Part shown: piece after piece, positions 1 through 64,000 of the stretch
How the letters are laid out: every line of letters starts with the position of its first letter
How positions within the stretch are numbered: position 1 is the stretch's first letter
DNA from: Kiloniellales bacterium
Lineage (GTDB): Bacteria; Pseudomonadota; Alphaproteobacteria; Kiloniellales; JAKSBE01
DNA: 64,000 nt
Assembly: GCA_030066685.1 (NCBI GenBank)
Contig: JASJBF010000040.1
Coordinates: forward strand, 1 to 64,000
Direction: 5' to 3'
Program-made: the position numbers and the translations under genes
Notes under the pieces: model-generated
What the model was told of the DNA's origin: nothing
Databases searched by the model: none
Seen by the model: only the letters and a program-made list of their open reading frames with translations

Positions 1-389
1 GCGTCTTCGGTCAGGCCGGTGATCATCACCGGGTCGTAGCGCCAGACCGCGACCCGCGGCCCATAGCGCGCGGCCAACTCGCGGATCAGGGCGACACCGC
101 GCGCCGCCTCCGGAACGGCCGGTTCCAGGGCACGGGGATAGCCGGTGACCGTGTACTGGACCACGAAGGGCAGGCCCTCGGCCGCCAGGTCCTCGAGGGC
201 CGGCAGGAAGGGGCCGGCGTTGCGGGTCCAGAACACGAAGCCCTCGACCTCGGGCCCGGCCAGGGGCACCCGGTAGGGTGTGCCGCCGTAGGGGTTGGCG
301 ACCCGGCAGAAGCCGGCCGCCCTTCGCCGGGCGAACCACTCGGCGTAGAACGCCGGGATGTCGCTGCGGTAGCTGGCCGAGACGATCAT
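1..389 (-). CDS. DUF1848 family protein, N-terminal part (cut by window edge)
   Basis: The reading frame starts at the ATG at 389 on the minus strand and runs off the left edge after about 129 codons without a stop. The start MIVSASYRSDIPAFY, followed by FCRVANPYGG, a V-x-G-FVFWTRN segment and FVVQYTVTGYPR, is the typical N-terminus of the DUF1848 family. Its members are about 270-300 residues long and often carry a C-terminal cysteine cluster, which would lie outside the window. The biochemical role of the family is not established. The gene begins 7 bases after the stop of the 70-residue membrane gene at 397-609, so the two are probably co-transcribed. Confidence 0.8.
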   Translation of the reverse strand, partial: MIVSASYRSDIPAFYAEWFARRRAAGFCRVANPYGGTPYRVPLAGPEVEGFVFWTRNAGPFLPALEDLAAEGLPFVVQYTVTGYPRALEPAVPEAARGVALIRELAARYGPRVAVWRYDPVMITGLTED

Positions 390-396
390 GCCGCAG

Positions 397-609
397 TCAA
401 GGCCACTCGCGGCGGCCCGCCCGGCGGCCCAGCCAGCGGAAGAAGAGGTAGAGCAGGCCGGCGAGGACGGCCAGGCCGGCGCCGGAGTAGCGCAGCGCGT
501 CGCTGGGCCAGATGAACTCTCCGGCCAGGGCCAGGCAGGCGCCGATCACCACGTCGGCGACCAGCACCCAGAGGATGATCCGGTAGATCGGGTCGGGCGG
601 TGGGTTCAC
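397..609 (-). CDS. Small two-helix membrane protein, 70 aa
   Basis: The GTG start at 609 is chosen because a strong ribosome binding site (GGAGGAGG) lies about 5 bases upstream. A longer in-frame reading to 732 has no such site and gives an arginine-rich tail. The protein has two hydrophobic stretches, about residues 11-30 (IILWVLVADVVIGACLALAG) and about 43-60 (AGLAVLAGLLYLFFRWL), and a basic C-terminus (GRRAGRREW), suggesting an inner-membrane hairpin. No family is recognised. It is followed closely by the DUF1848 gene and is divergent from dnaK, so the 610-894 interval must hold promoters for both directions. Confidence 0.6.
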   Translation of the reverse strand: MNPPPDPIYRIILWVLVADVVIGACLALAGEFIWPSDALRYSGAGLAVLAGLLYLFFRWLGRRAGRREWP

Positions 610-761
610 GGCGGGCCTCCTCCGGGGCTGTCCGGCGGTTCCAATCCAGCCCAATCTGGTCCCTCCCTGCGGTGCTCGCAAGGCCGCGTCGCGCCCTGGT
701 TCCGGGCGCTGGGACGAGGGCCAAACACCCAAGGAAATTACGGTTTCTGGACATCTCCCTC

Positions 762-792
762 CTTGCAGGATCGGGGCCCGTGCTTATATATC
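762..792 (+). promoter_or_regulatory. Probable RpoH (sigma-32) heat-shock promoter of dnaK
   Basis: A CTTG element at 762-765 is followed by a 17-base spacer and CTTATATATC at 783-792. This matches the general form of alphaproteobacterial RpoH promoters (CTTG, about 17-18 bases, CYTATNT). Transcription would begin near 799 and give a 5' leader of about 95 bases before the dnaK ATG. The AT-rich -10 stands out from the surrounding GC-rich DNA. The rest of the 610-894 interval shows nothing else recognisable. Confidence 0.65.
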
Positions 793-894
793 CGGCGGTA
801 AGTCTCTGATTCTGAGTCACCCAACCAGGGACCCGGGCGCGGTGCTCACCGCCATCGAGGCCGCCGGGCGGTCTGCTGAAACAAGAGGTATGCA

Positions 895-2820
<1,926 letters not shown>

Positions 2821-2903
2821 ACGGCCGGCCCCGGATCAAGGGCGCGCAGCATGCCGTTCCTGAGCGAACACAGCGGGCGCGCGGTGCCGCCACTGCACCG
2901 CCG

Positions 2904-2920
2904 CGGCCGCCTAGCGGCCG
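2904..2920 (+). other. GC-only hairpin between dnaK and dnaJ
   Basis: CGGCCGC at 2904-2910 and GCGGCCG at 2914-2920 form a perfect 7-bp stem with a 3-base loop. It lies 16 bases before the dnaJ start, with no T-run after it, so it is unlikely to be a full terminator. It could set the lower expression of dnaJ relative to dnaK through mRNA processing or by limiting ribosome access. That role is inference. Confidence 0.45.
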
Positions 2921-2935
2921 AGGCCTGAGGGGGCG

Positions 2936-4069
2936 ATGGCGACCCAGGACTACTACGAACGGCTCGGCGTCGACCGCAAGGCCAGCCTCGACGAGATCAA
3001 GAAGGCCTACCGCAAGCTCGCGATGCAGTACCACCCGGACCGCAATCCGGGGGACGAGGAAGCCGAGCACAAGCTGAAGGAGGTCAACGAGGCCTACGGC
3101 GTCCTCAAGGACGAGCAGAAGCGTGCGGCCTACGACCGCTTCGGCCATGCCGCCTTCGAGAACGGCGGCGCGGGCCCCGGGGCCGGTGGCTTCGACTTCA
3201 ACTTCGCCAGCGGCTTCGCCGACATCTTCGACGAGATGTTCGGGGACTTCACCGGTGGCGGCCGGCGCGGCCGCGAGGTCCACGGCGCCGACCTGCGCTA
3301 CAACATGGAAATCTCCCTGGAAGAGGCCTTCGGCGGCAAGGAAGCGGAGATCCGGGTGCCGGCCAGCGTCAGCTGCGACGACTGTCACGGCAGCGGCGCC
3401 GAGAAGGGCGCGGCGCCGGTCACCTGCACGACCTGCGGCGGGCACGGCCGGGTGCGCTCCCAGTCCGGCTTCTTCACGGTCGAGCGGACCTGTCCGACCT
3501 GCCACGGCAACGGCCGGGTGATCGAGAACCCCTGCCAGGCCTGCGGCGGGGCCGGCCGGGTCCAGCGGGAAAAGACCCTGCAGGTCAACATCCCGGCCGG
3601 AGTCGATGACGGGACGCGGATTCGCCTGGCCGGCGAGGGCGAGGCCGGCCTGCGCGGCGGGCCCGCCGGCGACCTCTACATCTTCATCACGGTGGCGCCG
3701 CACCGTTTCTTCCAGCGCGGCGGCGCCGACATCCTGAGCAAGGTGCCGATCCCCATGACCACGGCCAGCCTAGGCGGCACCGTTGAGGTGCCCGGCATCG
3801 ACGGCAAGCGGGTCCGGGTTACGGTGCCTGCGGGCACCCAGAACGCCCATCGCTTCCGGCTCAAGGGCAAGGGCATGTCCGTGCTGCGCAGCAGCCAGCG
3901 CGGCGACCACTACATCGAGGTTCAGGTCGAGACCCCGGTCAACCTGACCAAGCGCCAGAAGGAGCTCCTGAAGGAGTTCGAGACGGCTTCCAAGGGCCGC
4001 TCGACGAGCCCCGAGTCGGAAGGCTTCTTCTCCCGGGTCAAGGAGCTCTGGGACGACCTCAAGGACTGA
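2936..4069 (+). CDS. dnaJ: Co-chaperone DnaJ (type I Hsp40)
   Basis: DnaJ delivers unfolded clients to DnaK and stimulates its ATPase. The 377-residue protein has the full type I layout: a J domain with HPD at 33-35, a Gly/Phe-rich linker (about 75-110), a zinc region with four CxxCxGxG modules ([32 protein letters not shown], about residues 146-211), and the C-terminal peptide-binding domain. The ATG at 2936 follows a GAGGGGGC ribosome binding site. It lies downstream of dnaK and is likely co-transcribed from the same heat-shock promoter. Confidence 0.99.
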
Positions 4070-4373
4070 ACGCACCCGCCGGCCGCGGTCGCCAGATTAA
4101 CAGGCGGTCCGGGATCTCCTTTTCGGTGTTCTCGCCATCGCGCGTCGGGCCTTGAGATGGATCCCCGCGCAAGCCTCGGCATCATCCATCAGGGCGGCTC
4201 TGATGCGGATGCGCCCGGTCCACCTTGATCCGCTTTCCGGTCCGAACCCGGCGCCGGCCGCGTCTCGCGGCTGCGGCTTCACTCCTGCACGCCTTTGTTG
4301 TAACCTGGACCCAGACAAGAAGTCTCCTGCCGTCCCCTGGGAGAAGAGGACGGCGGCGCAAGGGGGGAAGGTT
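4070..4373 (+). other. 304-base non-coding interval between dnaJ and the Sel1 pair
   Basis: The frame of the downstream gene stays open back to 4152, but that extension lacks a ribosome binding site and has no signal-peptide character, so it is treated as non-coding. The only structured signal is the TTG-rich motif from 4295, which is shared with the region before the second Sel1 gene. No tRNA-like fold and no T-run terminator were found. Confidence 0.5.
4295..4312 (+). promoter_or_regulatory. Shared upstream motif, copy A
   Basis: TTGTTGTAACCTGGACCC lies 79 bases before the start of the first Sel1 gene. A similar sequence, TTGGTGTAAACTGAAACC, lies 82 bases before the second. The common core is TTG-x-TGTAA-x-CTG. 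The equal distance to the start codon suggests a promoter or operator copied with the gene. Confidence 0.4.
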
Positions 4374-5585
4374 ATGCCTGGCGGGTCGAGGCGCTTTTGC
4401 GGCGCCATAAAAGTTTGTTTCATATTCATTTTATGGATTTCGGTGTCTCTCGGGCTCGGACCGGCGAGCGCCTCGGAACCGAGTTGTGGTCGGCTCCTGG
4501 AAGCCGCGTTCATTGAATTCTGGGGGCTGCCCCGAGAGAAACACGAGGTCGACCTCGATTCAAGCAGCGGCCGCTGCACGGCCGACGACGGTTCCGCCTT
4601 CAAAGGTGACGTCCCTGGCACCCAGATGGCCTATATCGGCTTTCACGAGTTCGTCGAAGGCCGTGTCTCTGCTGCCATGCGCGCGTGGGAGAGCGGCGCA
4701 GGGGACGGCAATACCTTGGCCATGATCGCCCTGGGCGACCTGGCTATCCGTTCCGGGGCTGCCGAGGATCGGATCGACGATGGCTTGAGAAAAGCCTACG
4801 GCTGGTACCGCCGGGCGGCCGAAACTGGGGCGCCCCTGGGCATGTCGAAGCTGGCCTGGTTATACGACGAGGGCTATCACGTGGCGCAGGATCCGGCCGA
4901 GGCCCTGGCCTGGTACCTGGCCGCGGCCGAGGCAGGAGAGCCGACTGCGATGCACAACGTCGGCTATTTCTTCGCAAACGGCAAGGCGGTTGCGAAGGAC
5001 ATCGACACCGCGATGCGCTGGTACGAATGGGCCGGCCAGGCGGGCTCGGCGGAATCCTATCACAACCTCGGCGTGCTCTACGACGAGGGCCGCGAGGTCT
5101 CTAAGGATGACAGCAAGGCCGTTCACTATTACCGGCTCGCCGCCTACGGCGGCTACCCCGAGGCCATGGTCAACCTGGGCTGGATGTACAAGCATGGGGC
5201 CGGCGTGGACCGCGACTACGCGGAGGCGATCTACTGGTACGAAAGGGCGATCGACGCCGGTTTCCACGACGCCGGCGCAAACCTGGGCGCGATCTACTAC
5301 GAGGGCGCGGGAGTCGAGAAAAACCTCGAGACAGCGTTGCGGTACTTCCTTCTGGCCGCAATCGCCGGCAAGCCCGAGGCCATGGCCAACGCGAGCACGG
5401 TCTATATGGAAATTGGCGCTTATCGTGCGGCCTACTTCTGGACCGTCCTGGCGACCAAGAACGGCATGAGCCAGATCGCCTTCCGCCTGGTCGAGCTGCA
5501 GGCCCTGCTGCCCGATGCGGTCATGGCCGAGACCGAGGCGCAGGCCTTCGCCTGGACGCCGGGCACCCCGCTGCCCGAGCTCTGA
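4374..5585 (+). CDS. Secreted Sel1-repeat protein A
   Basis: The ATG at 4374 follows an AGGGGGGAAGG ribosome binding site and opens a Sec-type signal peptide (hydrophobic CFIFILWISVSLGLG, cleavage near ASAS-EP). The 403-residue product then carries about six Sel1-like repeats of 36 residues (pattern A-x-x-x-L-G-x-x-Y-x-x-G-x-G-V, then A-x-x-W-Y-x-x-A-A). These are alpha/alpha solenoids used for protein-protein contacts. A conserved cysteine pair near the mature N-terminus (SCGRLL, GRCTAD) suggests a disulphide, consistent with a periplasmic location. The next gene is a close paralogue with the same N-terminal and C-terminal (WTPGTPLPE) blocks. The binding partner is unknown. Codon use is slightly less GC-rich than in the paralogue. 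Confidence 0.85.
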   Translation: MPGGSRRFCGAIKVCFIFILWISVSLGLGPASASEPSCGRLLEAAFIEFWGLPREKHEVDLDSSSGRCTADDGSAFKGDVPGTQMAYIGFHEFVEGRVSAAMRAWESGAGDGNTLAMIALGDLAIRSGAAEDRIDDGLRKAYGWYRRAAETGAPLGMSKLAWLYDEGYHVAQDPAEALAWYLAAAEAGEPTAMHNVGYFFANGKAVAKDIDTAMRWYEWAGQAGSAESYHNLGVLYDEGREVSKDDSKAVHYYRLAAYGGYPEAMVNLGWMYKHGAGVDRDYAEAIYWYERAIDAGFHDAGANLGAIYYEGAGVEKNLETALRYFLLAAIAGKPEAMANASTVYMEIGAYRAAYFWTVLATKNGMSQIAFRLVELQALLPDAVMAETEAQAFAWTPGTPLPEL

Positions 5586-5619
5586 TACCAAGGAGCGCTG
5601 TCCGAAAGCCCACTTCCGT

Positions 5620-5642
5620 CGTCCCCTGCGATTCGGGGGACG
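5620..5642 (+). terminator. Possible terminator hairpin after Sel1 gene A
   Basis: CGTCCCC at 5620-5626 can pair with GGGGACG at 5636-5642 across a 9-base loop, 35 bases past the stop codon. There is no T-run, so termination strength is uncertain. Confidence 0.3.
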
Positions 5643-5675
5643 GCCGCGCGACGACGCCTTCATCTGCGATTAATC

Positions 5676-5693
5676 TTGGTGTAAACTGAAACC
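5676..5693 (+). promoter_or_regulatory. Shared upstream motif, copy B
   Basis: TTGGTGTAAACTGAAACC lies 82 bases before the ATG of the second Sel1 gene and is the counterpart of the motif at 4295-4312. It implies that the second gene has its own promoter rather than depending on read-through. Confidence 0.4.
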
Positions 5694-5757
5694 GGAAGGT
5701 GAATCTGCCGCGGTCGCGTTTGGGCCGCGGGTGGCGGCTCGCAGAAGGGGGACAATC

Positions 5758-6981
5758 ATGATCGACAGGCCAAGACGTATCGGCGTTTCCGCGACTCCTC
5801 TCGCTCTGGCCGGCGTCTGCCTGTCCGCGTTGCTCGCCGGTGGTGCCCTGGCGGCGGGGCCGACCTGCGGCCAGGTCATGACCGACACCTTCACCGAGCA
5901 TTGGGGCCTGCCCCAGGGCGAGGACCGCTACACCGCCGATCTGAACCCGGTGGTGGCGCGCTGCAGCGGCGAGGCGGCCTTCAAGACCGAGCGCCCGGGC
6001 ACGCGCGACACCTACCTCGGCCTGCAGGAATACGCCAACGGCCGCGACGAGGCCGCGATCGGGGCCTGGCAAAAGGGCGCCGCGGCGGGCGATCCCCTGG
6101 CCATGATCGCCCTGGGCGACCAGGAGGTCCGCGCCGGCCTCGAGGAAGGCTGGGCCGAGGATGGCCTGGAGAAGGCCCATGCCTGGTACCGCAAGGCCGC
6201 CGACGCGGGCTCGCCGCTCGGCATGTCCAAGCTCGCCTGGCTCTACGACGAAGGCCACCACGTCGAGGCCGACGAGGCCGAGGCGACGGCCTGGTACATG
6301 AAGGCAGCCGAGGCCGGAGAGCCGACGGCGATGCGCAAGGTCGGCGACTCCTTCCGGGACGGCAAGGGCGTCGCCCCGGACATTGTGATCGCCATCCGCT
6401 GGTACGTCTGGGCGGGCGAGGCTGGCGACGAGATGGCGTTCTACAGCCTTGCGGTCATCTACGACGAGGGCGCCTTGGTTCCCGAGGACGACACCAAGGC
6501 GGTCTACTACTACCGCATCGCGGCCCTGGCCGGCGTGCCGGAGGCCATGCTCGGCCTGGGATCGATGTACCACGAGGGGGCGGGCGTCGAGCAGGACTAC
6601 GAGGAAGCCGCCCACTGGTACGAGAGCGCGATGGACGCCGGCGTCGAGGAGGCGGGCGCCGGCTTGGGCCTGCTGTACTACGAGGGCACCGGGGTCGAGA
6701 AGGACCAGGAGGTCGCGCTGCAGTTCTTCGTGGTCGCCGCGGTCGCCGGCCGGCCCGACGGCATGGCCTACGCCAGCCTCGCCTACACCGAGTTGGGTGA
6801 GTACGAAGCGGCCTACTTCTGGGCGCTGGTGGCCATAACCTTCGGGGTCATCGAGATCACGCTCCAGGCGCTCGAGCTACGGGAGATGCTGCCCGAGGCG
6901 GTCGTCGAGGAGACTGAGGCCCAGGCCGCCGTCTGGACCCCCGGCAGCCCGGCCCCGGAGTTCCAGGCCATCCAGCACTAA
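5758..6981 (+). CDS. Secreted Sel1-repeat protein B
   Basis: The ATG at 5758 is preferred over the in-frame GTG at 5731, because GAAGGGGGA lies at the right distance and the protein then begins with a clean signal peptide (LALAGVCLSALLAGGALAAG). The 407-residue product has the same architecture as the gene before it: a short N-terminal block with cysteines (PTCGQV, ARCSGE), about six Sel1-like repeats, and a C-terminal block ending in VWTPGSPAPEF. Several repeats align residue for residue (SKLAWLYDEG, AEAGEPTAM), so the pair arose by tandem duplication. It is probably a periplasmic scaffold protein. Its stop overlaps the stop of the convergent oxygenase gene by 4 bases. Confidence 0.85.
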   Translation: MIDRPRRIGVSATPLALAGVCLSALLAGGALAAGPTCGQVMTDTFTEHWGLPQGEDRYTADLNPVVARCSGEAAFKTERPGTRDTYLGLQEYANGRDEAAIGAWQKGAAAGDPLAMIALGDQEVRAGLEEGWAEDGLEKAHAWYRKAADAGSPLGMSKLAWLYDEGHHVEADEAEATAWYMKAAEAGEPTAMRKVGDSFRDGKGVAPDIVIAIRWYVWAGEAGDEMAFYSLAVIYDEGALVPEDDTKAVYYYRIAALAGVPEAMLGLGSMYHEGAGVEQDYEEAAHWYESAMDAGVEEAGAGLGLLYYEGTGVEKDQEVALQFFVVAAVAGRPDGMAYASLAYTELGEYEAAYFWALVAITFGVIEITLQALELREMLPEAVVEETEAQAAVWTPGSPAPEFQAIQH

Positions 6982-7631
6982 TCCTGCTTCGGCAAGTAGT
7001 CGTCGGACCACTTCAGGACGACGTTGTAGGAGATGCTGACCCGGGTCTCCTCGCTCAGGTTCGGGTGCACGAAGTGGTGCAGGAAGGCCGGCCAGAGCAG
7101 GATCAGCCCCGGCCGGGGCCGGATCGTGTATTCCGCCTCGATGTAGGGATCGCGCTTGACCGCGGTCATGTTCACCGCGCCGCGCGGATCGTAGAAGCTG
7201 ATGCAGCCGGAGCGCCGGTCGCGGCGCCGGCCGATCTCGGCGGAGCCCGCCGGGACCTTCACGTAGTAGGTGCCGCTCAGGTAGGCGTGGGGGTGGTTGT
7301 GGGCGTCGTGGTAGTCGCCCAGGCGGTTGACGTTGGCCCAGCCCTGCAGGGACCAGTTCAGCGCGTAGTCCATGCCCAGGTGGCGGAAGTAGTCGACCAC
7401 CGTCTTGTTGATGCAGTCGCGCAGCCAGGCCACGGCCGGGTGCTCGCCGGCCAGGAGGTTGCCGCCGAGGTAGTCGGTGGTCAGCGCCGCGTTGTCCCGC
7501 TCCAGGCCCTCGATTAGGTCGAGCAGGGCCGCGTTCGCGGCCTCGTGGCCGGGCAGCTCGCGCTCGACCAGGATGGTCGGCCAGAGGCTGCGAAACCCGC
7601 CGGGGGCGGGGGGATCCGAGGAGGAGACCAT
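6978..7631 (-). CDS. Putative 2OG-Fe(II) oxygenase (TIGR02466-like)
   Basis: This 217-residue protein resembles the 2OG-FeII_Oxy_5/TIGR02466 group. It has GWANVNRLGDYHDAHNHPHA followed by YLSGTYYVKVP, a second histidine in LLWPAFLHHFVHPN, and the 2-oxoglutarate-binding arginine in RVSISYNVV. These give the H-x-H...H iron triad of the double-stranded beta-helix fold. The substrate is unknown, and members are predicted soluble dioxygenases. The ATG at 7631 is used. An in-frame GTG at 7646 is possible, since neither has a strong ribosome binding site. It is convergent with the Sel1 pair and divergent from dapB. Confidence 0.8.
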   Translation of the reverse strand: MVSSSDPPAPGGFRSLWPTILVERELPGHEAANAALLDLIEGLERDNAALTTDYLGGNLLAGEHPAVAWLRDCINKTVVDYFRHLGMDYALNWSLQGWANVNRLGDYHDAHNHPHAYLSGTYYVKVPAGSAEIGRRRDRRSGCISFYDPRGAVNMTAVKRDPYIEAEYTIRPRPGLILLWPAFLHHFVHPNLSEETRVSISYNVVLKWSDDYLPKQD

Positions 7632-7711
7632 GGAGCCAGCCTGCACCGGCTTTGCCGGCCGGACAAGGCGTGCTACATCGCGGCGACGGACAGAGGCAGG
7701 GAGGCGCCGCC

Positions 7712-8518
7712 ATGGAGAGCTACAGGATCGGGGTCGTCGGCTGCGCCGGGCGCATGGGGCGGATGATCGCCCGCATCGTCCAGGAGACCGAGGGCTGCGC
7801 CCTGTCCGGCGGCAGCGACCGGCCGGACTGCGGCGCGATCGGCAGCGACCTCGGCGTGCTGGCCGGGATCGGCGAGCTCGGCCTGCCGGTCAGCGACGAC
7901 ACGGTGACCCTCTTCGCCCGCTCCGACGCGGTGATCGACTTCACCACGCCCGAGGCCACGGCGGCCCACGCCGACCTCGCCGCGCAGGCCCACGCGGTCC
8001 ACGTGGTCGGCACCACCGGCCTGGAGCCGGCGCAGGAGCAGCGGATCACCCTCGCCGCCAAGCACACCGCGGTGGTCCGCGCCGCCAACATGAGCCTGGG
8101 CGTCAACCTGCTGCTCGGCCTGGTCGAGCAGGTCGCCCGGGCGCTGGACACGGACTACGACATCGAGGTCCTGGAGATGCACCACCGGCACAAGGCCGAC
8201 GCGCCCTCCGGCACCGCCCTGGCCCTGGGCGCGGCGGCGGCGGCCGGCCGCGGGGTCGAACTGGAGCAGGCCGCGGTGCGCAGCCGCGACGGCATCACCG
8301 GGCCGCGCAGGCCGGGCGACATCGGCTTCGCCACCCTGCGCGGCGGCGACGTCGCCGGCGACCACAGCGTGGTCTTCGCCGGGCCCGGCGAGCGCATTAT
8401 CCTGGAGCACCGGGCGACCAGCCGCGAGGTCTTCGCCAAGGGCGCGGTCAAGGCCGCCCTCTGGGCCAAGGACAAAAAACCCGGCCTCTACTCCATGCGC
8501 GACGTGCTCGGGATCTAA
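7712..8518 (+). CDS. dapB: 4-hydroxy-tetrahydrodipicolinate reductase
   Basis: DapB reduces 4-hydroxy-tetrahydrodipicolinate with NAD(P)H in the diaminopimelate/lysine pathway, supplying peptidoglycan. The 268-residue product has the Rossmann start IGVVGCAGRMGR, the catalytic block EMHHRHKADAPSGTA and the C-terminal RGGDVAGDHSVVFAGPGE. The ATG at 7712 lies 8 bases after GGGAGG. An upstream in-frame start at 7652 has no support. In many relatives dapB directly follows dnaKJ. Here a Sel1/oxygenase island of about 3.5 kb separates them. Confidence 0.98.
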   Translation: MESYRIGVVGCAGRMGRMIARIVQETEGCALSGGSDRPDCGAIGSDLGVLAGIGELGLPVSDDTVTLFARSDAVIDFTTPEATAAHADLAAQAHAVHVVGTTGLEPAQEQRITLAAKHTAVVRAANMSLGVNLLLGLVEQVARALDTDYDIEVLEMHHRHKADAPSGTALALGAAAAAGRGVELEQAAVRSRDGITGPRRPGDIGFATLRGGDVAGDHSVVFAGPGERIILEHRATSREVFAKGAVKAALWAKDKKPGLYSMRDVLGI

Positions 8519-8546
8519 GCGGTCGGAGGTTCGCACCCAACACACG

Positions 8547-8664
8547 ACTGTCATCACCGGACTTGATCCGGTGATCAATTGTCCCGCCGCGCCATGGATT
8601 GCCGGGTCGCGCGAAGCGGTGCGAAGCACTGTGCTACGTCCCTCAGGCGCCCTGGCAGTGACGG
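8547..8664. repeat. Interspersed palindromic repeat remnant
   Basis: TCACCGGA at 8554-8561 and TCCGGTGA at 8567-8574 form a perfect 8-bp stem with a 5-base loop inside the phrase GTCATCACCGGACTTGATCC. Sequences of this type (GTCAT-x-xCCGGACTTGATCCGG) recur many times in alphaproteobacterial genomes. The block continues through CCATGGATTGCCGGGTCGCG to CAGTGACG, whose end roughly mirrors its beginning. It fills most of the 197-base gap between dapB and the DUF2244 gene. No gene is visible here. Confidence 0.6.
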
Positions 8665-8715
8665 AGGAGTGGTGTCGGGGTCCCGTGCCCGGCCGTGGCC
8701 AGGTCTCTCGGCTCC

Positions 8716-9222
8716 TCACCGCGGCGCCGGCGCGCAGTTGGCCCTGGCCAGGGCCTGGCGCAGGGCGCGGGCCAGGTCGATCCGCTCTTCGGGGGTAAGA
8801 AAGCTGCCGACGACCAGGCTGCGGCCGTGGGAGCGTAGGGTCAGCCGGCTTTGGTGGTGAGGGGTGTCGTCGACCAGGACCTGCAGCCAGGTCGAGGGCA
8901 GCCGCCAGCGCTGCGCCCGGCCCCAGCTGTCGACCCGCTTGAGGGTCAGGTCGCGCCGGGTCAGGCGCAGGGTTTCGTAAGCCCGTCCGCTGCGGTAGCT
9001 GGCCCGGAAGGCGAGATAGATCAGCAGCAGGTCGAGGCCGAGGAAGCCGACCACCGGCCAGGCGCCGACGACGAAGAACATGGCACCGGCTGCGAAGCTG
9101 ACCAGGCCGATCAGCCCCATCAACAGGACGAAGCCTTCCGGCGGCAGGCTGCGGTGCGGCGTCAGCTCGGCATCGAAGAGCACCTCTTCCGCGCCGGCCT
9201 CGCTTTCGGGGTTCCCGATCAT
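8716..9222 (-). CDS. DUF2244 membrane protein
   Basis: This 168-residue protein has two adjacent transmembrane helices (about residues 30-50 and 52-72, GFVLLMGLIGLVSFAAGAMF and VVGAWPVVGFLGLDLLLIYL). A cytosolic beta-rich domain follows, with the pattern YETLRLTRRDLTLKRVD...W.RLPSTWLQV and SHGRSLVVGSFLTPEER. This is the DUF2244 layout. The function is unknown. The family is often found beside nth in alphaproteobacteria, and here it is divergent from nth with 89 bases between the starts. Its ATG is at 9222. Confidence 0.85.
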   Translation of the reverse strand: MIGNPESEAGAEEVLFDAELTPHRSLPPEGFVLLMGLIGLVSFAAGAMFFVVGAWPVVGFLGLDLLLIYLAFRASYRSGRAYETLRLTRRDLTLKRVDSWGRAQRWRLPSTWLQVLVDDTPHHQSRLTLRSHGRSLVVGSFLTPEERIDLARALRQALARANCAPAPR

Positions 9223-9311
9223 GGCTTGGAAGATAGGACTCTGTCAGGAGCCGGTCAAAACCGCCGTCTTGCCCGTTGGCCGGACCCGAGGCCCTGGCTA
9301 GACTGCCGGCC

Positions 9312-10043
9312 ATGAAAAAGGCCCAGATCGCTGAGTTCTTCGACCGTCTCGCCGCCGCGAACCCGGAACCGCGCGGCGAGCTGGACTACGTCAACCCCTA
9401 CACCCTGCTGGTCGCCGTGGTGCTCTCGGCCCAGGCGACCGACGTCGGGGTCAACAAGGCGACCCACGGCCTTTTCAAGGTCGCCGACACGGCGCAGAAG
9501 ATGGTCGACCTGGGCGAGGCGCGCCTCAAGGACCACATCAAGACCATCGGGCTCTACAACAGCAAGGCCAAGAACGTCATCGCGCTGTCCGGGATCCTGC
9601 TCCGGGATCACGGCGGCGAGGTGCCGCGGGACCGGGCGGTGCTGGAGACCCTGCCGGGGGTCGGGCGCAAGACCGCGAACGTGGTCCTCAACATCGCCTT
9701 CGGCGAGCCGACCATCGCCGTCGACACCCACATCTTCCGGGTCGGCAACCGCACCAGCCTGGCGCCGGGCAAGACGCCCCTGGCGGTCGAGCAGCTTCTC
9801 GAGAAGCGGGTGCCGAAAGAGCGGCGGCTCCACGCCCACCACTGGCTGATCCTGCACGGACGCTACGTCTGCAAGGCGCGCAAGCCGGACTGCCCCGCCT
9901 GTGTGGTCCGCGACCTCTGCGCCTACAAGGCCAAGACCACCCTGGAGGCGCCGGCGAAGCCCGCCAAGAAGGCCAGGAAAGCGGGGGCGGGATCCAAGCG
10001 CAGCGGCGCCAGCACCCGGCGGGCGCGGGCGCTGCGCGGCTAG
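9312..10043 (+). CDS. nth: Endonuclease III
   Basis: Nth is a base-excision repair DNA glycosylase/AP lyase that removes oxidised pyrimidines. The 243-residue protein has the helix-hairpin-helix LPGVGRKTANVV, containing the catalytic lysine, the catalytic aspartate in VDTH, and the [4Fe-4S] ligands C-x6-C-x2-C-x5-C in CKARKPDCPACVVRDLC. A Lys/Ala/Arg-rich tail of about 35 residues extends past the usual end. The ATG at 9312 is preferred over an in-frame start at 9276, which would add residues not found in the family. The TAG stop is at the left edge of a palindromic repeat, so the exact C-terminus was probably set by that element. Confidence 0.98.
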   Translation: MKKAQIAEFFDRLAAANPEPRGELDYVNPYTLLVAVVLSAQATDVGVNKATHGLFKVADTAQKMVDLGEARLKDHIKTIGLYNSKAKNVIALSGILLRDHGGEVPRDRAVLETLPGVGRKTANVVLNIAFGEPTIAVDTHIFRVGNRTSLAPGKTPLAVEQLLEKRVPKERRLHAHHWLILHGRYVCKARKPDCPACVVRDLCAYKAKTTLEAPAKPAKKARKAGAGSKRSGASTRRARALRG

Positions 10044-10156
10044 ATCAAGATCGGCTCAGATTGACTCAATCTGTGCCGTGAATCTTGATCTACTTTAACA
10101 GGTTAGAGCATGAGTCACGTGTCACACCGCTGCGGCGTGACACGATCATGCTCTAG
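10042..10156. repeat. Paired nested palindromes, copy 1
   Basis: The first palindrome (10042-10091) has outer arms AGATCAAGAT and ATCTTGATCT and an inner stem CAGATTG/CAATCTG (10057-10073). A 12-base linker ACTTTAACAGGT follows. The second palindrome (10104-10155) has arms TAGAGCATGA and TCATGCTCTA, an inner stem CGTGTCAC/GTGACACG and a GC-rich tip. The pair sits between convergent nth and the lipoprotein gene, so it can act as a two-way terminator. It resembles the pair at 16126-16251 in layout, linker and boundaries. Confidence 0.75.
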
Positions 10157-10184
10157 GCCTGAGCCGCGCCATCCTCTTCAGTTG

Positions 10185-10721
10185 TCAGCTGACCGGCTTG
10201 TCCTGCCGCTCGCGCAGGAGCTGGTTCAGGCAGGTGCGCGGCTCGGTCTTCAGGGGCACCTCGTCGTCCCGCGCCTCCGCGTGGATCACCCGGTAGGCGC
10301 CCTGCTCTTCGTAGAGGAAGACGTCGAAGACGCATTCCGTGCCGACGTACTGCCAGATCTCCGCCGGAGTCTCCCGTCGGACCAGGCGCGGCTCGCCCAG
10401 GAGCTTTGACAGCCCGCTGCGGTCGAGGCCGATCAAGGCCTTGGGATCGTGGTCGATGGCCGGCTTGATCGCCGGCGCGGCCGCCAGGATCGGCGGTGTC
10501 GGCCCGGTCGGGTCGATCTGGTCCTCGGTCTCGCTGGCCAGGGCCGCGGCGCTTGCCTCCGCGGCGTCGGCGGTTCCCTTCGTCGCCGCGCCGGTCTCCC
10601 CGGATTTCGGCGATCCGGTCGCGCAGGCCGCCAGGGTCAAGCCCAGAAGCAGCGCTGCGGCCGTCGGGGTCAGGCGCAGCCCCTCCGTCCCGGAAGCGTT
10701 CCGGGTGGCGCACTTGGCCAT
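10185..10721 (-). CDS. Lipoprotein with a conserved C-terminal domain, possibly BamE-like
   Basis: The 178-residue product starts with a basic segment and a hydrophobic helix ending in the lipobox LTLAAC near residue 33, so it is a predicted lipoprotein. A low-complexity Ala/Thr/Glu linker follows. The C-terminal domain contains LIGLDRSGLSKLLGEPRLVR...EIWQY..TECVFDVFLYEE, with conserved cysteines (ECVFD, TCLNQ). This pattern recalls BamE/SmpA-like folds but no firm assignment is made. It lies 5 bases downstream of the bactofilin gene, suggesting a joint envelope role. Confidence 0.7.
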   Translation of the reverse strand: MAKCATRNASGTEGLRLTPTAAALLLGLTLAACATGSPKSGETGAATKGTADAAEASAAALASETEDQIDPTGPTPPILAAAPAIKPAIDHDPKALIGLDRSGLSKLLGEPRLVRRETPAEIWQYVGTECVFDVFLYEEQGAYRVIHAEARDDEVPLKTEPRTCLNQLLRERQDKPVS

Positions 10722-10726
10722 GCTGT

Positions 10727-11356
10727 TCAGCTCCTTGCCGATCGTGTCTTCTCAGCCGGTGCCGCCGCCTGCATGCTTCCGTCCGTCGCTGCCGCCTGTA
10801 CGAATTCCGCCGCCGAAAGGCGCTTTGCCTTGCGCTCTTGTTCATCCTCGTCAAGCTCGACCGTGCCCGAGAGCCGGCCGCCGCGCTCGACCTCCAGTTC
10901 GCCGTAGCTGACCTCGCCCTCGACCGAGCCGGTCGCGCGGATCCTCAGGCAGCCGATCACGGTCAGGTCGCCCTGATAGCGCCCGGAGATGTCGGCCTCC
11001 TGGATGTTCGCGGTGCCTTTGAAGAACCCGGTGCTGGCAATCTCGAGCCGGCGGCTGTCGGTCAGGGTCGCCTCGACCTTGCCCTCCACGACCAGCTGGT
11101 CGCAGGTCTTGATCTCGCCGGACAGGCAGATCTCGCGCCCGACGATCAGCTTCTTACCCTCGGTCTCGCCGCCCGGGAAACCGGCCTCGGAGGCCTCGAA
11201 GGGCCGGCGGGTCATGTCGGTGACGCGCGGTCCGCCCAGGTCGCGCTGCGCTTGGCCACCGGTCTCGGCGCCCTGGGTCGCATTGCCGCGCCGCGAGGTG
11301 GCCTCCGGACCGCTGCCGGCGGATTTGGCGTCTCCGTGCTTGGATTTGCCGAACAT
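10727..11356 (-). CDS. Bactofilin (polymer-forming cytoskeletal protein)
   Basis: Bactofilins polymerise without nucleotides and position cell-wall or stalk machinery. The 209-residue product has a disordered N-terminus (about 1-65) and then the right-handed beta-helix of the family: KLIVGREICLSGEIKTCDQL, VEGKVEATL, FFKGTANIQEADISGRYQGD, IRATGSVEGEVSYGELEVE and GGRLSGTVEL. The C-terminal tail is charged. The ATG at 11356 is chosen because GAGGAGA lies 7 bases upstream. The GTG at 11362 would sit directly on it. It is likely co-transcribed with the lipoprotein downstream. Confidence 0.93.
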   Translation of the reverse strand: MFGKSKHGDAKSAGSGPEATSRRGNATQGAETGGQAQRDLGGPRVTDMTRRPFEASEAGFPGGETEGKKLIVGREICLSGEIKTCDQLVVEGKVEATLTDSRRLEIASTGFFKGTANIQEADISGRYQGDLTVIGCLRIRATGSVEGEVSYGELEVERGGRLSGTVELDEDEQERKAKRLSAAEFVQAAATDGSMQAAAPAEKTRSARS

Positions 11357-11422
11357 AGTCACTCTCCTCTGGACCTCGATGCCCCCCGGCTCGCACTCTC
11401 GGTTCTTGTTAGCACAAAATGC

Positions 11423-12139
11423 TCAGGCGGTGCGCTCTCTCAAGCGGTGAAAGACGTGCACCATGAAAGCGGTCGCGACCACCGGCGTCACGATGTTGAC
11501 GATCGGAATCGTCAGCAACAGGGCGACCACCACGCCGGCCAGGAAAACCCGGACCCTCGAGGCCCGCCGCAGGCGCTTGGCCGCCGCCGCGTCGAGCCGC
11601 CGCAGGGCCACCACCTCGAAATACTCGCGGCCCAGCAGGTAACCGTTAACCATATAGAACAGGAGAAGGTTGAAGGGCGGTAAAAACAGCAGCAGCAGGT
11701 AGAAGGGCAGGGCCAGCAGGTTCACCGCGATGGTTACGGCGGCGAAGACCAGGGCGCTCCAGACCGCCTCGCCCAGGGGCTGGTCGCGGGCCGGCGGCAG
11801 CGCCGGGTAGTGCCGCGCCTCGACCGCCGCGGCGACCCGCTCCAGGAACAGGCTCAGGACCAGCCCGATCGCCGCCGGGAACAGAAGGAAGCTCGCAAAG
11901 ACCACGGCCGCGACGCTGGCGGCATCGACCAGCCACTCGGCCAGGCCGCGCAGCCAGGAGTCGCCCTCGCCCGCGAAGATCCATTCGCTCAGGAGGTCGC
12001 CGCCCCACATCAGCAGGTAGGAGGCGACGAAGGACAACGCCGCCAGAACCGCCAGAGCGGCCAGGATCGCGACCAGGACCAGGCCGCGGATCCGGGGATC
12101 GCCCAGTTGCCCGAAGGCCTTTGCCAGCTGCGAGAACAT
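11423..12139 (-). CDS. EI24 domain (CysZ-like) membrane protein
   Basis: The 238-residue product has four to five hydrophobic segments (for example GLVLVAILAALAVLAALSFV, AVVFASFLLFPAAIGLVLSL, LLALPFYLLLLFLPPFNLLL and a final VVALLLTIPIVNIVTPVVAT). The motif NLLLFYMVNGYLLGREYFEVVALRR is typical of the EI24/CysZ family. CysZ transports sulphate in enterobacteria, but for this branch the substrate is not established. The start MFSQLAKAF at 12139 matches the family N-terminus. No clear ribosome binding site is present, so it is provisional. Confidence 0.85.
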   Translation of the reverse strand: MFSQLAKAFGQLGDPRIRGLVLVAILAALAVLAALSFVASYLLMWGGDLLSEWIFAGEGDSWLRGLAEWLVDAASVAAVVFASFLLFPAAIGLVLSLFLERVAAAVEARHYPALPPARDQPLGEAVWSALVFAAVTIAVNLLALPFYLLLLFLPPFNLLLFYMVNGYLLGREYFEVVALRRLDAAAAKRLRRASRVRVFLAGVVVALLLTIPIVNIVTPVVATAFMVHVFHRLRERTA

Positions 12140-12294
12140 GGCCGGGGGTGTAGCCCGCCGCGCCTGGTGCAGCAAGAGCCTTACCTGGGACGCGGAAGGC
12201 TGCGGCCCGCGCCGCGGCTCTTGGCGCCGCTTGTGGCCCTCGGGGGCCGGCGATACACTCCCGCCGCCTGCCACGTGAACCACCGAGAGCCGCC

Positions 12295-13299
12295 ATGCCG
12301 GAACTGTCCTTCGATGTCGTCGGGATCGGGAACGCGATCGTCGACGTGCTGACCCAAGCCGACGACGCCCTGGTCAAGGCCCAGCAGTTGCCCAAGGGCA
12401 GCATGACCCTGATCGACGGGCCCCGGGCGGAGGAGCTCTACGATCAGATGGGCCCGGCGCGGGAGGTCTCCGGCGGCTCGGCGGCCAACACCCTGGCCGG
12501 GGTCGCCTCGCTGGGCGGCCGCGCCGCCTTCATCGGCAAGGTCCGCAACGACCAGCTGGGCGGAATCTTCCGCCACGACATCCGCGCCGCCGGGGTGCAC
12601 TTCGAGACTCCGCCGGCGACCTCCGGCCCGCCCAGCGGGCGCTGCCTGATCTTCGTCACCCCGGACGCCCAGCGCACCATGGCGACCTTTCTCGGCGCCG
12701 CGAACGAGCTCGGGCCCGAGGACGTCGATGCCGAGGTCATCGCGGCCGCCAAGGTGACCTACATGGAGGGCTACCTCTTCGACCCGCCGGCGGCCCAGAG
12801 GGCCTTCGTCAAGGCGGCTGAGATCGCGCGAAGCGCGGGCCGCAAGGTCTCTCTGACCCTGTCGGATCCCTTCTGCGTCGAGCGCCACCGGGCGGCCTTC
12901 CGCGACCTGGTCGAGCACCACATCGACATCCTCTTCGCCAACGAACACGAGATCTGCGCGCTCTACGAGGTGGCCGACTTCGACGCCGCCCTGCAGGCGG
13001 TGCGCAGGCACTGCGAGGTCGCGGCCCTGACCCGCAGCGCGCGCGGCTCCGTGGTCCTGGCCGGCGACGAGGTCCACGTGGTCGACGCGGCGCCCCTGGA
13101 CCGCCTGGTCGACACCACCGGCGCCGGCGATCTCTATGCGGCCGGCTTCCTCTTCGGCTACACCCGGGGCGATTCGCTCTACGACTGCGGGCGCATCGGC
13201 GCCATCGCCGCCGCCGAGATCATCTCGCACTTCGGGGCCCGGCCCGAGGTCGACCTGGCCCGGCACCTCGAAGACTGCATGGCCGCCCCAGGTGACTGA
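12295..13299 (+). CDS. Adenosine kinase (PfkB family)
   Basis: The 334-residue PfkB-family sugar kinase has the N-terminal GIGNAIVDVL, the substrate-lid region GGSAANTLAGVASLG, and the C-terminal DTTGAGDLYAAGFLFGY, which carries the anion hole and catalytic aspartate. Close homologues in alphaproteobacteria are annotated as adenosine kinase, which phosphorylates adenosine to AMP in purine salvage. Other ribokinase-like substrates cannot be excluded from sequence alone. The stop overlaps the GTG start of the transporter gene by 8 bases, so translation of the two is probably coupled. Confidence 0.88.
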   Translation: MPELSFDVVGIGNAIVDVLTQADDALVKAQQLPKGSMTLIDGPRAEELYDQMGPAREVSGGSAANTLAGVASLGGRAAFIGKVRNDQLGGIFRHDIRAAGVHFETPPATSGPPSGRCLIFVTPDAQRTMATFLGAANELGPEDVDAEVIAAAKVTYMEGYLFDPPAAQRAFVKAAEIARSAGRKVSLTLSDPFCVERHRAAFRDLVEHHIDILFANEHEICALYEVADFDAALQAVRRHCEVAALTRSARGSVVLAGDEVHVVDAAPLDRLVDTTGAGDLYAAGFLFGYTRGDSLYDCGRIGAIAAAEIISHFGARPEVDLARHLEDCMAAPGD

Positions 13300-14689
13300 G
13301 GCCCAAAGCGCGGCGAGGCCCCGAACCGCAGAGGCCGGCCGCAGCTGGCGCGAGTCCCTGGCGGTCTACGCCCACCGCCGGGTCATCGCCATGGCCTTCC
13401 TCGGCTTCTCGGCGGGCCTGCCGTTTCTGCTGATCTTCTCGACCCTGTCGTTCTGGCTACGCGAGGCCGGCATCGAGCGCAGCACGATCGGCTTCTTTTC
13501 CTGGGTCGGCATCACCTTCTCGATCAAGGTGCTCTGGGCGCCGGTCGTGGACCGCACGGCGATACCGGTGCTGACCTCTACGCTCGGCAAGCGTCGCTCT
13601 TGGATCTTGGCGGCCCAGCTTGGAATTGCGCTGGCCCTCCTGGGGATAGCTGCGATCGATCCGGCGCAGAACACGGCGGCGATTGCGATCCTGGCGTTGG
13701 CTGTCGCCTTCTGTTCCGCGACCCAGGATATCGGTATCGATGCCTACCGAATCGAAGCCGTGGAAGAAGACCTTCAAGGCGCCATGGCGGCGACTTACCA
13801 GCTTGGCTACCGGATTGCCCTGCTCGCCGCCGGCGCTGGCGCGCTCTACGTTGCAGATTTTTTCTCCTGGCCAGCGGCCTACGTCACCATGGCCAGCTTG
13901 ATGATGGTCGGAATCATCACGGTGCTCATCGTGGGCGAGCCCAAAGTCGTTCGCGACGAGGCAACGCTTCTGAGAGAGGCAGAGCTCAAGGACGCGGTGC
14001 ACCGGCGCATTGCCGCATCCGGTCGCAGCCAACGTCTGCTCGACTGGATCGCCGTCGCCGTCGTCGGTCCACTGGTCGACTTCTTTCGGCGCAATGGTCA
14101 ACTCGCAATCATTATCTTGGCCTTGGTTGGCTTCTATCGTCTGTCCGACATCACCATGGGAATCATGGCCAACCCCTTCTACGTCGACGTCGGGTTCACC
14201 AAGTCCGAGGTCGCTTCGATCTCCAAGGTCTTCGGACTCTTCATGACGATTCTCGGCGCCTTCCTGGGCGGGTTGCTGGTCGCGCGTTTCGGCATCCTGC
14301 GCCCGCTGCTCCTGGGCGCCGTCCTCGTGGCCACGACGAACCTGCTCTTTGCCTGGCTCGCCGCGATCGGCGAACCCAATGTCGCGTTCCTCACCGTCAC
14401 GATCAGCGCGGACAACCTGAGCGCCGGCCTCGCAGGCTCTTCCTTCATCGCCTATCTTTCGAGCCTGACGAACCGCGCCTACACCGCGACGCAGTACGCA
14501 CTTTTCTCCTCGCTGTTCACTTTGCCGGGAAAGGTCGTGGGCGGGTTCTCCGGTGTGGTCGTTGACGCCCACGGCTATGTCGATTTCTTCATCTATGCCT
14601 CGATTCTGGGGCTGCCGGCGATCCTGCTGGTGATGTATTTTCTGCGCCGGGAACGCAGGGAGCTGGAGCGCAGCCGAAGTGCCGTCTGA
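13292..14689 (+). CDS. AmpG-like MFS transporter
   Basis: This 465-residue MFS protein has about 12-14 membrane helices. It contains the AmpG signatures GFSAGLPFLLIFSTLSFWLREAG near the start and a D-R-x-x-I-P..LG-KRRSW loop. The segment ATQDIGIDAYRIE is characteristic of the muropeptide permease AmpG, which imports anhydro-muropeptides for peptidoglycan recycling. The GTG at 13292 overlaps the kinase stop and no better start is visible. From about 13560 to 14570 base composition and codon choice are clearly less GC-extreme than in the neighbouring genes, while the first 90 codons look native. Confidence 0.88.
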   Translation: MTEAQSAARPRTAEAGRSWRESLAVYAHRRVIAMAFLGFSAGLPFLLIFSTLSFWLREAGIERSTIGFFSWVGITFSIKVLWAPVVDRTAIPVLTSTLGKRRSWILAAQLGIALALLGIAAIDPAQNTAAIAILALAVAFCSATQDIGIDAYRIEAVEEDLQGAMAATYQLGYRIALLAAGAGALYVADFFSWPAAYVTMASLMMVGIITVLIVGEPKVVRDEATLLREAELKDAVHRRIAASGRSQRLLDWIAVAVVGPLVDFFRRNGQLAIIILALVGFYRLSDITMGIMANPFYVDVGFTKSEVASISKVFGLFMTILGAFLGGLLVARFGILRPLLLGAVLVATTNLLFAWLAAIGEPNVAFLTVTISADNLSAGLAGSSFIAYLSSLTNRAYTATQYALFSSLFTLPGKVVGGFSGVVVDAHGYVDFFIYASILGLPAILLVMYFLRRERRELERSRSAV

Positions 14690-15194
14690 CGAGCGACTCG
14701 AGATCTTTCAGGGCGACATCACAACCCTGGACGTGGATGCCATCGTCAACGCCGCCAACGACCGCTTGGCGCCGGGCGGCGGGGTCTGTGGGGCGATCCA
14801 CCGCGCGGCGGGGCCGGAACTGGCCCGGGCCTGCCGGGCGCTGGGCGGCTGCCCGACCGGCGAGGCCCGGATCACGCCGGGCTTCGATCTCGCGGCCCGC
14901 CACGTGATCCACGCCGTGGGGCCGATCTGGCGCGGCGGCGACCAGGGGGAAGAGGCGGCCCTGGCCGGCGCCTACCGGAGCTCTTTGGCGCTGGCTGCGC
15001 AAGCGGGCCTCGCCTCGATCGCCGTCCCGGCGATCTCGACAGGGATCTACGGCTTCCCGCTGGACCGGGCGACGGAGATCGCGGTCGCCACCTGCCGCGC
15101 GCACCTGGCGGGCGAGACCAGCCTCGAGCGGGTCGTCTTCGCGGTCTTCGGCGCCGAGGCCGAGGCCGCCTACCGCCGCGTCCTCGGCCGCTGA
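14679..15194 (+). CDS. Macrodomain protein (O-acetyl-ADP-ribose deacetylase type)
   Basis: The 171-residue protein is a single macro domain with the ADP-ribose-binding NAANDRLAPGGGVCGAIHRAAG, the second loop VPAISTGIYGFP, and a typical HVIHAVGPIW strand. Such proteins remove ADP-ribose or deacetylate O-acetyl-ADP-ribose, as in the YmdB/MacroD class. The GTG start at 14679 overlaps the end of the transporter gene by 11 bases, suggesting translational coupling. The cellular target is unknown. Confidence 0.93.
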   Translation: MPSDERLEIFQGDITTLDVDAIVNAANDRLAPGGGVCGAIHRAAGPELARACRALGGCPTGEARITPGFDLAARHVIHAVGPIWRGGDQGEEAALAGAYRSSLALAAQAGLASIAVPAISTGIYGFPLDRATEIAVATCRAHLAGETSLERVVFAVFGAEAEAAYRRVLGR

Positions 15195-15209
15195 CCTCTC
15201 CGGCAGACG

Positions 15210-16127
15210 ATGCAGATCCTGCTCGACGTCGTCGTCGACATCACTCTGCCCGTGGTCCTGATCGCCGCCTTCGGCTTCGTCATGCAGCGTCGCGTCGGCT
15301 TCGATATCGCGACCCTCAACCGCCTGCTGATCTACGTCACACTGCCCTGCTTCCTGGTCCACAGCCTGGCGACGGCGGAGCTGCCGCTGTCCCAGGTCCG
15401 GACCACGGCGATCTTCACCGTGGTGCAGTTCTTCGTCCTGCTCGGCGTTGGCTGGCTGGTCGCCAGGGGCGCGGGGCTCGCCGCCGGGGCCCGGCCGGTG
15501 GTCGCGCTTTCGGCGGCCTTCGCCAACTCGGGCAACTTCGGCATCCCGGTGATCGAGCTCGCCTTCGGCCCCGCCTACGTGCTGCACCAGGCGGTGATCA
15601 CGGCCATCCTGGGGATCCTGATCCTGGTCGTGCTGCCGGTCATGCTGGCCGAGGGCCGGCTCAGCCTTCTCAGCGCGCTCAAGGAGCTCTTCGCCACCCC
15701 GCTGATCCCGGCCGTGGCCCTCGGGCTGCTGCTCAACGCCTTCGACCTAGCCCTGCCGCGGGTCGTCGCCCAGCCGCTGCAGGTTGTCGGCAGCGCCTAC
15801 GTCGCGGTCGCGCTTTTCGGCCTGGGCGCCCAGCTCGCGGCCAGCGGCTGGGCGATCTCCGGCCGGGCGGTGGCCTGGGGCGTGGTCTTGCGGCTTTGCG
15901 TGGCGCCCCTTCTGACCACCCTGGCGGTCCTGCTTCTGCCCGGCCTGCCGGTCGAGCTGCGCGACCTGCTGATCGTGGGCAGCTGTGTGCCGGTCGGGGT
16001 CCTGCTGGCGATCTTCTGTGCCCAGTACGGCCGGGGCGCGGAGCTCGCCTCGGCCACGGTCGTGGTCTCGACCGTGCTGAGCCCGGTCGTGATCACCCTG
16101 GCAGTCGTGATGACCCGCGCCTACTAG
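15210..16127 (+). CDS. AEC family transporter (auxin efflux carrier type)
   Basis: The 305-residue protein has about ten transmembrane helices with the family hallmark SAAFANSGNFGIPVIELAFG in the middle and a second half ending FCAQYGRGAELASATVVVST. AEC permeases export or exchange organic anions such as malate or malonate. The substrate here is not predictable. The ATG at 15210 lies 15 bases after the macrodomain stop. The TAG stop lies at the left edge of the palindromic pair at 16126-16251. Confidence 0.9.
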   Translation: MQILLDVVVDITLPVVLIAAFGFVMQRRVGFDIATLNRLLIYVTLPCFLVHSLATAELPLSQVRTTAIFTVVQFFVLLGVGWLVARGAGLAAGARPVVALSAAFANSGNFGIPVIELAFGPAYVLHQAVITAILGILILVVLPVMLAEGRLSLLSALKELFATPLIPAVALGLLLNAFDLALPRVVAQPLQVVGSAYVAVALFGLGAQLAASGWAISGRAVAWGVVLRLCVAPLLTTLAVLLLPGLPVELRDLLIVGSCVPVGVLLAIFCAQYGRGAELASATVVVSTVLSPVVITLAVVMTRAY

Positions 16128-16251
16128 GGCATTATCCGATCAGATGGAATCGCTTTGCGATCCATCTGGCCGGATGTAATGCCCTCGTTTCAACGTGTTA
16201 GCGCACTACTCCCGGCCAGACGCGAATGCGTCTGATCGGGAAGTGCGCTAG
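16126..16251. repeat. Paired nested palindromes, copy 2
   Basis: The first palindrome (16126-16185) has outer arms AGGGCATTA and TAATGCCCT and an inner stem CAGATGG-A-ATCGC/GCGAT-CCATCTG around a TTT loop. A 13-base linker CGTTTCAACGTGT follows. The second palindrome (16199-16250) has arms TAGCGCACT and AGTGCGCTA, with AGACGC/GCGTCT and CCCG/CGGG inside. It fills the gap between the convergent AEC transporter and phoB genes. The linker and the 52-base second unit match the copy at 10042-10156 in size and partly in sequence. Confidence 0.75.
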
Positions 16252-16262
16252 ACGCCGACTGG

Positions 16263-16963
<701 letters not shown>

Positions 16964-16967
<4 letters not shown>

Positions 16968-17746
16968 GCCTCAGATGTTCCGCTGTCGTCCTTGCCGCGC
17001 GCGCTCTTCAGGGTTTCGACCACGCCGGGCTCCGGCGGCTCCACGACGGAGAAGCTCGAAGTATCGGCCTTGGGCCGTCCGAAGGTGATCCGCTCGCCGG
17101 TGTCCAGGTAGTAGATGTATTCCGCAACGTTGGTCGCGTGGTCGCCGATCCGTTCGATGTTGCGCGCGACGAAGAGCAGGTGGGTGCCCGGCGTGATGTC
17201 CCGCGGGTCCTCCATCATGTAGGTCAGGAGCTCGCGGAACAGGCTGGTGTACATCTCGTCAACTTCCTCGTCGCCGCGCCAGACCTCGAGGGCCTTCGCG
17301 CCGTCGCGCTCGACGTAGGCGTCGACCACCTTCTTGATCTGGGACTGGACCAGCCGCGCCATGCGCTTGGGCGAATGCAGGGAGCGAATCGGGCGCATCT
17401 GGCTGAGCGCCATGGCCCGCTTGGCGATGTTGCAGGCGTAGTCGCCGATGCGCTCCAGGTCGGTCGCGACCTTCAGGGCGCAAAGCACCTCGCGCAGGTC
17501 GACCGCCATGGGCTGGCGCAGGGCGAGCAGGCGGATCACCAGCTCGTCGACTTTCTGCTCGAGGACGTCGACCTCCTGATCGGATTCGATGATCCGCTGC
17601 GCCATCTCGCTGTCGCGCCTGGTCAGGGCCTCGACGGCGCCGGACAGCTCGGCCTCGACCATACCGCCCATGCGCACGATCGTGCGGCGCATCTCCTCGA
17701 GCTGTTCGTCGAAGGCCTTGACGATGTGATCGGCTGGCTTGGTCAC
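16964..17746 (-). CDS. phoU: Phosphate signalling protein PhoU
   Basis: PhoU links the state of the Pst transporter to the PhoR kinase and represses the regulon when phosphate is ample. The 260-residue protein has the two three-helix PhoU repeats, with metal-binding E/D-rich motifs (LERIGDYACNIAKRA near residue 95 and IERIGDHATNVAEYIYYL near 200). A Ser/Pro-rich tail of about 30 residues extends beyond the core. It lies between pstB and phoB. Confidence 0.98.
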
Positions 17747-17777
17747 GGCGACCTCCGTGTCGGGGATTCGGGCTGGA

Positions 17778-18614
17778 TCAACCGAAGCGGCCGGTGATAT
17801 AGCCCTGGGTCCGCTCGTCCTTGGGATTGGTGAAGATCTGCTCGGTCTCGCCCTGCTCGACCAGGTTGCCCAGGTGGAAGAAGGCGGTGCGCTGGGAGAC
17901 CCGCGCGGCCTGCTGCATCGAGTGGGTCACGATGACGATGGTGTAGTTCTCCCTGAGCTCGTCCATCAGCTCTTCGATCCTTGCGGTGGCGATGGGATCG
18001 AGGGCCGAGCAGGGCTCGTCCATGAGGATCACTTCGGGGCTGACCGCGATCGCCCGCGCGATGCAGAGGCGCTGCTGCTGGCCGCCGGACAGGCCGGTCC
18101 CGGGCTGTTCCAGGCGATCCTTGACCTCCTCCCAGAGCCCGGCCTTGCGCAGGCTGGTCTCGACCACCTGGTCCAATTGGGCCCGGTTGTCGGCCAGCCC
18201 GTGGATGCGCGGACCATAGGCGATATTGTCGTAGATGGATTTCGGAAAGGGATTGGGCTTCTGGAAGACCATGCCGACCCGGGCGCGCAGCTGCACGACG
18301 TCGAGCTTGGGATCGTAGATGTCGTTGCCGTCGAGGGTGATACGGCCGTCGACCCGGCAGCCCTCGATCACATCGTTCATTCGGTTCAGGCAGCGCAGGT
18401 AGGTCGACTTGCCGCAGCCCGAGGGCCCGATCAGGGCGATCACCTGGTTGGCGTTGATGTCCAGGCTGACGTCCTTGAGGGCCTGCTTCTGGCCGTAGTA
18501 GACGCTGACCTCGCGGCTCACCATCTTCACCGCGGCCGGCTCGGGCTCGGCGGCGCTAGGCGGCAGGTTCCGGTTCGCGCTTTCGGCAGCGACGGTCGTC
18601 TCGACTGCGGCCAT
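17778..18614 (-). CDS. pstB: Phosphate ABC transporter ATP-binding protein PstB
   Basis: PstB powers high-affinity phosphate import through PstCA. The 278-residue protein has Walker [10 protein letters not shown], the signature [15 protein letters not shown], Walker [14 protein letters not shown] and the H-loop VTHSMQQA. The N-terminal 25 residues or so are low complexity, so a later start at the methionine of [11 protein letters not shown] is possible. The spacing to pstA is 13 bases and to phoU 31 bases. Confidence 0.98.
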
Positions 18615-18627
18615 CGGTCTTCTCCTC

Positions 18628-19944
18628 CTACCAGCGGCGTTCGAAGCGCTTGCGCAGCAGCACAGCCAGCGCGTTCATGAATATCAGGAAACCGAGCAGG
18701 ACCATAATCGCCGCCGAGGTGCGCTCGACGAAGGCGCGCTCGGGGCTGTCGGCCCAGATGAAGATCTGCACCGGCAGGACGGTCGCCGAATCGTCGATCC
18801 AGCCCGGGATGTCGACGATGAAGGCGACCATGCCGATCATCAGGAGCGGCGCGGTCTCGCCCAGCGCCTGGGCCATGCCGATAATGGTTCCGGTCAGGAT
18901 CCCGGGCATGGCCAGCGGCAGGACATGGTGGGTCATGACCTGCAGCTTGGAGGCGCCGACGCCCAGCGCCGCCTCGCGGATCGACGGCGGCACCGCCTTG
19001 ATGGCCGCCCGCGCCGCGATGATGATCGTGGGCAGGGTCATCAGCGCCAGCACCATGCCGCCGACCAGTGGCATCGAGCGCTCCAGCCCGACGTAGCGGC
19101 CCACGGGGCCGAGGAAGACCGCCAGGCCGAGCAGGCCGAAGACCACCGAAGGCACGGCCGCCAGGTTGTTGATGTTGACCTCGATCAGATCGGTCCAGCG
19201 GTTCTTGGGCGCGAACTCCTCCAGGTAGACCGCGCTCAGGACCCCGATCGGGAAGCTGAGCGCCAGGGTCACGAGCAGGGTCAGGGCTGAGCCGACCACG
19301 GCGCCCCAGATGCCCGCCTGCTCGGGCTCGCGGCTGTCGCCCCTGGTAAAGAAGACGGTGTTGAAGCTGCTGCGCAGCTCGCCCCCGGCGTCCAGGGCGT
19401 CGAGCCAGGCGATCTCCTGGTCGCTGACCCGGCGGTCCGCCTCCAGCACATTTCGGTCGATCTTGCCCTTGTTGAAGCTGTCGACGTCGTCCGAGGTCAG
19501 AACCCAGACCCGCTGCGTGCTGCCGATGATGCTCGGATCCGAGAGCACCATGTCGCGCAGGGTCGTGTCGGCGCCAGAGGACAGCAGGCGGCTCAGCTTG
19601 CGCCGCTCGCGCCGTTCGGACACCTCGGGGAAACGGTCGCGGATCGCCGTGCGCAGCAGCCTCTGGTAGTCGCCCAGGGCAAGAACCTCGGGATCGCCTG
19701 TGCCCTCCGGGTCGATGGCCTCGCCATCGAAGGTGATCTCCAGTGCGACCTCGGTCTGCCAGAAGGCCGTGTAGCCCTTGCTGACGATGCTGACCAGCAG
19801 CAGCGCCAGGACGCCGATCGCGGTGGCGATTGCCAGGGCGCCGTAGAAGCGGAAGCGGCGCTCGGCGGCGTAGCGGCGCTGCAGGCGCTTGTCCCAGGCG
19901 CTGGACCCGATCTTGTCCGACAGGGGAACGGCGGTGTCAGTCAT
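18628..19944 (-). CDS. pstA: Phosphate ABC transporter permease PstA (long form)
   Basis: The 438-residue permease is about 140 residues longer than the enterobacterial PstA. The extra part follows the first transmembrane helix (about residues 35-55). It is a hydrophilic, probably periplasmic, domain of the kind seen in alphaproteobacterial PstA (DUF3333). The C-terminal half holds the transport core with five helices and the coupling loop [23 protein letters not shown]. Its ATG overlaps the pstC stop by 8 bases. Confidence 0.96.
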
Positions 19945-21319
19945 ACTTCTCTCGGTACTTGCGGACGACGTGAAGGGCCACGACGTTGAGCGCCAGCGTG
20001 ACGGCGAAGAGCATCAGGCCCAGGGCGAAGGCGGCCAGGGTCTTGGCGCTGTCGAACTCCTGGTCGCCGACCAGCAGGGTCACGATCTGAACCGTGACCG
20101 TCGTCACCGCCTCCAGCGGATTGGCGGTCAGGTTGGCGGCCAGGCCGGCGGCCATGACCACGATCATGGTCTCGCCGATCGCACGGCTGACCGCCAGCAG
20201 GACGCCGCCGACGATGCCGGGCAGGGCGGCCGGCACGATCACCTGCTTGATGGTTTCCGCCTTGGTGGCACCCAGGGCGTAGGCGCCGTCGCGCAAGGAT
20301 TGCGGCACCGCATTCATGACGTCGTCGGACAGTGAGGACACGAAGGGAATGATCATGATCCCCATGACCATGCCCGCCGCCAAGGCGGACTCCGAGGACA
20401 CGGTCAGGCCCAGGCTTTCGCCGAAGTTGCGAAAGAAAGGCGCCACCGTCAGGGCAGCGAAGAAACCGTAGACCACGGTGGGCACGCCCGCGAGAACCTC
20501 GAGCACCGGCTTGACCGTGGCCCGGATCTTGGGTGTCGCGTACTCCGACATGTAGATCGCGGAGAACAGACCAATGGGCACCGCAACAAACATCGCGATG
20601 ACCGTGATCAACAAGGTGCCGGCGAAAAGCGGGATCGCGCCGAAGGCCCCGGAGGCGCCGACCTGATCGGCCCGCAGCGCGGTCTGCGGGCTCCAGTCCA
20701 GGCCGAAGAGGAACTCGGACACCGGCACCTCGGCGAAGAAGCGCAGCGCCTCGAACAGCAGGGATCCCACGATGCCGATGGTGGTCAGGATGGCGATGGT
20801 CGAGGCCACCTGCATGGTCACCATGGCGACCCGCTCGACGCTGTTGCGGGCCCGCAATTGCGGCAGCACGCGCTGCCGGGCCAGGCCGAGCCCGCCGATG
20901 GCCGCGGCGAGCATGACCCCGAAGACGGCGAGGCGGCCGATGTCGCGAAAGCTGGCGTAGGACTCCGCCGCGGCGATCAGCTCCGGATCGGCGGCGCGGC
21001 TGGTGGCGTTGCCGGACGCCAGGTTCTTGATGTCGGTGATCAGCAGAGAGAGCTGACCTTCGCTCATGGTCGCGGCGCTGGCGGGAAGATTGGCCGAAAG
21101 CACCCAGCCCGCGATGATCGGCTCGAGAACCAGCCAAGCCAAGGCCACCAGCAGGGCCGGCAGGCCGCACCAAAGGGCGACGTAGAAGCCGTAGTAGTGC
21201 GGCCGCGAGTGGAGCGTATGCGCAAAGCCGCCGGCCGTCACCAGGGCGCGGCTGCGCCCGAGGTAGAACCCGAAGGCGCAGAGCACACCGAAGGTGGCGA
21301 GGAAAACGAGAGCTCCCAT
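19937..21319 (-). CDS. pstC: Phosphate ABC transporter permease PstC (long form)
   Basis: The 460-residue permease carries an N-terminal extension with two or three extra helices (residues 1-20, 45-70 and about 125-145) and a short hydrophilic segment before the normal six-helix core. The coupling loop is DGAYALGATKAETIKQVIVPAALPG and the core contains YMSEYATPKIRATVKPVLEVLAGVPTVVYGFFA. It is the partner of PstA in the inner membrane. It is separated from pstS by 173 bases that contain a strong hairpin. Confidence 0.96.
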   Translation of the reverse strand: MGALVFLATFGVLCAFGFYLGRSRALVTAGGFAHTLHSRPHYYGFYVALWCGLPALLVALAWLVLEPIIAGWVLSANLPASAATMSEGQLSLLITDIKNLASGNATSRAADPELIAAAESYASFRDIGRLAVFGVMLAAAIGGLGLARQRVLPQLRARNSVERVAMVTMQVASTIAILTTIGIVGSLLFEALRFFAEVPVSEFLFGLDWSPQTALRADQVGASGAFGAIPLFAGTLLITVIAMFVAVPIGLFSAIYMSEYATPKIRATVKPVLEVLAGVPTVVYGFFAALTVAPFFRNFGESLGLTVSSESALAAGMVMGIMIIPFVSSLSDDVMNAVPQSLRDGAYALGATKAETIKQVIVPAALPGIVGGVLLAVSRAIGETMIVVMAAGLAANLTANPLEAVTTVTVQIVTLLVGDQEFDSAKTLAAFALGLMLFAVTLALNVVALHVVRKYREKYD

Positions 21320-21446
21320 TCCGCCCGTCTTCTCATTCCCGGCGCCGGCCCGGTTTTATGGGTCTCGGCGCCCCCAAATGCCCAAGAGAGTGACTTCCGC
21401 GAACCGCAATAAACTAGTGTGCGGTGACGCGGGACCGGCCGAACGC

Positions 21447-21476
21447 CGGCAGCCGCGAGAACGCTCTCGGCTGCCG
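21447..21476 (-). terminator. Hairpin between pstS and pstC
   Basis: CGGCAGCCG at 21447-21455 and CGGCTGCCG at 21468-21476 pair perfectly. They continue as GAG/CTC around an AACG tip with one mismatch. The hairpin begins 16 bases past the pstS stop in the direction of transcription and has no T-run. A stem here commonly limits read-through or protects the pstS message, so that binding protein outnumbers permease. That role is inferred. Confidence 0.55.
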
Positions 21477-21492
21477 ACGCTCGCCCCGGCGG

Positions 21493-22527
21493 TTACATGG
21501 ACAGCGGCGCCAGATTGCGCGCACCCTCCGCGACCGTCTTGCGATCGGCGGTGGGCAACGGGATCAGCCCCTTGTCGACCAGATAACCTTCGTCGCCCCA
21601 GGCCTTGTCGCTGGTGAACTCGGCCACGTACTCGGCGATGCCGGGAACCACTCCGACATGCTGCTGCTTGACGTAGAAGTAGAGCGAACGCGAGACGCCG
21701 TACTCGCCGCCGGCGATGTTGTCGAAGGTCGGCTGGGCGCCGTCGACGGTCGCGCCCTTGATCTTGTCGCCGTTCTGGTCGAGGAAGCTGAAGCCGAAGA
21801 TGCCGATGGCGTTGGGATTGGCCTCGAGCTTTTGGACGATCAGGTTGTCGTTCTCGCCGGCCTCGATGAAGGCGCCGTCCTCGCGGATGGTGTGCGCGGC
21901 CGCCTTAAAGGCCTTCTTGTCGCTCTTGCGCAGCGCGGCCAGGGATTCGAAGCCCTTGGCGCCGCCTTCCATGGCCAGCTCGACGAAGGCGTCGCGGGTG
22001 CCGCTGGTCGGCGGCGGGCCCAGAACCTCGATCTTGCTGTCGGGCAGCGCGGGATCGATGTCGCTCCACTTCTCGTAGGGATTTGCGACCATCTTGCCGT
22101 CGACCGGCAGTTCCTTGGCCAGGGCCATGAAGATCTGCTTCTTGGTCAGCTTCAGCGCCGGGCCGCTCTTGGCGTTGGCCAGCACGATGCCGTCAAAGCC
22201 GATCTTCACCTCGGTGATCTTGATGCCGTTCTTGGTGCAGGTCTCGAACTCGGACGACTTGATGCGCCGCGAGGAATTGGTGATGTCGGGGTGCTCGACA
22301 CCGATGCCGCTGCAGAACAGCTTCATGCCGCCGCCGGAGCCGGTGCTCTCGACCACCGGGGTCTTGAACTTGGTGGTCTTGCCGAACTGCTCGGCGACGG
22401 CGGTGGAGAAGGGAAACACGGTCGAGGATCCGACGATCCGGATCTGATCCCGTGCCGCGGAGGGGGCTGCGAAGGCCGCGGTCACCATGCCGGCAAGCAT
22501 GGCCACAGCGAGAGACTTCTTGATCAC
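21493..22527 (-). CDS. pstS: Phosphate-binding protein PstS
   Basis: PstS is the periplasmic high-affinity phosphate receptor of the Pst transporter. The GTG at 22527 is chosen because GGGAG lies about 9 bases upstream and the product then opens with a signal peptide (IKKSLAVAMLAGMVTAAFAA, cleavage near PSAA-RD). The 344-residue protein shows the phosphate-site segments IVGSSTVFPF, ESTGSGGGMKLFC and PPPTSGTRDAFVE. An in-frame ATG at 22587 would add residues that look non-coding. A Pho box lies 143-175 bases upstream. Confidence 0.95.
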   Translation of the reverse strand: MIKKSLAVAMLAGMVTAAFAAPSAARDQIRIVGSSTVFPFSTAVAEQFGKTTKFKTPVVESTGSGGGMKLFCSGIGVEHPDITNSSRRIKSSEFETCTKNGIKITEVKIGFDGIVLANAKSGPALKLTKKQIFMALAKELPVDGKMVANPYEKWSDIDPALPDSKIEVLGPPPTSGTRDAFVELAMEGGAKGFESLAALRKSDKKAFKAAAHTIREDGAFIEAGENDNLIVQKLEANPNAIGIFGFSFLDQNGDKIKGATVDGAQPTFDNIAGGEYGVSRSLYFYVKQQHVGVVPGIAEYVAEFTSDKAWGDEGYLVDKGLIPLPTADRKTVAEGARNLAPLSM

Positions 22528-22669
22528 GAGATGTACTCCCAGGTTTTCAATCTCTTGTTGGGGCCCGAAGACGCGGGGAACGGGCATCGTTCCTCCCATG
22601 CCCTGGCCATGCGCTGACCAGTCCTGCAATCCGCTCGGACGCGCCGACGGTATTCGGGCACGGCGATGG

Positions 22670-22702
22670 AATTACTACAATTATGTTACAGTTTTTTGAC
22701 GG
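22670..22702 (-). promoter_or_regulatory. Pho box, three tandem PhoB half-sites before pstS
   Basis: Read on the minus strand this is CCGTCAA-AAAA, CTGTAAC-ATAA, TTGTAGT-AATT. That is three 7-base units with 4-base AT spacers, an exact 11-bp period. It matches the PhoB consensus CTGTMAY with AT-rich spacers. It lies in the AT-rich gap between phoR and pstS, so it should drive pstSCAB-phoU-phoB under phosphate starvation. Confidence 0.75.
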
Positions 22703-22749
22703 CCCCGACCGGGCGTCCGCCGCTTTGATCTGCGCTTCCCGCAGGGCAG

Positions 22750-24231
22750 CTATTCCGCCGCAGGCTGGGCGCTGCGACCGACCTGCGCCGGCGCGTTGCC
22801 GGCCAGCGGCAGCTGGATCGAGAAGCACGATCCCTCGCCCGGCTGGCTTTCGATGGTCAGCCGACCGCGATGGCGGTTGGCGATGTGCTTGACGATGGCT
22901 AGGCCCAGGCCGGTGCCGCCGAGGGCGCGCGAGCGGGCCTTGTCGACCCGGTAGAAGCGTTCTGTCAGGCGCGGGATGTCGGCGCGAGCGATGCCTTCTC
23001 CCTGGTCGATGACCGAGACCTTGACCCCGGCGGAGTCTTCCCGGCCGCTGATCTCGCTTGGGATTGCGACGGGCGCCACGACCACCCGGACCTCGGTCTG
23101 CGGCCGGCCATACTTGACCGCGTTGTCGACCAGGTTCTGGAACAGCTGGTTCAGCTCGTCTTCGTTGCCCAGAACCTCCGGCGCGCCCTCCAGCTCGAGC
23201 TGAATGCGCATCTGCTTCTTGCGGGCCTGGATCTCCAGGGCGCTGACGGTGCTGCGCAGGATCTGGCCCAGATCGACCCGGTCCTTGGGCGGGGTGTGCT
23301 CGTCCAGCTCGATCCGCGACAGCGACAGCAGGTCCTCGATCAGGCGGGCCATGCGCTGGGCCTGCTCTTCCATGATCGACAGGAAGCGGGCCCGCGCCGT
23401 CGCGTCGTCGCGTGCCGGGCCGCGCAAGGTCTCGATGAAGCCGACCAGGCTGGCCAGTGGCGTGCGCAGCTCATGGCTGGCATTGGCGACGAAGTCGCCA
23501 CGCAGGCGCTCCGCCCGGCGGATCGCCGTCAGCTCGTGCAGGCTGAGGACCGCAGCCTCCTCGCCGGCACCGTCGAGCGGGATCAGCCGCGCCTGGAAGG
23601 AGCGTTCGATCGCGCCGGGCAACTGAAACTCGACGCCCGCAACGGTCTCGCCCCGGCAGGCGCGCTCCGCCGCCTCCACGACCCCGGGGTGGCGCAGGAT
23701 CTCGACCAGGCCGCGGCCCTCCCTGCGTTGGCCGAAAAGCGCCTCGGCCGCGGTGTTGAGGCGCAGCAGGCGGGTCTCGGCGTTGAGCAGGATCATCGGA
23801 TCGGGCAGGGCCGAGAGCACGGCCTCGCTGCTGGCCAGCTTCGCGTGCAGGGCCGCCTCGCGCTGACGCAGCCTCTCGTCGGCCTCGGCGACCGCAGGTT
23901 CCAGCGGTGGCCCGATCCGCGTCGACAGGGCCTCGTCATCGGAGAGGTCTTGCGTACCGCTCTCCGCCAGGTGACGGATCCTCTGCAGCAAGCGCTCCAG
24001 GCGACGCAGCTGCCAGGCGGCGACCGGCGCGCTGGCCAGCAGGATTGCGGCGACGGCGGCCAGGGCCGCGACCCAGCCGACCTGACCGGCGGCCAGCAGG
24101 ATCGCCAGGGCCAGCACGCCGGGTGCCGCGACGACCAAAGTCGCCTGAATCCTCTGACTGAAGGCGCCGGAGCGTCTCACCATGGTTTGCGCCTGGCCTC
24201 TGTCGAGCGGCCGTCCCTGGGGTCCGGCCAC
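22750..24231 (-). CDS. phoR: Phosphate regulon sensor histidine kinase PhoR
   Basis: PhoR phosphorylates PhoB when Pst/PhoU signal phosphate shortage. The 493-residue protein has two N-terminal transmembrane helices (about 30-48 and 52-72). It continues with a PAS domain (VLSALPDPMILLNAETRLLRL, 138-200), a HisKA domain with the phospho-acceptor in FVANASHELRTPL (His about 253), and an ATPase domain with NLVDNAVKYG, DQGEGI and GGTGLGLAIVKHI. The GTG at 24231 has GGAAGG 8 bases upstream. An ATG at 24183 (MVRRSGAF) is an alternative start that keeps both helices. Confidence 0.96.
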   Translation of the reverse strand: MAGPQGRPLDRGQAQTMVRRSGAFSQRIQATLVVAAPGVLALAILLAAGQVGWVAALAAVAAILLASAPVAAWQLRRLERLLQRIRHLAESGTQDLSDDEALSTRIGPPLEPAVAEADERLRQREAALHAKLASSEAVLSALPDPMILLNAETRLLRLNTAAEALFGQRREGRGLVEILRHPGVVEAAERACRGETVAGVEFQLPGAIERSFQARLIPLDGAGEEAAVLSLHELTAIRRAERLRGDFVANASHELRTPLASLVGFIETLRGPARDDATARARFLSIMEEQAQRMARLIEDLLSLSRIELDEHTPPKDRVDLGQILRSTVSALEIQARKKQMRIQLELEGAPEVLGNEDELNQLFQNLVDNAVKYGRPQTEVRVVVAPVAIPSEISGREDSAGVKVSVIDQGEGIARADIPRLTERFYRVDKARSRALGGTGLGLAIVKHIANRHRGRLTIESQPGEGSCFSIQLPLAGNAPAQVGRSAQPAAE

Positions 24232-24292
24232 AAAGCCGCCCTTCCGTTCAGACTAGTCGCCCCTTCGCACTTCGGGCAACATCCCCGGGCGG

Positions 24293-26611
<2,319 letters not shown>

Positions 26612-26801
26612 CTTGGTCTTTCCAGCTGGCTATGCGGTGGGAAATCGTAGAGAGCGCCGCTCGGGGCGTCAAAGGCCCTGCAAGTCATGGGGGAAAGCCG
26701 CTTCGGCTATCCCGTCGGCCGGGGCGCTGTGCTAAGAAAGGCGCCGACCCCGGAAACCTCCGCGCCATCCACACCGGCAGGAAGCGAGCACAGCCGTCGC
26801 C

Positions 26802-29540
26802 GTGAACGATCAGCCGAGATCCTCCCCAAGCAAGGCCGCCGAATCTCCCGAGGAGGCGGCGGTGCGCGACGCCGGCGGCCTGCGCCAACGCCCGGCCCGA
26901 CTGCGCCCCGACGGCGCGCGCCCGACGCCGATGATGGCCCAGTACCTGGAAATCAAGCGCGCCCATCCGGACAGCCTGCTGTTCTACCGCATGGGCGACT
27001 TCTACGAGCTCTTCTTCGAGGACGCCCGCCGGGCCGCCGCGGCGCTCGACATCGCGTTGACCAAGCGCGGTCAGCACCTGGGCGAGGACATCCCCATGTG
27101 CGGCGTCCCGGTGCACGCCGCCGAGGCCTATCTTTCCCGCCTGATCCGCCAGGGCTTCAAGGTCGCGATCTGCGAACAGATGGAGGATCCCGCAGCGGCC
27201 AAGAAGCGCGGCGGCAAGTCGGTGGTCCGCCGCGACGTCGTGCGCATCGTCACGCCGGGGACGATCACCGAGGACGAGCTGCTCGACGCCCGGGCGCACA
27301 ACTACCTCGCAGCCCTGGCCTGCGTCGGCGGCGACTTCGCCCTGGCGTGGTTGGACATCTCGACCGGTGGCTTCCAGGTCCAGGCCCTGGCCCCGGCCGA
27401 GCTCGCCGCCCTGCTCGCCCGCCTACGGCCCAGCGAGCTGCTCTGTCCCGAGCCGCTGCTGCAGGATCAGCGGCTCTTCGAGGTCTTTGGGGAGTGGAAG
27501 GCGGCGCTGACGCCGCTGCCCTCGGCCCGCTTCGACAGTGACAACGCCCGGCGCCGGCTCGAGGCGCTCTACGGCGTCAAGGCGCTGGATGCCTTCGGCG
27601 ACTTCGGCCGGCCGGCCGTCGCCGCCTGCGGCACCCTGGTCGACTACGTCGCCCTGACCCAGAAGGGCCGGCTGCCGCGGCTGTCGCCGCCCCGCCAGGT
27701 CACGCCCGGCGCGGTCATGGAGATCGACGCCGCGACCCAACGCAACCTGGAGCTGGTCGAGGCCCTGTCCGGCGGCCGCAAGGGCAGCCTGCTGGCGACC
27801 ATCGACCGCAGCGTGACCGGTGCCGGCGCGCGGCTGCTGGCGGCGCGCCTTCTAGCGCCCCTGACCGATCCGGCCGCCATCGCCGAGCGTCAGGACCGGC
27901 TCGGCTATCTGCTCGACCAGGCGAACCTGCGCGCGGTGCTGCGGGACCACCTGCGCCGGGCGCCTGAGGTCGAGCGGGCGCTGTCGCGCCTGACCCTGGG
28001 ACGCGGCGGCCCCCGCGACCTGGCGGCGCTGCGCGACGGGCTGCGCGAGGCCGGCGCCCTGCGCGCCGCCCTGGAGGCCGCCGAGCCGCCGCCGCCGGAC
28101 TCCCTGATGGCGGTGGCCCGCGACCTCGGCTTTCACGAGACCCTGATCGCGCGCCTCGACCGGGCGCTGAGGGACGAGCTGCCGCTGCTGGCGCGAGACG
28201 GCGGCTTCATCCGGGCCGGCTACGCGCCGGACCTGGACGATTTGGTCGCCCTGCGCGACGAGAGCCGAAAGCTGATCGCCGGCCTGCAGGCGCGCTATGC
28301 CAAGGAGCTCGACATCGCCTCCCTGAAGATCCGGCACAACAACGTGCTCGGCTACTTCATCGAGGTGACCCAGGTCCAGGCCGGCAAGGTGCCCAAGGAG
28401 GGCGCCTTCATCCACCGCCAGACCATGGCCAGCGCCATGCGCTTCACCACGGTCGAACTGTCCGAGCTGGAGCGCAAGATCGCCTCGGCGGCGGAGCGCG
28501 CCCTGGCGCTGGAGCTCGAGCTCTTCGCCGACCTGGTGACCGAGGCCACGGCGCGGGCCGAGGAAACCGCCCTGGCCGCGCGCGCCCTGGCCGAGGTCGA
28601 CCTCGCCGCGGGCCTGGCCGAGCTGGCCGAGGAGCGGCGCTGGACCCGGCCCCTGATCGAGGACTCCACGGCCTTTGAGATCGAGGGCGGCCGCCATCCG
28701 GTGGTCGAGGCGGCCCTGGAGGCGGCGGGTGAGCCGGGCTTTGTCGCCAACGACTGCCGCCTGGACCGGGAGCGCCGGCTCTGGCTGGTGACCGGCCCCA
28801 ACATGGCGGGCAAGTCGACCTTCCTGCGCCAGAACGCGCTCATCGCGGTCCTGGCCCAGATCGGGTCCTACGTGCCCGCGGCGGCGGCGCGGATCGGCGC
28901 GGTCGACCGTCTGTTCAGCCGGGTCGGGGCGGCCGACGACCTGGCCCGGGGGCGCTCGACCTTCATGGTCGAGATGGTCGAGACCGCCGTGATCCTGAAC
29001 CAGGCCGGCCCGCGGGCGCTGGTCATACTGGACGAGATCGGCCGCGGCACGGCGACCTTCGACGGCCTGTCGATCGCTTGGGCGGCGCTGGAGCACCTGC
29101 ACGAGGTCAACCGCTGCCGGGCGCTCTTCGCCACTCACTATCACGAGCTGACCTCCTTAACCTCGAAACTGCCGGCACTGTCCTGCCACGCCATGCGGGT
29201 CAAGGAATGGCAGGGCGAGGTGGTCTTCCTGCACGAGGTCGCGGCCGGTGCCGCCGACCGCTCCTACGGCATTCACGTCGCCAAGCTGGCCGGCCTGCCG
29301 GCCGCCGCCGTGGCCCGCGCGGAAGAGGTCCTGGCCCAGCTCGAGCAGGGCGAGCAGGCCGGCAACCTGGCCCGCCTGGCCGAGGACCTGCCGCTCTTCT
29401 CCGCCGCAGCGGCGCCGGCCCCGGCCGCCGCGAAACCCTCCGAGGTCGAGGCCCGGCTCTCGGAGATCCAGCCCGACGAGCTGACCCCGCGCCAGGCCCT
29501 GGAGCTGCTCTACGAGCTCAAGGCGCTGCAGCGGGACTGA
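26802..29540 (+). CDS. mutS: DNA mismatch repair protein MutS
   Basis: MutS recognises mispairs and recruits MutL. The 912-residue protein has an N-terminal extension of about 45 residues and the mismatch-binding F-x-E in [15 protein letters not shown] (near 66-80). The clamp and lever domains are followed by an ATPase with Walker [11 protein letters not shown] (about 664), Walker [16 protein letters not shown] and the helix-turn-helix end. The C-terminal dimerisation segment [16 protein letters not shown] is present. The GTG at 26802 is the first usable start. mutL is not in the window. Confidence 0.98.
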
Positions 29541-29568
29541 AACGCGCCGCTTGCCCGGGAGGCCCACC

Positions 29569-30117
29569 ATGCCCCAACTGCCGTCACTGCCCGAGAAGGC
29601 CACCCTGCTCGACGTCTTCAAGCGCTTTCCGGCGAGCTCCCGGCCCCTGCTGCTCTACCACGAGGTGCTGATGCGCGGGCCCTCGCCCTTCACCGAAGGC
29701 GAGCGGGAGCTGATTGCGGCTGTCGTCTCGCGGCGCAACCGCTGCGGCTACTGCGAGGGCGTGCACGCGGCGACCGCGCGGGCCCTGGGCGAAGCGCCGG
29801 CGCGGGTCGCGGCGGTCCTCGGTGACCCTCTAGGCGCGCGGGAAAGCGCCGAGCTGCGGCCCGTGCTGGCCTACGTCGAAAAGCTGACGCAGGACGCCGC
29901 GAGCGTTTCCGAGGCCGACGCCGAGGCGGTGCTGGCCGCCGGCTGGCCCGAGCAGGCGCTTTTCGACGCGGTCGCGATCTGTGCGCTCTACAACCTGATG
30001 AACCGGCTGGTCAACGGCCTGGGCATCGAGGCCGATGCCGCCTACTTCGAGGCGGCGGCGGAGCGGCTCTCGACCGGCGGCTACGCCGCCATGGCCGAGG
30101 CCTTGCCCCAGGCCTGA
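29569..30117 (+). CDS. AhpD-like / peroxidase-related protein
   Basis: The 182-residue all-helical protein belongs to the carboxymuconolactone decarboxylase/AhpD superfamily. It carries the redox motif RNRCGYCEGVH, a C-x2-C-x3-H arrangement as in the AhpD active site, near residue 62. Members reduce peroxides or act with peroxiredoxins. The particular partner is unknown. The ATG at 29569 follows GGGAGG. It lies 28 bases after mutS and may be co-transcribed. Confidence 0.85.
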   Translation: MPQLPSLPEKATLLDVFKRFPASSRPLLLYHEVLMRGPSPFTEGERELIAAVVSRRNRCGYCEGVHAATARALGEAPARVAAVLGDPLGARESAELRPVLAYVEKLTQDAASVSEADAEAVLAAGWPEQALFDAVAICALYNLMNRLVNGLGIEADAAYFEAAAERLSTGGYAAMAEALPQA

Positions 30118-30124
30118 CTCGGCG

Positions 30125-30679
30125 TCAGGGCTTGCGGCCCGGCAGCGGAGGCCGCTCGCCCGCCGGGATCCCGCCTTCGGACTCCGGCAGCCGGGGCGCT
30201 GGCACCCGATAGCGCAGGGGCGCCCCATTGCGCCTCCAGCCCTCGACCACCACGGTCCAGGCCTCCGGGTCGGCGAGGTAGGCCTCCCGGTCGGACAGCG
30301 GGATCTGCGCGGTCACGCTGCGCGGCCCTTCCGGCGCTTCGGCCTTTCTGCGCGGGACGGCGATGACGAGCGAAGACATGAAGCCGACCCCGAAGGTCAC
30401 CGGGGGTCGTTCCGGGGCCTGGGGAGCGCTCGGCTCCTGGCTGTTTTCCAGTTCGGCCGCCGTCACCTTGCGGCCTTGGCGGTCGACCAGGAAGACCCGC
30501 TCGACGTGCTGCGTCGGCGGCAGGTTCTCGACCTGGACCTCGACCGCCGACGGCGGGCTGCCGACAAGGCTCGCCAGGACCGTCGTCGAATGCGGCGCAG
30601 GCTTCCGGCTCGGCGCGCAGGCAAGCGGCGAGAGCAGGATGGCGATCAGGACGAGATGGACAAGGCTGCGCAAGGCCAT
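30125..30679 (-). CDS. Lipoprotein of an unrecognised three-member family, paralogue 1
   Basis: The ATG at 30679 follows AGGGGGGAC and begins a lipoprotein signal (LVHLVLIAILLSPLAC, lipobox at about 17-20). The 184-residue product shares with the next two genes the core LVGSPPSAVEVQVENLPPTQ, then ERVFLVDRQGRKVTA, then SVTAQIPLSDREAYLADP and WTVVVEGWRRNGAPLRYRVP. A variable Pro/Gly stretch separates the halves. No domain family is recognised. The pattern suggests small beta-sandwich lipoproteins. An in-frame extension to 30736 is unlikely because it would bury the signal sequence. Confidence 0.75.
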   Translation of the reverse strand: MALRSLVHLVLIAILLSPLACAPSRKPAPHSTTVLASLVGSPPSAVEVQVENLPPTQHVERVFLVDRQGRKVTAAELENSQEPSAPQAPERPPVTFGVGFMSSLVIAVPRRKAEAPEGPRSVTAQIPLSDREAYLADPEAWTVVVEGWRRNGAPLRYRVPAPRLPESEGGIPAGERPPLPGRKP

Positions 30680-30768
30680 GAGGACGCGTCCCCCCTCTGC
30701 CCGCCCGCCGGTCCAAGAACGCGGGGCCGGACCCATGGCTTTAGACTACAGCGATCGCCGCGATGGAC

Positions 30769-30814
30769 CTAGTCCGCATTTCCCACCGTGGTCACGGTGA
30801 GAAATGCGGGCTAG
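30769..30814. repeat. 46-base palindrome bounded by CTAG
   Basis: The sequence folds into one long stem. Arms starting CTAG-T-CCGCATTTC and ending GAAATGCGG-G-CTAG flank CACCGTG/CACGGTG with a 2-base tip. The only departures are one G-T wobble and one C-A mismatch. It lies between lipoprotein paralogues 1 and 2. It looks like a dispersed palindromic repeat rather than a terminator, since no T-run follows on either side. Confidence 0.7.
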
Positions 30815-30879
30815 CACTGAAACGCCGGGTCCAGGCCGCAACGGTCGGAGCCGGCCTGGCGACCGCTCGCTTTCGGATC

Positions 30880-31434
30880 TCACGGCGTGGGGGGCTGGCT
30901 CGCCCGGGTGGCCGGAATCTGGTAGGTGGTCCCCGGACGCCGCGGCGCCGGCACCCGGTAGGTCACCGGCAGGCCGCGGCGGTCCCGGCCCTTGACGACC
31001 ACGGTCCAGTCGTCCGGCGCCGCGAGGTAGGCTTCCGGGTCGGGCAGGGGAATCTGCGTGGTCACGCTGCTTCGCGCTTCGGGTTCCTCGCTGCTTCCCA
31101 GCGGCACGCCGATGCCGACCGAGGAACGGACCCCGCCGCCGATTCCGACGCTGACCTGGGGCAGGACGTCTGGTCCCCGGTCGCCTTGCGGCGCGCGCCG
31201 CTCGAGCCGGCTCGCTTCGACCTCGGTACCGCGGCGGTCGACGAGGAAGACCCGTTCGATCCGCTGCGTGGGCGGCAGGTTCTCGATCTCGACCTCGACC
31301 GCCGTCGGAGGGTCGCCGACCAGGCCCGCCAGGACCATCGTCGCCGGCGGCGGCGGCTTCGAGCTGGATCCGCAGGCGCCCGCTCCGAACAGGACGGCGA
31401 GAAGGGCAATGCGGAGACCGTTGCGCGGCATCAT
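30880..31434 (-). CDS. Lipoprotein of an unrecognised three-member family, paralogue 2
   Basis: The ATG at 31434 (MMPRNGLRIALLAVLFGAGAC) gives a signal peptide with a lipobox at GAGAC. The 184-residue length equals that of paralogue 1. The core AGLVGDPPTAVEVEIENLPP, ERVFLVDRRGTEVEA, SVTTQIPLPDPEAYLAAP and WTVVVKGRDRRGLPVTYRVP aligns closely with paralogue 1. The middle contains a Gly/Val stretch (VSVGIGGGVRSSVGIGVPLG) that could be a short hydrophobic turn. It is predicted to be lipid-anchored. The function is unknown. Confidence 0.75.
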   Translation of the reverse strand: MMPRNGLRIALLAVLFGAGACGSSSKPPPPATMVLAGLVGDPPTAVEVEIENLPPTQRIERVFLVDRRGTEVEASRLERRAPQGDRGPDVLPQVSVGIGGGVRSSVGIGVPLGSSEEPEARSSVTTQIPLPDPEAYLAAPDDWTVVVKGRDRRGLPVTYRVPAPRRPGTTYQIPATRASQPPTP

Positions 31435-31617
31435 CGGAGAAAACCCTTGTGTCCCGGCCGCTGCAGGCCTCGCCGGCGGCTTCGGCTGGGCGGCAGGGCG
31501 CAGGGCGATCCTTGCGGTGTCACAGTGACCGCTCGGGCCTCGATGTTGAAGGGTCAAATAAGGGGCATCCGGGGGGCGGCCGCGACCCGCACGGTCGTCC
31601 GGCCCTTCGGGCGCACC

Positions 31618-31998
31618 TCAGGGCCGCGGTGCTGGAAACTGGTAGGAGATGGTGCGGCCGCGGAGGTTTCTGGTGACGATGATCACGATCCAGCCCTCGG
31701 GCGACGCGCGGTAGCCTGCCGGATCCGGCAAGGGAATGCGAGCCGTCACGCTCCGGCTGTCCCGGGCCTTGCCGATGGCCAGCGGCGGACGCTCGGCCTC
31801 GACGGTGGTGCCATCCGGCCCGGCGAGGATGATCCGCTCGATCGGCCGCCCCTTAGGCACCGCCTCGACGAGGACACGCACCGCCGGCACCGGCGCCCCG
31901 ACCAGGTCGGCAGAGACGGTCATCTCCGGCTCGCTTTCGGGTACGGCACAGGCGGCGGCGAGCAAGAGGGCGACGAAGAGCAGACCGCGACGCGGCAT
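31618..31998 (-). CDS. Lipoprotein of an unrecognised three-member family, short paralogue 3
   Basis: The ATG at 31998 follows GGGAG and gives a lipoprotein signal (LLFVALLLAAACAVPE, lipobox AAAC). At 126 residues it lacks the variable middle of its two neighbours. It keeps both conserved halves: ADLVGAPVPAVRVLVEAVP, IERIILAGPDGTTVEA, SVTARIPLPDPAGYRASP and GWIVIIVTRNLRGRTISYQF. It is the most diverged copy and may approximate the minimal domain. The frame stays open far upstream opposite glnD, but that is a GC-driven shadow. Confidence 0.7.
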   Translation of the reverse strand: MPRRGLLFVALLLAAACAVPESEPEMTVSADLVGAPVPAVRVLVEAVPKGRPIERIILAGPDGTTVEAERPPLAIGKARDSRSVTARIPLPDPAGYRASPEGWIVIIVTRNLRGRTISYQFPAPRP

Positions 31999-32118
31999 GG
32001 GGCGGCTCCCGCTTGTGATCGGGCGGCAGCCCGCCCGCACCGGGGACGCCGCCTGCCATTCGTGCAATACTGCCAGCCGGCCCCTTGCCTCGGGGTTGAT
32101 GGAGATCAAATAACGGAT

Positions 32119-35025
32119 ATGGATTCGGGCCTGCTCAAAGAGCCGATCGAAGGCGCCATCGAAAAGCCGCGGGCGATCATCGATCGCCGCGCTCTCGCGG
32201 CGCGCCTGGAGGCGAGCTTCGCTGCGGAGCTCGCCGAGGGCGAGAAGCGGGCGCAGATCCTGGCCGCCGCCAAGGCCGCGCTCGACGACGGCCGGGCCGA
32301 GGTGCGGCGGCGCTTCGAGGCCGGCGCCGGTGGCAGCGCCACGGTCAAGGCCAACTGCTACCTCGCAGATCAGCTGATCCGGGTGCTTTACGACTACGTC
32401 ACCGAGAAGGTCTACCCGCTGGCCAACCCCTCCGCGGGGGAACGGCTGACCCTGGTCGCCCTGGGCGGCTACGGGCGCGGCGAGCTGGCGCCCCATTCCG
32501 ACATCGATCTCCTGTTCCTGCTGCCCTACAAGATGACTCCGCGCAGCGAGCAGGTGGTCGAGGAGCTGCTCTATTTCCTCTGGGACCTGGGCCTCAAGGT
32601 CGGCCAGGCCGTGCGCTCGGTCGACGAATGCATTCGCCTCGCCAAGTCCGACATGGTGATCCGCACCAGCCTGCTGGAGGCGCGCTGGCTCTGGGGCGAG
32701 CAGGCGCTCTATCGGGAGCTGCGCCAGCGCTACCGCCGCGAGGTCGAGGGCCGGGCGCCGGTCCGCTTCATCGAGTCCAAGCTGGGGGAGCGCGACGCCC
32801 GGCACAAGCGCCTGGGCGGCTCGCGCTACGCGCTGGAGCCCAACATCAAGGAGGGCAAGGGCGGCCTGCGCGACCTGCACACCCTGTTCTGGATCGCCAA
32901 GAACCTCTACCACGTCGACGACATCGGCCGCCTGGTCGAGCGCGGCCTCTTCACCCGCGCCGAGGCGCAGCGCTTCATCAAGGCGCAGAACTTCCTCTGG
33001 ACCCTGCGCTGCCACCTTCACTACCTGGCCGGGCGCGCCGAGGAGCGCCTGACCTTCGACCTGCAGACGGCCATCGCCCCGCGCATGGGCTTCAGCGACC
33101 ACGCCGGGCTCAGCGCCGTCGAGCGCTTCATGAAGCGCTACTTCCTGGTCGCCAAGGACGTCGGCTCCCTGACCCGGATCTTCTGCGCGGCGCTGGAGAT
33201 GGAGCACGGCCGCGGCGCCCGCTTTCGCATCAAGGGCAAGGCCCTGATCGGCCGGCGCCGGCGGGTCGGCGGCTTCCCGGTCGAGGGCGACCGGATCGCC
33301 GTGAAGGGCCCGGAGGACTTCAAGGCCGAGCCGGTCAAGCTGCTGCGGCTGTTCCAGGTCGCCCAAGCCCACGACCTGGACGTCCATCCCAAAGCGCTGC
33401 GCTGGGTCACCCAGAACCTCAAGCTGATCGACCGCGCGCTGCGCGAGGACCCGCTGGCCAACCGGACCTTCCTGCAGATGCTGACCTCGGAGAAGGACCC
33501 CGAGACCACCCTGCGCCGGCTCAACGAGGCCGGCGTCTTCGGCCGCTTCGTGCCCGACTTCGGCCGGGTCGTGGCGCAGATGCAGTACAACATGTACCAC
33601 CACTTCACGGTGGACGAGCACACCATCATGGCGATCGGCATCCTGCACGCCATCGAGCAGGGCCGCCTGAAGGAAGAGGCGCCGATCGCCAGCGAGGTGG
33701 TGCACAAGGCGCTGTCGCGCCGCGCGCTCTACGTCGCGGTCCTGCTGCACGACATCGCCAAGGGCCGCAACGGCGACCACTCCGAGCTCGGCGCCGACGT
33801 CGCCGAGACGCTTTGCCCGCGCCTCGGCCTCAGCGAGGAGGAGACCGAGACCGTCGCCTGGCTGGTGCGCTATCACCTCTCGATGAGCAACGTCGCCTTC
33901 AAGCGCGACCTGGACGATCCCAAGACCATCGAGGACTTCGCCCGCCTGATGCAGTCGGTCGAGCGCCTGCGCCTGCTGCTGGTCCTGACCGTGGCCGACA
34001 TCCGCGCGGTCGGCCCGGGCACCTGGAACGCCTGGAAGGCGGCCCTGCTGCGCGACCTCTACTGGCGCACGGAGGAGGTGCTGACCGGCGGCGTCACCGG
34101 GGTCGGACGCAAGGCCCGGATCGACGCCGCCAAGCAGGCCCTGGTCGCCGCCTTGCCGGACTGGCCGAAGAAGGACATCGACGCCCACCTGCGGCGCGGC
34201 TACGCGCCCTACTGGCTGTCCTGCGACACCGAGACCCACGCCCGACACGCCCGCCTGGTCCGCGCCGCAGAGGTCGAGAAGCGGCCCCTGACCGTCGACT
34301 GGCGGATCGACCGCTACCGCGAGGTCACCGAGGTCACCATCTACACCGCCGACCACCCGGGCCTGTTCAGCCGCATCGCCGGCGCCATGGCGGTGGCCGG
34401 GGCCAGCATCGACGCGGCACGGATCTTCACCCTTTCCAACGGCAAGGCGCTGGACACCTTCTGGGTCCGCTCGGCCCAGGACGGCCCCTTCGATCGCTCG
34501 GACCAGCTGGCCCGTCTGGCCTCGGCGATCGAGAAGGCACTGGACGGCCGCCTGAAGGTGACCCAGGAGCTGGCCGCCAAGCGCTCGACCATCCCCAGCC
34601 GCCTGCGGGTCTTCAAGGTGCCGCCGCGAGTCCTGATCGACAACAAGGCGAGCCGCCGCCACACGGTGATCGAGGTCAACGGCCGCGACCGGCCGGGCCT
34701 GCTGCACCAGGTCACTTGGGCGCTGACCCGCCTCAACCTGATCATCCACTCGGCGCGGATCTCGACCTTCGGCGAGCGGGTGGTCGACACCTTCTACGTC
34801 AACGGCCCCCTTGGCGATAAGATCGAGGACGAGCGCCGCCTGCTCTCGATCCGCAAGAAGCTCCTGGCCGCCCTGGAAGACCCGGACTGCGCCCCCGTGG
34901 CGCCGAAGGACAAATCGGCCGCCGGCAAGGCGCGCAAGGATACGGCGAAGGGCCGCAATCTCGCGGGCGACGGCAAGACCAAACCGGCGGCCAAGCGCCG
35001 CCGCGAAGGCGCTACGCCGGCTTAG
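32119..35025 (+). CDS. glnD: Bifunctional [protein-PII] uridylyltransferase / uridylyl-removing enzyme
   Basis: GlnD senses glutamine and modifies PII proteins to control nitrogen assimilation. The 968-residue protein has the nucleotidyltransferase motif GGYGRGELAPHSDIDLLFL (about 115-133), the HD hydrolase motif LLHDIAKG...HSELG (about 541-556), and two ACT domains (starting about 738 with TADHPGLFSRIAGAM and about 848 with GRDRPGLLHQVTWAL). A Lys/Arg/Ala-rich tail of about 45 residues follows. The start MDSGLLKEP at 32119 is chosen over the much longer open frame, which overlaps the lipoprotein genes. The ribosome binding site is weak. Confidence 0.97.
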   Translation: MDSGLLKEPIEGAIEKPRAIIDRRALAARLEASFAAELAEGEKRAQILAAAKAALDDGRAEVRRRFEAGAGGSATVKANCYLADQLIRVLYDYVTEKVYPLANPSAGERLTLVALGGYGRGELAPHSDIDLLFLLPYKMTPRSEQVVEELLYFLWDLGLKVGQAVRSVDECIRLAKSDMVIRTSLLEARWLWGEQALYRELRQRYRREVEGRAPVRFIESKLGERDARHKRLGGSRYALEPNIKEGKGGLRDLHTLFWIAKNLYHVDDIGRLVERGLFTRAEAQRFIKAQNFLWTLRCHLHYLAGRAEERLTFDLQTAIAPRMGFSDHAGLSAVERFMKRYFLVAKDVGSLTRIFCAALEMEHGRGARFRIKGKALIGRRRRVGGFPVEGDRIAVKGPEDFKAEPVKLLRLFQVAQAHDLDVHPKALRWVTQNLKLIDRALREDPLANRTFLQMLTSEKDPETTLRRLNEAGVFGRFVPDFGRVVAQMQYNMYHHFTVDEHTIMAIGILHAIEQGRLKEEAPIASEVVHKALSRRALYVAVLLHDIAKGRNGDHSELGADVAETLCPRLGLSEEETETVAWLVRYHLSMSNVAFKRDLDDPKTIEDFARLMQSVERLRLLLVLTVADIRAVGPGTWNAWKAALLRDLYWRTEEVLTGGVTGVGRKARIDAAKQALVAALPDWPKKDIDAHLRRGYAPYWLSCDTETHARHARLVRAAEVEKRPLTVDWRIDRYREVTEVTIYTADHPGLFSRIAGAMAVAGASIDAARIFTLSNGKALDTFWVRSAQDGPFDRSDQLARLASAIEKALDGRLKVTQELAAKRSTIPSRLRVFKVPPRVLIDNKASRRHTVIEVNGRDRPGLLHQVTWALTRLNLIIHSARISTFGERVVDTFYVNGPLGDKIEDERRLLSIRKKLLAALEDPDCAPVAPKDKSAAGKARKDTAKGRNLAGDGKTKPAAKRRREGATPA

Positions 35026-35071
35026 AACCGAAGCCTGAGAAGACCCGCTCGGAGTTTGATAAGGTGTCAAA

Positions 35072-35482
35072 TTGTCCTGGCTGTTCTTGAATCAGCGAAA
35101 GGCGGTCGATCGCCTGGTCAAGCGATTGGAACGGATCGGCGTGCGATCGGTCACGATCGAGGACTCTGATTCGGCCTACGTCCCGGCGCGCATGATCCTC
35201 TCTGTTCCCTGGAAAGGCGACTTGGAGCTGATCTGGCATCGCCAGTGGTGGGACGGTATACAGCAGGAAGATAACTATGTAGCGCTCAAGTTCGGTGACG
35301 AGGAAGAGAGGATCGTCGGTATTGCGGAGCTATTCCGCCAGAAGTTCGACAAGCCGCTCATCGAAGTCATCATCGATCACATTGCGGACGCTGTGCAAAG
35401 CCGCCTGAGGGCTCCGGCCGCTGGGAAAGCTCCCACTGACGACGAAGCATCGGACGAAGGTCGAAATGACGATCTCCCGTGA
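35072..35482 (+). CDS. Hypothetical protein, 136 aa, TTG start
   Basis: The gene lies between glnD and map and overlaps map by 17 bases. The TTG at 35072 is supported by AAGGTG 5 bases upstream. The first alternative ATG is about 120 bases further in and would remove the conserved-looking N-terminus. The product has a basic start (RKAVDRLVKRLERIGV), a Trp-rich middle (LELIWHRQWWDGIQQEDNY) and a hydrophilic acidic tail (DDEASDEGRNDD). No transmembrane helix or known motif is visible. Its base composition is visibly less GC-rich than that of its neighbours. No function is proposed. Confidence 0.6.
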   Translation: MSWLFLNQRKAVDRLVKRLERIGVRSVTIEDSDSAYVPARMILSVPWKGDLELIWHRQWWDGIQQEDNYVALKFGDEEERIVGIAELFRQKFDKPLIEVIIDHIADAVQSRLRAPAAGKAPTDDEASDEGRNDDLP

Positions 35483-36215
35483 CGAGCAACTCGAGAAGCT
35501 GCGCAAGGCGGGCCGGGTCGTGGCGCGCACTCTAGCGGCCATGGGCGAGAAGCTGGAACCCGGCATGACGACCCGGGAGCTGGATGACATCGGCCGAGCG
35601 CTGCTGGCGCGCGAGGGTGCACGCCCGGCGCCGGAAATCACCTACGGCTTTCCGGGGGCTACCTGCATCAGCGTCTTTCCGCAGATCGCCCACGGCGTTC
35701 CGGGGGACCGGAAGCTCGAGGCGGGTGACCTGGTCAACATCGACGTCTCGGCCGTGCTGGAGGGCTACTTCGCCGACACTGGGGCGAGCTTCGTGATCCC
35801 GCCGGCGCCGCAGAGGCTCCGTCGGCTCTGCCGCGACGGACGCCGGGCGCTCTGGTCGGGGATCAAGGCGGTCCGCTCGGGCGCGCGCTTGGCGAGGATC
35901 GGCGAGGCGGTCGAGGACTTCGCCCGCCGCGGCCGCTACTCGCTGATCCGCAACCTGGCCAGCCACGGGGTCGGCGGCGCGTTGCACGAGGATCCGACCG
36001 CGATCCCGACCTGGCGCGATGCTGGCGAGCGCCGCGCGATTCACCGCGGCGCGGTCTTTACCATCGAGCCCTTCCTGTCCCTGGGCTCGTCCTGGGCGGT
36101 CGAGGCCGGCGACGGCTGGACCCTCCTGGCCGACACGGGCAAGCCGACGGTCCAGTACGAGCACACCCTGGTCGCCACGGACCGCGGCGCCCTGGTAGTG
36201 ACCTTGCCGAACTGA
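35466..36215 (+). CDS. map: Type I methionine aminopeptidase
   Basis: Map removes the initiator methionine from nascent proteins. The 249-residue protein has the pita-bread fold motifs. The metal ligands are in NIDVSA (Asp), FADTGASF (Asp), ASHGVGGALHED (His), FTIEPFLS (Glu) and VQYEHTLVAT (Glu), with the substrate histidine in QIAHGVPGD. The central region (DGRRALWSGIKAVRSG) is more diverged than in the housekeeping E. coli enzyme, so this may be a second, shorter-branch isozyme. It ends 9 bases from the convergent decarboxylase gene. Confidence 0.93.
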   Translation: MTISRDEQLEKLRKAGRVVARTLAAMGEKLEPGMTTRELDDIGRALLAREGARPAPEITYGFPGATCISVFPQIAHGVPGDRKLEAGDLVNIDVSAVLEGYFADTGASFVIPPAPQRLRRLCRDGRRALWSGIKAVRSGARLARIGEAVEDFARRGRYSLIRNLASHGVGGALHEDPTAIPTWRDAGERRAIHRGAVFTIEPFLSLGSSWAVEAGDGWTLLADTGKPTVQYEHTLVATDRGALVVTLPN

Positions 36216-36224
36216 CCGGAGCGC

Positions 36225-37643
36225 TCAGAGACCTTCGGCCAGCACCCGCTTCACCGCAGCAACGGTCCGCGTCACGTCGTCCTCGGTCGTGCGCCAGTTG
36301 CAGACCGAGACCCGCATGGCGCGCTTGCCGTTCCAGGTGGTGCCGCCGAACCAGGCCGTGCCTTCGGCCTGGAGGCGGACGATCACCGCGTCCGTGCGGC
36401 GGTCGTGGTCGCCGGCTTCGTCGAGGAAGCGCAGCAGGCCCTGGTTGATCACCGGGCGGGCCAGGATCTCGACCCCGGGCAGGGCACCGATCTCGCCCAC
36501 CAGGCGGGCGGCGTGGTCGCAGCAGCGCTCGACGATCCCGGCAATGCCCGCCCGGCCAAGGGCACGAATCGCGGCGTAGGCGGGGAAGCCCCGGGCGCGG
36601 CGCGACCATTCGGGGTTCCAGTCCTTCTGGTTGCGGGCGCCTTCGACCGGCTGGGAATAGCTCGCCGTCTGGGTGAAGGCGGCGCGGTGCGCCTCCGGGT
36701 CGGCGACGAAGACGAAGCCCGAATCGAAGGGCAGGTTCAGCCACTTGTGGCCGTCGGTTGCCCAGGAATCGGCCTCCGCGACGCCCTCGAGCAGATGACG
36801 GAAGCGCGGGGAGGTCGCGGCCCAGAGCCCGAAGGCACCGTCGACGTGGACCCAGGCGCCGGCCGCCTTGGCCAGGGCGCAGGCCGGTCCGAAGGGATCG
36901 AAGACGCCGCAGTTCAGATCCCCGGCCTGCAGCACCAGGATGACCGGGCGTTCCGGCTCGGTCTCGAGCGCCGTCTCGAGCTCGCCCAGGCCGATGCGGC
37001 CGCCGTCGTCCGAAGGGACGATCTCGAGCGCGTCGCTGCCGAAGCCCAGCAGGCGGACGGCGCGCAGCAGGGATTCGTGCCGGTTCGCGCTGGTCAGGAC
37101 CCGCAGCGGCGGGGCGCCGGCCAGGCCCCGCAGCGGCGGGGCGCCGGCCAGGCCCCGGCGCTCGACGTCCCAGCCGCGCTCCCGCAGCAGCCGGTTGCGG
37201 GCGGCGGCCAGGGCCGTGGCGTGGGCCCCCTGGCAGCCGGTCACGAAACCGAAGGAGGCATCGGCGGGCAGGCCGAGAAGTTCCTTCAGCCAGGCGCCGC
37301 AGACCTCCTCGACCACGGCCGCCGCCGGGCTGCAGGCGAAGGCGGCGGCGTTCTGGTCCCAGGCCGCGGCCAGCCAGTCGGCGGCCAGCGCTGCCGGGTG
37401 GCTGCCGCCGATCACCCAGCCGAAGAAACGCCCGCCAGTGGAGTCGAGAATCCCGCCCTCGACGTCACGGACCAGGTCGTCGATGACCTGCGTTGCCGGG
37501 GCGCCGGTCTCGGGCAGCGGGCCGCCCAGGCGCGCCCGCAGCGTCTCGGCATCGGCCGTTGCGCCGACCGGGCGGTGGTCCAGGCCCTCCAGATAGTCCA
37601 GCGCGTGGGCCGCGGCACGCTGGAGGATTTCGGATTCGGACAT
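36225..37643 (-). CDS. PLP-dependent group II amino acid decarboxylase family protein
   Basis: The 472-residue protein is a fold-type I PLP enzyme of the aromatic amino acid/glutamate decarboxylase family. The PLP-binding lysine is in DGHKWLNLPFDSGFVF (about residue 300). The upstream GGRFFGWVIGGSHPAALAADW and GCQGAHATALAAARNRLL are typical of the N-terminal and cofactor regions, and VHVDGAFG carries the ring-stacking aspartate loop. The substrate cannot be read from sequence. Residues about 164-181 are a perfect 9-residue tandem duplication (GLAGAPPLR twice) encoded by a 27-bp repeat. Confidence 0.9.
   Translation of the reverse strand: MSESEILQRAAAHALDYLEGLDHRPVGATADAETLRARLGGPLPETGAPATQVIDDLVRDVEGGILDSTGGRFFGWVIGGSHPAALAADWLAAAWDQNAAAFACSPAAAVVEEVCGAWLKELLGLPADASFGFVTGCQGAHATALAAARNRLLRERGWDVERRGLAGAPPLRGLAGAPPLRVLTSANRHESLLRAVRLLGFGSDALEIVPSDDGGRIGLGELETALETEPERPVILVLQAGDLNCGVFDPFGPACALAKAAGAWVHVDGAFGLWAATSPRFRHLLEGVAEADSWATDGHKWLNLPFDSGFVFVADPEAHRAAFTQTASYSQPVEGARNQKDWNPEWSRRARGFPAYAAIRALGRAGIAGIVERCCDHAARLVGEIGALPGVEILARPVINQGLLRFLDEAGDHDRRTDAVIVRLQAEGTAWFGGTTWNGKRAMRVSVCNWRTTEDDVTRTVAAVKRVLAEGL
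37101..37154. repeat. 27-bp perfect tandem duplication inside the decarboxylase gene
   Basis: Positions 37101-37127 and 37128-37154 are identical. The unit begins CCGCAGCGGCGGGGCG and ends CCGGCCAGGCC. Because 27 is divisible by three, the frame is kept and nine residues are repeated. The perfect identity implies a recent slippage event. Confidence 0.9.
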
Positions 37644-37702
37644 GGAGAATCTTTCCTTCGAGGATGGCGGTCCCGAAGGCTAGCGGCCGCGCCTCCTGAA
37701 AC

Positions 37703-38608
37703 TCAACAGACAGCCGCGTCGGATCCTTCGAAGGCTGCGGCGACCGCGGCGAGCTTCTCGGGGTTGCGCACGACGTAGATCGCGGCGATGCGATCGTCCC
37801 GCACCTCGATGCTGAAAGTGTGGTCGAGTTCGCCGTCCACGTAGACGACGAATCCGGGCGCACCGTTGATCTCGGCGGGATGGAAGGCACTGGTACCGCC
37901 CCGGGCCCGGTGCTTGCGGACCAGGCCGGTGAAGAAGAGTGCAATTCGCGCGGCGCCGCGGACCGGCTGGCGTGCGGCGGTCTTTAGGCCGCCGCCGTCG
38001 GAGTAGGAGACGGCATCGGCGGTCAGAAGCGCCTCCAGGCGGCTGGCGTCGCCGGTCGACAGCGCCTCCGCGAAGCGCTGCAGCAGGGCCTGATGTGCTT
38101 CGGGCGGCGCGGGCCGGGACGGCCGTTCGCCCCGGACCGCCTTCCGGGCGCGGCTGGCGAGCTGGCGGCAGGCGGCCTCGCTCCTGCCGAGGGACTCGGC
38201 GATCTGCGCGAAGGGCGCGTCGAAGACGTCGTGCAGGAGGAAGGCGGCGCGCTCGGGCGCCGAGAGCTTCTCCAGGGTCAGCATCAGCGCGAAGGAGAGG
38301 TCGTCGGCGAGCTCGGCCGCGGTCTCGGGAGACAGCGCGTCGGAGTCGAGCACCGGCTCCGGCAGCCAGGGCCCGACGTAGATCTCCCGCTGTGCCCGGG
38401 CGCTCTTCAGGCGGTCGAGACAGAGCCGGGTCACCGTGGTGACGAGGAAGGCCTCGACGCTGCGGATCGCGGTCGTGTCGACGCCCCGGAAGCGCAGGTA
38501 GGCGTCCTGCAGCACATCCTCGGCGTCGGCCCGGCTGCCCAGCATCCGGTAGGCCAGCCCCAGCAGGCGGCCGCGGCAGGCGGCGAAGGGATCGTCGCGC
38601 CCGGTCAT
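37703..38608 (-). CDS. ECF41-type RNA polymerase sigma factor
   Basis: The 301-residue product has sigma region 2 (FAACRGRLLGLAYRMLGSRADAEDVLQDAYLRF), the linker motif WLPEP at 81-85, region 4 (SAPERAAFLLHDVFDAPFAQIAESLG) and a SnoaL-like C-terminal extension with DGGG at 204-207. WLPEP together with a DGGGK-like motif in the extension defines the ECF41 group. In that group the C-terminal domain replaces an anti-sigma factor and tunes activity. The start overlaps the stop of the carboxymuconolactone decarboxylase-like gene by 4 bases, so both are made from one transcript. Confidence 0.93.
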   Translation of the reverse strand: MTGRDDPFAACRGRLLGLAYRMLGSRADAEDVLQDAYLRFRGVDTTAIRSVEAFLVTTVTRLCLDRLKSARAQREIYVGPWLPEPVLDSDALSPETAAELADDLSFALMLTLEKLSAPERAAFLLHDVFDAPFAQIAESLGRSEAACRQLASRARKAVRGERPSRPAPPEAHQALLQRFAEALSTGDASRLEALLTADAVSYSDGGGLKTAARQPVRGAARIALFFTGLVRKHRARGGTSAFHPAEINGAPGFVVYVDGELDHTFSIEVRDDRIAAIYVVRNPEKLAAVAAAFEGSDAAVC

Positions 38609-39153
38609 GCCGCCTCTCTGGCGACCGCGACCTGGCGGTTGCCGAGGGACACCCGCTGGCAGGTCTCGGCGAAGCCCAAGCCCGCCTTGACCATGGGGAA
38701 GACCCGGCCGATCTGCACGGCCAGCACGAGGTCGACCATGCCGGCCTCGCCCCAGCGCCGGCGGACAGCTTCCCGTGCCGCCGTCGCCTCGCGCGTGCGC
38801 CCGACGATCGCCTCGGCGAAGCGAAAGCCGAGCCGGGTGTCCGGCGTCATGGCATCGCGGTCTCGGGTCAGGATCGCCTCGATCTGCGCCTCGGCGACCC
38901 CGGCCTCGCGCGCCATGTCGACCACCAGCTGGGTGCAGGGCCCGCAGTCCTCGGCCAGAGCCCCGACCAGCTTGGCCGCATAGACGGCCTCCACCGGCGC
39001 CGCCTCGCGGTGCTTGGCGAGGCGGGTGAGGCCTGCGAACCCGAAGAACGCGGCGGGCGAGGCCTTCAGCATGTGCTCCATGTAGCTCACGTCGTAATCA
39101 TAGCGCGCGGCGAAGGCTTTGAGCGCGCGGCGGGCGAGGGTTTTCCGAAGCAT
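38605..39153 (-). CDS. Carboxymuconolactone decarboxylase/AhpD-like protein (ECF41 partner)
   Basis: The ATG at 39153 lies 7 bases after AGGAGA. The 182-residue all-alpha protein carries the redox pair EDCGPCTQ near residues 69-74 and the helical pattern of the carboxymuconolactone decarboxylase superfamily. ECF41 sigma factors are known to be encoded with, and to activate, genes for carboxymuconolactone decarboxylases, oxidoreductases or epimerases. This gene is therefore the probable regulated target as well as the first cistron. The stimulus and reaction are unknown. Confidence 0.88.
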   Translation of the reverse strand: MLRKTLARRALKAFAARYDYDVSYMEHMLKASPAAFFGFAGLTRLAKHREAAPVEAVYAAKLVGALAEDCGPCTQLVVDMAREAGVAEAQIEAILTRDRDAMTPDTRLGFRFAEAIVGRTREATAAREAVRRRWGEAGMVDLVLAVQIGRVFPMVKAGLGFAETCQRVSLGNRQVAVAREAA

Positions 39154-39195
39154 GTGGCTGTCTCCTGTCTGCGAAAGGAAGCGATCTCTCTCCCA

Positions 39196-39222
39196 GACGA
39201 GACGGCGGAGGGTTTCGTGACA
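39196..39222 (-). promoter_or_regulatory. ECF41-type promoter before the decarboxylase-sigma operon
   Basis: On the minus strand the sequence reads TGTCACG (39222-39216), 16 bases, CGTC (39199-39196). The published ECF41 promoter form is TGTCACA, about 16-18 bases, CGTC. Transcription would start about 35-40 bases before the ATG at 39153. This implies that the sigma factor directs its own operon. Confidence 0.7.
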
Positions 39223-39288
39223 GGCCGTCTCGCGCCTTCTGCCGCAAGGCTTCCTATTTTCGCCGCTTTCGCGTAGAGACTGGCCGCC

Positions 39289-40875
39289 ATGGGCCTGCTT
39301 CGTCACGTGGCGACGGTCAGCGGCTGGACCGCCGGCAGCCGCGTCCTCGGGTTTCTCCGCGACGTGCTGATCGCCCCGGTCCTGGGCACCGGGGCGGTGG
39401 CCGACGCCTTCTTCGTCGCCTTCCGCTTTCCCAACATGTTCCGGCGGATCTTCGCCGAGGGCGCCTTCAACGCCGCCTTCGTGCCGCTCTTCGCGCGCCG
39501 CCTGGAGGAGGAGGGCGAGGCGGCGGCGCGGCGCTTCGCCGAGGAGACCCTGGCGGTCTTCCTCTTCGTGCTGCTGGCCCTGACGGTCGCGGCCATGGCC
39601 GCCATGCCCTGGCTGATGCACGTCATTGCGCCGGGCTTCCGCGACGATCCCGACAAGTTCGCCCTGACCGTCCAGCTCAGCGTGATCGCCTTTCCCTACC
39701 TCCTGTTCATGGCCCTGATGGCCTTCTTCGGCGGGGTCCTGAACTCGCTCTACCGCTTCCAGGCCGCCGCCGCGGCGCCGATCCTGCTGAACGTCTTCTT
39801 CATCGCCGCCTTGCTGGGCATCGTGCCCTTCACCGAACGGCCGGGCCATGTCCTGGCCTGGACCGTGGCGGCGGCCGGGGTCGCGCAGTTCCTGGTGGTC
39901 GCGATTGCCGCCAGACGCGCCGGCATGGCGCTCCGCCTGCCGCGGCCGCGCCTCACCCCGGGGGTGCGGCGCCTGGTGGTGCTGATGGTCCCCGGCGTGC
40001 TTTCGGCCGGGGTGCTGCAGCTCAACCTGATCATCGGCACGATCATCGCTTCCTTCCGCGACGGCGCGGTCTCCTACCTCTACTACGCCGACCGGATCTA
40101 CCAGCTGCCCCTGGGGGTGATCGGCATCGCCTTCGGCGTCGTGCTGCTGCCCGAGCTGTCGCGCAAGCTGCGCGCCGGCGACCACGGCCAGGCCCTGGCC
40201 AGCCTCAACCGCGGCATCGAGTTCGCCATGCTGCTGACCCTGCCGGCGGCGGTCGCCATCGCGGTCATCGCCCGGCCGATCATCGTTGTGCTCTTCGAGC
40301 GCGGCGCCTTCGACCGCCTGGCCAGCGAGGCCACGGTGCCGGCCCTGGTCGCCTTCGCCCTCGGCCTGCCGGCCTATGTCCTGGTCAAGGTCTTCCAGCC
40401 GGCCTTCTTCGCCCGCGAGGACACGGTGACGCCGCTGCGCTTCGCGGCGGTCTCGGTGGCCGTCAACATCGCCCTCAGCCTCGCGCTCTTCCCCTGGCTG
40501 GCCCACGTCGGCATTGCGCTGGCGACCGCGGTCGCGGCCTGGGGCAACGTCGGACTGCTGGCCCTGCGTCTGGCGCGGCGCGGGTTCTGGCGCGGCGATT
40601 CGCGCCTCGGGCGGCGCCTGCTGCGCATCCTGCTGGCCAGCGCGCTGATGGGCCTCGGCCTCTGGCTCGCCGGGTTCTGGCTCGATCCCTGGCTCGACGC
40701 CGGTCTTGGCCTCAAGGCCGCAGCCCTGCTGCTGCTGGTCTTCGGCGGTCTCGGCGCCTTCGCGGTGCTGGCGCTGGCGACCGGTGCCAGCAGCCTGGCC
40801 GAGCTGAAGGACCTGCTGCGCCGCCGGCGCGGCCGGGCGGCCGAGGCGCCCGGCGCGGATCCGGCAGGAACGTGA
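39289..40875 (+). CDS. murJ: Lipid II flippase MurJ
   Basis: MurJ moves lipid II across the inner membrane for peptidoglycan synthesis. The 528-residue MVF-family protein has about 14 transmembrane helices. It has the N-terminal signature VSGWTAGSRVLGFLRDVLIAPVLGTGAVADAFFVAFRFPNMFRRIFAEGAFNAAF in pieces (SRVLGFLRD, RFPNMFRRIFAEGAF) and the later LRRGAFD-like block LFERGAFDRLASEAT. The tail is Arg-rich. It runs in the order murJ-trpS, as in many relatives. The ATG at 39289 is divergent from the ECF41 operon. Confidence 0.97.
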   Translation: MGLLRHVATVSGWTAGSRVLGFLRDVLIAPVLGTGAVADAFFVAFRFPNMFRRIFAEGAFNAAFVPLFARRLEEEGEAAARRFAEETLAVFLFVLLALTVAAMAAMPWLMHVIAPGFRDDPDKFALTVQLSVIAFPYLLFMALMAFFGGVLNSLYRFQAAAAAPILLNVFFIAALLGIVPFTERPGHVLAWTVAAAGVAQFLVVAIAARRAGMALRLPRPRLTPGVRRLVVLMVPGVLSAGVLQLNLIIGTIIASFRDGAVSYLYYADRIYQLPLGVIGIAFGVVLLPELSRKLRAGDHGQALASLNRGIEFAMLLTLPAAVAIAVIARPIIVVLFERGAFDRLASEATVPALVAFALGLPAYVLVKVFQPAFFAREDTVTPLRFAAVSVAVNIALSLALFPWLAHVGIALATAVAAWGNVGLLALRLARRGFWRGDSRLGRRLLRILLASALMGLGLWLAGFWLDPWLDAGLGLKAAALLLLVFGGLGAFAVLALATGASSLAELKDLLRRRRGRAAEAPGADPAGT

Positions 40876-40959
40876 CTCCCGCACCTTGACCGGGCCCGCG
40901 CCAGCGGCGATAACCCGGCCGCTTCTGCCGCTATCGGCGGCCTTCCGGAGTGTCTTTCG

Positions 40960-42000
40960 ATGAAGCGCATCTTCTCGGGCGTGCAGCCGACCGGCAACCT
41001 GCACCTCGGCAACTACCTGGGCGCGATCCGCAATTTCGTGCGCCTGCAGGACGACTTCGACTGCATCTTCGGCGTCGTCGACCTGCACGCCGTCACCGTG
41101 TGGCAGGACCCGGCCGAGCTGACCCGGAACACCCGCGAGGTCACCGCCGCCTATCTCGCCGCCGGGATCGACCCGGCGCGCTCGATCATCTTCAACCAGA
41201 GCCAGGTGCCGCAGCACGCCGAGCTGGCCTGGATCTTCAACTGCGTGGCGCGCCTGGGCTGGCTGAACCGCATGACCCAGTTCAAGGAGAAGGCGGGCAA
41301 GCACCGGGAGAACGCCAGCGTCGGCCTCTACGACTACCCGGTCCTCATGGCGGCCGACATCCTGGTCTACAAGGCGACCCACGTGCCGACCGGCGAGGAC
41401 CAGAAGCAGCACCTGGAGCTGACCCGGGACATCGCCCAGAAGTTCAACCACGACTTCGGCGTCGACTACTTCCCGGTCGTCGAGCCGCTGATCGGAGGCG
41501 AGGCGACCCGGATCATGAGCCTGCGCGACGGCAGCAAGAAGATGAGCAAGTCCGATCCTTCGGACATGAGCCGGATCACCATGGCCGACGACGCCGAGGC
41601 TGTGGCGCAGAAGATCCGCCGGGCCAAGACCGACCCCGACGCCCTGCCCGGACCGGAGGTCCTCGACGACCAGGGCCGGCTGCCGGAGGCGACCGAGGCC
41701 GCGCGGCCCGAGGCCTACAACCTGATGCGGATCTACGCCGCCCTGGCGGACAAGAGCCTGGCCGAGACCCTGGCCGAGTTCGAGGGCAACCAGTTCTCCC
41801 ACTTCAAGGCGGTGCTGACTGACCTGGCGGTTGCCACCCTGGGGCCCATGGGCGCGGAGATGAAGCGCCTGATGGGCGATCCCGGCCAGGTCGACGCGGT
41901 GCTGGCCGAGGGCGCCGCGCGGGCCCGCGCGATCGCCGAGCCGGTTCTGGCCGAGGTCCAGGACATCGTCGGCTTCCTGCAGCCCAGGGCTTCCGCCTGA
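40960..42000 (+). CDS. trpS: Tryptophanyl-tRNA synthetase
   Basis: TrpS charges tRNA-Trp. The 346-residue class I synthetase starts [20 protein letters not shown], which includes the HIGH-type motif HLGN, and has the KMSKS loop KKMSKSD near residue 199. The central [15 protein letters not shown] is typical of bacterial TrpRS. It lies 84 bases after murJ on the same strand. Confidence 0.98.
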
Positions 42001-42249
42001 CCTCACCCGTTTGAGGGAGCAGCGCAGCAAGAAGCGGTGCAACGAGGCCACACTGCGGCTATTTCTCGGCTTTGCAGCGCGGAATCCACGGCTAAGCCAT
42101 TGGCGGCGCGGGGCTCGATCGTTAGGCTTCCTCAGAAGGGCGGCCGTCCGCCGGGCGGCCTTCCGACCTGAACCCGAGCGCTCTTCGAGAGGCCCCGCGC
42201 GAGCCATGAGTCCGCGGCGCGATCCGAACTCTCCCTAAGGCGGGCGGCC
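42001..42249 (+). other. 249-base intergenic region after trpS
   Basis: No convincing gene is present. A 75-codon open frame at 42011-42238 is almost entirely Arg/Ala/Pro/Ser and has no ribosome binding site. No T-run terminator, tRNA or named motif was found. Confidence 0.5.
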
Positions 42250-43164
42250 GTGCAGATCTACCTGCCCATCGCCGAGCTGTCCGTGAACGTCTTCCTGCTG
42301 CTCGGACTGGGCGGGGTGATCGGCTTCCTTTCAGGCATGTTCGGCGTCGGTGGGGGCTTTCTCATGACCCCCGCGCTGATCTTCATCGGCGTGCCGGCGC
42401 CGGTCGCCGTCGGCACCGAGGCCAATCAGATCGTCGCCTCCTCGGTGTCCGGCGTGCTGGCCCACTGGCGCCGCGGCAACGTCGACTTCAAGATGGGTTT
42501 CGTTCTGATGATCGGCGGCTTCCTCGGCTCGGCCTTGGGCGTCGCGCTCTTCGCCCTGCTGCGCGAGCTCGGCCAGATCGACCTCGTGATCCGGCTCTCC
42601 TACGTCGTCTTCCTGGGGATCATCGGCAGCCTGATGCTGGTCGAGGGCGTGCGCGCCCTGCTGCGGCGGCGCAACCCGACCGCCGAGCGGCGCAAGCTGC
42701 ACCAGCACACCTGGATCCACGGCCTGCCGCTCAAGACCCGCTTCCGCAGGTCACGCCTCTACATCAGCGCGCTGCTGCCGATCGGGGTCGGCTTCGTGGT
42801 CGGCGTGCTGGCGGCGATCATGGGTGTGGGCGGCGGCTTCATCATGGTGCCGGCGATGATCTACCTGCTCGGCATGCCGACCTCCGTGGTGGTCGGCACC
42901 TCGCTGTTCCAGATCATCTTCGTCACCGCCAACGTCACGGTCCTGCAGGCCACCGCCAACCAGACCGTCGACGTGGTCCTGGCGCTGCTGCTGCTGACCG
43001 GCGCGGTGATCGGCGCCCAGCTCGGCGCGCGGGTCGGCACCCGGCTGCACGGCGAGCAGCTGCGCGTCCTTCTGGCGGTGATGGTGCTCATGGTCTGTGC
43101 CAAGCTGGTCTACGACCTGACCATACCGCCCAGCGATGTCTATGCGATCGGGACGATCAAATGA
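42250..43164 (+). CDS. TauE/SafE (TSUP) family permease
   Basis: The 304-residue protein has eight or so transmembrane helices in two similar halves, each with the glycine-rich hallmark: GFLSGMFGVGGGFLMTPALI near residue 25 and GVLAAIMGVGGGFIMVPAMI near 190. TSUP proteins transport sulphite, organosulphonates or related anions. The pairing with a TIGR02186 gene, overlapping by 4 bases, is typical of alphaproteobacteria and suggests the two form one transport or sensing unit. The GTG start at 42250 is the first in frame. Confidence 0.93.
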   Translation: MQIYLPIAELSVNVFLLLGLGGVIGFLSGMFGVGGGFLMTPALIFIGVPAPVAVGTEANQIVASSVSGVLAHWRRGNVDFKMGFVLMIGGFLGSALGVALFALLRELGQIDLVIRLSYVVFLGIIGSLMLVEGVRALLRRRNPTAERRKLHQHTWIHGLPLKTRFRRSRLYISALLPIGVGFVVGVLAAIMGVGGGFIMVPAMIYLLGMPTSVVVGTSLFQIIFVTANVTVLQATANQTVDVVLALLLLTGAVIGAQLGARVGTRLHGEQLRVLLAVMVLMVCAKLVYDLTIPPSDVYAIGTIK

Positions 43165-43898
43165 CCCGCCCGGCCTCGCTCCTCGCCCTGGTCGCGACCT
43201 TGCTGATGACGGAGGCCGCGCGCGCCTCCTGCATCTTCGACATCTCCGATCACCGGATTCCCATCACCACCGGCTTCGCCGGCAGCGAGGTCTTGCTCTT
43301 CGGCACGGTGGACGAGCCCAGCGACGTCGTGGTCACACTGCGCGGCCCGCTGTCCTCGGTGGTCATGTTCCGCAAGGCGCGGGTCGCGGGGATCTGGGTC
43401 AACGCCGCCAGCATGACCTTCGAGGAGGCCCCCAGCTTCTTCTCCATCGTCGCCAACCGGCCCCTGGAGGAGATCGCCGCCGAGACCGAGCTCAGCCTGC
43501 ACCAGCTCGGCGTCGGCTATGTCGTCGACCTGCCGCGCAGCGTCGGCTCGCCGGACGTGCGCGACGCCTGGAAGCAGGCCATGCTGCGCAACATGGCCGG
43601 CACCGGCCTCTACCCCAGCAACATCGGAAGCGTGACCTTTCTCGGCGACACCCTGTTCCGGGCCCGGATGCGGCTGCCCTCCAACGTCCCGACCGGGCAG
43701 TACCTGGCCAGCGCCTACTGCCTGGTCGACGGCAAGGTGCAAAGCGCCCAGACCATCCCGCTCTTCGTCGAGAAGACCGGTGCAGAGGCCTGGATCTTCG
43801 ACTTCGCCCACAACTATCCACTGGTCTACGGCCTGATTGCGGTGGTCCTCGCCTTGATGGCAGGATGGACCGCCCACCTTGCCTTCGGACGGTCCTGA
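43161..43898 (+). CDS. TIGR02186 family membrane-anchored periplasmic protein
   Basis: The 245-residue protein has a signal peptide (LLALVATLLMTEAARAS), a periplasmic domain (HRIPITTGFAGSEVLLFGTV...DVVVTLRGP) and one C-terminal transmembrane helix (YGLIAVVLALMAGWTAHLAF). This is the layout of the alphaproteobacterial TIGR02186 family. The function is not established. Its ATG overlaps the stop of the TSUP permease gene (ATGA), so the two products probably work together. Confidence 0.9.
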   Translation: MTRPASLLALVATLLMTEAARASCIFDISDHRIPITTGFAGSEVLLFGTVDEPSDVVVTLRGPLSSVVMFRKARVAGIWVNAASMTFEEAPSFFSIVANRPLEEIAAETELSLHQLGVGYVVDLPRSVGSPDVRDAWKQAMLRNMAGTGLYPSNIGSVTFLGDTLFRARMRLPSNVPTGQYLASAYCLVDGKVQSAQTIPLFVEKTGAEAWIFDFAHNYPLVYGLIAVVLALMAGWTAHLAFGRS

Positions 43899-43909
43899 GT
43901 ATCCCCCTC

Positions 43910-44395
43910 ATGCCGGACAACGCGGAAAGCCTGGAACAGCGTGTCTTCCTGGTGGTTGTCGACCAGTCAGAGGAGATGCAGGTCGCCCTGCGCTTCGCGG
44001 CGCGGCGCGCCCAGCACACCGGCGGCCGGGTCGCCATGCTGCACGTGATCGAGCCGGCCGACTTCCAGCACTGGATGACGGTCGGCGACCTGATGCGCGA
44101 GGAGGCCCGCAGCGAAGCCGAGCAGCTGCTGCAGAGGCTCGCAACCCGGGTCAACGAGCTGACCGGCCAGCTGCCGATCCTCTACCTGCGCGAGGGCGAT
44201 CGCCGCGACGAGCTGCTGAAGCTGATCGACGAGGAGCCAAGCATCCAAATCCTGGTCCTGGCCGCAAACGTCGAGCAGGGCGGCCCGGGCCCCCTGGTCT
44301 CGGCGCTGACCGGCCGCTTCCTGAGCCGCCTGCGGATCCCCATGACCATCGTCCCGGGCAACCTTTCCGACGAGGACATCGATTCCATCGCCTGA
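43910..44395 (+). CDS. Universal stress protein (UspA family)
   Basis: The 161-residue product has the UspA alpha/beta fold: RVFLVVVDQSEEMQVALRFA, RVAMLHVIEP, and the C-terminal LVSALTGRFLSRLRIPMTIVPG. The usual G-x2-G-x9-G(S/T) ATP loop is only partly kept, so nucleotide binding is uncertain. The ATG at 43910 is 11 bases past the TIGR02186 stop. The 126 bases that follow (44396-44521) are GC-rich, with no recognised signal. Confidence 0.85.
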   Translation: MPDNAESLEQRVFLVVVDQSEEMQVALRFAARRAQHTGGRVAMLHVIEPADFQHWMTVGDLMREEARSEAEQLLQRLATRVNELTGQLPILYLREGDRRDELLKLIDEEPSIQILVLAANVEQGGPGPLVSALTGRFLSRLRIPMTIVPGNLSDEDIDSIA

Positions 44396-44521
44396 GGCCC
44401 CGGGACGGCCGCCGAGGGCGCCCCGGCGGACGCGGTCCGCGGACGGCGGGCCGCCTTGAACTCGCCCGGCATCTGCGCCACATTCAGGGTTAGATCGAGG
44501 CTTCAAGCCAGGAAAACAGCC

Positions 44522-45076
44522 ATGTTCATCCAGACCGAGCAGACCCCGAATCCGGCCACCCTCAAGTTCCTTCCAGGACGGGAGGTCATGGGCGCAGGCA
44601 CGGCCAACTTCACCGATCCCGCCGAGGCCGGCCGCTCGCCGCTGGCCGAGCGCCTGTTCCAGATCGAGGGCGTGGTCGGGGTCTTCCTCGGCGGCGACTT
44701 CATCTCGATCACCAAGGCCGACGAGCGCGAGTGGTACCTGCTGAAGCCGGCGATCCTGGGCGTGGTCATGGAGCACTTCACCGCCGGCCGGCCAATCCTG
44801 CTGGAAGCCGCCGACGCGCCGGAGGAAGACGTGCGCGAGGAGGACAGCGAGATCGTCGCCCAGATCAAGGAGCTGCTCGACACCCGGGTCCGCCCGGCGG
44901 TCGCCCAGGACGGTGGCGACATCATCTTCCAGGGCTACGACCGGGGTATCGTCTACCTGCACATGATGGGCGCCTGCCAGGGTTGTCCGGCCTCCACGGC
45001 GACCCTGAAGATGGGTATCGAGAACATGCTCCGTCACTACATCCCGGAAGTCATCGAGGTGCGCCCGGTCATGTGA
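44522..45076 (+). CDS. nfuA: NifU-like Fe-S scaffold/carrier protein (Nfu)
   Basis: The protein delivers Fe-S clusters to target enzymes. The 184-residue product has the N-terminal Nfu domain (MFIQTEQTPNPATLKFLPG) and a C-terminal NifU domain with DTRVRPAVAQDGGDIIF and the cluster-binding C-x2-C in GACQGCPASTATL (near residues 152-155). This layout is that of the alphaproteobacterial/mitochondrial NFU1 type, not the gamma NfuA with a degenerate A-type domain. Confidence 0.95.
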   Translation: MFIQTEQTPNPATLKFLPGREVMGAGTANFTDPAEAGRSPLAERLFQIEGVVGVFLGGDFISITKADEREWYLLKPAILGVVMEHFTAGRPILLEAADAPEEDVREEDSEIVAQIKELLDTRVRPAVAQDGGDIIFQGYDRGIVYLHMMGACQGCPASTATLKMGIENMLRHYIPEVIEVRPVM

Positions 45077-45245
45077 CCGGGCCTAGCCGGCGGCGGACCC
45101 CAAGGGCCGTTCCGGGCTCCGACCGACCAGCATCAAGACGGGCTGTCGGACGACCGGCTTGGCGGCTTTTGGCTTGCGGCCCTGCCGTGCGGAAGCCAAC
45201 TTAGGCCGGCCCCCGATCCTGTCACCACGGCTGGAGGAAAACGGC

Positions 45246-45836
45246 GTGAGCGACATCCTGAACGATGCCGGCCTCGATCTCCTGTTTCGCGAAGCCCGGA
45301 CCCAAAACGGCTGGGCAGATGGGGACGTCAGCGACGTCCTGCTCCAGGCCGTCTTCGACCTCGCCAAGATGGGGCCGACCTCGGCCAACTGCTCGCCGCT
45401 GCGCATCGTCTACGTCAGGACCGAGGCCGCCAAGGAGAAGCTCCGGCCGGCGCTGATCGAGGGCAACGTCGAGAAGACCATGGCGGCGCCGGTGACCGCG
45501 ATCCTCGGCCACGACCTCGAGTTCTACGAGCACCTGCCGAAGCTCTTTCCGCACACCGACGCCCGCTCCTGGTTCCTGGGTAACGACGAGCTGATCGAGG
45601 CCACGGCCTTCCGCAACGGCAGCCTGCAGGGCGCCTACTTCATCCTGGCGGCACGGGCCCTGGGCCTGGATTGCGGGCCGATGTCCGGCTTCGACAACGC
45701 GATGGTGGACCAGGCCTTCTTTCCGGACGGCAAGGTCAGGTCCAACTTCCTGTGCAATCTCGGCTACGGCGATCCGTCGAAGCTCTTCCCGCGCTCGCCG
45801 CGCTTCGACTTCGACGAGGTCTGCAAGATCGTCTAG
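45246..45836 (+). CDS. Malonic semialdehyde reductase RutE-like nitroreductase
   Basis: The GTG at 45246 has GGAGGAAAA just upstream and gives 196 residues, the usual RutE length. Motifs are [33 protein letters not shown] (FMN-contacting) and [20 protein letters not shown]. RutE reduces malonic semialdehyde to 3-hydroxypropionate in uracil catabolism. No other rut gene is near, so the enzyme may serve another aldehyde or detoxification route. The 169 bases before it carry no recognised signal. Confidence 0.9.
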
Positions 45837-45873
45837 GCCGCCTCGGCCCGGAGATCGCGCCGACGATCGAGCC

Positions 45874-46563
45874 ATGACCCGCGCCATCCGCCTGCTCGCT
45901 TTCGACAGCGCCGGATCCGCCTGTTCGGCGGCGATCTGGGACACCGGCCGGGTCGCCGCGGCGCGCTTCGAAGCCATGGCCCGAGGCCAGTCCGAGCGCC
46001 TTATGCCGATGATCGAGGAGGTCATGGCGGAGGCCGGCCTCGACTACGCCGGTCTCGACGCCCTGGCGGTCACCCTCGGGCCCGGCGGCTTCACCGGCGT
46101 CCGGATCGGCCTGGCGGCCGCGCGCGGGCTGGCGCTGGCGACCGGCCGGCCGCTGCTCGGCCTGACCAGCTTCGAGGCGGTCGCCGCGGCGGTCGACGAG
46201 GCCCGGCGCGGCGACCTGCCGCTGGCGGTCTGCCTCGACGCCAAGCGGGCGGAAGTCTATCTGCAGGTCTTCGCGCCCGATCTCGCGCCTCTGGGCCCGC
46301 CCTGCTCGCTCCTGCCCGAGGACCTGCCCGAGGCCTTGCCGTCGGGTCCGCTGATCGCTGCGGGCGACGGCGTGCCGCGAGCGAGGGCGCAGCTGGAGCG
46401 GCCCGGCTTGGTCCTTGCCGCCGGTGCCGGTCACGCCGATGCCGCGCGTTTCGCCGCCTTGGCCGCGGCCCGCCCGCTGCCGCCGGCCGGTACGCCGCCG
46501 CCTCGGCCGCTCTACCTGCGCGGGCCGGACGTGACCCTGCCGCGGCCCGGGGGGGCACCGTGA
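45874..46563 (+). CDS. tsaB: tRNA threonylcarbamoyladenosine biosynthesis protein TsaB
   Basis: TsaB partners TsaD and TsaE in making t6A37 in tRNA. The 229-residue protein shows the ASKHA start RLLAFDSAGSACSAAIW and the characteristic TLGPGGFTGVRIGLAAARGL (about 67-86). The C-terminal part is Pro/Gly-rich and less conserved. Its stop overlaps the GTG start of rimI by 4 bases. Confidence 0.96.
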   Translation: MTRAIRLLAFDSAGSACSAAIWDTGRVAAARFEAMARGQSERLMPMIEEVMAEAGLDYAGLDALAVTLGPGGFTGVRIGLAAARGLALATGRPLLGLTSFEAVAAAVDEARRGDLPLAVCLDAKRAEVYLQVFAPDLAPLGPPCSLLPEDLPEALPSGPLIAAGDGVPRARAQLERPGLVLAAGAGHADAARFAALAAARPLPPAGTPPPRPLYLRGPDVTLPRPGGAP

Positions 46564-47045
46564 GCGCCCCTGGCGCCGGGCGCGCGCCGCGGCTGCGCGA
46601 GGCCGGCGCCTTCGACCTGGAGCTTCTGGCCGGCCTGCACCGCGCCGCCTTCGATGCGCAGGCGGACGCCGAGATCTGGGACGCCGAAGCCCTGGCCGAG
46701 CTCCTCGCCATGCCCGGGGCTCTCGCGCTGATCGCCGAGGCCGGGGAGGCGCCTCTGGGCTTCGTCCTGGGCCGGGTCGCCGCCGAAGAGGCGGAACTGC
46801 TGACCCTGGGCGTCCGGCCCGCGGCCAGGGGGCTAGGCGTCGGCCGGGCCCTGGTCGATGCCATGGTGTTCCGGTCCGCGGCGCTGGGCGCCCGCAAGGT
46901 CTTTCTTGAAGTGGCAGAAGACAATACTGCCGCCCGGACTCTCTACCTTTCGGCCGGATTTCGGGAGGTGGGACGCCGACCGGGCTACTACCGGCGGGCA
47001 AATCGCACCCTCGACGCGGTGACTATGCAGCTGACCCCGAGGTAA
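46560..47045 (+). CDS. rimI: Ribosomal protein S18 alanine N-acetyltransferase RimI
   Basis: The 161-residue GNAT enzyme has the acetyl-CoA loop VRPAARGLGVGRALVDAM (Q/RxxGxG/A motif) near residue 86 and the RimI-typical end VAEDNTAARTLYLSAGFREVGRRPGYY. In E. coli RimI acetylates ribosomal protein S18, and it is often fused to or paired with TsaB, as here. Translational coupling is suggested by the 4-base overlap. Confidence 0.92.
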   Translation: MSAPGAGRAPRLREAGAFDLELLAGLHRAAFDAQADAEIWDAEALAELLAMPGALALIAEAGEAPLGFVLGRVAAEEAELLTLGVRPAARGLGVGRALVDAMVFRSAALGARKVFLEVAEDNTAARTLYLSAGFREVGRRPGYYRRANRTLDAVTMQLTPR

Positions 47046-47256
47046 AGGTGAAGCTAATAGAGCTTTGATACTGAAGGATTTTGGCGGCGTCTCTGTGCGA
47101 TTTTTGTGGATTTCTTTGGTTAATTTCGGCTTCGGCCGCCCTGCTGCCATTCGGCACTAGAGCGGAGAGACGCAAACGCCCGCTTTTCCAAGCTTTCCAG
47201 TAGAATCCCTTGCTTTCGCCGGTATTGCCAGGGGTATACTTGCTCAATAGCCCAGC

Positions 47257-47285
47257 TTGATTTAACGGTTTTTATACTTTAGATT
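47257..47285 (+). promoter_or_regulatory. Probable promoter and AT-rich control region of mucR
   Basis: TTGATT at 47257-47262, a 17-base spacer and TAGATT at 47280-47285 resemble a sigma-70 promoter. The surrounding 47230-47300 is the most AT-rich stretch in this half of the window and contains several T-A steps, the kind of sequence MucR proteins bind, so autoregulation is plausible. The rest of the 274-base gap after rimI (47046-47319) shows no gene. Confidence 0.45.
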
Positions 47286-47319
47286 AAAAAGCACATAGCA
47301 GGGGACAAGCGAGAAGGCC

Positions 47320-47736
47320 ATGACCGAACAAGCGAAGCCAAGTGAGATCCTAACCCTGACGAGTAATGTCGTTGCCGCGCATGTGTCCAACAATTCCGTG
47401 GCGGTGGCGGACCTGCCGAAGCTTATCCGCGATGTCTACGAGACGCTTGCCTCCGTCGGTGGCACCGGCGTCCCGGTCCAGGAGCGGCCGACCCCGGCGG
47501 TCCCGATCAAGAAGTCGGTAACTCCGGACTACATCGTCTGCCTGGAGGATGGCAAGAAGCTCAAGATGCTGAAGCGCCATCTCAAGACGGCCTACAACAT
47601 GACGCCGGAAGAGTATCGCGATCGCTGGGGGCTGACGCCGGACTATCCGATGGTCGCACCCAACTACGCGAAGCAGCGGAGCAAGCTTGCGAAGCAGATC
47701 GGCTTGGGCACCCGGGCGCGTCGCAAGAAAGCCTGA
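47320..47736 (+). CDS. mucR: MucR/Ros family transcriptional regulator
   Basis: MucR proteins are oligomeric, H-NS-like repressors that bind AT-rich DNA and control exopolysaccharide, motility and cell-cycle genes. The 138-residue product has the N-terminal oligomerisation helix (ILTLTSNVVAAHVSNNSVAV) and the C-terminal domain YIVCLEDGKKLKMLKRHL...YNMTPEEYRDRWGL and YPMVAPNYAKQRSKLAKQIG. Compared with Ros (C-x2-C...H...H), the second cysteine is aspartate and the second histidine is alanine (HLKTAYN). The zinc site is thus incomplete, as in some zinc-free relatives. It lies between rimI and fur. Confidence 0.95.
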   Translation: MTEQAKPSEILTLTSNVVAAHVSNNSVAVADLPKLIRDVYETLASVGGTGVPVQERPTPAVPIKKSVTPDYIVCLEDGKKLKMLKRHLKTAYNMTPEEYRDRWGLTPDYPMVAPNYAKQRSKLAKQIGLGTRARRKKA

Positions 47737-47766
47737 GCTCCCGATCCTCCCCGAGTGTTCCGCCGG

Positions 47767-47903
47767 GCCGGCACCCAAGGCGCCTGTCCCAGGGAGGCTT
47801 GCGACCTGCACCCCTCCGGTTGATCGGCGAAGCGCGTTTGCCCGGATCGCCCCGAGTCTTGCAGAACATAGGCAATCCTTGGACAGGCGCCTTGGGTGCC
47901 GGC
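47767..47903. repeat. 137-bp element with 23-bp perfect terminal inverted repeats
   Basis: Positions 47767-47789 and 47881-47903 are exact reverse complements (core CACCCAAGGCGCCTGTCC / GGACAGGCGCCTTGGGTG), separated by 91 bases. No target-site duplication and no gene are visible. The geometry fits a miniature inverted-repeat element, or a large regulatory hairpin just before fur. Confidence 0.8.
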
Positions 47904-47956
47904 GTCGCTTTGAGCTATGATGGTCGGCGGTCTTCGGGAAGGGCTTACGGGCGACG

Positions 47957-48391
47957 ATGATTTCACGGGTGGAACAGCTCTGCATCGACAAGGGCTTGAA
48001 GATGACCGAACAGCGGCGGGTCATCGCCAAGGTCCTGTCCGACTCGGACGATCATCCCGACGTCGAGCAGCTCTATCAGCGCGCCAGCAAGATCGATTCG
48101 CGGATTTCCATCGCCACCGTGTACCGCACGGTGAAGCTATTCGAAGAGGCCAACATCCTCGATCGGCACGACTTCGGCGACGGTAGGGCCCGCTACGAGG
48201 AGCGGCCGGAGGAGCATCACGATCACCTGATCGACATGAACAGCGGCGAGGTGATCGAGTTCCGCGATGACGAAATTGAGCGTCTTCAGGCCTATGTTGC
48301 CGAGACTCTTGGATATAGACTGGTAGGACACAGACTGGAGCTTTACGGCGTCCGGCTGACGGGGGCTGGTGAGGAATTCAAGAAAAGGTAA
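47957..48391 (+). CDS. fur: Fur family regulator (Fur/Mur type)
   Basis: The 144-residue protein has the Fur winged helix (KMTEQRRVIAKVLSDSDDHPDVEQLYQ, ISIATVYRTVKLFEEA) and the regulatory metal site RPEEHHDHLIDMNSGEVIEF. The CxxC of classical gamma-proteobacterial Fur is absent (LIDMNSG in place of LICLDCG), as is usual in alphaproteobacterial Fur, which in several genera acts as the manganese sensor Mur. Iron versus manganese sensing cannot be decided here. The start ATGATTTC at 47957 is 53 bases after the 23-bp inverted repeat. Confidence 0.93.
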   Translation: MISRVEQLCIDKGLKMTEQRRVIAKVLSDSDDHPDVEQLYQRASKIDSRISIATVYRTVKLFEEANILDRHDFGDGRARYEERPEEHHDHLIDMNSGEVIEFRDDEIERLQAYVAETLGYRLVGHRLELYGVRLTGAGEEFKKR

Positions 48392-48566
48392 CACTCCCTG
48401 GGCGAGCGAGGTGATAAGGGCTCCTTGATTCTCGGGTCCTACAACCTTTCCGGCCTTTGCCGGATGGCTTGCTTTTCCGGGCTGCAGACCTCTTCTGGGA
48501 CCTGCCCTCCAGACCCCGAACCCGAACATTCGGGCCGGACAAATCTCGAAAGGGCAAGAACGCAAG

Positions 48567-49388
48567 ATGCGGGCGACAGAGGCGGAAGCGGACAAGCCGG
48601 TCAACGTCCGCGCGGGCAATCTTCTGATCAGGACGGCGGAATCGCCGGCCGAGGTGCGCGCCGCACAGGGGCTGCGCTATCACGTGTTTTGCGAAGAGAT
48701 GGGCTCCAAGTCGACGGCGGAGATGACCGCGGCCAGGCGCGAGTTCGATTCCTTCGATGCCCACTGCGAGCACCTTCTGGTCTTCGACCTGAAGCGAGGC
48801 AGCAGCCCAGAGGCGGTGGTCGCCACCTATCGGATGATGCGCCGTGCGGCGGCGGCGCGGCGGGGCCAGTTCTATTCGTCGAGCGAATACGACGTGTCAA
48901 ACATCCTGGCCGTTCCGGGCGAGGTGCTCGAAGTCGGGCGCTCCTGCGTGCACCCGGACTACCGCCGGGGCTCGACCATGCAGCTTCTGTGGCGCGGCAT
49001 CGCCGAATACGTCTTCCACTACGACATCCGGATCCTCTTCGGCTGCGCCAGCCTGCCGGGGATCGACCCCGATGCCAACGCTCTGCCGCTGACCTACCTC
49101 TACTACAACCATCTTGCCCCGCCGGAACTGAGGGCGACGGCGCTGCCGGAGCTCTACGTCGACATGCGGCGGGTCGCGCCCGAGGAGGTCGACGAACAGG
49201 CAGCCAAGGCCATGCTGCCGCCGCTCATCAAGGGCTATCTGCGCCTCGGGGGCTATGTCGGCGACGGTGCGGTGATCGATCGCGACTTCAACACGACCGA
49301 CGTTTGCGTGATGGTCAAGACCGACTGGGTCACCGAAAAGTACATCAAGCACTACGCGCGGAAATCCACCGCCAAGCCGCAATCCTAG
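48567..49388 (+). CDS. olsB: L-ornithine N-alpha-acyltransferase (OlsB-like GNAT)
   Basis: OlsB transfers a 3-hydroxyacyl group from acyl-ACP to ornithine, the first step of ornithine-lipid synthesis. The 273-residue GNAT-type protein has AQGLRYHVFCEEMGSK near residue 33, the segment VLEVGRSCVHPDYRRGSTMQLLWRGIAEY, and LFGCASLPGIDP. All are typical of the OlsB/hemolysin-like acyltransferase family. olsA follows after 26 bases. No Pho box was found in the 175-base upstream gap. Confidence 0.85.
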   Translation: MRATEAEADKPVNVRAGNLLIRTAESPAEVRAAQGLRYHVFCEEMGSKSTAEMTAARREFDSFDAHCEHLLVFDLKRGSSPEAVVATYRMMRRAAAARRGQFYSSSEYDVSNILAVPGEVLEVGRSCVHPDYRRGSTMQLLWRGIAEYVFHYDIRILFGCASLPGIDPDANALPLTYLYYNHLAPPELRATALPELYVDMRRVAPEEVDEQAAKAMLPPLIKGYLRLGGYVGDGAVIDRDFNTTDVCVMVKTDWVTEKYIKHYARKSTAKPQS

Positions 49389-49414
49389 AGGGTCGGTACG
49401 ATCCGCCGGTCATC

Positions 49415-50245
49415 ATGAACAGGTCGCCTATCGGTTCTCCCATCAGGGCCCTGGTCAGGCTGACGCTCTACGCGGTCTGGAGCCTGGCCAGCATCTCGGT
49501 GTTCGTGGTCTGCCGGCCGCTCGGCCAGGTGCCGCAGCGGACGCTGATCCTCTGGCATCACGGCATCAACTGCCGAATTGCCGGTTTCAAGGTCGAAGTG
49601 CGCGGCCAAGCGCGGCGGGAGCACCCGACGCTCTTCGTCTGCAACCACGTGTCCTACTTCGACATCCCGATCGTCGGCGCGCTGGTCGACGGCTGCTTCG
49701 TCGCCAAGTCGGAGGTCAGGACCTGGCCGGTGATCGGCATCATGGCCAGGCTGCAGCGCTCGGTCTTCATCGAGCGCATGCCGCGCCGGGCCGCCGACCA
49801 TCGCAACGAGCTGCTCGACCGGCTGGAGGGCGGCGACAACCTGATCCTGTTTCCAGAAGGCACGAGCAGCGACGGTAACGGGGTCCTTCCCTTCAAGTCC
49901 TCGCTCTTCGCCATCGCCCAGTCGCAGGTGGCCGGCCAGCCGGTGGTGGTCCAGCCGGTGTCGATCGCCTACACGAAGCTCGACGGCATGCCCCTGGGGC
50001 GCTATTTAAGGCCGTTTTTCGCCTGGTACGGCGACATGGAGCTGGCCGGCCATCTCTGGCAGGCCTTGGCGCTGGGTCGCTGTACGGTGGTGGTGGAGTT
50101 CCACCCCCCGGTCACGATCGCCGAATTCGGCTCACGCAAGGCCCTGAGCGAACACTGCCAGAGAGCGGCGAGCGAAGGGGTCGCCGCGGCGATCTCCGAC
50201 CGGCCAACCCGGCGGCTGGAGGTACCGGAGACCGCCGCCGCGTAA
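49415..50245 (+). CDS. olsA: Lyso-ornithine lipid acyltransferase (OlsA, PlsC family)
   Basis: OlsA O-acylates lyso-ornithine lipid, and some members also make phosphatidic acid. The 276-residue protein has an N-terminal membrane helix (LYAVWSLASISVFVV) and the four PlsC blocks, including NHVSYFD (H-x4-D), FIERMPRR and FPEGTSSDGN, with VQPVSIAYT near the end. The ATG at 49415 is chosen because the open frame upstream overlaps olsB. The conserved neighbours fur and miaB make a plain PlsC role also possible. Confidence 0.83.
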   Translation: MNRSPIGSPIRALVRLTLYAVWSLASISVFVVCRPLGQVPQRTLILWHHGINCRIAGFKVEVRGQARREHPTLFVCNHVSYFDIPIVGALVDGCFVAKSEVRTWPVIGIMARLQRSVFIERMPRRAADHRNELLDRLEGGDNLILFPEGTSSDGNGVLPFKSSLFAIAQSQVAGQPVVVQPVSIAYTKLDGMPLGRYLRPFFAWYGDMELAGHLWQALALGRCTVVVEFHPPVTIAEFGSRKALSEHCQRAASEGVAAAISDRPTRRLEVPETAAA

Positions 50246-50300
50246 GCCGCGCCGCGACGACGCGGCGTGACGCGCGCCGGCCAGAGGAGAAGCCCCAGAG

Positions 50301-51689
50301 GTGAGCAAGAAGCTGTTCATCAAGACCTACGGCTGCCAGATGAACGTCTACGATTCCCTCAGGATGGCGGACGTTCTGGCACCGCTCGGCTACCGGACGG
50401 CGGAGACGCCGGAGGACGCCGATCTCGTGGTCCTGAACACCTGCCACATCCGCGAAAAGGCCAGCGAGAAGGTCTTCTCAGAGCTCGGCCGCCTGCGCGG
50501 GCTCAAGACGGCCCGGGCCGAGAGCGGCGGCCGGATGATGATCGCCGTCGCCGGCTGCGTGGCCCAGGCGGAAGGCGAGGAGATCCTGCGCCGGGCGCCT
50601 CAGGTCGACCTGGTCTTTGGGCCGCAGACCTATCACCGCCTGGCGGCCTTGGTGACCGAAGCGGCCCGCAGCGAGGTCGGCGTGATCGACACCAGCTTCC
50701 CCTCGGAATCCAAGTTCGACCACCTGCCGGAAGAGGCCCGGCCGCAGGGCGCCGCCGCCTACCTCTCGGTCCAGGAGGGCTGCGACAAGTTCTGCACCTT
50801 CTGCGTCGTGCCCTATACCAGGGGCGCCGAGCATTCGCGGCCGGCCGCGGCGGTCATTGCCGAGGCCCGGCGCCTGGTCGCTGCGGGTGCGCGTGAGATC
50901 ACCTTGCTCGGCCAGAACGTCAACGCCTATCACGGCGAAGGCCCGGCGGGCGGCACCTGGGGTCTCGGCCGGCTGCTTGGCGCCCTGGCCGAGATCGAGG
51001 GCCTGGCGCGCCTGCGCTACACCACCTCGCATCCACGCGACATGGACGAGGAGCTGATCGCCGCCCACCGCGACCTTCCGGTGGTGATGCCCTACCTGCA
51101 CCTGCCGGTGCAGTCGGGCTCCGACAAAGTCCTGGCGGCGATGAACCGGCGCCACGGCGCCGCCGACTACCTCCGCGTGGTCGAGTGCCTGCGCGCAGCG
51201 CGGCCCGACCTTGCCCTGTCCTCCGACTTCATCGTCGGCTTCCCGAATGAGAGCGACCAGGACTTCGCCGACACCCTGCGCCTGGTCACCGACGTCGGCT
51301 TCGCCCAGGCCTACTCCTTCAAATACAGCCCGCGCCCCGGAACGCCGGCGGCCGAGGCGCCGGACCAGGTGCCGGAGCCCGTCAAGGCCGAGCGCCTGGC
51401 CACGCTTCAGGGCCTGCTGGCCGAGCAGCAGGCCGCCTTCAACCAGGGCTGCGTCGGGCGGGAGCTCGAGGTGCTCTTCGAGGCCGAGGGCCGCCGGGAA
51501 GGTCAGCTCCTGGGCCGCAGCCCCTTCATGCAGGCGGTCCACGTCGCGGCGCCGGCCCGGCTCAAGGGCCGGCTGCTGCCGGTCCGGATCGAAGGCGCCC
51601 ACCCCAACAGCCTGGCCGGCCGGCTTGCCGGCGCCCCGGACGAGCGGGGGTCTGGCGCCGCGGCCGGCGTCATGGAGGCGGCATCGTGA
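50301..51689 (+). CDS. miaB: tRNA-2-methylthio-N6-dimethylallyladenosine synthase
   Basis: MiaB methylthiolates i6A37 in tRNA. The 462-residue protein has the N-terminal UPF0004 cysteines ([21 protein letters not shown]), the radical-SAM C-x3-C-x2-C in [15 protein letters not shown] near 157-163, and a C-terminal TRAM domain. A short Ala/Gly-rich tail follows. The GTG at 50301 follows AGAGGAG. The stop overlaps the phoH start by 4 bases. Confidence 0.98.
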
Positions 51690-52699
51690 GCCGGGCGCAG
51701 AACGCCGATTCCCTGACGCTCCAGTTCGACGACAACAACCTGCTGCCGCAGCTCTTCGGTCAGCACGACGAGAACCTGTCGCGCCTCGAGGCGCAGCTCG
51801 GGGTCTCGGTCGCGACCCGCGGCAACCGGCTGTCGATCTCCGGGCCGCCGGACTCGGTACGGGCCGCCCAGCATGCACTCAAGGCGCTCTACGCCCGCTT
51901 GGAGAAGGGCATGGAGGTCGGCCAGGGCGAGGTCGACGCGGTGGTGCGCCTGAGCCGCGACGGCCCCGAAGGCGAAGCCGGCGCCGCGGCGGTGCACGAG
52001 GAGGCGCTGACGGTCAAGACCCGCAAGCGCCAAGTGACCCCGCGCTCGACCAACCAGGCCGGCTACATCCAGGCCCTGCTCCAGCACGAGCTGGTCTTCG
52101 GGATCGGGCCGGCCGGCACGGGCAAGACCTACCTGGCGGTCGCGGTCGCGGTCAGCATGATGCTGGAGGGGCGGGTCGACCGGATCATCCTGTCGCGCCC
52201 TGCGGTCGAGGCCGGCGAGCGCCTGGGCTTCCTGCCCGGCGACCTGAGAGAGAAGGTCGATCCCTATCTCCGGCCGCTCTACGATGCGCTCTACGACATG
52301 TTGCCGGCCGACCAAGTCGCCAACCGGCTGGCCAGCGGCGAGATCGAGGTGGCGCCCCTGGCCTTCATGCGCGGGCGCACCCTGGCAAACTCCTTCATCA
52401 TCCTGGATGAGGCGCAGAATGCCACCCCGGTCCAGATGAAGATGTTCTTAACCCGTATGGGGGAAAACTCGCGGATGGCGGTGACCGGCGACCTGTCCCA
52501 GGTGGACCTGCCCCGGGGCCAGCTCTCCGGGCTGCGCGACGCCGTCGACCTTCTGACGGGGATGGACTCCGTGGCCCTGGTGCAGTTCACTGATGTCGAT
52601 GTCGTGCGTCACAACCTGGTGACCCGGATCGTCCGCGCCTACGAGGCGCGGGACAAGGCCGACGAAACTGCCGGTCGGGGCAAGGATGCAAAGCGATGA
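51686..52699 (+). CDS. phoH: PhoH family ATPase (YbeZ-like)
   Basis: The 337-residue protein has an N-terminal KH-like region ([20 protein letters not shown]) and the PhoH ATPase core with Walker [13 protein letters not shown] (about 141) and Walker [21 protein letters not shown]. YbeZ works with the RNase YbeY, whose gene follows after 74 bases, in rRNA processing and ribosome quality control. The name PhoH is historical, and no Pho box is seen here. Confidence 0.95.
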
Positions 52700-52773
52700 G
52701 GCGCCGCGACGGCGGCAGCGTCCGTGAGGTGGGCTTGGTGCAAGAGGATGCCGACTGAAGGCCCCCGGCAGAA

Positions 52774-53334
52774 ATGAGCGACGAACCCGGAAGTAGACGC
52801 TACCTGGTCCCGGTCAGCCGCGAGGGCGGCGACTGGGCGCTGGGCCTGCCCGAGGCCGAGGCCCTGGCCGAGCGCGCCGTCGCCGCGGCTCTGACCGCGG
52901 CCGCGGAAGACCCGGCCGCCCTCGCAGGGGCCGAGGTCTCCATCCTCCTCGCCGACGACGCGACCCTGAGACGGCTCAACCGCGACTACCGGGGCCAGGA
53001 CCGTCCGACAAACGTCCTGGCCTTCCCCAACATGGCGCCGAACAGCGCGCCGCCGCCCGGCATGGCCCTGGCCCTCGGGGACCTGGCGCTGGCCTGGGAG
53101 ACGCTGCGCCGCGAAGCCGCGGCCCAGAACAAGCCCCTGGCGGACCATTTCAGCCACCTCGTGGTCCACGGCACCCTGCATCTGCTGGGCCACGATCACG
53201 AGGCCGAGGCCGAGGCCCGGGTCATGGAGGACCTGGAGCGAGGAATCCTTGGCAGTCTGGGCTTGCCCGACCCATATCGATTTGTGGAGGACAACGGGTC
53301 GCCGTCGAAGCGGGAGGCAAGCGGCGCCGGCTAA
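52774..53334 (+). CDS. ybeY: Endoribonuclease YbeY (rRNA maturation)
   Basis: YbeY processes the 3' end of 16S rRNA. The 186-residue protein has the zinc-binding HGTLHLLGHDH (H-x3-H-x5-H, near residues 131-141) and the N-terminal TLRRLNRDYRGQDRPTNVLAFP. Both are diagnostic. A Ser/Gly tail ends directly before the next start codon. Confidence 0.96.
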   Translation: MSDEPGSRRYLVPVSREGGDWALGLPEAEALAERAVAAALTAAAEDPAALAGAEVSILLADDATLRRLNRDYRGQDRPTNVLAFPNMAPNSAPPPGMALALGDLALAWETLRREAAAQNKPLADHFSHLVVHGTLHLLGHDHEAEAEARVMEDLERGILGSLGLPDPYRFVEDNGSPSKREASGAG

Positions 53335-54345
53335 ATGCGAATGAGCGCGACCAGCGAAACATCTGATCTCTCGAAATCCAAGGCCGAAGGCCGCGGCGGC
53401 GACGCGCCGCTGACCGGCTTTTGGGGCCGGCTGCGCGGCTGGCTGCGGGGCCGCAACGGCGACAACAGGCTGCGCGACACCATCGAGGAGATCATCGAGG
53501 AAACCGAGCGCGAGGAGCAGGCCGATGTCGCCATCGGCAGCCATGAGCGCGTCATGCTCGGCAACATCCTCAAGCTGCGCCACCTGACGGCCTACGACGT
53601 CATGGTGCCGCGTGCCGACATCGTCGGCGTCGACATCTCGGCGCCCCTCGACGAGGTCATCACGGCGACCAGCGGCAAGGGCCATTCCAGGGTCCCGGTC
53701 TACCGCGGCAATCTGGACGACGTCGTCGGGTTCGTGCACATCAAGGACGTGCTGGCGGCGGTCAAGAGCGAGCGCAAGTTCGGCCTCGCCGGACTGACCC
53801 GGGGGGTGCTCTTCGTCGCGCCTTCCATGCGGGTCCTCGATCTGCTGCTGCAGATGCGCCTGTCCCGGGTTCACCTGGCCCTGGTCGTCGACGAGTTCGG
53901 CGGCACCGACGGCCTGATCACCATCGAGGACCTGGTCGAGGAGATCGTCGGCGAGATCGAGGACGAGCACGACGCCGAAGCCGGCCCGCGCCTGGTCCGC
54001 TGGCCGGACGGCTCATTGGTCGCCGACGCCCGGGTCGACGTCGACGAGTTCGAGGAGGACTTCGGCCGCGTTCTGACCCCCGAAGAGCGCGAGGAGGACA
54101 TCGATACCCTGGGCGGCCTGGTCGCCACCATCGCCGGCCGGGTGCCGACCCGGGGAGAATTGATCCTGCATTCCTCGGGCGTCAGCTTCGAGGTGATGGA
54201 GGCCGATCCGCGGCGGATCAAGCGCTTGCGCGTTCGCCGCACGCCGAACGGGGCCGAGGCGGCCGCCGACGAGGCTTCAAGGCCCCTACCCGAAGGCGAA
54301 GCGGAGGCCGGCGCCGAGGTCGAACCCGGGGCTTCCGAGCGGTGA
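53335..54345 (+). CDS. CorC/HlyC family CBS-domain protein
   Basis: The 336-residue protein lacks the DUF21 membrane domain. It consists of a disordered N-terminus, two CBS domains (about 75-205, with VMVPRADIVGVDISAPLDEV and LVVDEFGGTDGLITIEDLVE) and a C-terminal transporter-associated domain (DARVDVDEFEEDFG, about 225-300). This is the CorC/TlyC layout. Such proteins are linked to Mg2+/Co2+ homeostasis, and in this conserved locus the gene lies between ybeY and lnt. Translation may begin at 53335 or at the ATG at 53341. Confidence 0.93.
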   Translation: MRMSATSETSDLSKSKAEGRGGDAPLTGFWGRLRGWLRGRNGDNRLRDTIEEIIEETEREEQADVAIGSHERVMLGNILKLRHLTAYDVMVPRADIVGVDISAPLDEVITATSGKGHSRVPVYRGNLDDVVGFVHIKDVLAAVKSERKFGLAGLTRGVLFVAPSMRVLDLLLQMRLSRVHLALVVDEFGGTDGLITIEDLVEEIVGEIEDEHDAEAGPRLVRWPDGSLVADARVDVDEFEEDFGRVLTPEEREEDIDTLGGLVATIAGRVPTRGELILHSSGVSFEVMEADPRRIKRLRVRRTPNGAEAAADEASRPLPEGEAEAGAEVEPGASER

Positions 54346-55994
54346 CGTCGGAGGCCGTGGGCGCAACGCGCCGGGCCATGCTGCCCCGTTTGGCCGAAGC
54401 CCTGACCGGTCTGTCGGCCGGCCGGGCGGCGCTCGCCGCCTTTGGTCTCGGACTGCTTGCCGCCCTGGCGCTGCCGCCGCTCTACCTGGTGCCCCTGCTC
54501 TGGCCGGCCTTTACCGGCCTGGTCTGGCTGCTCGACGCGGCGGCGCGGAGCCGCCGGGCGCTGGCCGTCGGCTGGTGCTTCGGCTTCGGCTACCACCTGG
54601 CCGGCCTGTTCTGGGTCGGCAGCGCCGTCCTGGTGGTTGCCGAGCAGTTCTGGTGGTTCCTGCCCTTCGCGGTGCTCGGGCTGCCGGCGGGCATGGCCCT
54701 GTTCACCGCCGCCGCCGCCGCGGCGGCCCGGCGCGTCTTCTGGCGCGGACCGGCTCGGGTCGTCGGCCTGGCGACCGCATGGCTGGCCCTGGAATGGCTG
54801 CGCAGCTGGATCCTCACCGGCTTCCCCTGGAACCAGCCGGGCAGCGTCTGGGCCTTCTCGGACTCCATGCTTCAGGCCGCCGCCCTGGGCGGCATCTGGG
54901 GACTGACCTTCATGACAGTGCTGGTCGCCGCCGCGCCTGCCACCCTGGTAGACCGGCGGGCCGACCAGCGGGCCGACCGGGCGGCAGGCCGGGTCAGCAC
55001 CTGGGCCGCCTGGGGCCTACCCGCCGCCGGCCTTGTCCTGCTGGCGTTGGTCTGGGCCGGCGGCGCGCTCCGCCTGGCGGGGGCGCCGCAGCCGGGCAGC
55101 GATCTGGTGCCCGGGGTGACGCTGCGGCTGGTGCAGCCCGCGGTCGATCAGAAGCTGAAGTGGCGGCCGGAACTGCGCCTCGGCCATCTGCGCGATCTCG
55201 TGACGCTGAGCCGCAATGGCGACGGCTCCGAGAAGGCCGCCGCCGCTGCCGGGCCGATCACCCATGTCGTCTGGCCGGAGATGGCCTTCACCTACGCCCT
55301 CGGCGAGAACGGCCAGGCCATGGAAGGCCTGCTCGCCGCGGTCCCGCAAGATGGCCTGGTGATCACCGGCCTGCCGCGCTGGGCGCGCGATCCCCAGGGC
55401 CGTCCGATGATCTGGAACAGCCTGGCCGCGGTGTCCGTCACCGGGGCGGCGACCGCCGTCTATGACAAGGAGCACCTCGTGCCCTTCGGGGAATTCGTTC
55501 CGGCTCTGATCACACGGGTCCTCGGCATGGCGAAGCTGACCCACGGGCGAGTCGACTTCAGCCGCGGTCCCGGCCGCCGGACCCTCGAGGTCGTGGGCCT
55601 GCCACCGGTCTCGCCCTTGATCTGCTACGAGGTGATCTTTCCCGGCGCGGTGACCGACGGCGAGGGCCGGGCGGCCTGGCTGCTGAACCTCACCAACGAC
55701 GCCTGGTTCGGCGAGAGCTCCGGGCCCCACCAGCATTTCGTCAGCGCCCGTCTGCGGGCCGTCGAGGAAGGCCTGCCACTGGTGCGTGTAGCCAATTCGG
55801 GCATCTCCGCTGTGGTGGACGGATACGGGCGTGTGCGGGGCTTTCTACCCTTGGGGGCTCGCGGCGTGATCGATGCCGGATTGCCCCAGCCCGCGGACGG
55901 CCGTACCCCCTTCGCGGCGTTGGGCAATCTGACCCTAGCGATTCTGCTTGGTTTGGGCGCCCTTTTAACCATAGTTATAGGTCAAAGATCCTAA
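54342..55994 (+). CDS. lnt: Apolipoprotein N-acyltransferase
   Basis: Lnt adds the third acyl chain to lipoproteins in the inner membrane, and the window encodes at least four likely substrates. The 550-residue protein has about seven N-terminal transmembrane helices and a nitrilase-like periplasmic domain. Its Glu-Lys-Cys triad lies in VWPEMAF, DKEHLVPFGEFVP and SPLICYEVIFPG. A final helix (LGNLTLAILLGLGALLTIVI) closes the protein. The GTG at 54342 overlaps the corC stop by 4 bases. Confidence 0.97.
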   Translation: MTSEAVGATRRAMLPRLAEALTGLSAGRAALAAFGLGLLAALALPPLYLVPLLWPAFTGLVWLLDAAARSRRALAVGWCFGFGYHLAGLFWVGSAVLVVAEQFWWFLPFAVLGLPAGMALFTAAAAAAARRVFWRGPARVVGLATAWLALEWLRSWILTGFPWNQPGSVWAFSDSMLQAAALGGIWGLTFMTVLVAAAPATLVDRRADQRADRAAGRVSTWAAWGLPAAGLVLLALVWAGGALRLAGAPQPGSDLVPGVTLRLVQPAVDQKLKWRPELRLGHLRDLVTLSRNGDGSEKAAAAAGPITHVVWPEMAFTYALGENGQAMEGLLAAVPQDGLVITGLPRWARDPQGRPMIWNSLAAVSVTGAATAVYDKEHLVPFGEFVPALITRVLGMAKLTHGRVDFSRGPGRRTLEVVGLPPVSPLICYEVIFPGAVTDGEGRAAWLLNLTNDAWFGESSGPHQHFVSARLRAVEEGLPLVRVANSGISAVVDGYGRVRGFLPLGARGVIDAGLPQPADGRTPFAALGNLTLAILLGLGALLTIVIGQRS

Positions 55995-56099
55995 ATCGCA
56001 CTGCGTGTGTGAAATGCTTCACTCTTTGGTTGACCCGATGGGCCATGACGTACTAAAAAAAATTCTCCTAAATGTTGAACCATGACAGGTGAGGTCAGC

Positions 56100-56582
56100 A
56101 TGGCTCGCGGCCGCTCATCAGGTAGTGTGGACCGCCTGGGAAGTCCCAATCCGATCGATGTCCATGTCGGCAGCCGGGTGCGCTTGCGCCGTACGCTGCT
56201 CGGCATGAGCCAAGAAAAACTCGGGGAAGCGATCGGCCTGACATTCCAGCAGGTCCAGAAGTACGAACGTGGGGCAAACCGTGTCGGCGCCAGCCGGCTC
56301 TACGATTTGTCGCGCGTCCTCGACGTGCCCGTCGGCTTCTTTTTCGACGAAATGACGGAAGAAGTCGCCGGAAGCTCGCCGGGGCAGATCCGGGGCAGCA
56401 CGGAACCGGTGCTTGAGGCCATTGGCCCCGAGCTTGATCCCATGGCCAAGCGAGAGACGCTTGAGCTCGTCCGCGCCTACTACCGGATTTCCAGTCCGAA
56501 GGTCCGCAAGCGGATCTTCGAGTTGACCAAGGCGCTTGCCGCGTCCGAAGGTCACGACGAAAGGAACGGCAAGGGCTCCTGA
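56100..56582 (+). CDS. XRE/Cro-CI type helix-turn-helix regulator
   Basis: The 160-residue protein has a DNA-binding domain (VGSRVRLRRTLLGMSQEKLG, then LTFQQVQKYERGANRVGASRLYDLSRVLDVPVGFFF, about residues 23-85) and a helical C-terminal part (LVRAYYRISSPKVRKRIFEL). This form is common between lnt and metK in alphaproteobacteria. The ATG at 56100 is preferred because GAGG lies 5 bases upstream. The ATG at 56082 is preceded by pyrimidines. The upstream gap (55995-56099) is AT-rich with a TTGACC at about 56032 that may be a -35 element. Confidence 0.9.
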   Translation: MARGRSSGSVDRLGSPNPIDVHVGSRVRLRRTLLGMSQEKLGEAIGLTFQQVQKYERGANRVGASRLYDLSRVLDVPVGFFFDEMTEEVAGSSPGQIRGSTEPVLEAIGPELDPMAKRETLELVRAYYRISSPKVRKRIFELTKALAASEGHDERNGKGS

Positions 56583-56602
56583 GGCCCTGCCGCGAGAGTT
56601 TT

Positions 56603-56632
56603 GCGCCCCGGGGCCTTTGCCCCCGGGAGCGC
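56603..56632 (+). terminator. GC-rich hairpin after the XRE gene
   Basis: GCGCCCCGGGG at 56603-56613 pairs with the CCCCCGGGAGCGC region at 56620-56632, with small bulges, 20 bases past the XRE stop. There is no T-run. It may end the lnt-xre transcript. The rest of the 268-base gap to metK (56583-56850) holds one more short palindrome (TCCCGG/CCGGGA at 56733-56747). I could not recognise an S-adenosylmethionine riboswitch there. Confidence 0.4.
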
Positions 56633-56850
56633 GGAACCCGACGACCGACGCGGCCATCCTGCAACGACAGCATGTATCTTTCCGGCGCGGGACCGTTTGG
56701 CTCTTGACGGGGGTTTTCCTTCGGCGGCACATTCCCGGCCGCCGGGACCGTCGTCGACGCCTTTCAGCCGCCCTGTCCCGGTCCGGAGCCCAAAGGCCCC
56801 CTCTGGCCTCCGCAATCCGCTGACCGTACTGAACCCGAGGAGGACGCGGC

Positions 56851-58023
56851 GTGCGCCAAGGCAACTATCTTTTCACCAGCGAATCGGTCTCCGAGGGCCA
56901 TCCGGACAAGGTCTGCGATCGGATCTCGGACGCCGTCGTGGATACCTTTCTGGCCCACGACCCCCTGTCCCGAGTCGCCGTCGAGACCATGACCACGACC
57001 AACCGGGTGGTCCTGGCCGGCGAGGTGCGCGGTCCGAAGGAAGTCACGCCGGAACTGCTGCAGGAAGTCGTGCGTGCGGCGGTGCGTGACATCGGCTACG
57101 AGCAGAAGGGCTTTCACTGGCGCCGTGCCGTGATCGAGAACTACATCCACGAGCAGTCGGGCGACATCGCGATGGGCGTCGACGCGCTCGGCAACAAGGA
57201 CGAAGGCGCCGGCGACCAGGGGATCATGTTCGGCTACGCCTGCGAAGAGACCGAAGACTACATGCCGGCGCCGATCTACCTGGCCCATAACATATTGAAA
57301 TCCCTGGCAGAGGCGCGTCACTCCGGCGCCGAGCCCAAGCTCGGGCCCGATGCCAAGAGCCAGGTGACCCTGGAGTACCGCGACGGCAAGCCCTGCCGGG
57401 CCACATCGGTCGTCGTCTCGACCCAGCACAGCGAAGACCTGGACCAGGACGAGATCCGCGAGATCGTCCGGCCCCACGTCGTCAATGTCCTGCCCGAGGG
57501 CTGGATGTGCGACGAGCCGGAGTTCTACGTCAACCCGACCGGCCGCTTCGTGATCGGCGGCCCGGACGGCGACTGCGGCCTGACCGGCCGCAAGATCATC
57601 GTCGACACCTACGGCGGCGCGGCGCCGCACGGCGGCGGCGCCTTCTCGGGCAAGGACCCGACCAAGGTCGACCGCTCGGCCGCCTACGCCTGCCGCTACC
57701 TGGCCAAGAACGTCGTCGCCGCCGGCCTGGCCGAGCGCTGCATCATCCAGGTCGCCTACGCGATCGGCGTCTCCAAGCCGTTGTCGATTTACGTCGACAC
57801 TCAGGGGACCGGCCGGGTCGACGAGGAGAAGCTGGCGACCAGGCTCGGCGAGATCGTCGACCTGTCGCCGCGCGGGATTCGCGAGCACCTGAAGCTCAGC
57901 CGGCCGATCTATGCCCGCACCGCGGCCTACGGCCATTTCGGCCGGGCCGCCGAGGCCGACGGCGGCTTCTCCTGGGAACGCCTCGACCTGGTCGACGACC
58001 TGACCTCCGCCTTCGACGCCTGA
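56851..58023 (+). CDS. metK: S-adenosylmethionine synthetase
   Basis: MetK makes S-adenosylmethionine from methionine and ATP. The 390-residue protein has [20 protein letters not shown] at the start, [27 protein letters not shown] in pieces ([12 protein letters not shown], near residues 125-137), and the phosphate loop [19 protein letters not shown]. The GTG start at 56851 follows GAGGAGG at optimal spacing. It supplies the cofactor for trmB and miaB in the same neighbourhood. Confidence 0.98.
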
Positions 58024-58114
58024 CTCGAGGCCGACGGCGGCGGCGAAGTGCCAAGGGAGATCGGGTTTCAAGCTTCGGACCGCCTCCGGCCGAAGCTGCC
58101 TCGATCCAGGGGTC

Positions 58115-58876
58115 ATGACCGAGCGCCGCCAAGAGGACAAACCGCCCCGACGGCAGTTTTACGGCCGCCGCTACGGCCGCCCGCTGCGGCCGGCCCGGGC
58201 GCGGCTCATGGAAAGCCTCTTGCCGCGGCTTGCCGTGACCCTGGAGGAGGCCGCCAGCCTTCCGGCTCTGACCGCGCGCTTCGAGCCCGAGCCCGAGGAG
58301 CTCTGGCTGGAGATCGGCTTCGGCGCCGGCGAGCACCTGGCGGCCCAGGCGGCCGCCCGGCCCGAGATCGGCTTCCTGGGCGCCGAGGTCTTCGTCAACG
58401 GCATCGCCGCGCTGCTGTCTCGGATCGAGGCGGCCGGCCTCGACAACGTCCGGATCTACCAGGGCGACGGCCGCGACCTGCTGGAGGCGCTGCCGGAGGC
58501 CGCCTTTGCGCGGGTCGCGGTGCTCTTCCCCGATCCCTGGCCCAAGGCGCGGCATCAGCGTCGCCGCATCCTCCAGCCCGAGACTCTCGATCAGCTGGCC
58601 CGGGTGTTGCGCGATGGCGGCGAGCTGCGCCTCGCCACCGACGATCCGGACTACCTGACCTGGATGCTGGAGAAGACCGCGGCGCATCCCGCCTTCGACT
58701 GGCTCGCCCGCCGCGCCGCGGACTGGCGGGAACGCACGGCCGACTGGCCTGCAAGCCGCTACGAGCAGAAGGCCCTGGCCAGGGGCGCGAGGCCGGTCTA
58801 CCTGCGCTTCCGGCGCCGCGGCCGGGCCGTGGCGAAATCCGACGGGGGCGCCGGCAAAGCGCGCTCGAATCCCTAG
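58115..58876 (+). CDS. trmB: tRNA (guanine-N7-)-methyltransferase
   Basis: TrmB methylates G46 in tRNA using S-adenosylmethionine. The 253-residue protein has the cofactor loop LEIGFGAGEHLAAQA (about 62), FLGAEVFVNGIAALL, and the catalytic FPDPWPKARHQRRRILQ. An Arg-rich N-terminus (RRQFYGRRYGRPLRPAR) is usual in alphaproteobacteria. The gene follows metK after 91 bases, in which no signal was recognised. Confidence 0.97.
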   Translation: MTERRQEDKPPRRQFYGRRYGRPLRPARARLMESLLPRLAVTLEEAASLPALTARFEPEPEELWLEIGFGAGEHLAAQAAARPEIGFLGAEVFVNGIAALLSRIEAAGLDNVRIYQGDGRDLLEALPEAAFARVAVLFPDPWPKARHQRRRILQPETLDQLARVLRDGGELRLATDDPDYLTWMLEKTAAHPAFDWLARRAADWRERTADWPASRYEQKALARGARPVYLRFRRRGRAVAKSDGGAGKARSNP

Positions 58877-58931
58877 AAAGGTCTTGCGGGCCTTGCCATA
58901 TGAAGGGTAAGTTCCGCGCGAACCATAAGGT

Positions 58932-58960
58932 TTGACAAGTTGCTCTGCGCGCAGACGTGC
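58932..58960 (+). promoter_or_regulatory. Possible promoter of the rimP-nusA operon
   Basis: A perfect TTGACA lies at 58932-58937. A 17-base spacer leads to ACGTGC, a poor -10, so assignment rests mainly on the -35 and on position. Transcription near 58967 would place the hairpin-terminator at 58987-59011 at the very start of the leader. Confidence 0.35.
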
Positions 58961-58986
58961 TCAGCTTCTTGTCGGCTACCGAAGGG

Positions 58987-59011
58987 GTGGGCCACGGGCC
59001 CACTTTTTTTT
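58987..59011 (+). terminator. Strong intrinsic terminator in the rimP leader
   Basis: GTGGGCC at 58987-58993, an ACG loop and GGCCCAC at 58997-59003 form a perfect 7-bp stem followed at once by eight T residues. It could end the trmB transcript or act as an attenuator for rimP-nusA-ylxR-infB, since it lies 65 bases before the inferred rimP start. Confidence 0.85.
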
Positions 59012-59076
59012 ATCTAACGAACCGTCTTTCTGCGGGGTCGCAGGACGAAGAGAGCGGTTCGGAGGGAGCGCCAGCT

Positions 59077-59604
59077 CTGCGATCGAAGACCAGCGAGGGC
59101 AAGGCCGCCGAGGTCGAGCGCCTGATCGCCCCGACCTTGACGGCGATGGGCTACGACATCGTGCGGGTCCAGCTGAGCGGCAACCAGAGGCCGCGGCTGC
59201 AGATCATGGCCGAGCACCGCGACGGCTCGGAGATGAACGTCGATCATTGCGCCGAGATCAGCCGTACGGTTTCGGCCCTGCTCGACGTCGAGGATCCGAT
59301 CCGCGGCAGCTACCACCTGGAGGTCAGCTCGCCCGGGATCGACCGGCCGCTGACCCGCCTGGCGGACTTCGACCGCTTCGCCGGCCTCGAGGCGCGGATG
59401 GAGCTTTCGGTCCCAAGAGACGGCCGCCGCCGCTTTCGCGGCCGGCTGGCGGGGACGGACAAGGAGGAGGTTCGCGTCGAGCTGCCGGAGGGCGAAGTCC
59501 GGCTGCCCTTCGACCTGATCCAGAGGGCGAAGCTGGTCCTGACCGACGAGCTGCTGGCGGCGAACGCGAACAAGGCAAGGGACGGACACCGGAGTTCGGA
59601 TTGA
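59077..59604 (+). CDS. rimP: Ribosome maturation factor RimP (probable CTG start)
   Basis: RimP assists 30S subunit assembly. The 175-residue product fits the family: EVERLIAPTLTAMGYDIVRVQLSG, the segment VDHCAEISRTVSALLDVED, and YHLEVSSPGIDRPL. No ATG, GTG or TTG lies in frame between the leader terminator and the conserved region. CTG at 59077, 9 bases after GGAGGGA, gives LRSKTSEGKAAEVERLI, which matches where relatives begin. The ATG at 58957 would require translating through the terminator stem and is not favoured. It is first in the rimP-nusA-ylxR-infB operon. Confidence 0.9.
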   Translation: MRSKTSEGKAAEVERLIAPTLTAMGYDIVRVQLSGNQRPRLQIMAEHRDGSEMNVDHCAEISRTVSALLDVEDPIRGSYHLEVSSPGIDRPLTRLADFDRFAGLEARMELSVPRDGRRRFRGRLAGTDKEEVRVELPEGEVRLPFDLIQRAKLVLTDELLAANANKARDGHRSSD

Positions 59605-59607
59605 ACC

Positions 59608-61182
59608 ATGGAAACGGCAACGGCACTTAAAACCGAACTGCTGCAGGTGGCGGACGCCGTCGCCCGCGAGAAGAGCATCGACCGCGAGGAGGTGCTCGAG
59701 GCGATGGAGCAGGCGATCACCAAGGCGGGCCGGGCCAAGTACGGCCACGAGCACGATATCCGCGCCGAGATCGATCGGACCAGCGGCGAGATCAAGCTCA
59801 AGCGCTACCAGGAGGTGGTCGAGGAGATCGAGAACGAGTTCACCCAGATCCTGACCAAGGACGCGCAGGTCCGCGATTCCAAGCTCAAGTCGGGCGACTT
59901 CATCATCGAGGAGCTGCCACCGATCGACCTGGGGCGGATTGCGGCCCAGACCGCGAAGCAGGTGATCGTCCAGAAGGTCCGGGAAGCCGAGCGCCAGCGC
60001 CAGTACGAGGAGTACAAGGACCGGGTCGGCGAGATCGTCAACGGCATCGTCAAGCGCAACGAGTTCGGCAACGTCAGCGTCGACCTCGGCCGCGCCGAGG
60101 CCATGATGCGCCGCGACGAGAGCCTGCCGCGGGAATCCTTCCGCACCGGCGACCGGGTGCGCGCCTACATCTACGACGTCCGCCAGGAGCTGCGCGGCCC
60201 GCAGATCTTCCTGTCGCGGACCCACCCGCAGTTCATGGCCAAGCTCTTCGCCCAGGAAGTGCCCGAGATCTACGACAGCATCATCGAGATCAAGGCGGTC
60301 GCCCGCGACCCCGGCAGCCGGGCGAAGATCGCGGTCCTGTCGCACGATTCCTCGATCGATCCGGTGGGCGCCTGCGTCGGCATGCGCGGCAGCCGGGTTC
60401 AGGCCGTGGTCAGCGAGCTCCAGGGCGAGAAGATCGACATCATTCCCTGGTCCCACGACGTCGCGACCTTCGTGGTCAACGCCCTGGCGCCGGCCGAGGT
60501 CAGCAAGGTCGTGCTCGACGAGGAACAGGGCCGGATCGAGGTGGTCGTCCCCGACGACCAGCTGTCCCAGGCCATCGGCCGCCGCGGCCAGAACGTCCGG
60601 CTGGCCTCGCAGCTCTCCGGCTGGGACATCGACATCCTGACCGAGGACGAGGAATCGGAGCGCCGCCAGGAGGAGTTCCGCACCCGCTCGCAGATGTTCA
60701 TCGATGCCTTGGACGTCGAAGACGTCATCGCGCACCTGCTGGTCACCGAGGGCTTCAGCACCATCGAGCAGGTCGCTTTCGTGCCGGTCGACGAGCTGGC
60801 CCAGATCGAGGGCTTCGACGAGGAGATCGCCGAGGAGCTGCGGGCGCGGGCGCGCGGCCACCTCGAGGAGCAGGACCGGCTGATGGACGAGCGCCGGCGC
60901 GAACTGGGGGTGGAGGACGCCCTGGCCGAGATCGAGGGCTTGAGCGCCGCGATGCTGGTCAAGCTGGGCGAAGCCGGGGTCAAGACCCTGGACGACCTGG
61001 GGGACCTCGCCAGCGACGAGCTGATCGAACACCTGGGCGCCTTGGCGCCCAAGGCCGAACAGGCCGACACCATCATCATGGCGGCACGGGCCCATTGGTT
61101 CGACGACGAGCCGGCTCCCGCCGAGCCGGCCCCCACCGAGCCGGCCGAGGCGCCCGAGGCCGCCGCCGGCCAGGAGCCCTGA
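59608..61182 (+). CDS. nusA: Transcription termination/antitermination factor NusA
   Basis: NusA binds RNA polymerase and modulates pausing and termination. The 524-residue protein has the N-terminal polymerase-binding domain (about 1-130), an S1 domain ([20 protein letters not shown]), two KH domains (about 225-350, with [18 protein letters not shown] and [20 protein letters not shown]), and C-terminal helix-hairpin-helix repeats (about 365-505) ending in a Pro/Ala/Glu tail. It follows rimP by 3 bases. Confidence 0.98.
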
Positions 61183-61207
61183 TCGGGTTTGAGGAGGCAA
61201 GCGCGCA

Positions 61208-61852
61208 GTGATCGAGACCGCCGCCATGCAGGACGGTACGACGGAAGCGCCGGAGCGCCGCCCGGGGCGCCCCGAGGGGCCGCTGCGGCGCTGCATCGTG
61301 ACCGGCGAGCTGCGGCCGAAGCCCGAACTTCTGCGATTCGTGGTCGGGCCCGGCGGCGTGGTGGTTCCCGACGTCAAGGGCGTACTGCCCGGGCGCGGAT
61401 TGTGGTTGCTGCCGCGGCGTCCTATAATCGACAAAGCCTGCAAACGGCAGCTCTTCGCGAGAGCCGCGCGGGCACCGGTGCGTGTGCCCGAGGACTTGCC
61501 TCTGCAGGTGGCTCAGCTCCTGCGTCGTCGTTGCCTGGATCTGATCGGCCTCGCCAAACGGGCGGGACAGGCGGTGGCGGGTTTCGAGCAGGTCCGGCCC
61601 TGGCTCGCCTCGGGTCGGGCCGGGGTGCTGCTGGCCGCGGCGGACGGCGCGGCCGACGGGCGGCGGCGGCTTAAGGCCTTGGGTACGGGCCTGCGGCCGG
61701 GGCTGCCGCTGATCGAAGACTTCTCCTCGGCCGAGCTGGGCGCCGCCCTCGGCCGGGACAAGGTGGTCCACGCCGCCCTCGCCGACGGCGGCCTGGCGCA
61801 GGCGCTGATTGTCGAGGCGGCACGTCTGGCCGGCGTGCTGGCCGAGGATTAG
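61208..61852 (+). CDS. YlxR/L7Ae two-domain RNA-binding protein
   Basis: The 214-residue product joins a DUF448/YlxR domain ([21 protein letters not shown] and [16 protein letters not shown], about residues 25-95) to an L7Ae/YbxF-like RNA-binding domain ([20 protein letters not shown], about 110-205). In Gram-positive bacteria these are separate genes in the nusA-infB operon. The fused form is usual in alphaproteobacteria. The GTG at 61208 is used. Confidence 0.93.
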
Positions 61853-61882
61853 GGACCTACGACGGCTAAGCGTAGGGATGAC

Positions 61883-64000
61883 ATGACGACGAAGGAAGGC
61901 GAAGCCAAGAAGCCTCTGAAGCTCAACCGCCCGGGGCGGCTCGAGCTGAAGAAGACCGTCGAGACCGGGCAGGTCCGGCAGAGCTTCAGTCATGGCCGGA
62001 CCAAGGCGGTCACGGTCGAGGTCAAGCGCACGCGCAGCTTCGAGCGCGGGGCGGGCGGGCGCATGGCCGAGGTCAAGGCGCCGCCGGAAGGCTTCGACCA
62101 GGCGACGGCCGAAGCCGCCGAGGCCCTCGGCGTGGCCGAGGTCACGACGGAAGCCCCGCGCACCCTGACCGATGCCGAGCGCGCCGGCCGGATGCGCGCC
62201 CTGGAGTCCGCCAAGCGCGACGAGGAACGGCGCCAGATCGAGGCCGAGCAGGAAGCCGAAAGGCGGCAGCGGGAAGCCGAGGACGCGGCCCGCCGGGCCG
62301 AGCAGGAGGCCGAGGCGCAAAGGGTCGCGGAGGCCGAGGCCGAGAAGAACCGAGCCGAGCTCGAAGAGCGCCGCCGGATCGAGGAAGAGGCGCGCAAGCA
62401 GCTCGAGGAAGAGGAAAAGGCGAAATCCAAGGAGGCGCCCGCAGAGAAACCGGCGGCGCCGGCGGCCAAGAAGCCGGCCGCTGCCGCAGAGGAGCCGGCG
62501 AAGACGAAGCCCCGCAAGGGTGGCGGCGCTCCGGCCAAGACACCGGCACCGCGCCGCGGCGGCGACGAGCGGCGGCGCCACGGCAAGCTGACCATCACCC
62601 AGGCGCTGACCGGCGAGGACGGCATGGAGCGGGTCCGCTCCCTCGCGTCCGTGCGGCGCCAGCGCGAGCGCGAGCGTCAGCGCCAGGCCGGCGGCATGGA
62701 GGGCCTGCCGCAGAAGGTCATCCGCGAGGTCGTGGTCCCCGAGACCATCACCGTGCAGGAGCTCGCCAACCGCATGGCCGAGCGGGGCGCGGAGGTTATC
62801 AAGACCTTGATGAAGATGGGGGTCATGGCGACCATCAACCAGACGATCGACGCCGACACCGCCGAGCTGGTGGTCAGCGAGTTCGGCCACAAGCTGAAGC
62901 GGGTCTCCGCCGCCGACGTCGAGATCGGCCTCAAGGGCGATGACGACAAGGCGGAGGACCTCAAGGCCAGGCCGTCGGTGGTCACCGTGATGGGCCACGT
63001 CGACCACGGCAAGACCTCGCTGCTGGACGCCCTGCGGGCGACCGACGTGGTCGCCCACGAAGCCGGCGGAATCACCCAGCACATCGGCGCCTATCAGGTC
63101 ACCCTGGCGTCCGGCGACAAAGTCACCTTCATCGACACCCCGGGCCACGCGGCCTTCACCGAGATGCGCTCGCGCGGCGCCAACGTGACCGACATCGTGG
63201 TTCTGGTGGTTGCCGCCGACGACGGCATCAAGGACCAGACCGTGGAGGCGATCAACCACGCCAAGGCGGCCAAGGTGCCGATCGTGGTCGCGATCAACAA
63301 GATCGACAAGCCGGAGGCCAACCCGGACCGGGTCAAGCAGGAGCTGCTGCAGCACGACCTCGTGGTTGAGGACATGGGCGGCGAGATCCTCGCCGTGCCC
63401 GTGTCGGCTGTCGAAGGCACCGGTCTCGACAAGCTGGTCGAGGCCTTGCTGCTTCAGGCCGAGCTGCTCGAGCTCAAGGCCAATCCGGAGCGGGCCGCCG
63501 AGGGCGTCGTGATCGAGGCCAAGCTCGAGCAGGGCCGCGGCTCGGTGGCCACCGTGCTGGTCCAGCGCGGGACCCTCAAGGTCGGCGACATCTTCGTGAC
63601 CGGCAGCGAGTCCGGCCGGGTCCGCGCACTGCTGAACGACCACGGGGAGAAGGTCGAGGAAGCCGGGCCCTCGGCGCCGGTCGAGGTCCTCGGCCTGGCC
63701 GGCACGCCGCTGGCCGGCGACGACTTCGTCGTGGTGGAAAGCGAAGCCCGGGCCCGCGAGATCGCCAGCTTCCGCAAGAGCAAGGTGCGCGACCAGGGCG
63801 CCGCCGCCAACCGGGTCTCCCTGGAGCAGCTGATCTCCAAGATCCAGGAAGGCGAGACCAAGCGGCTGCCGGTCGTCATCAAGTCGGACGTGCAGGGCTC
63901 GGTCGAGGCCATCGTCGGCGCCCTGGAGAAGCTGGGCACCGACGAGGTCGCGGTCCAGGTGCTGCACACCGGCGTCGGCGGCATCAACGAATCCGACATC
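61883..64000 (+). CDS. infB: Translation initiation factor IF-2 (3' end beyond window)
   Basis: IF-2 brings initiator tRNA to the 30S subunit. The gene starts at the ATG at 61883, after AGGGA, and remains open for 706 codons to the window edge. The N-terminus has the IF2 associated domain ([20 protein letters not shown]), then a long charged Ala/Glu/Arg coiled-coil linker (about 95-240). The G domain starts near residue 370 with [34 protein letters not shown] and NKIDKPEA. Domain II ([20 protein letters not shown]) and the start of domain III follow. The last domain is missing. Confidence 0.98.

Follow-up and report, generated by a model that had tools for sequence, protein, structure and literature searches.

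What fills the gap between a membrane transporter gene and the phosphate genes that face it, and why does it begin inside the transporter's stop codon? Within the window, by which we mean the whole 64,000-nucleotide stretch of Kiloniellales DNA that was analysed, the gap between the AEC gene and phoB is filled by a 60-nt palindrome, a 13-nt linker and a 52-nt palindrome, as read directly from the sequence. An earlier note on this DNA had described this arrangement, with CTAG on both outer sides, as separating the AEC gene from the phosphate genes; the description is exact, and phoB-phoU-pstB-pstA (names inferred from domains and gene order) lie on the far side of the element. The parts are as follows, with the basis for each in brackets.

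15210..16127, plus strand: AEC-type membrane transporter gene (PF03547), with its stop codon inside the left CTAG
16124..16251, plus strand: whole footprint, C-TA-element-TA-G, 128 bp (sequence; borders aligned in 30 copies)
16124-16127: left CTAG (sequence)
16124..16149, plus strand: left terminal repeat, IS630-end-like (end comparison)
16125..16126, no strand: probable left copy of the duplicated TA target (Sinorhizobium empty sites and border variants)
16126..16185, plus strand: hairpin 1, 60 nt, with a bulge in the inner arm (sequence and folding)
16127..16248, plus strand: element proper, G...C, 122 bp (as implied by the TA duplication)
16147..16151, no strand: GAATC (GANTC), end positions 24-28, at the apex of hairpin 1 (position counts in copies and in IS630 ends)
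16186..16198, plus strand: linker CGTTTCAACGTGT, 13 nt, the family's most variable part (sequence, copy alignment)
16199..16250, plus strand: hairpin 2, 52 nt, related to hairpin 1 in inverted orientation (sequence, folding, inverted arms)
16226..16251, minus strand: right terminal repeat, IS630-end-like (end comparison)
16248-16251: right CTAG (sequence)
16249..16250, no strand: right copy of the duplicated TA target (Sinorhizobium empty sites and border variants)
16263..16967, minus strand: phoB-like response regulator, with phoU, pstB and pstA next (domains)
10040..10156, plus strand: copy 1, another subfamily of the same element, with linker ACTTTAACAGGT (GACTC at 10063-10067)

The unit is not confined to this locus. 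BLASTN against the own genome returned at least 40 full or near-full places with 87-100% identity (40 of 76 candidates scored), and one other copy was identical to that in the window over 127 bases. The covariance-model check proposed in the earlier note was run with a model built from 31 copies (28 from the own genome, two from genome G002 and one from G006), and it did find further copies: at least 48 full-length places in the own genome at 81 bits or more (150 of 3381 candidates scored), together with many weaker or partial matches. A search for the end pattern, allowing up to three mismatches, gave 111 matches (60 forward, 51 reverse) against one for a reversed control pattern. The recurrence of the double-hairpin unit is far beyond chance. 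When 30 copies were aligned, their likeness ended at CTAG-like borders and the flanks were unrelated, except for a few copies with a common mobile element next door. Because of the copy number (at least 48), the unrelated flanks and the CTAG-like borders, a local terminator was replaced by a mobile repeat as the account of what this element is.

The alignment also changes how the two window copies should be read. It had been claimed that their arms differ completely while the linker core agrees, and this is true of that pair; among the 30 copies of the subfamily, however, it is the linker that differs most from copy to copy, and the arms hardly change. The proposal that the linker is a conserved recognition core fails, the conserved parts being the outer ends and the GANTC at positions 24-28. 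Copy 1 belongs to a subfamily that, counting copy 1, has 12 own-genome places scoring more than 100 bits.

Single hairpins also occur, with CTAG or a CTAG-like sequence at both sides, and some are hybrids of the two halves: three of them (L129, L136 and L142) join the outer arm of the right hairpin to the inner arm of the left one, which points to exchange between hairpin units. A lone CTAG-bounded palindrome in the window at 30769-30814 (CTAGTCCGCATTTCCC...GAGAAATGCGGGCTAG) is perhaps the solo hairpin of another such family. At one place (L148, G000 C55:5300-6700) a copy has landed within an older and damaged one, at a CTAG standing where the family consensus has CCGG. Other elements have entered the borders themselves. 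In L004, L006 and L024 (G000 C39, C30 and C42) another short mobile element, with ends TGTGGTGGTTCCTAAGTTCGTCATAT, lies in the CTAG border of the copies; about 270 bp of it are visible in L004, with both inverted ends and both CTAGs. A different IS630 with ends CTAGTGTYCTGAT sits exactly at the CTAG border of a copy in L214 (G002 C389, 6677-7858), which suggests that the borders are landing sites for other transposons. Copies or fragments were also seen no more than a few hundred bases from the ends of G000 contigs C2, C8, C9, C18, C30, C35, C38, C39, C45 and C52; the repeats and their neighbours probably break the assembly.

The structure of the element is conserved. The architecture was recovered in 23 of 61 genomes of the order with model R1. 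When the cross-genus model R2 was run on 289 genomes sampled from the class, 35 had a match, among them the own genome and two from the same order. Covariation was measured on 21 elements from 20 genomes, aligned by sequence alone, with the structure predicted from the same alignment (which gives that structure an advantage in the slide control): 93.1% of cells pair, against 71.5% in shuffles, changes on both sides were found in 25 of 34 pairs, and none of 500 shuffles reached any of five measures. Covariation is strong across genera and weak within the subfamily, because there the arms hardly vary. The earlier note's expectation of a conserved structure with covarying arms was thus well founded. 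The pairing statistics indicate that the hairpins are kept either by selection or by repair between the arms; many elements carry a bulge of 2-4 nt in the inner arm (judged by eye), which repair between arms should erase and which therefore points to selection. The hairpins may serve the element itself, for instance by marking or protecting its ends.

Selection on structure had led the earlier note to suggest a two-way terminator, and one could suppose that the unit is a bidirectional transcription terminator or an RNA-stabilising element that selection maintains for the expression of host genes. The window hairpins are strong (RNAfold, -37.7 kcal/mol for 16120-16186 and -38.3 kcal/mol for 16197-16252), they covary across genera, and the window copy lies exactly between two convergent genes; but no T-tract stands beside either of them in the sequence, and no terminator-like site was found in the element. 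Over the window, none of 4227 Rfam families matched at its gathering score, the best weak match reaching 24.3 bits against 59.5. Gene context, read from the calls of a home-made codon-model gene finder with overlaps of up to 25 nt tolerated, bears on this reading in both directions. All 48 copies fall outside predicted genes; 22 lie between tandem genes, 12 between convergent and five between divergent genes, and nine at contig ends. Compared with 706 gene gaps in a 0.8 Mb sample of the genome, convergent gaps hold more copies than expected (12 of the 39 copies that could be classified, versus 109 of 706 gaps; p=0.0008 by length and p=0.012 by count). Divergent gaps hold fewer, a shortfall that is significant by length (p=0.015) and not by count (p=0.46). 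Yet 22 of the 39 copies stand between tandem genes and five between divergent ones, genome G002 lacks the element between the same two genes, and near-identical copies at unrelated loci speak for dispersal rather than for convergent terminators. A host terminator is therefore unlikely to be what this element is; given the excess of copies between convergent genes, it may have a terminator-like side effect.

How a mobile repeat enters its site was read from empty target sites. BLASTN of three elements against plasmids gave no match, and the cross-genus model R2 was used to reach a relative in Sinorhizobium meliloti. There, in 300 kb of pSymB, the model gave four matches, the two strands of two places; this related, CTAG-bounded double hairpin of 117 bp is abundant on pSymB. 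Used as a BLASTN query, the pSymB element matched 241 plasmid records, 237 of them from Sinorhizobium, Rhizobium or Ensifer. At the first locus the filled site reads TGGCC[CTAG...CTAG]GAGATACG and the empty one TGGCC-CTAG-GAGATACG, with a single CTAG in both records read (S. kummerowiae and Sinorhizobium sp. K101). At the second, S. meliloti reads CTAG...CTAA and K101 only one CTAA, next to one altered flanking base; this was seen in one of two records, the divergence of the other being too great for a reading. Of the 48 copies in the own genome, 29 retain an intact TA on both sides, and their probable targets are CTAG in 24, TTAG in three and CTAA in two. The empty sites and these border variants together imply that a TA is duplicated within YTAR and that the element proper runs from G to C. 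Dispersal is thus shown, and so are TA duplication and the YTAR target, the latter two in the Sinorhizobium relatives and by the border variants. At the window locus, the intergenic DNA of G002 is too diverged for a base-exact empty site; G001 has no element directly after the AEC stop, and its phoB is on another contig; the sequence examined around the other G000 and G002 copies held no base-exact orthologous empty site.

The duplication bears on the class of enzyme involved. An inverted pair of hairpins accompanied by solo hairpins resembles REP sequences and REPINs, inverted pairs of REP hairpins that are moved by a RAYT (Y1) transposase. A duplicated TA fits a DDE transposase rather than a Y1 enzyme, however, and the duplication in the Sinorhizobium empty sites is clean. 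The borders are CTAG instead of an unpaired GTAG tag, and the single Y1 transposase match in the genome lies at a contig end, with an unrelated visible flank and the far flank off the contig. We consider a REPIN highly improbable. Among DDE elements, the preference of IS630 for the TA in CTAG has reportedly been noted, to judge from the title of a cited work. TA duplication by IS630/Tc1-mariner transposons is described in PMC2170065.

The target also explains the start of the element inside a stop codon. At the window locus, the AEC stop codon TAG is made of the left target TA (16125..16126) and the first G of the element, and in 19 of the 48 copies the neighbouring gene ends on a border TAG, so the note's observation is real and recurrent. 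CTAG is scarce in this genome: 400 were seen where base composition leads one to expect 2390, about a sixfold deficit. Among the 404 CTAGs of the sample that were classified, 123 were coding and 281 non-coding, and 92 of the latter were stop codons. A special preference for stop codons is unsupported by the comparison of 19 of 48 copies with 92 of 281 non-coding CTAGs (p=0.19); starts inside TAG stops are what targeting of CTAG predicts, and the feature calls for no explanation beyond it.

At 122 bp the element has no room for a transposase gene, and a likely helper was sought among IS630 transposons. Matches to PF13358 occur in 31 of 61 genomes of the order, and 30 loci were examined, one per genome. 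Six had clear CTAGAGC-type end pairs; at L260 the pair was weaker, with TTAG, and at L266 it was of a different type. The six CTAGAGC-type pairs resemble the outer ends of the element, as in CTAGAGCGTTATCCGCTCAG (L254) and CTAGGGCATTATCCGATCAG (window copy). In a test of 40 element ends from 20 genomes against 12 IS ends, with shuffles as control, the mean best match was 13.05 of 20 positions versus 7.6 for shuffles; the elements being related, the 40 ends are non-independent tests, of which 36 gave p<=0.05 against shuffles and four failed. Matches of at least 13 of 20 were found for 24 of the 40 ends and for 0.2% of shuffles. The likeness extends to orientation. The IS630 of genome G055 was compared with six elements, one of them from G033 and the rest from the genus of G055, which itself supplied one of these five: its left end matched the left end of all six at 17-19 of 25 positions and the right end at 14-16 of 25, and its right end matched the right end better than the left in five, with one tie. 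These comparisons suggest that a transposase of this IS630 subgroup would move the element in trans. Against an IS630-type element stands the absence of hairpins from IS630 ends. The own genome contained no IS630 with ends specific to the window-copy subfamily, and its one PF13358 transposon (L128) was rejected as direct parent, since it has in common only the outermost bases and the GANTC.

The same target would suit a MITE whose mover is a transposase of the IS5 family (IS711-like), an enzyme that likewise duplicates the TA of YTAR; PMC2266754 reports this for IS711, together with a preference for the Bru-RS palindromes. An IS5-type transposon (PF01609) bordered by CTAG and TTAG is indeed present near 18.4 kb of G000 C2 (L170), but its terminal repeat (GTGTTTAGTCCC...) is unlike the element ends, as judged by eye in the own genome only. 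It is the IS630 ends that resemble those of the element, and the two also have the GANTC position in common, which makes an IS5-family mover quite unlikely.

This GANTC also ties the repeat to IS630. In the left end of the element it stands at exactly positions 24-28 in 39 of 48 own copies, and at these positions of the right end in none. Among the 31 sequences of the covariance model it is present there in 29 (N being A, G or C), the other two having GGATC, and 17 of the 21 cross-genus elements carry it, 16 at position 24 and one at 25. The transposase-side end was readable in 13 of the 14 best-scoring IS630 loci of the order (L128, L251-L254 and L256-L263), the exception being L255, which extends past the end of its contig. 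Each of the 13 has YTAR, 19 bases and GANTC at that end. The motif lies 520-562 bp from the start of the DDE_3 domain in the 12 loci measured, and the other end is without GANTC at 24-28 in all six loci read at both ends. For the 16 lower-scoring loci (L264-L279), whose ends are mostly unread, YTAR-N19-GANTC was absent from 14 stretches, and L277 had one in an unrelated place. One of these loci (L268, G019 C182:22-1206), perhaps an IS630 from a different subgroup, has GANTC at 24-28 of each putative end; agreement between the two ends is limited to 11 of 22 positions, which makes the case uncertain.

The same spacing to GANTC was found in eight of 808 CTAG readings from the 0.8 Mb sample, and all eight start predicted hairpins, which belong to the window-copy family, the copy-1 family and at least two others. 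Further own-genome hairpin families with GANTC at 24-28 of one end were seen in L149, L156, L167 and L206 (CTAGATCAAACTGCGCTC..., and CTAGAGCACGATGRCATGAGG... with a relative). On named plasmids, three of 13 alphaproteobacterial IS630 elements were unreadable and eight of the ten readable ones have the GANTC, ISRm2011-2 and ISRm10 included; the other end is without it in seven of these eight, the Agrobacterium element having GANTC in both. Outside the class (Planctomyces, Hymenobacter, Oscillatoria), the end pair could be read in two of three cases, neither with GANTC. The fixed GANTC at 24-28, in the left end of the element and in the transposase-side end of IS630, is new here.

GANTC is the methylation site of CcrM, and the movement of IS10 is licensed by Dam in the hemimethylated state that follows the replication fork. 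By analogy, the GANTC at 24-28 could tentatively be seen as a CcrM methylation switch, in which hemimethylation after the fork licenses movement or transposase expression. A plain base pattern for transposase binding (GAATCG) would give most of the same GANTC data.

Taken together, these observations make it very probable that the element is a non-autonomous MITE of the IS630/Tc1-mariner kind. According to the model, it is an inverted pair of imperfect hairpins whose outer arms form the left and right terminal repeats; these would be recognised by an IS630-subgroup transposase supplied in trans, which would excise the element and paste it into the TA of YTAR, mostly CTAG, with duplication of the TA. 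Its first base being G, insertion into the TA of a stop codon would restore TAG, such that stop codons would be targets that do no harm in this GC-rich, CTAG-poor genome. The GANTC at 24-28 might couple movement to CcrM methylation. The element is short and repeated, has no transposase gene, shows TA duplication and has IS630-like ends for which no exact parent was found; the empty sites come from Sinorhizobium relatives, not from the window locus, and YTAR is also used by IS5-type elements.

Several known repeats invite comparison. CIR, the CcrM-associated intergenic repeats of Caulobacter, were reportedly described by Chen and Shapiro in 2003, and RIME elements of Rhizobium are said to go back to Osteras in 1995; by name and taxon, RIME are comparable as dispersed intergenic repeats of rhizobia. 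In the accessible part of a review (PMC2229807), CIR are alphaproteobacterial and intergenic, about 110 bp long, with two arms and a linker, an exposed GANTC and TA termini; their mobility is left open there, the role of the GANTC is given as undetermined, and the table lists no terminal repeats for them. Compared by description, the Kiloniellales element likewise has two arms and a linker at about 110 bp, a GANTC at or near one loop (39 of 48 own copies, 17 of 21 cross-genus elements) and TA termini, and it differs in the terminal repeats, TA duplication and IS630 link found here; among known repeats, the CIR description appears to fit best. Bru-RS1 and Bru-RS2 of Brucella, palindromic repeats of 103-105 bp in the part of PMC2267715 available, are reported in that of PMC2266754 as insertion spots of IS711 at YTAR with TA duplication, and by description they are alike in that other mobile elements also enter the CTAG borders of the Kiloniellales element. 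RUP of Streptococcus pneumoniae, as presented in the same part of the review (PMC2229807), is a 107 bp MITE with IS630-like ends, a TA target and IS630-Spn1 as its proposed mover; size, ends and target are similar, whereas neither a double hairpin nor a GANTC is described for RUP there. Similar at one end is ISRm2011-2, an IS630-family element of S. meliloti: its left end CTAGAGCGGGATG is identical over 13 nt to that of the pSymB element and has GANTC at 24-28, but it is autonomous, with 1,058 bp between the outer CTAGs (one copy). Among the literature matches listed, in a source that covers older journals little and judged by titles and the opening of abstracts, none gave an IS630 link for such repeats or a GANTC in an IS630 end. 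The one listed paper that contains both GANTC and IS630 treats them as separate uses, and transposon terms were absent from the main text of two CcrM papers.

Double-hairpin intergenic repeats have been catalogued in Alphaproteobacteria for decades. One such family here gains a concrete identity, very probably that of an IS630-type MITE, and its target rule accounts for starts in stop codons. The case is a caution against calling such repeats terminators or sRNA genes. The position-fixed GANTC ties the element to its likely helper and to the cell-cycle methyltransferase; if the methylation switch is true, it would explain the GANTC of CIR-type repeats across Alphaproteobacteria.
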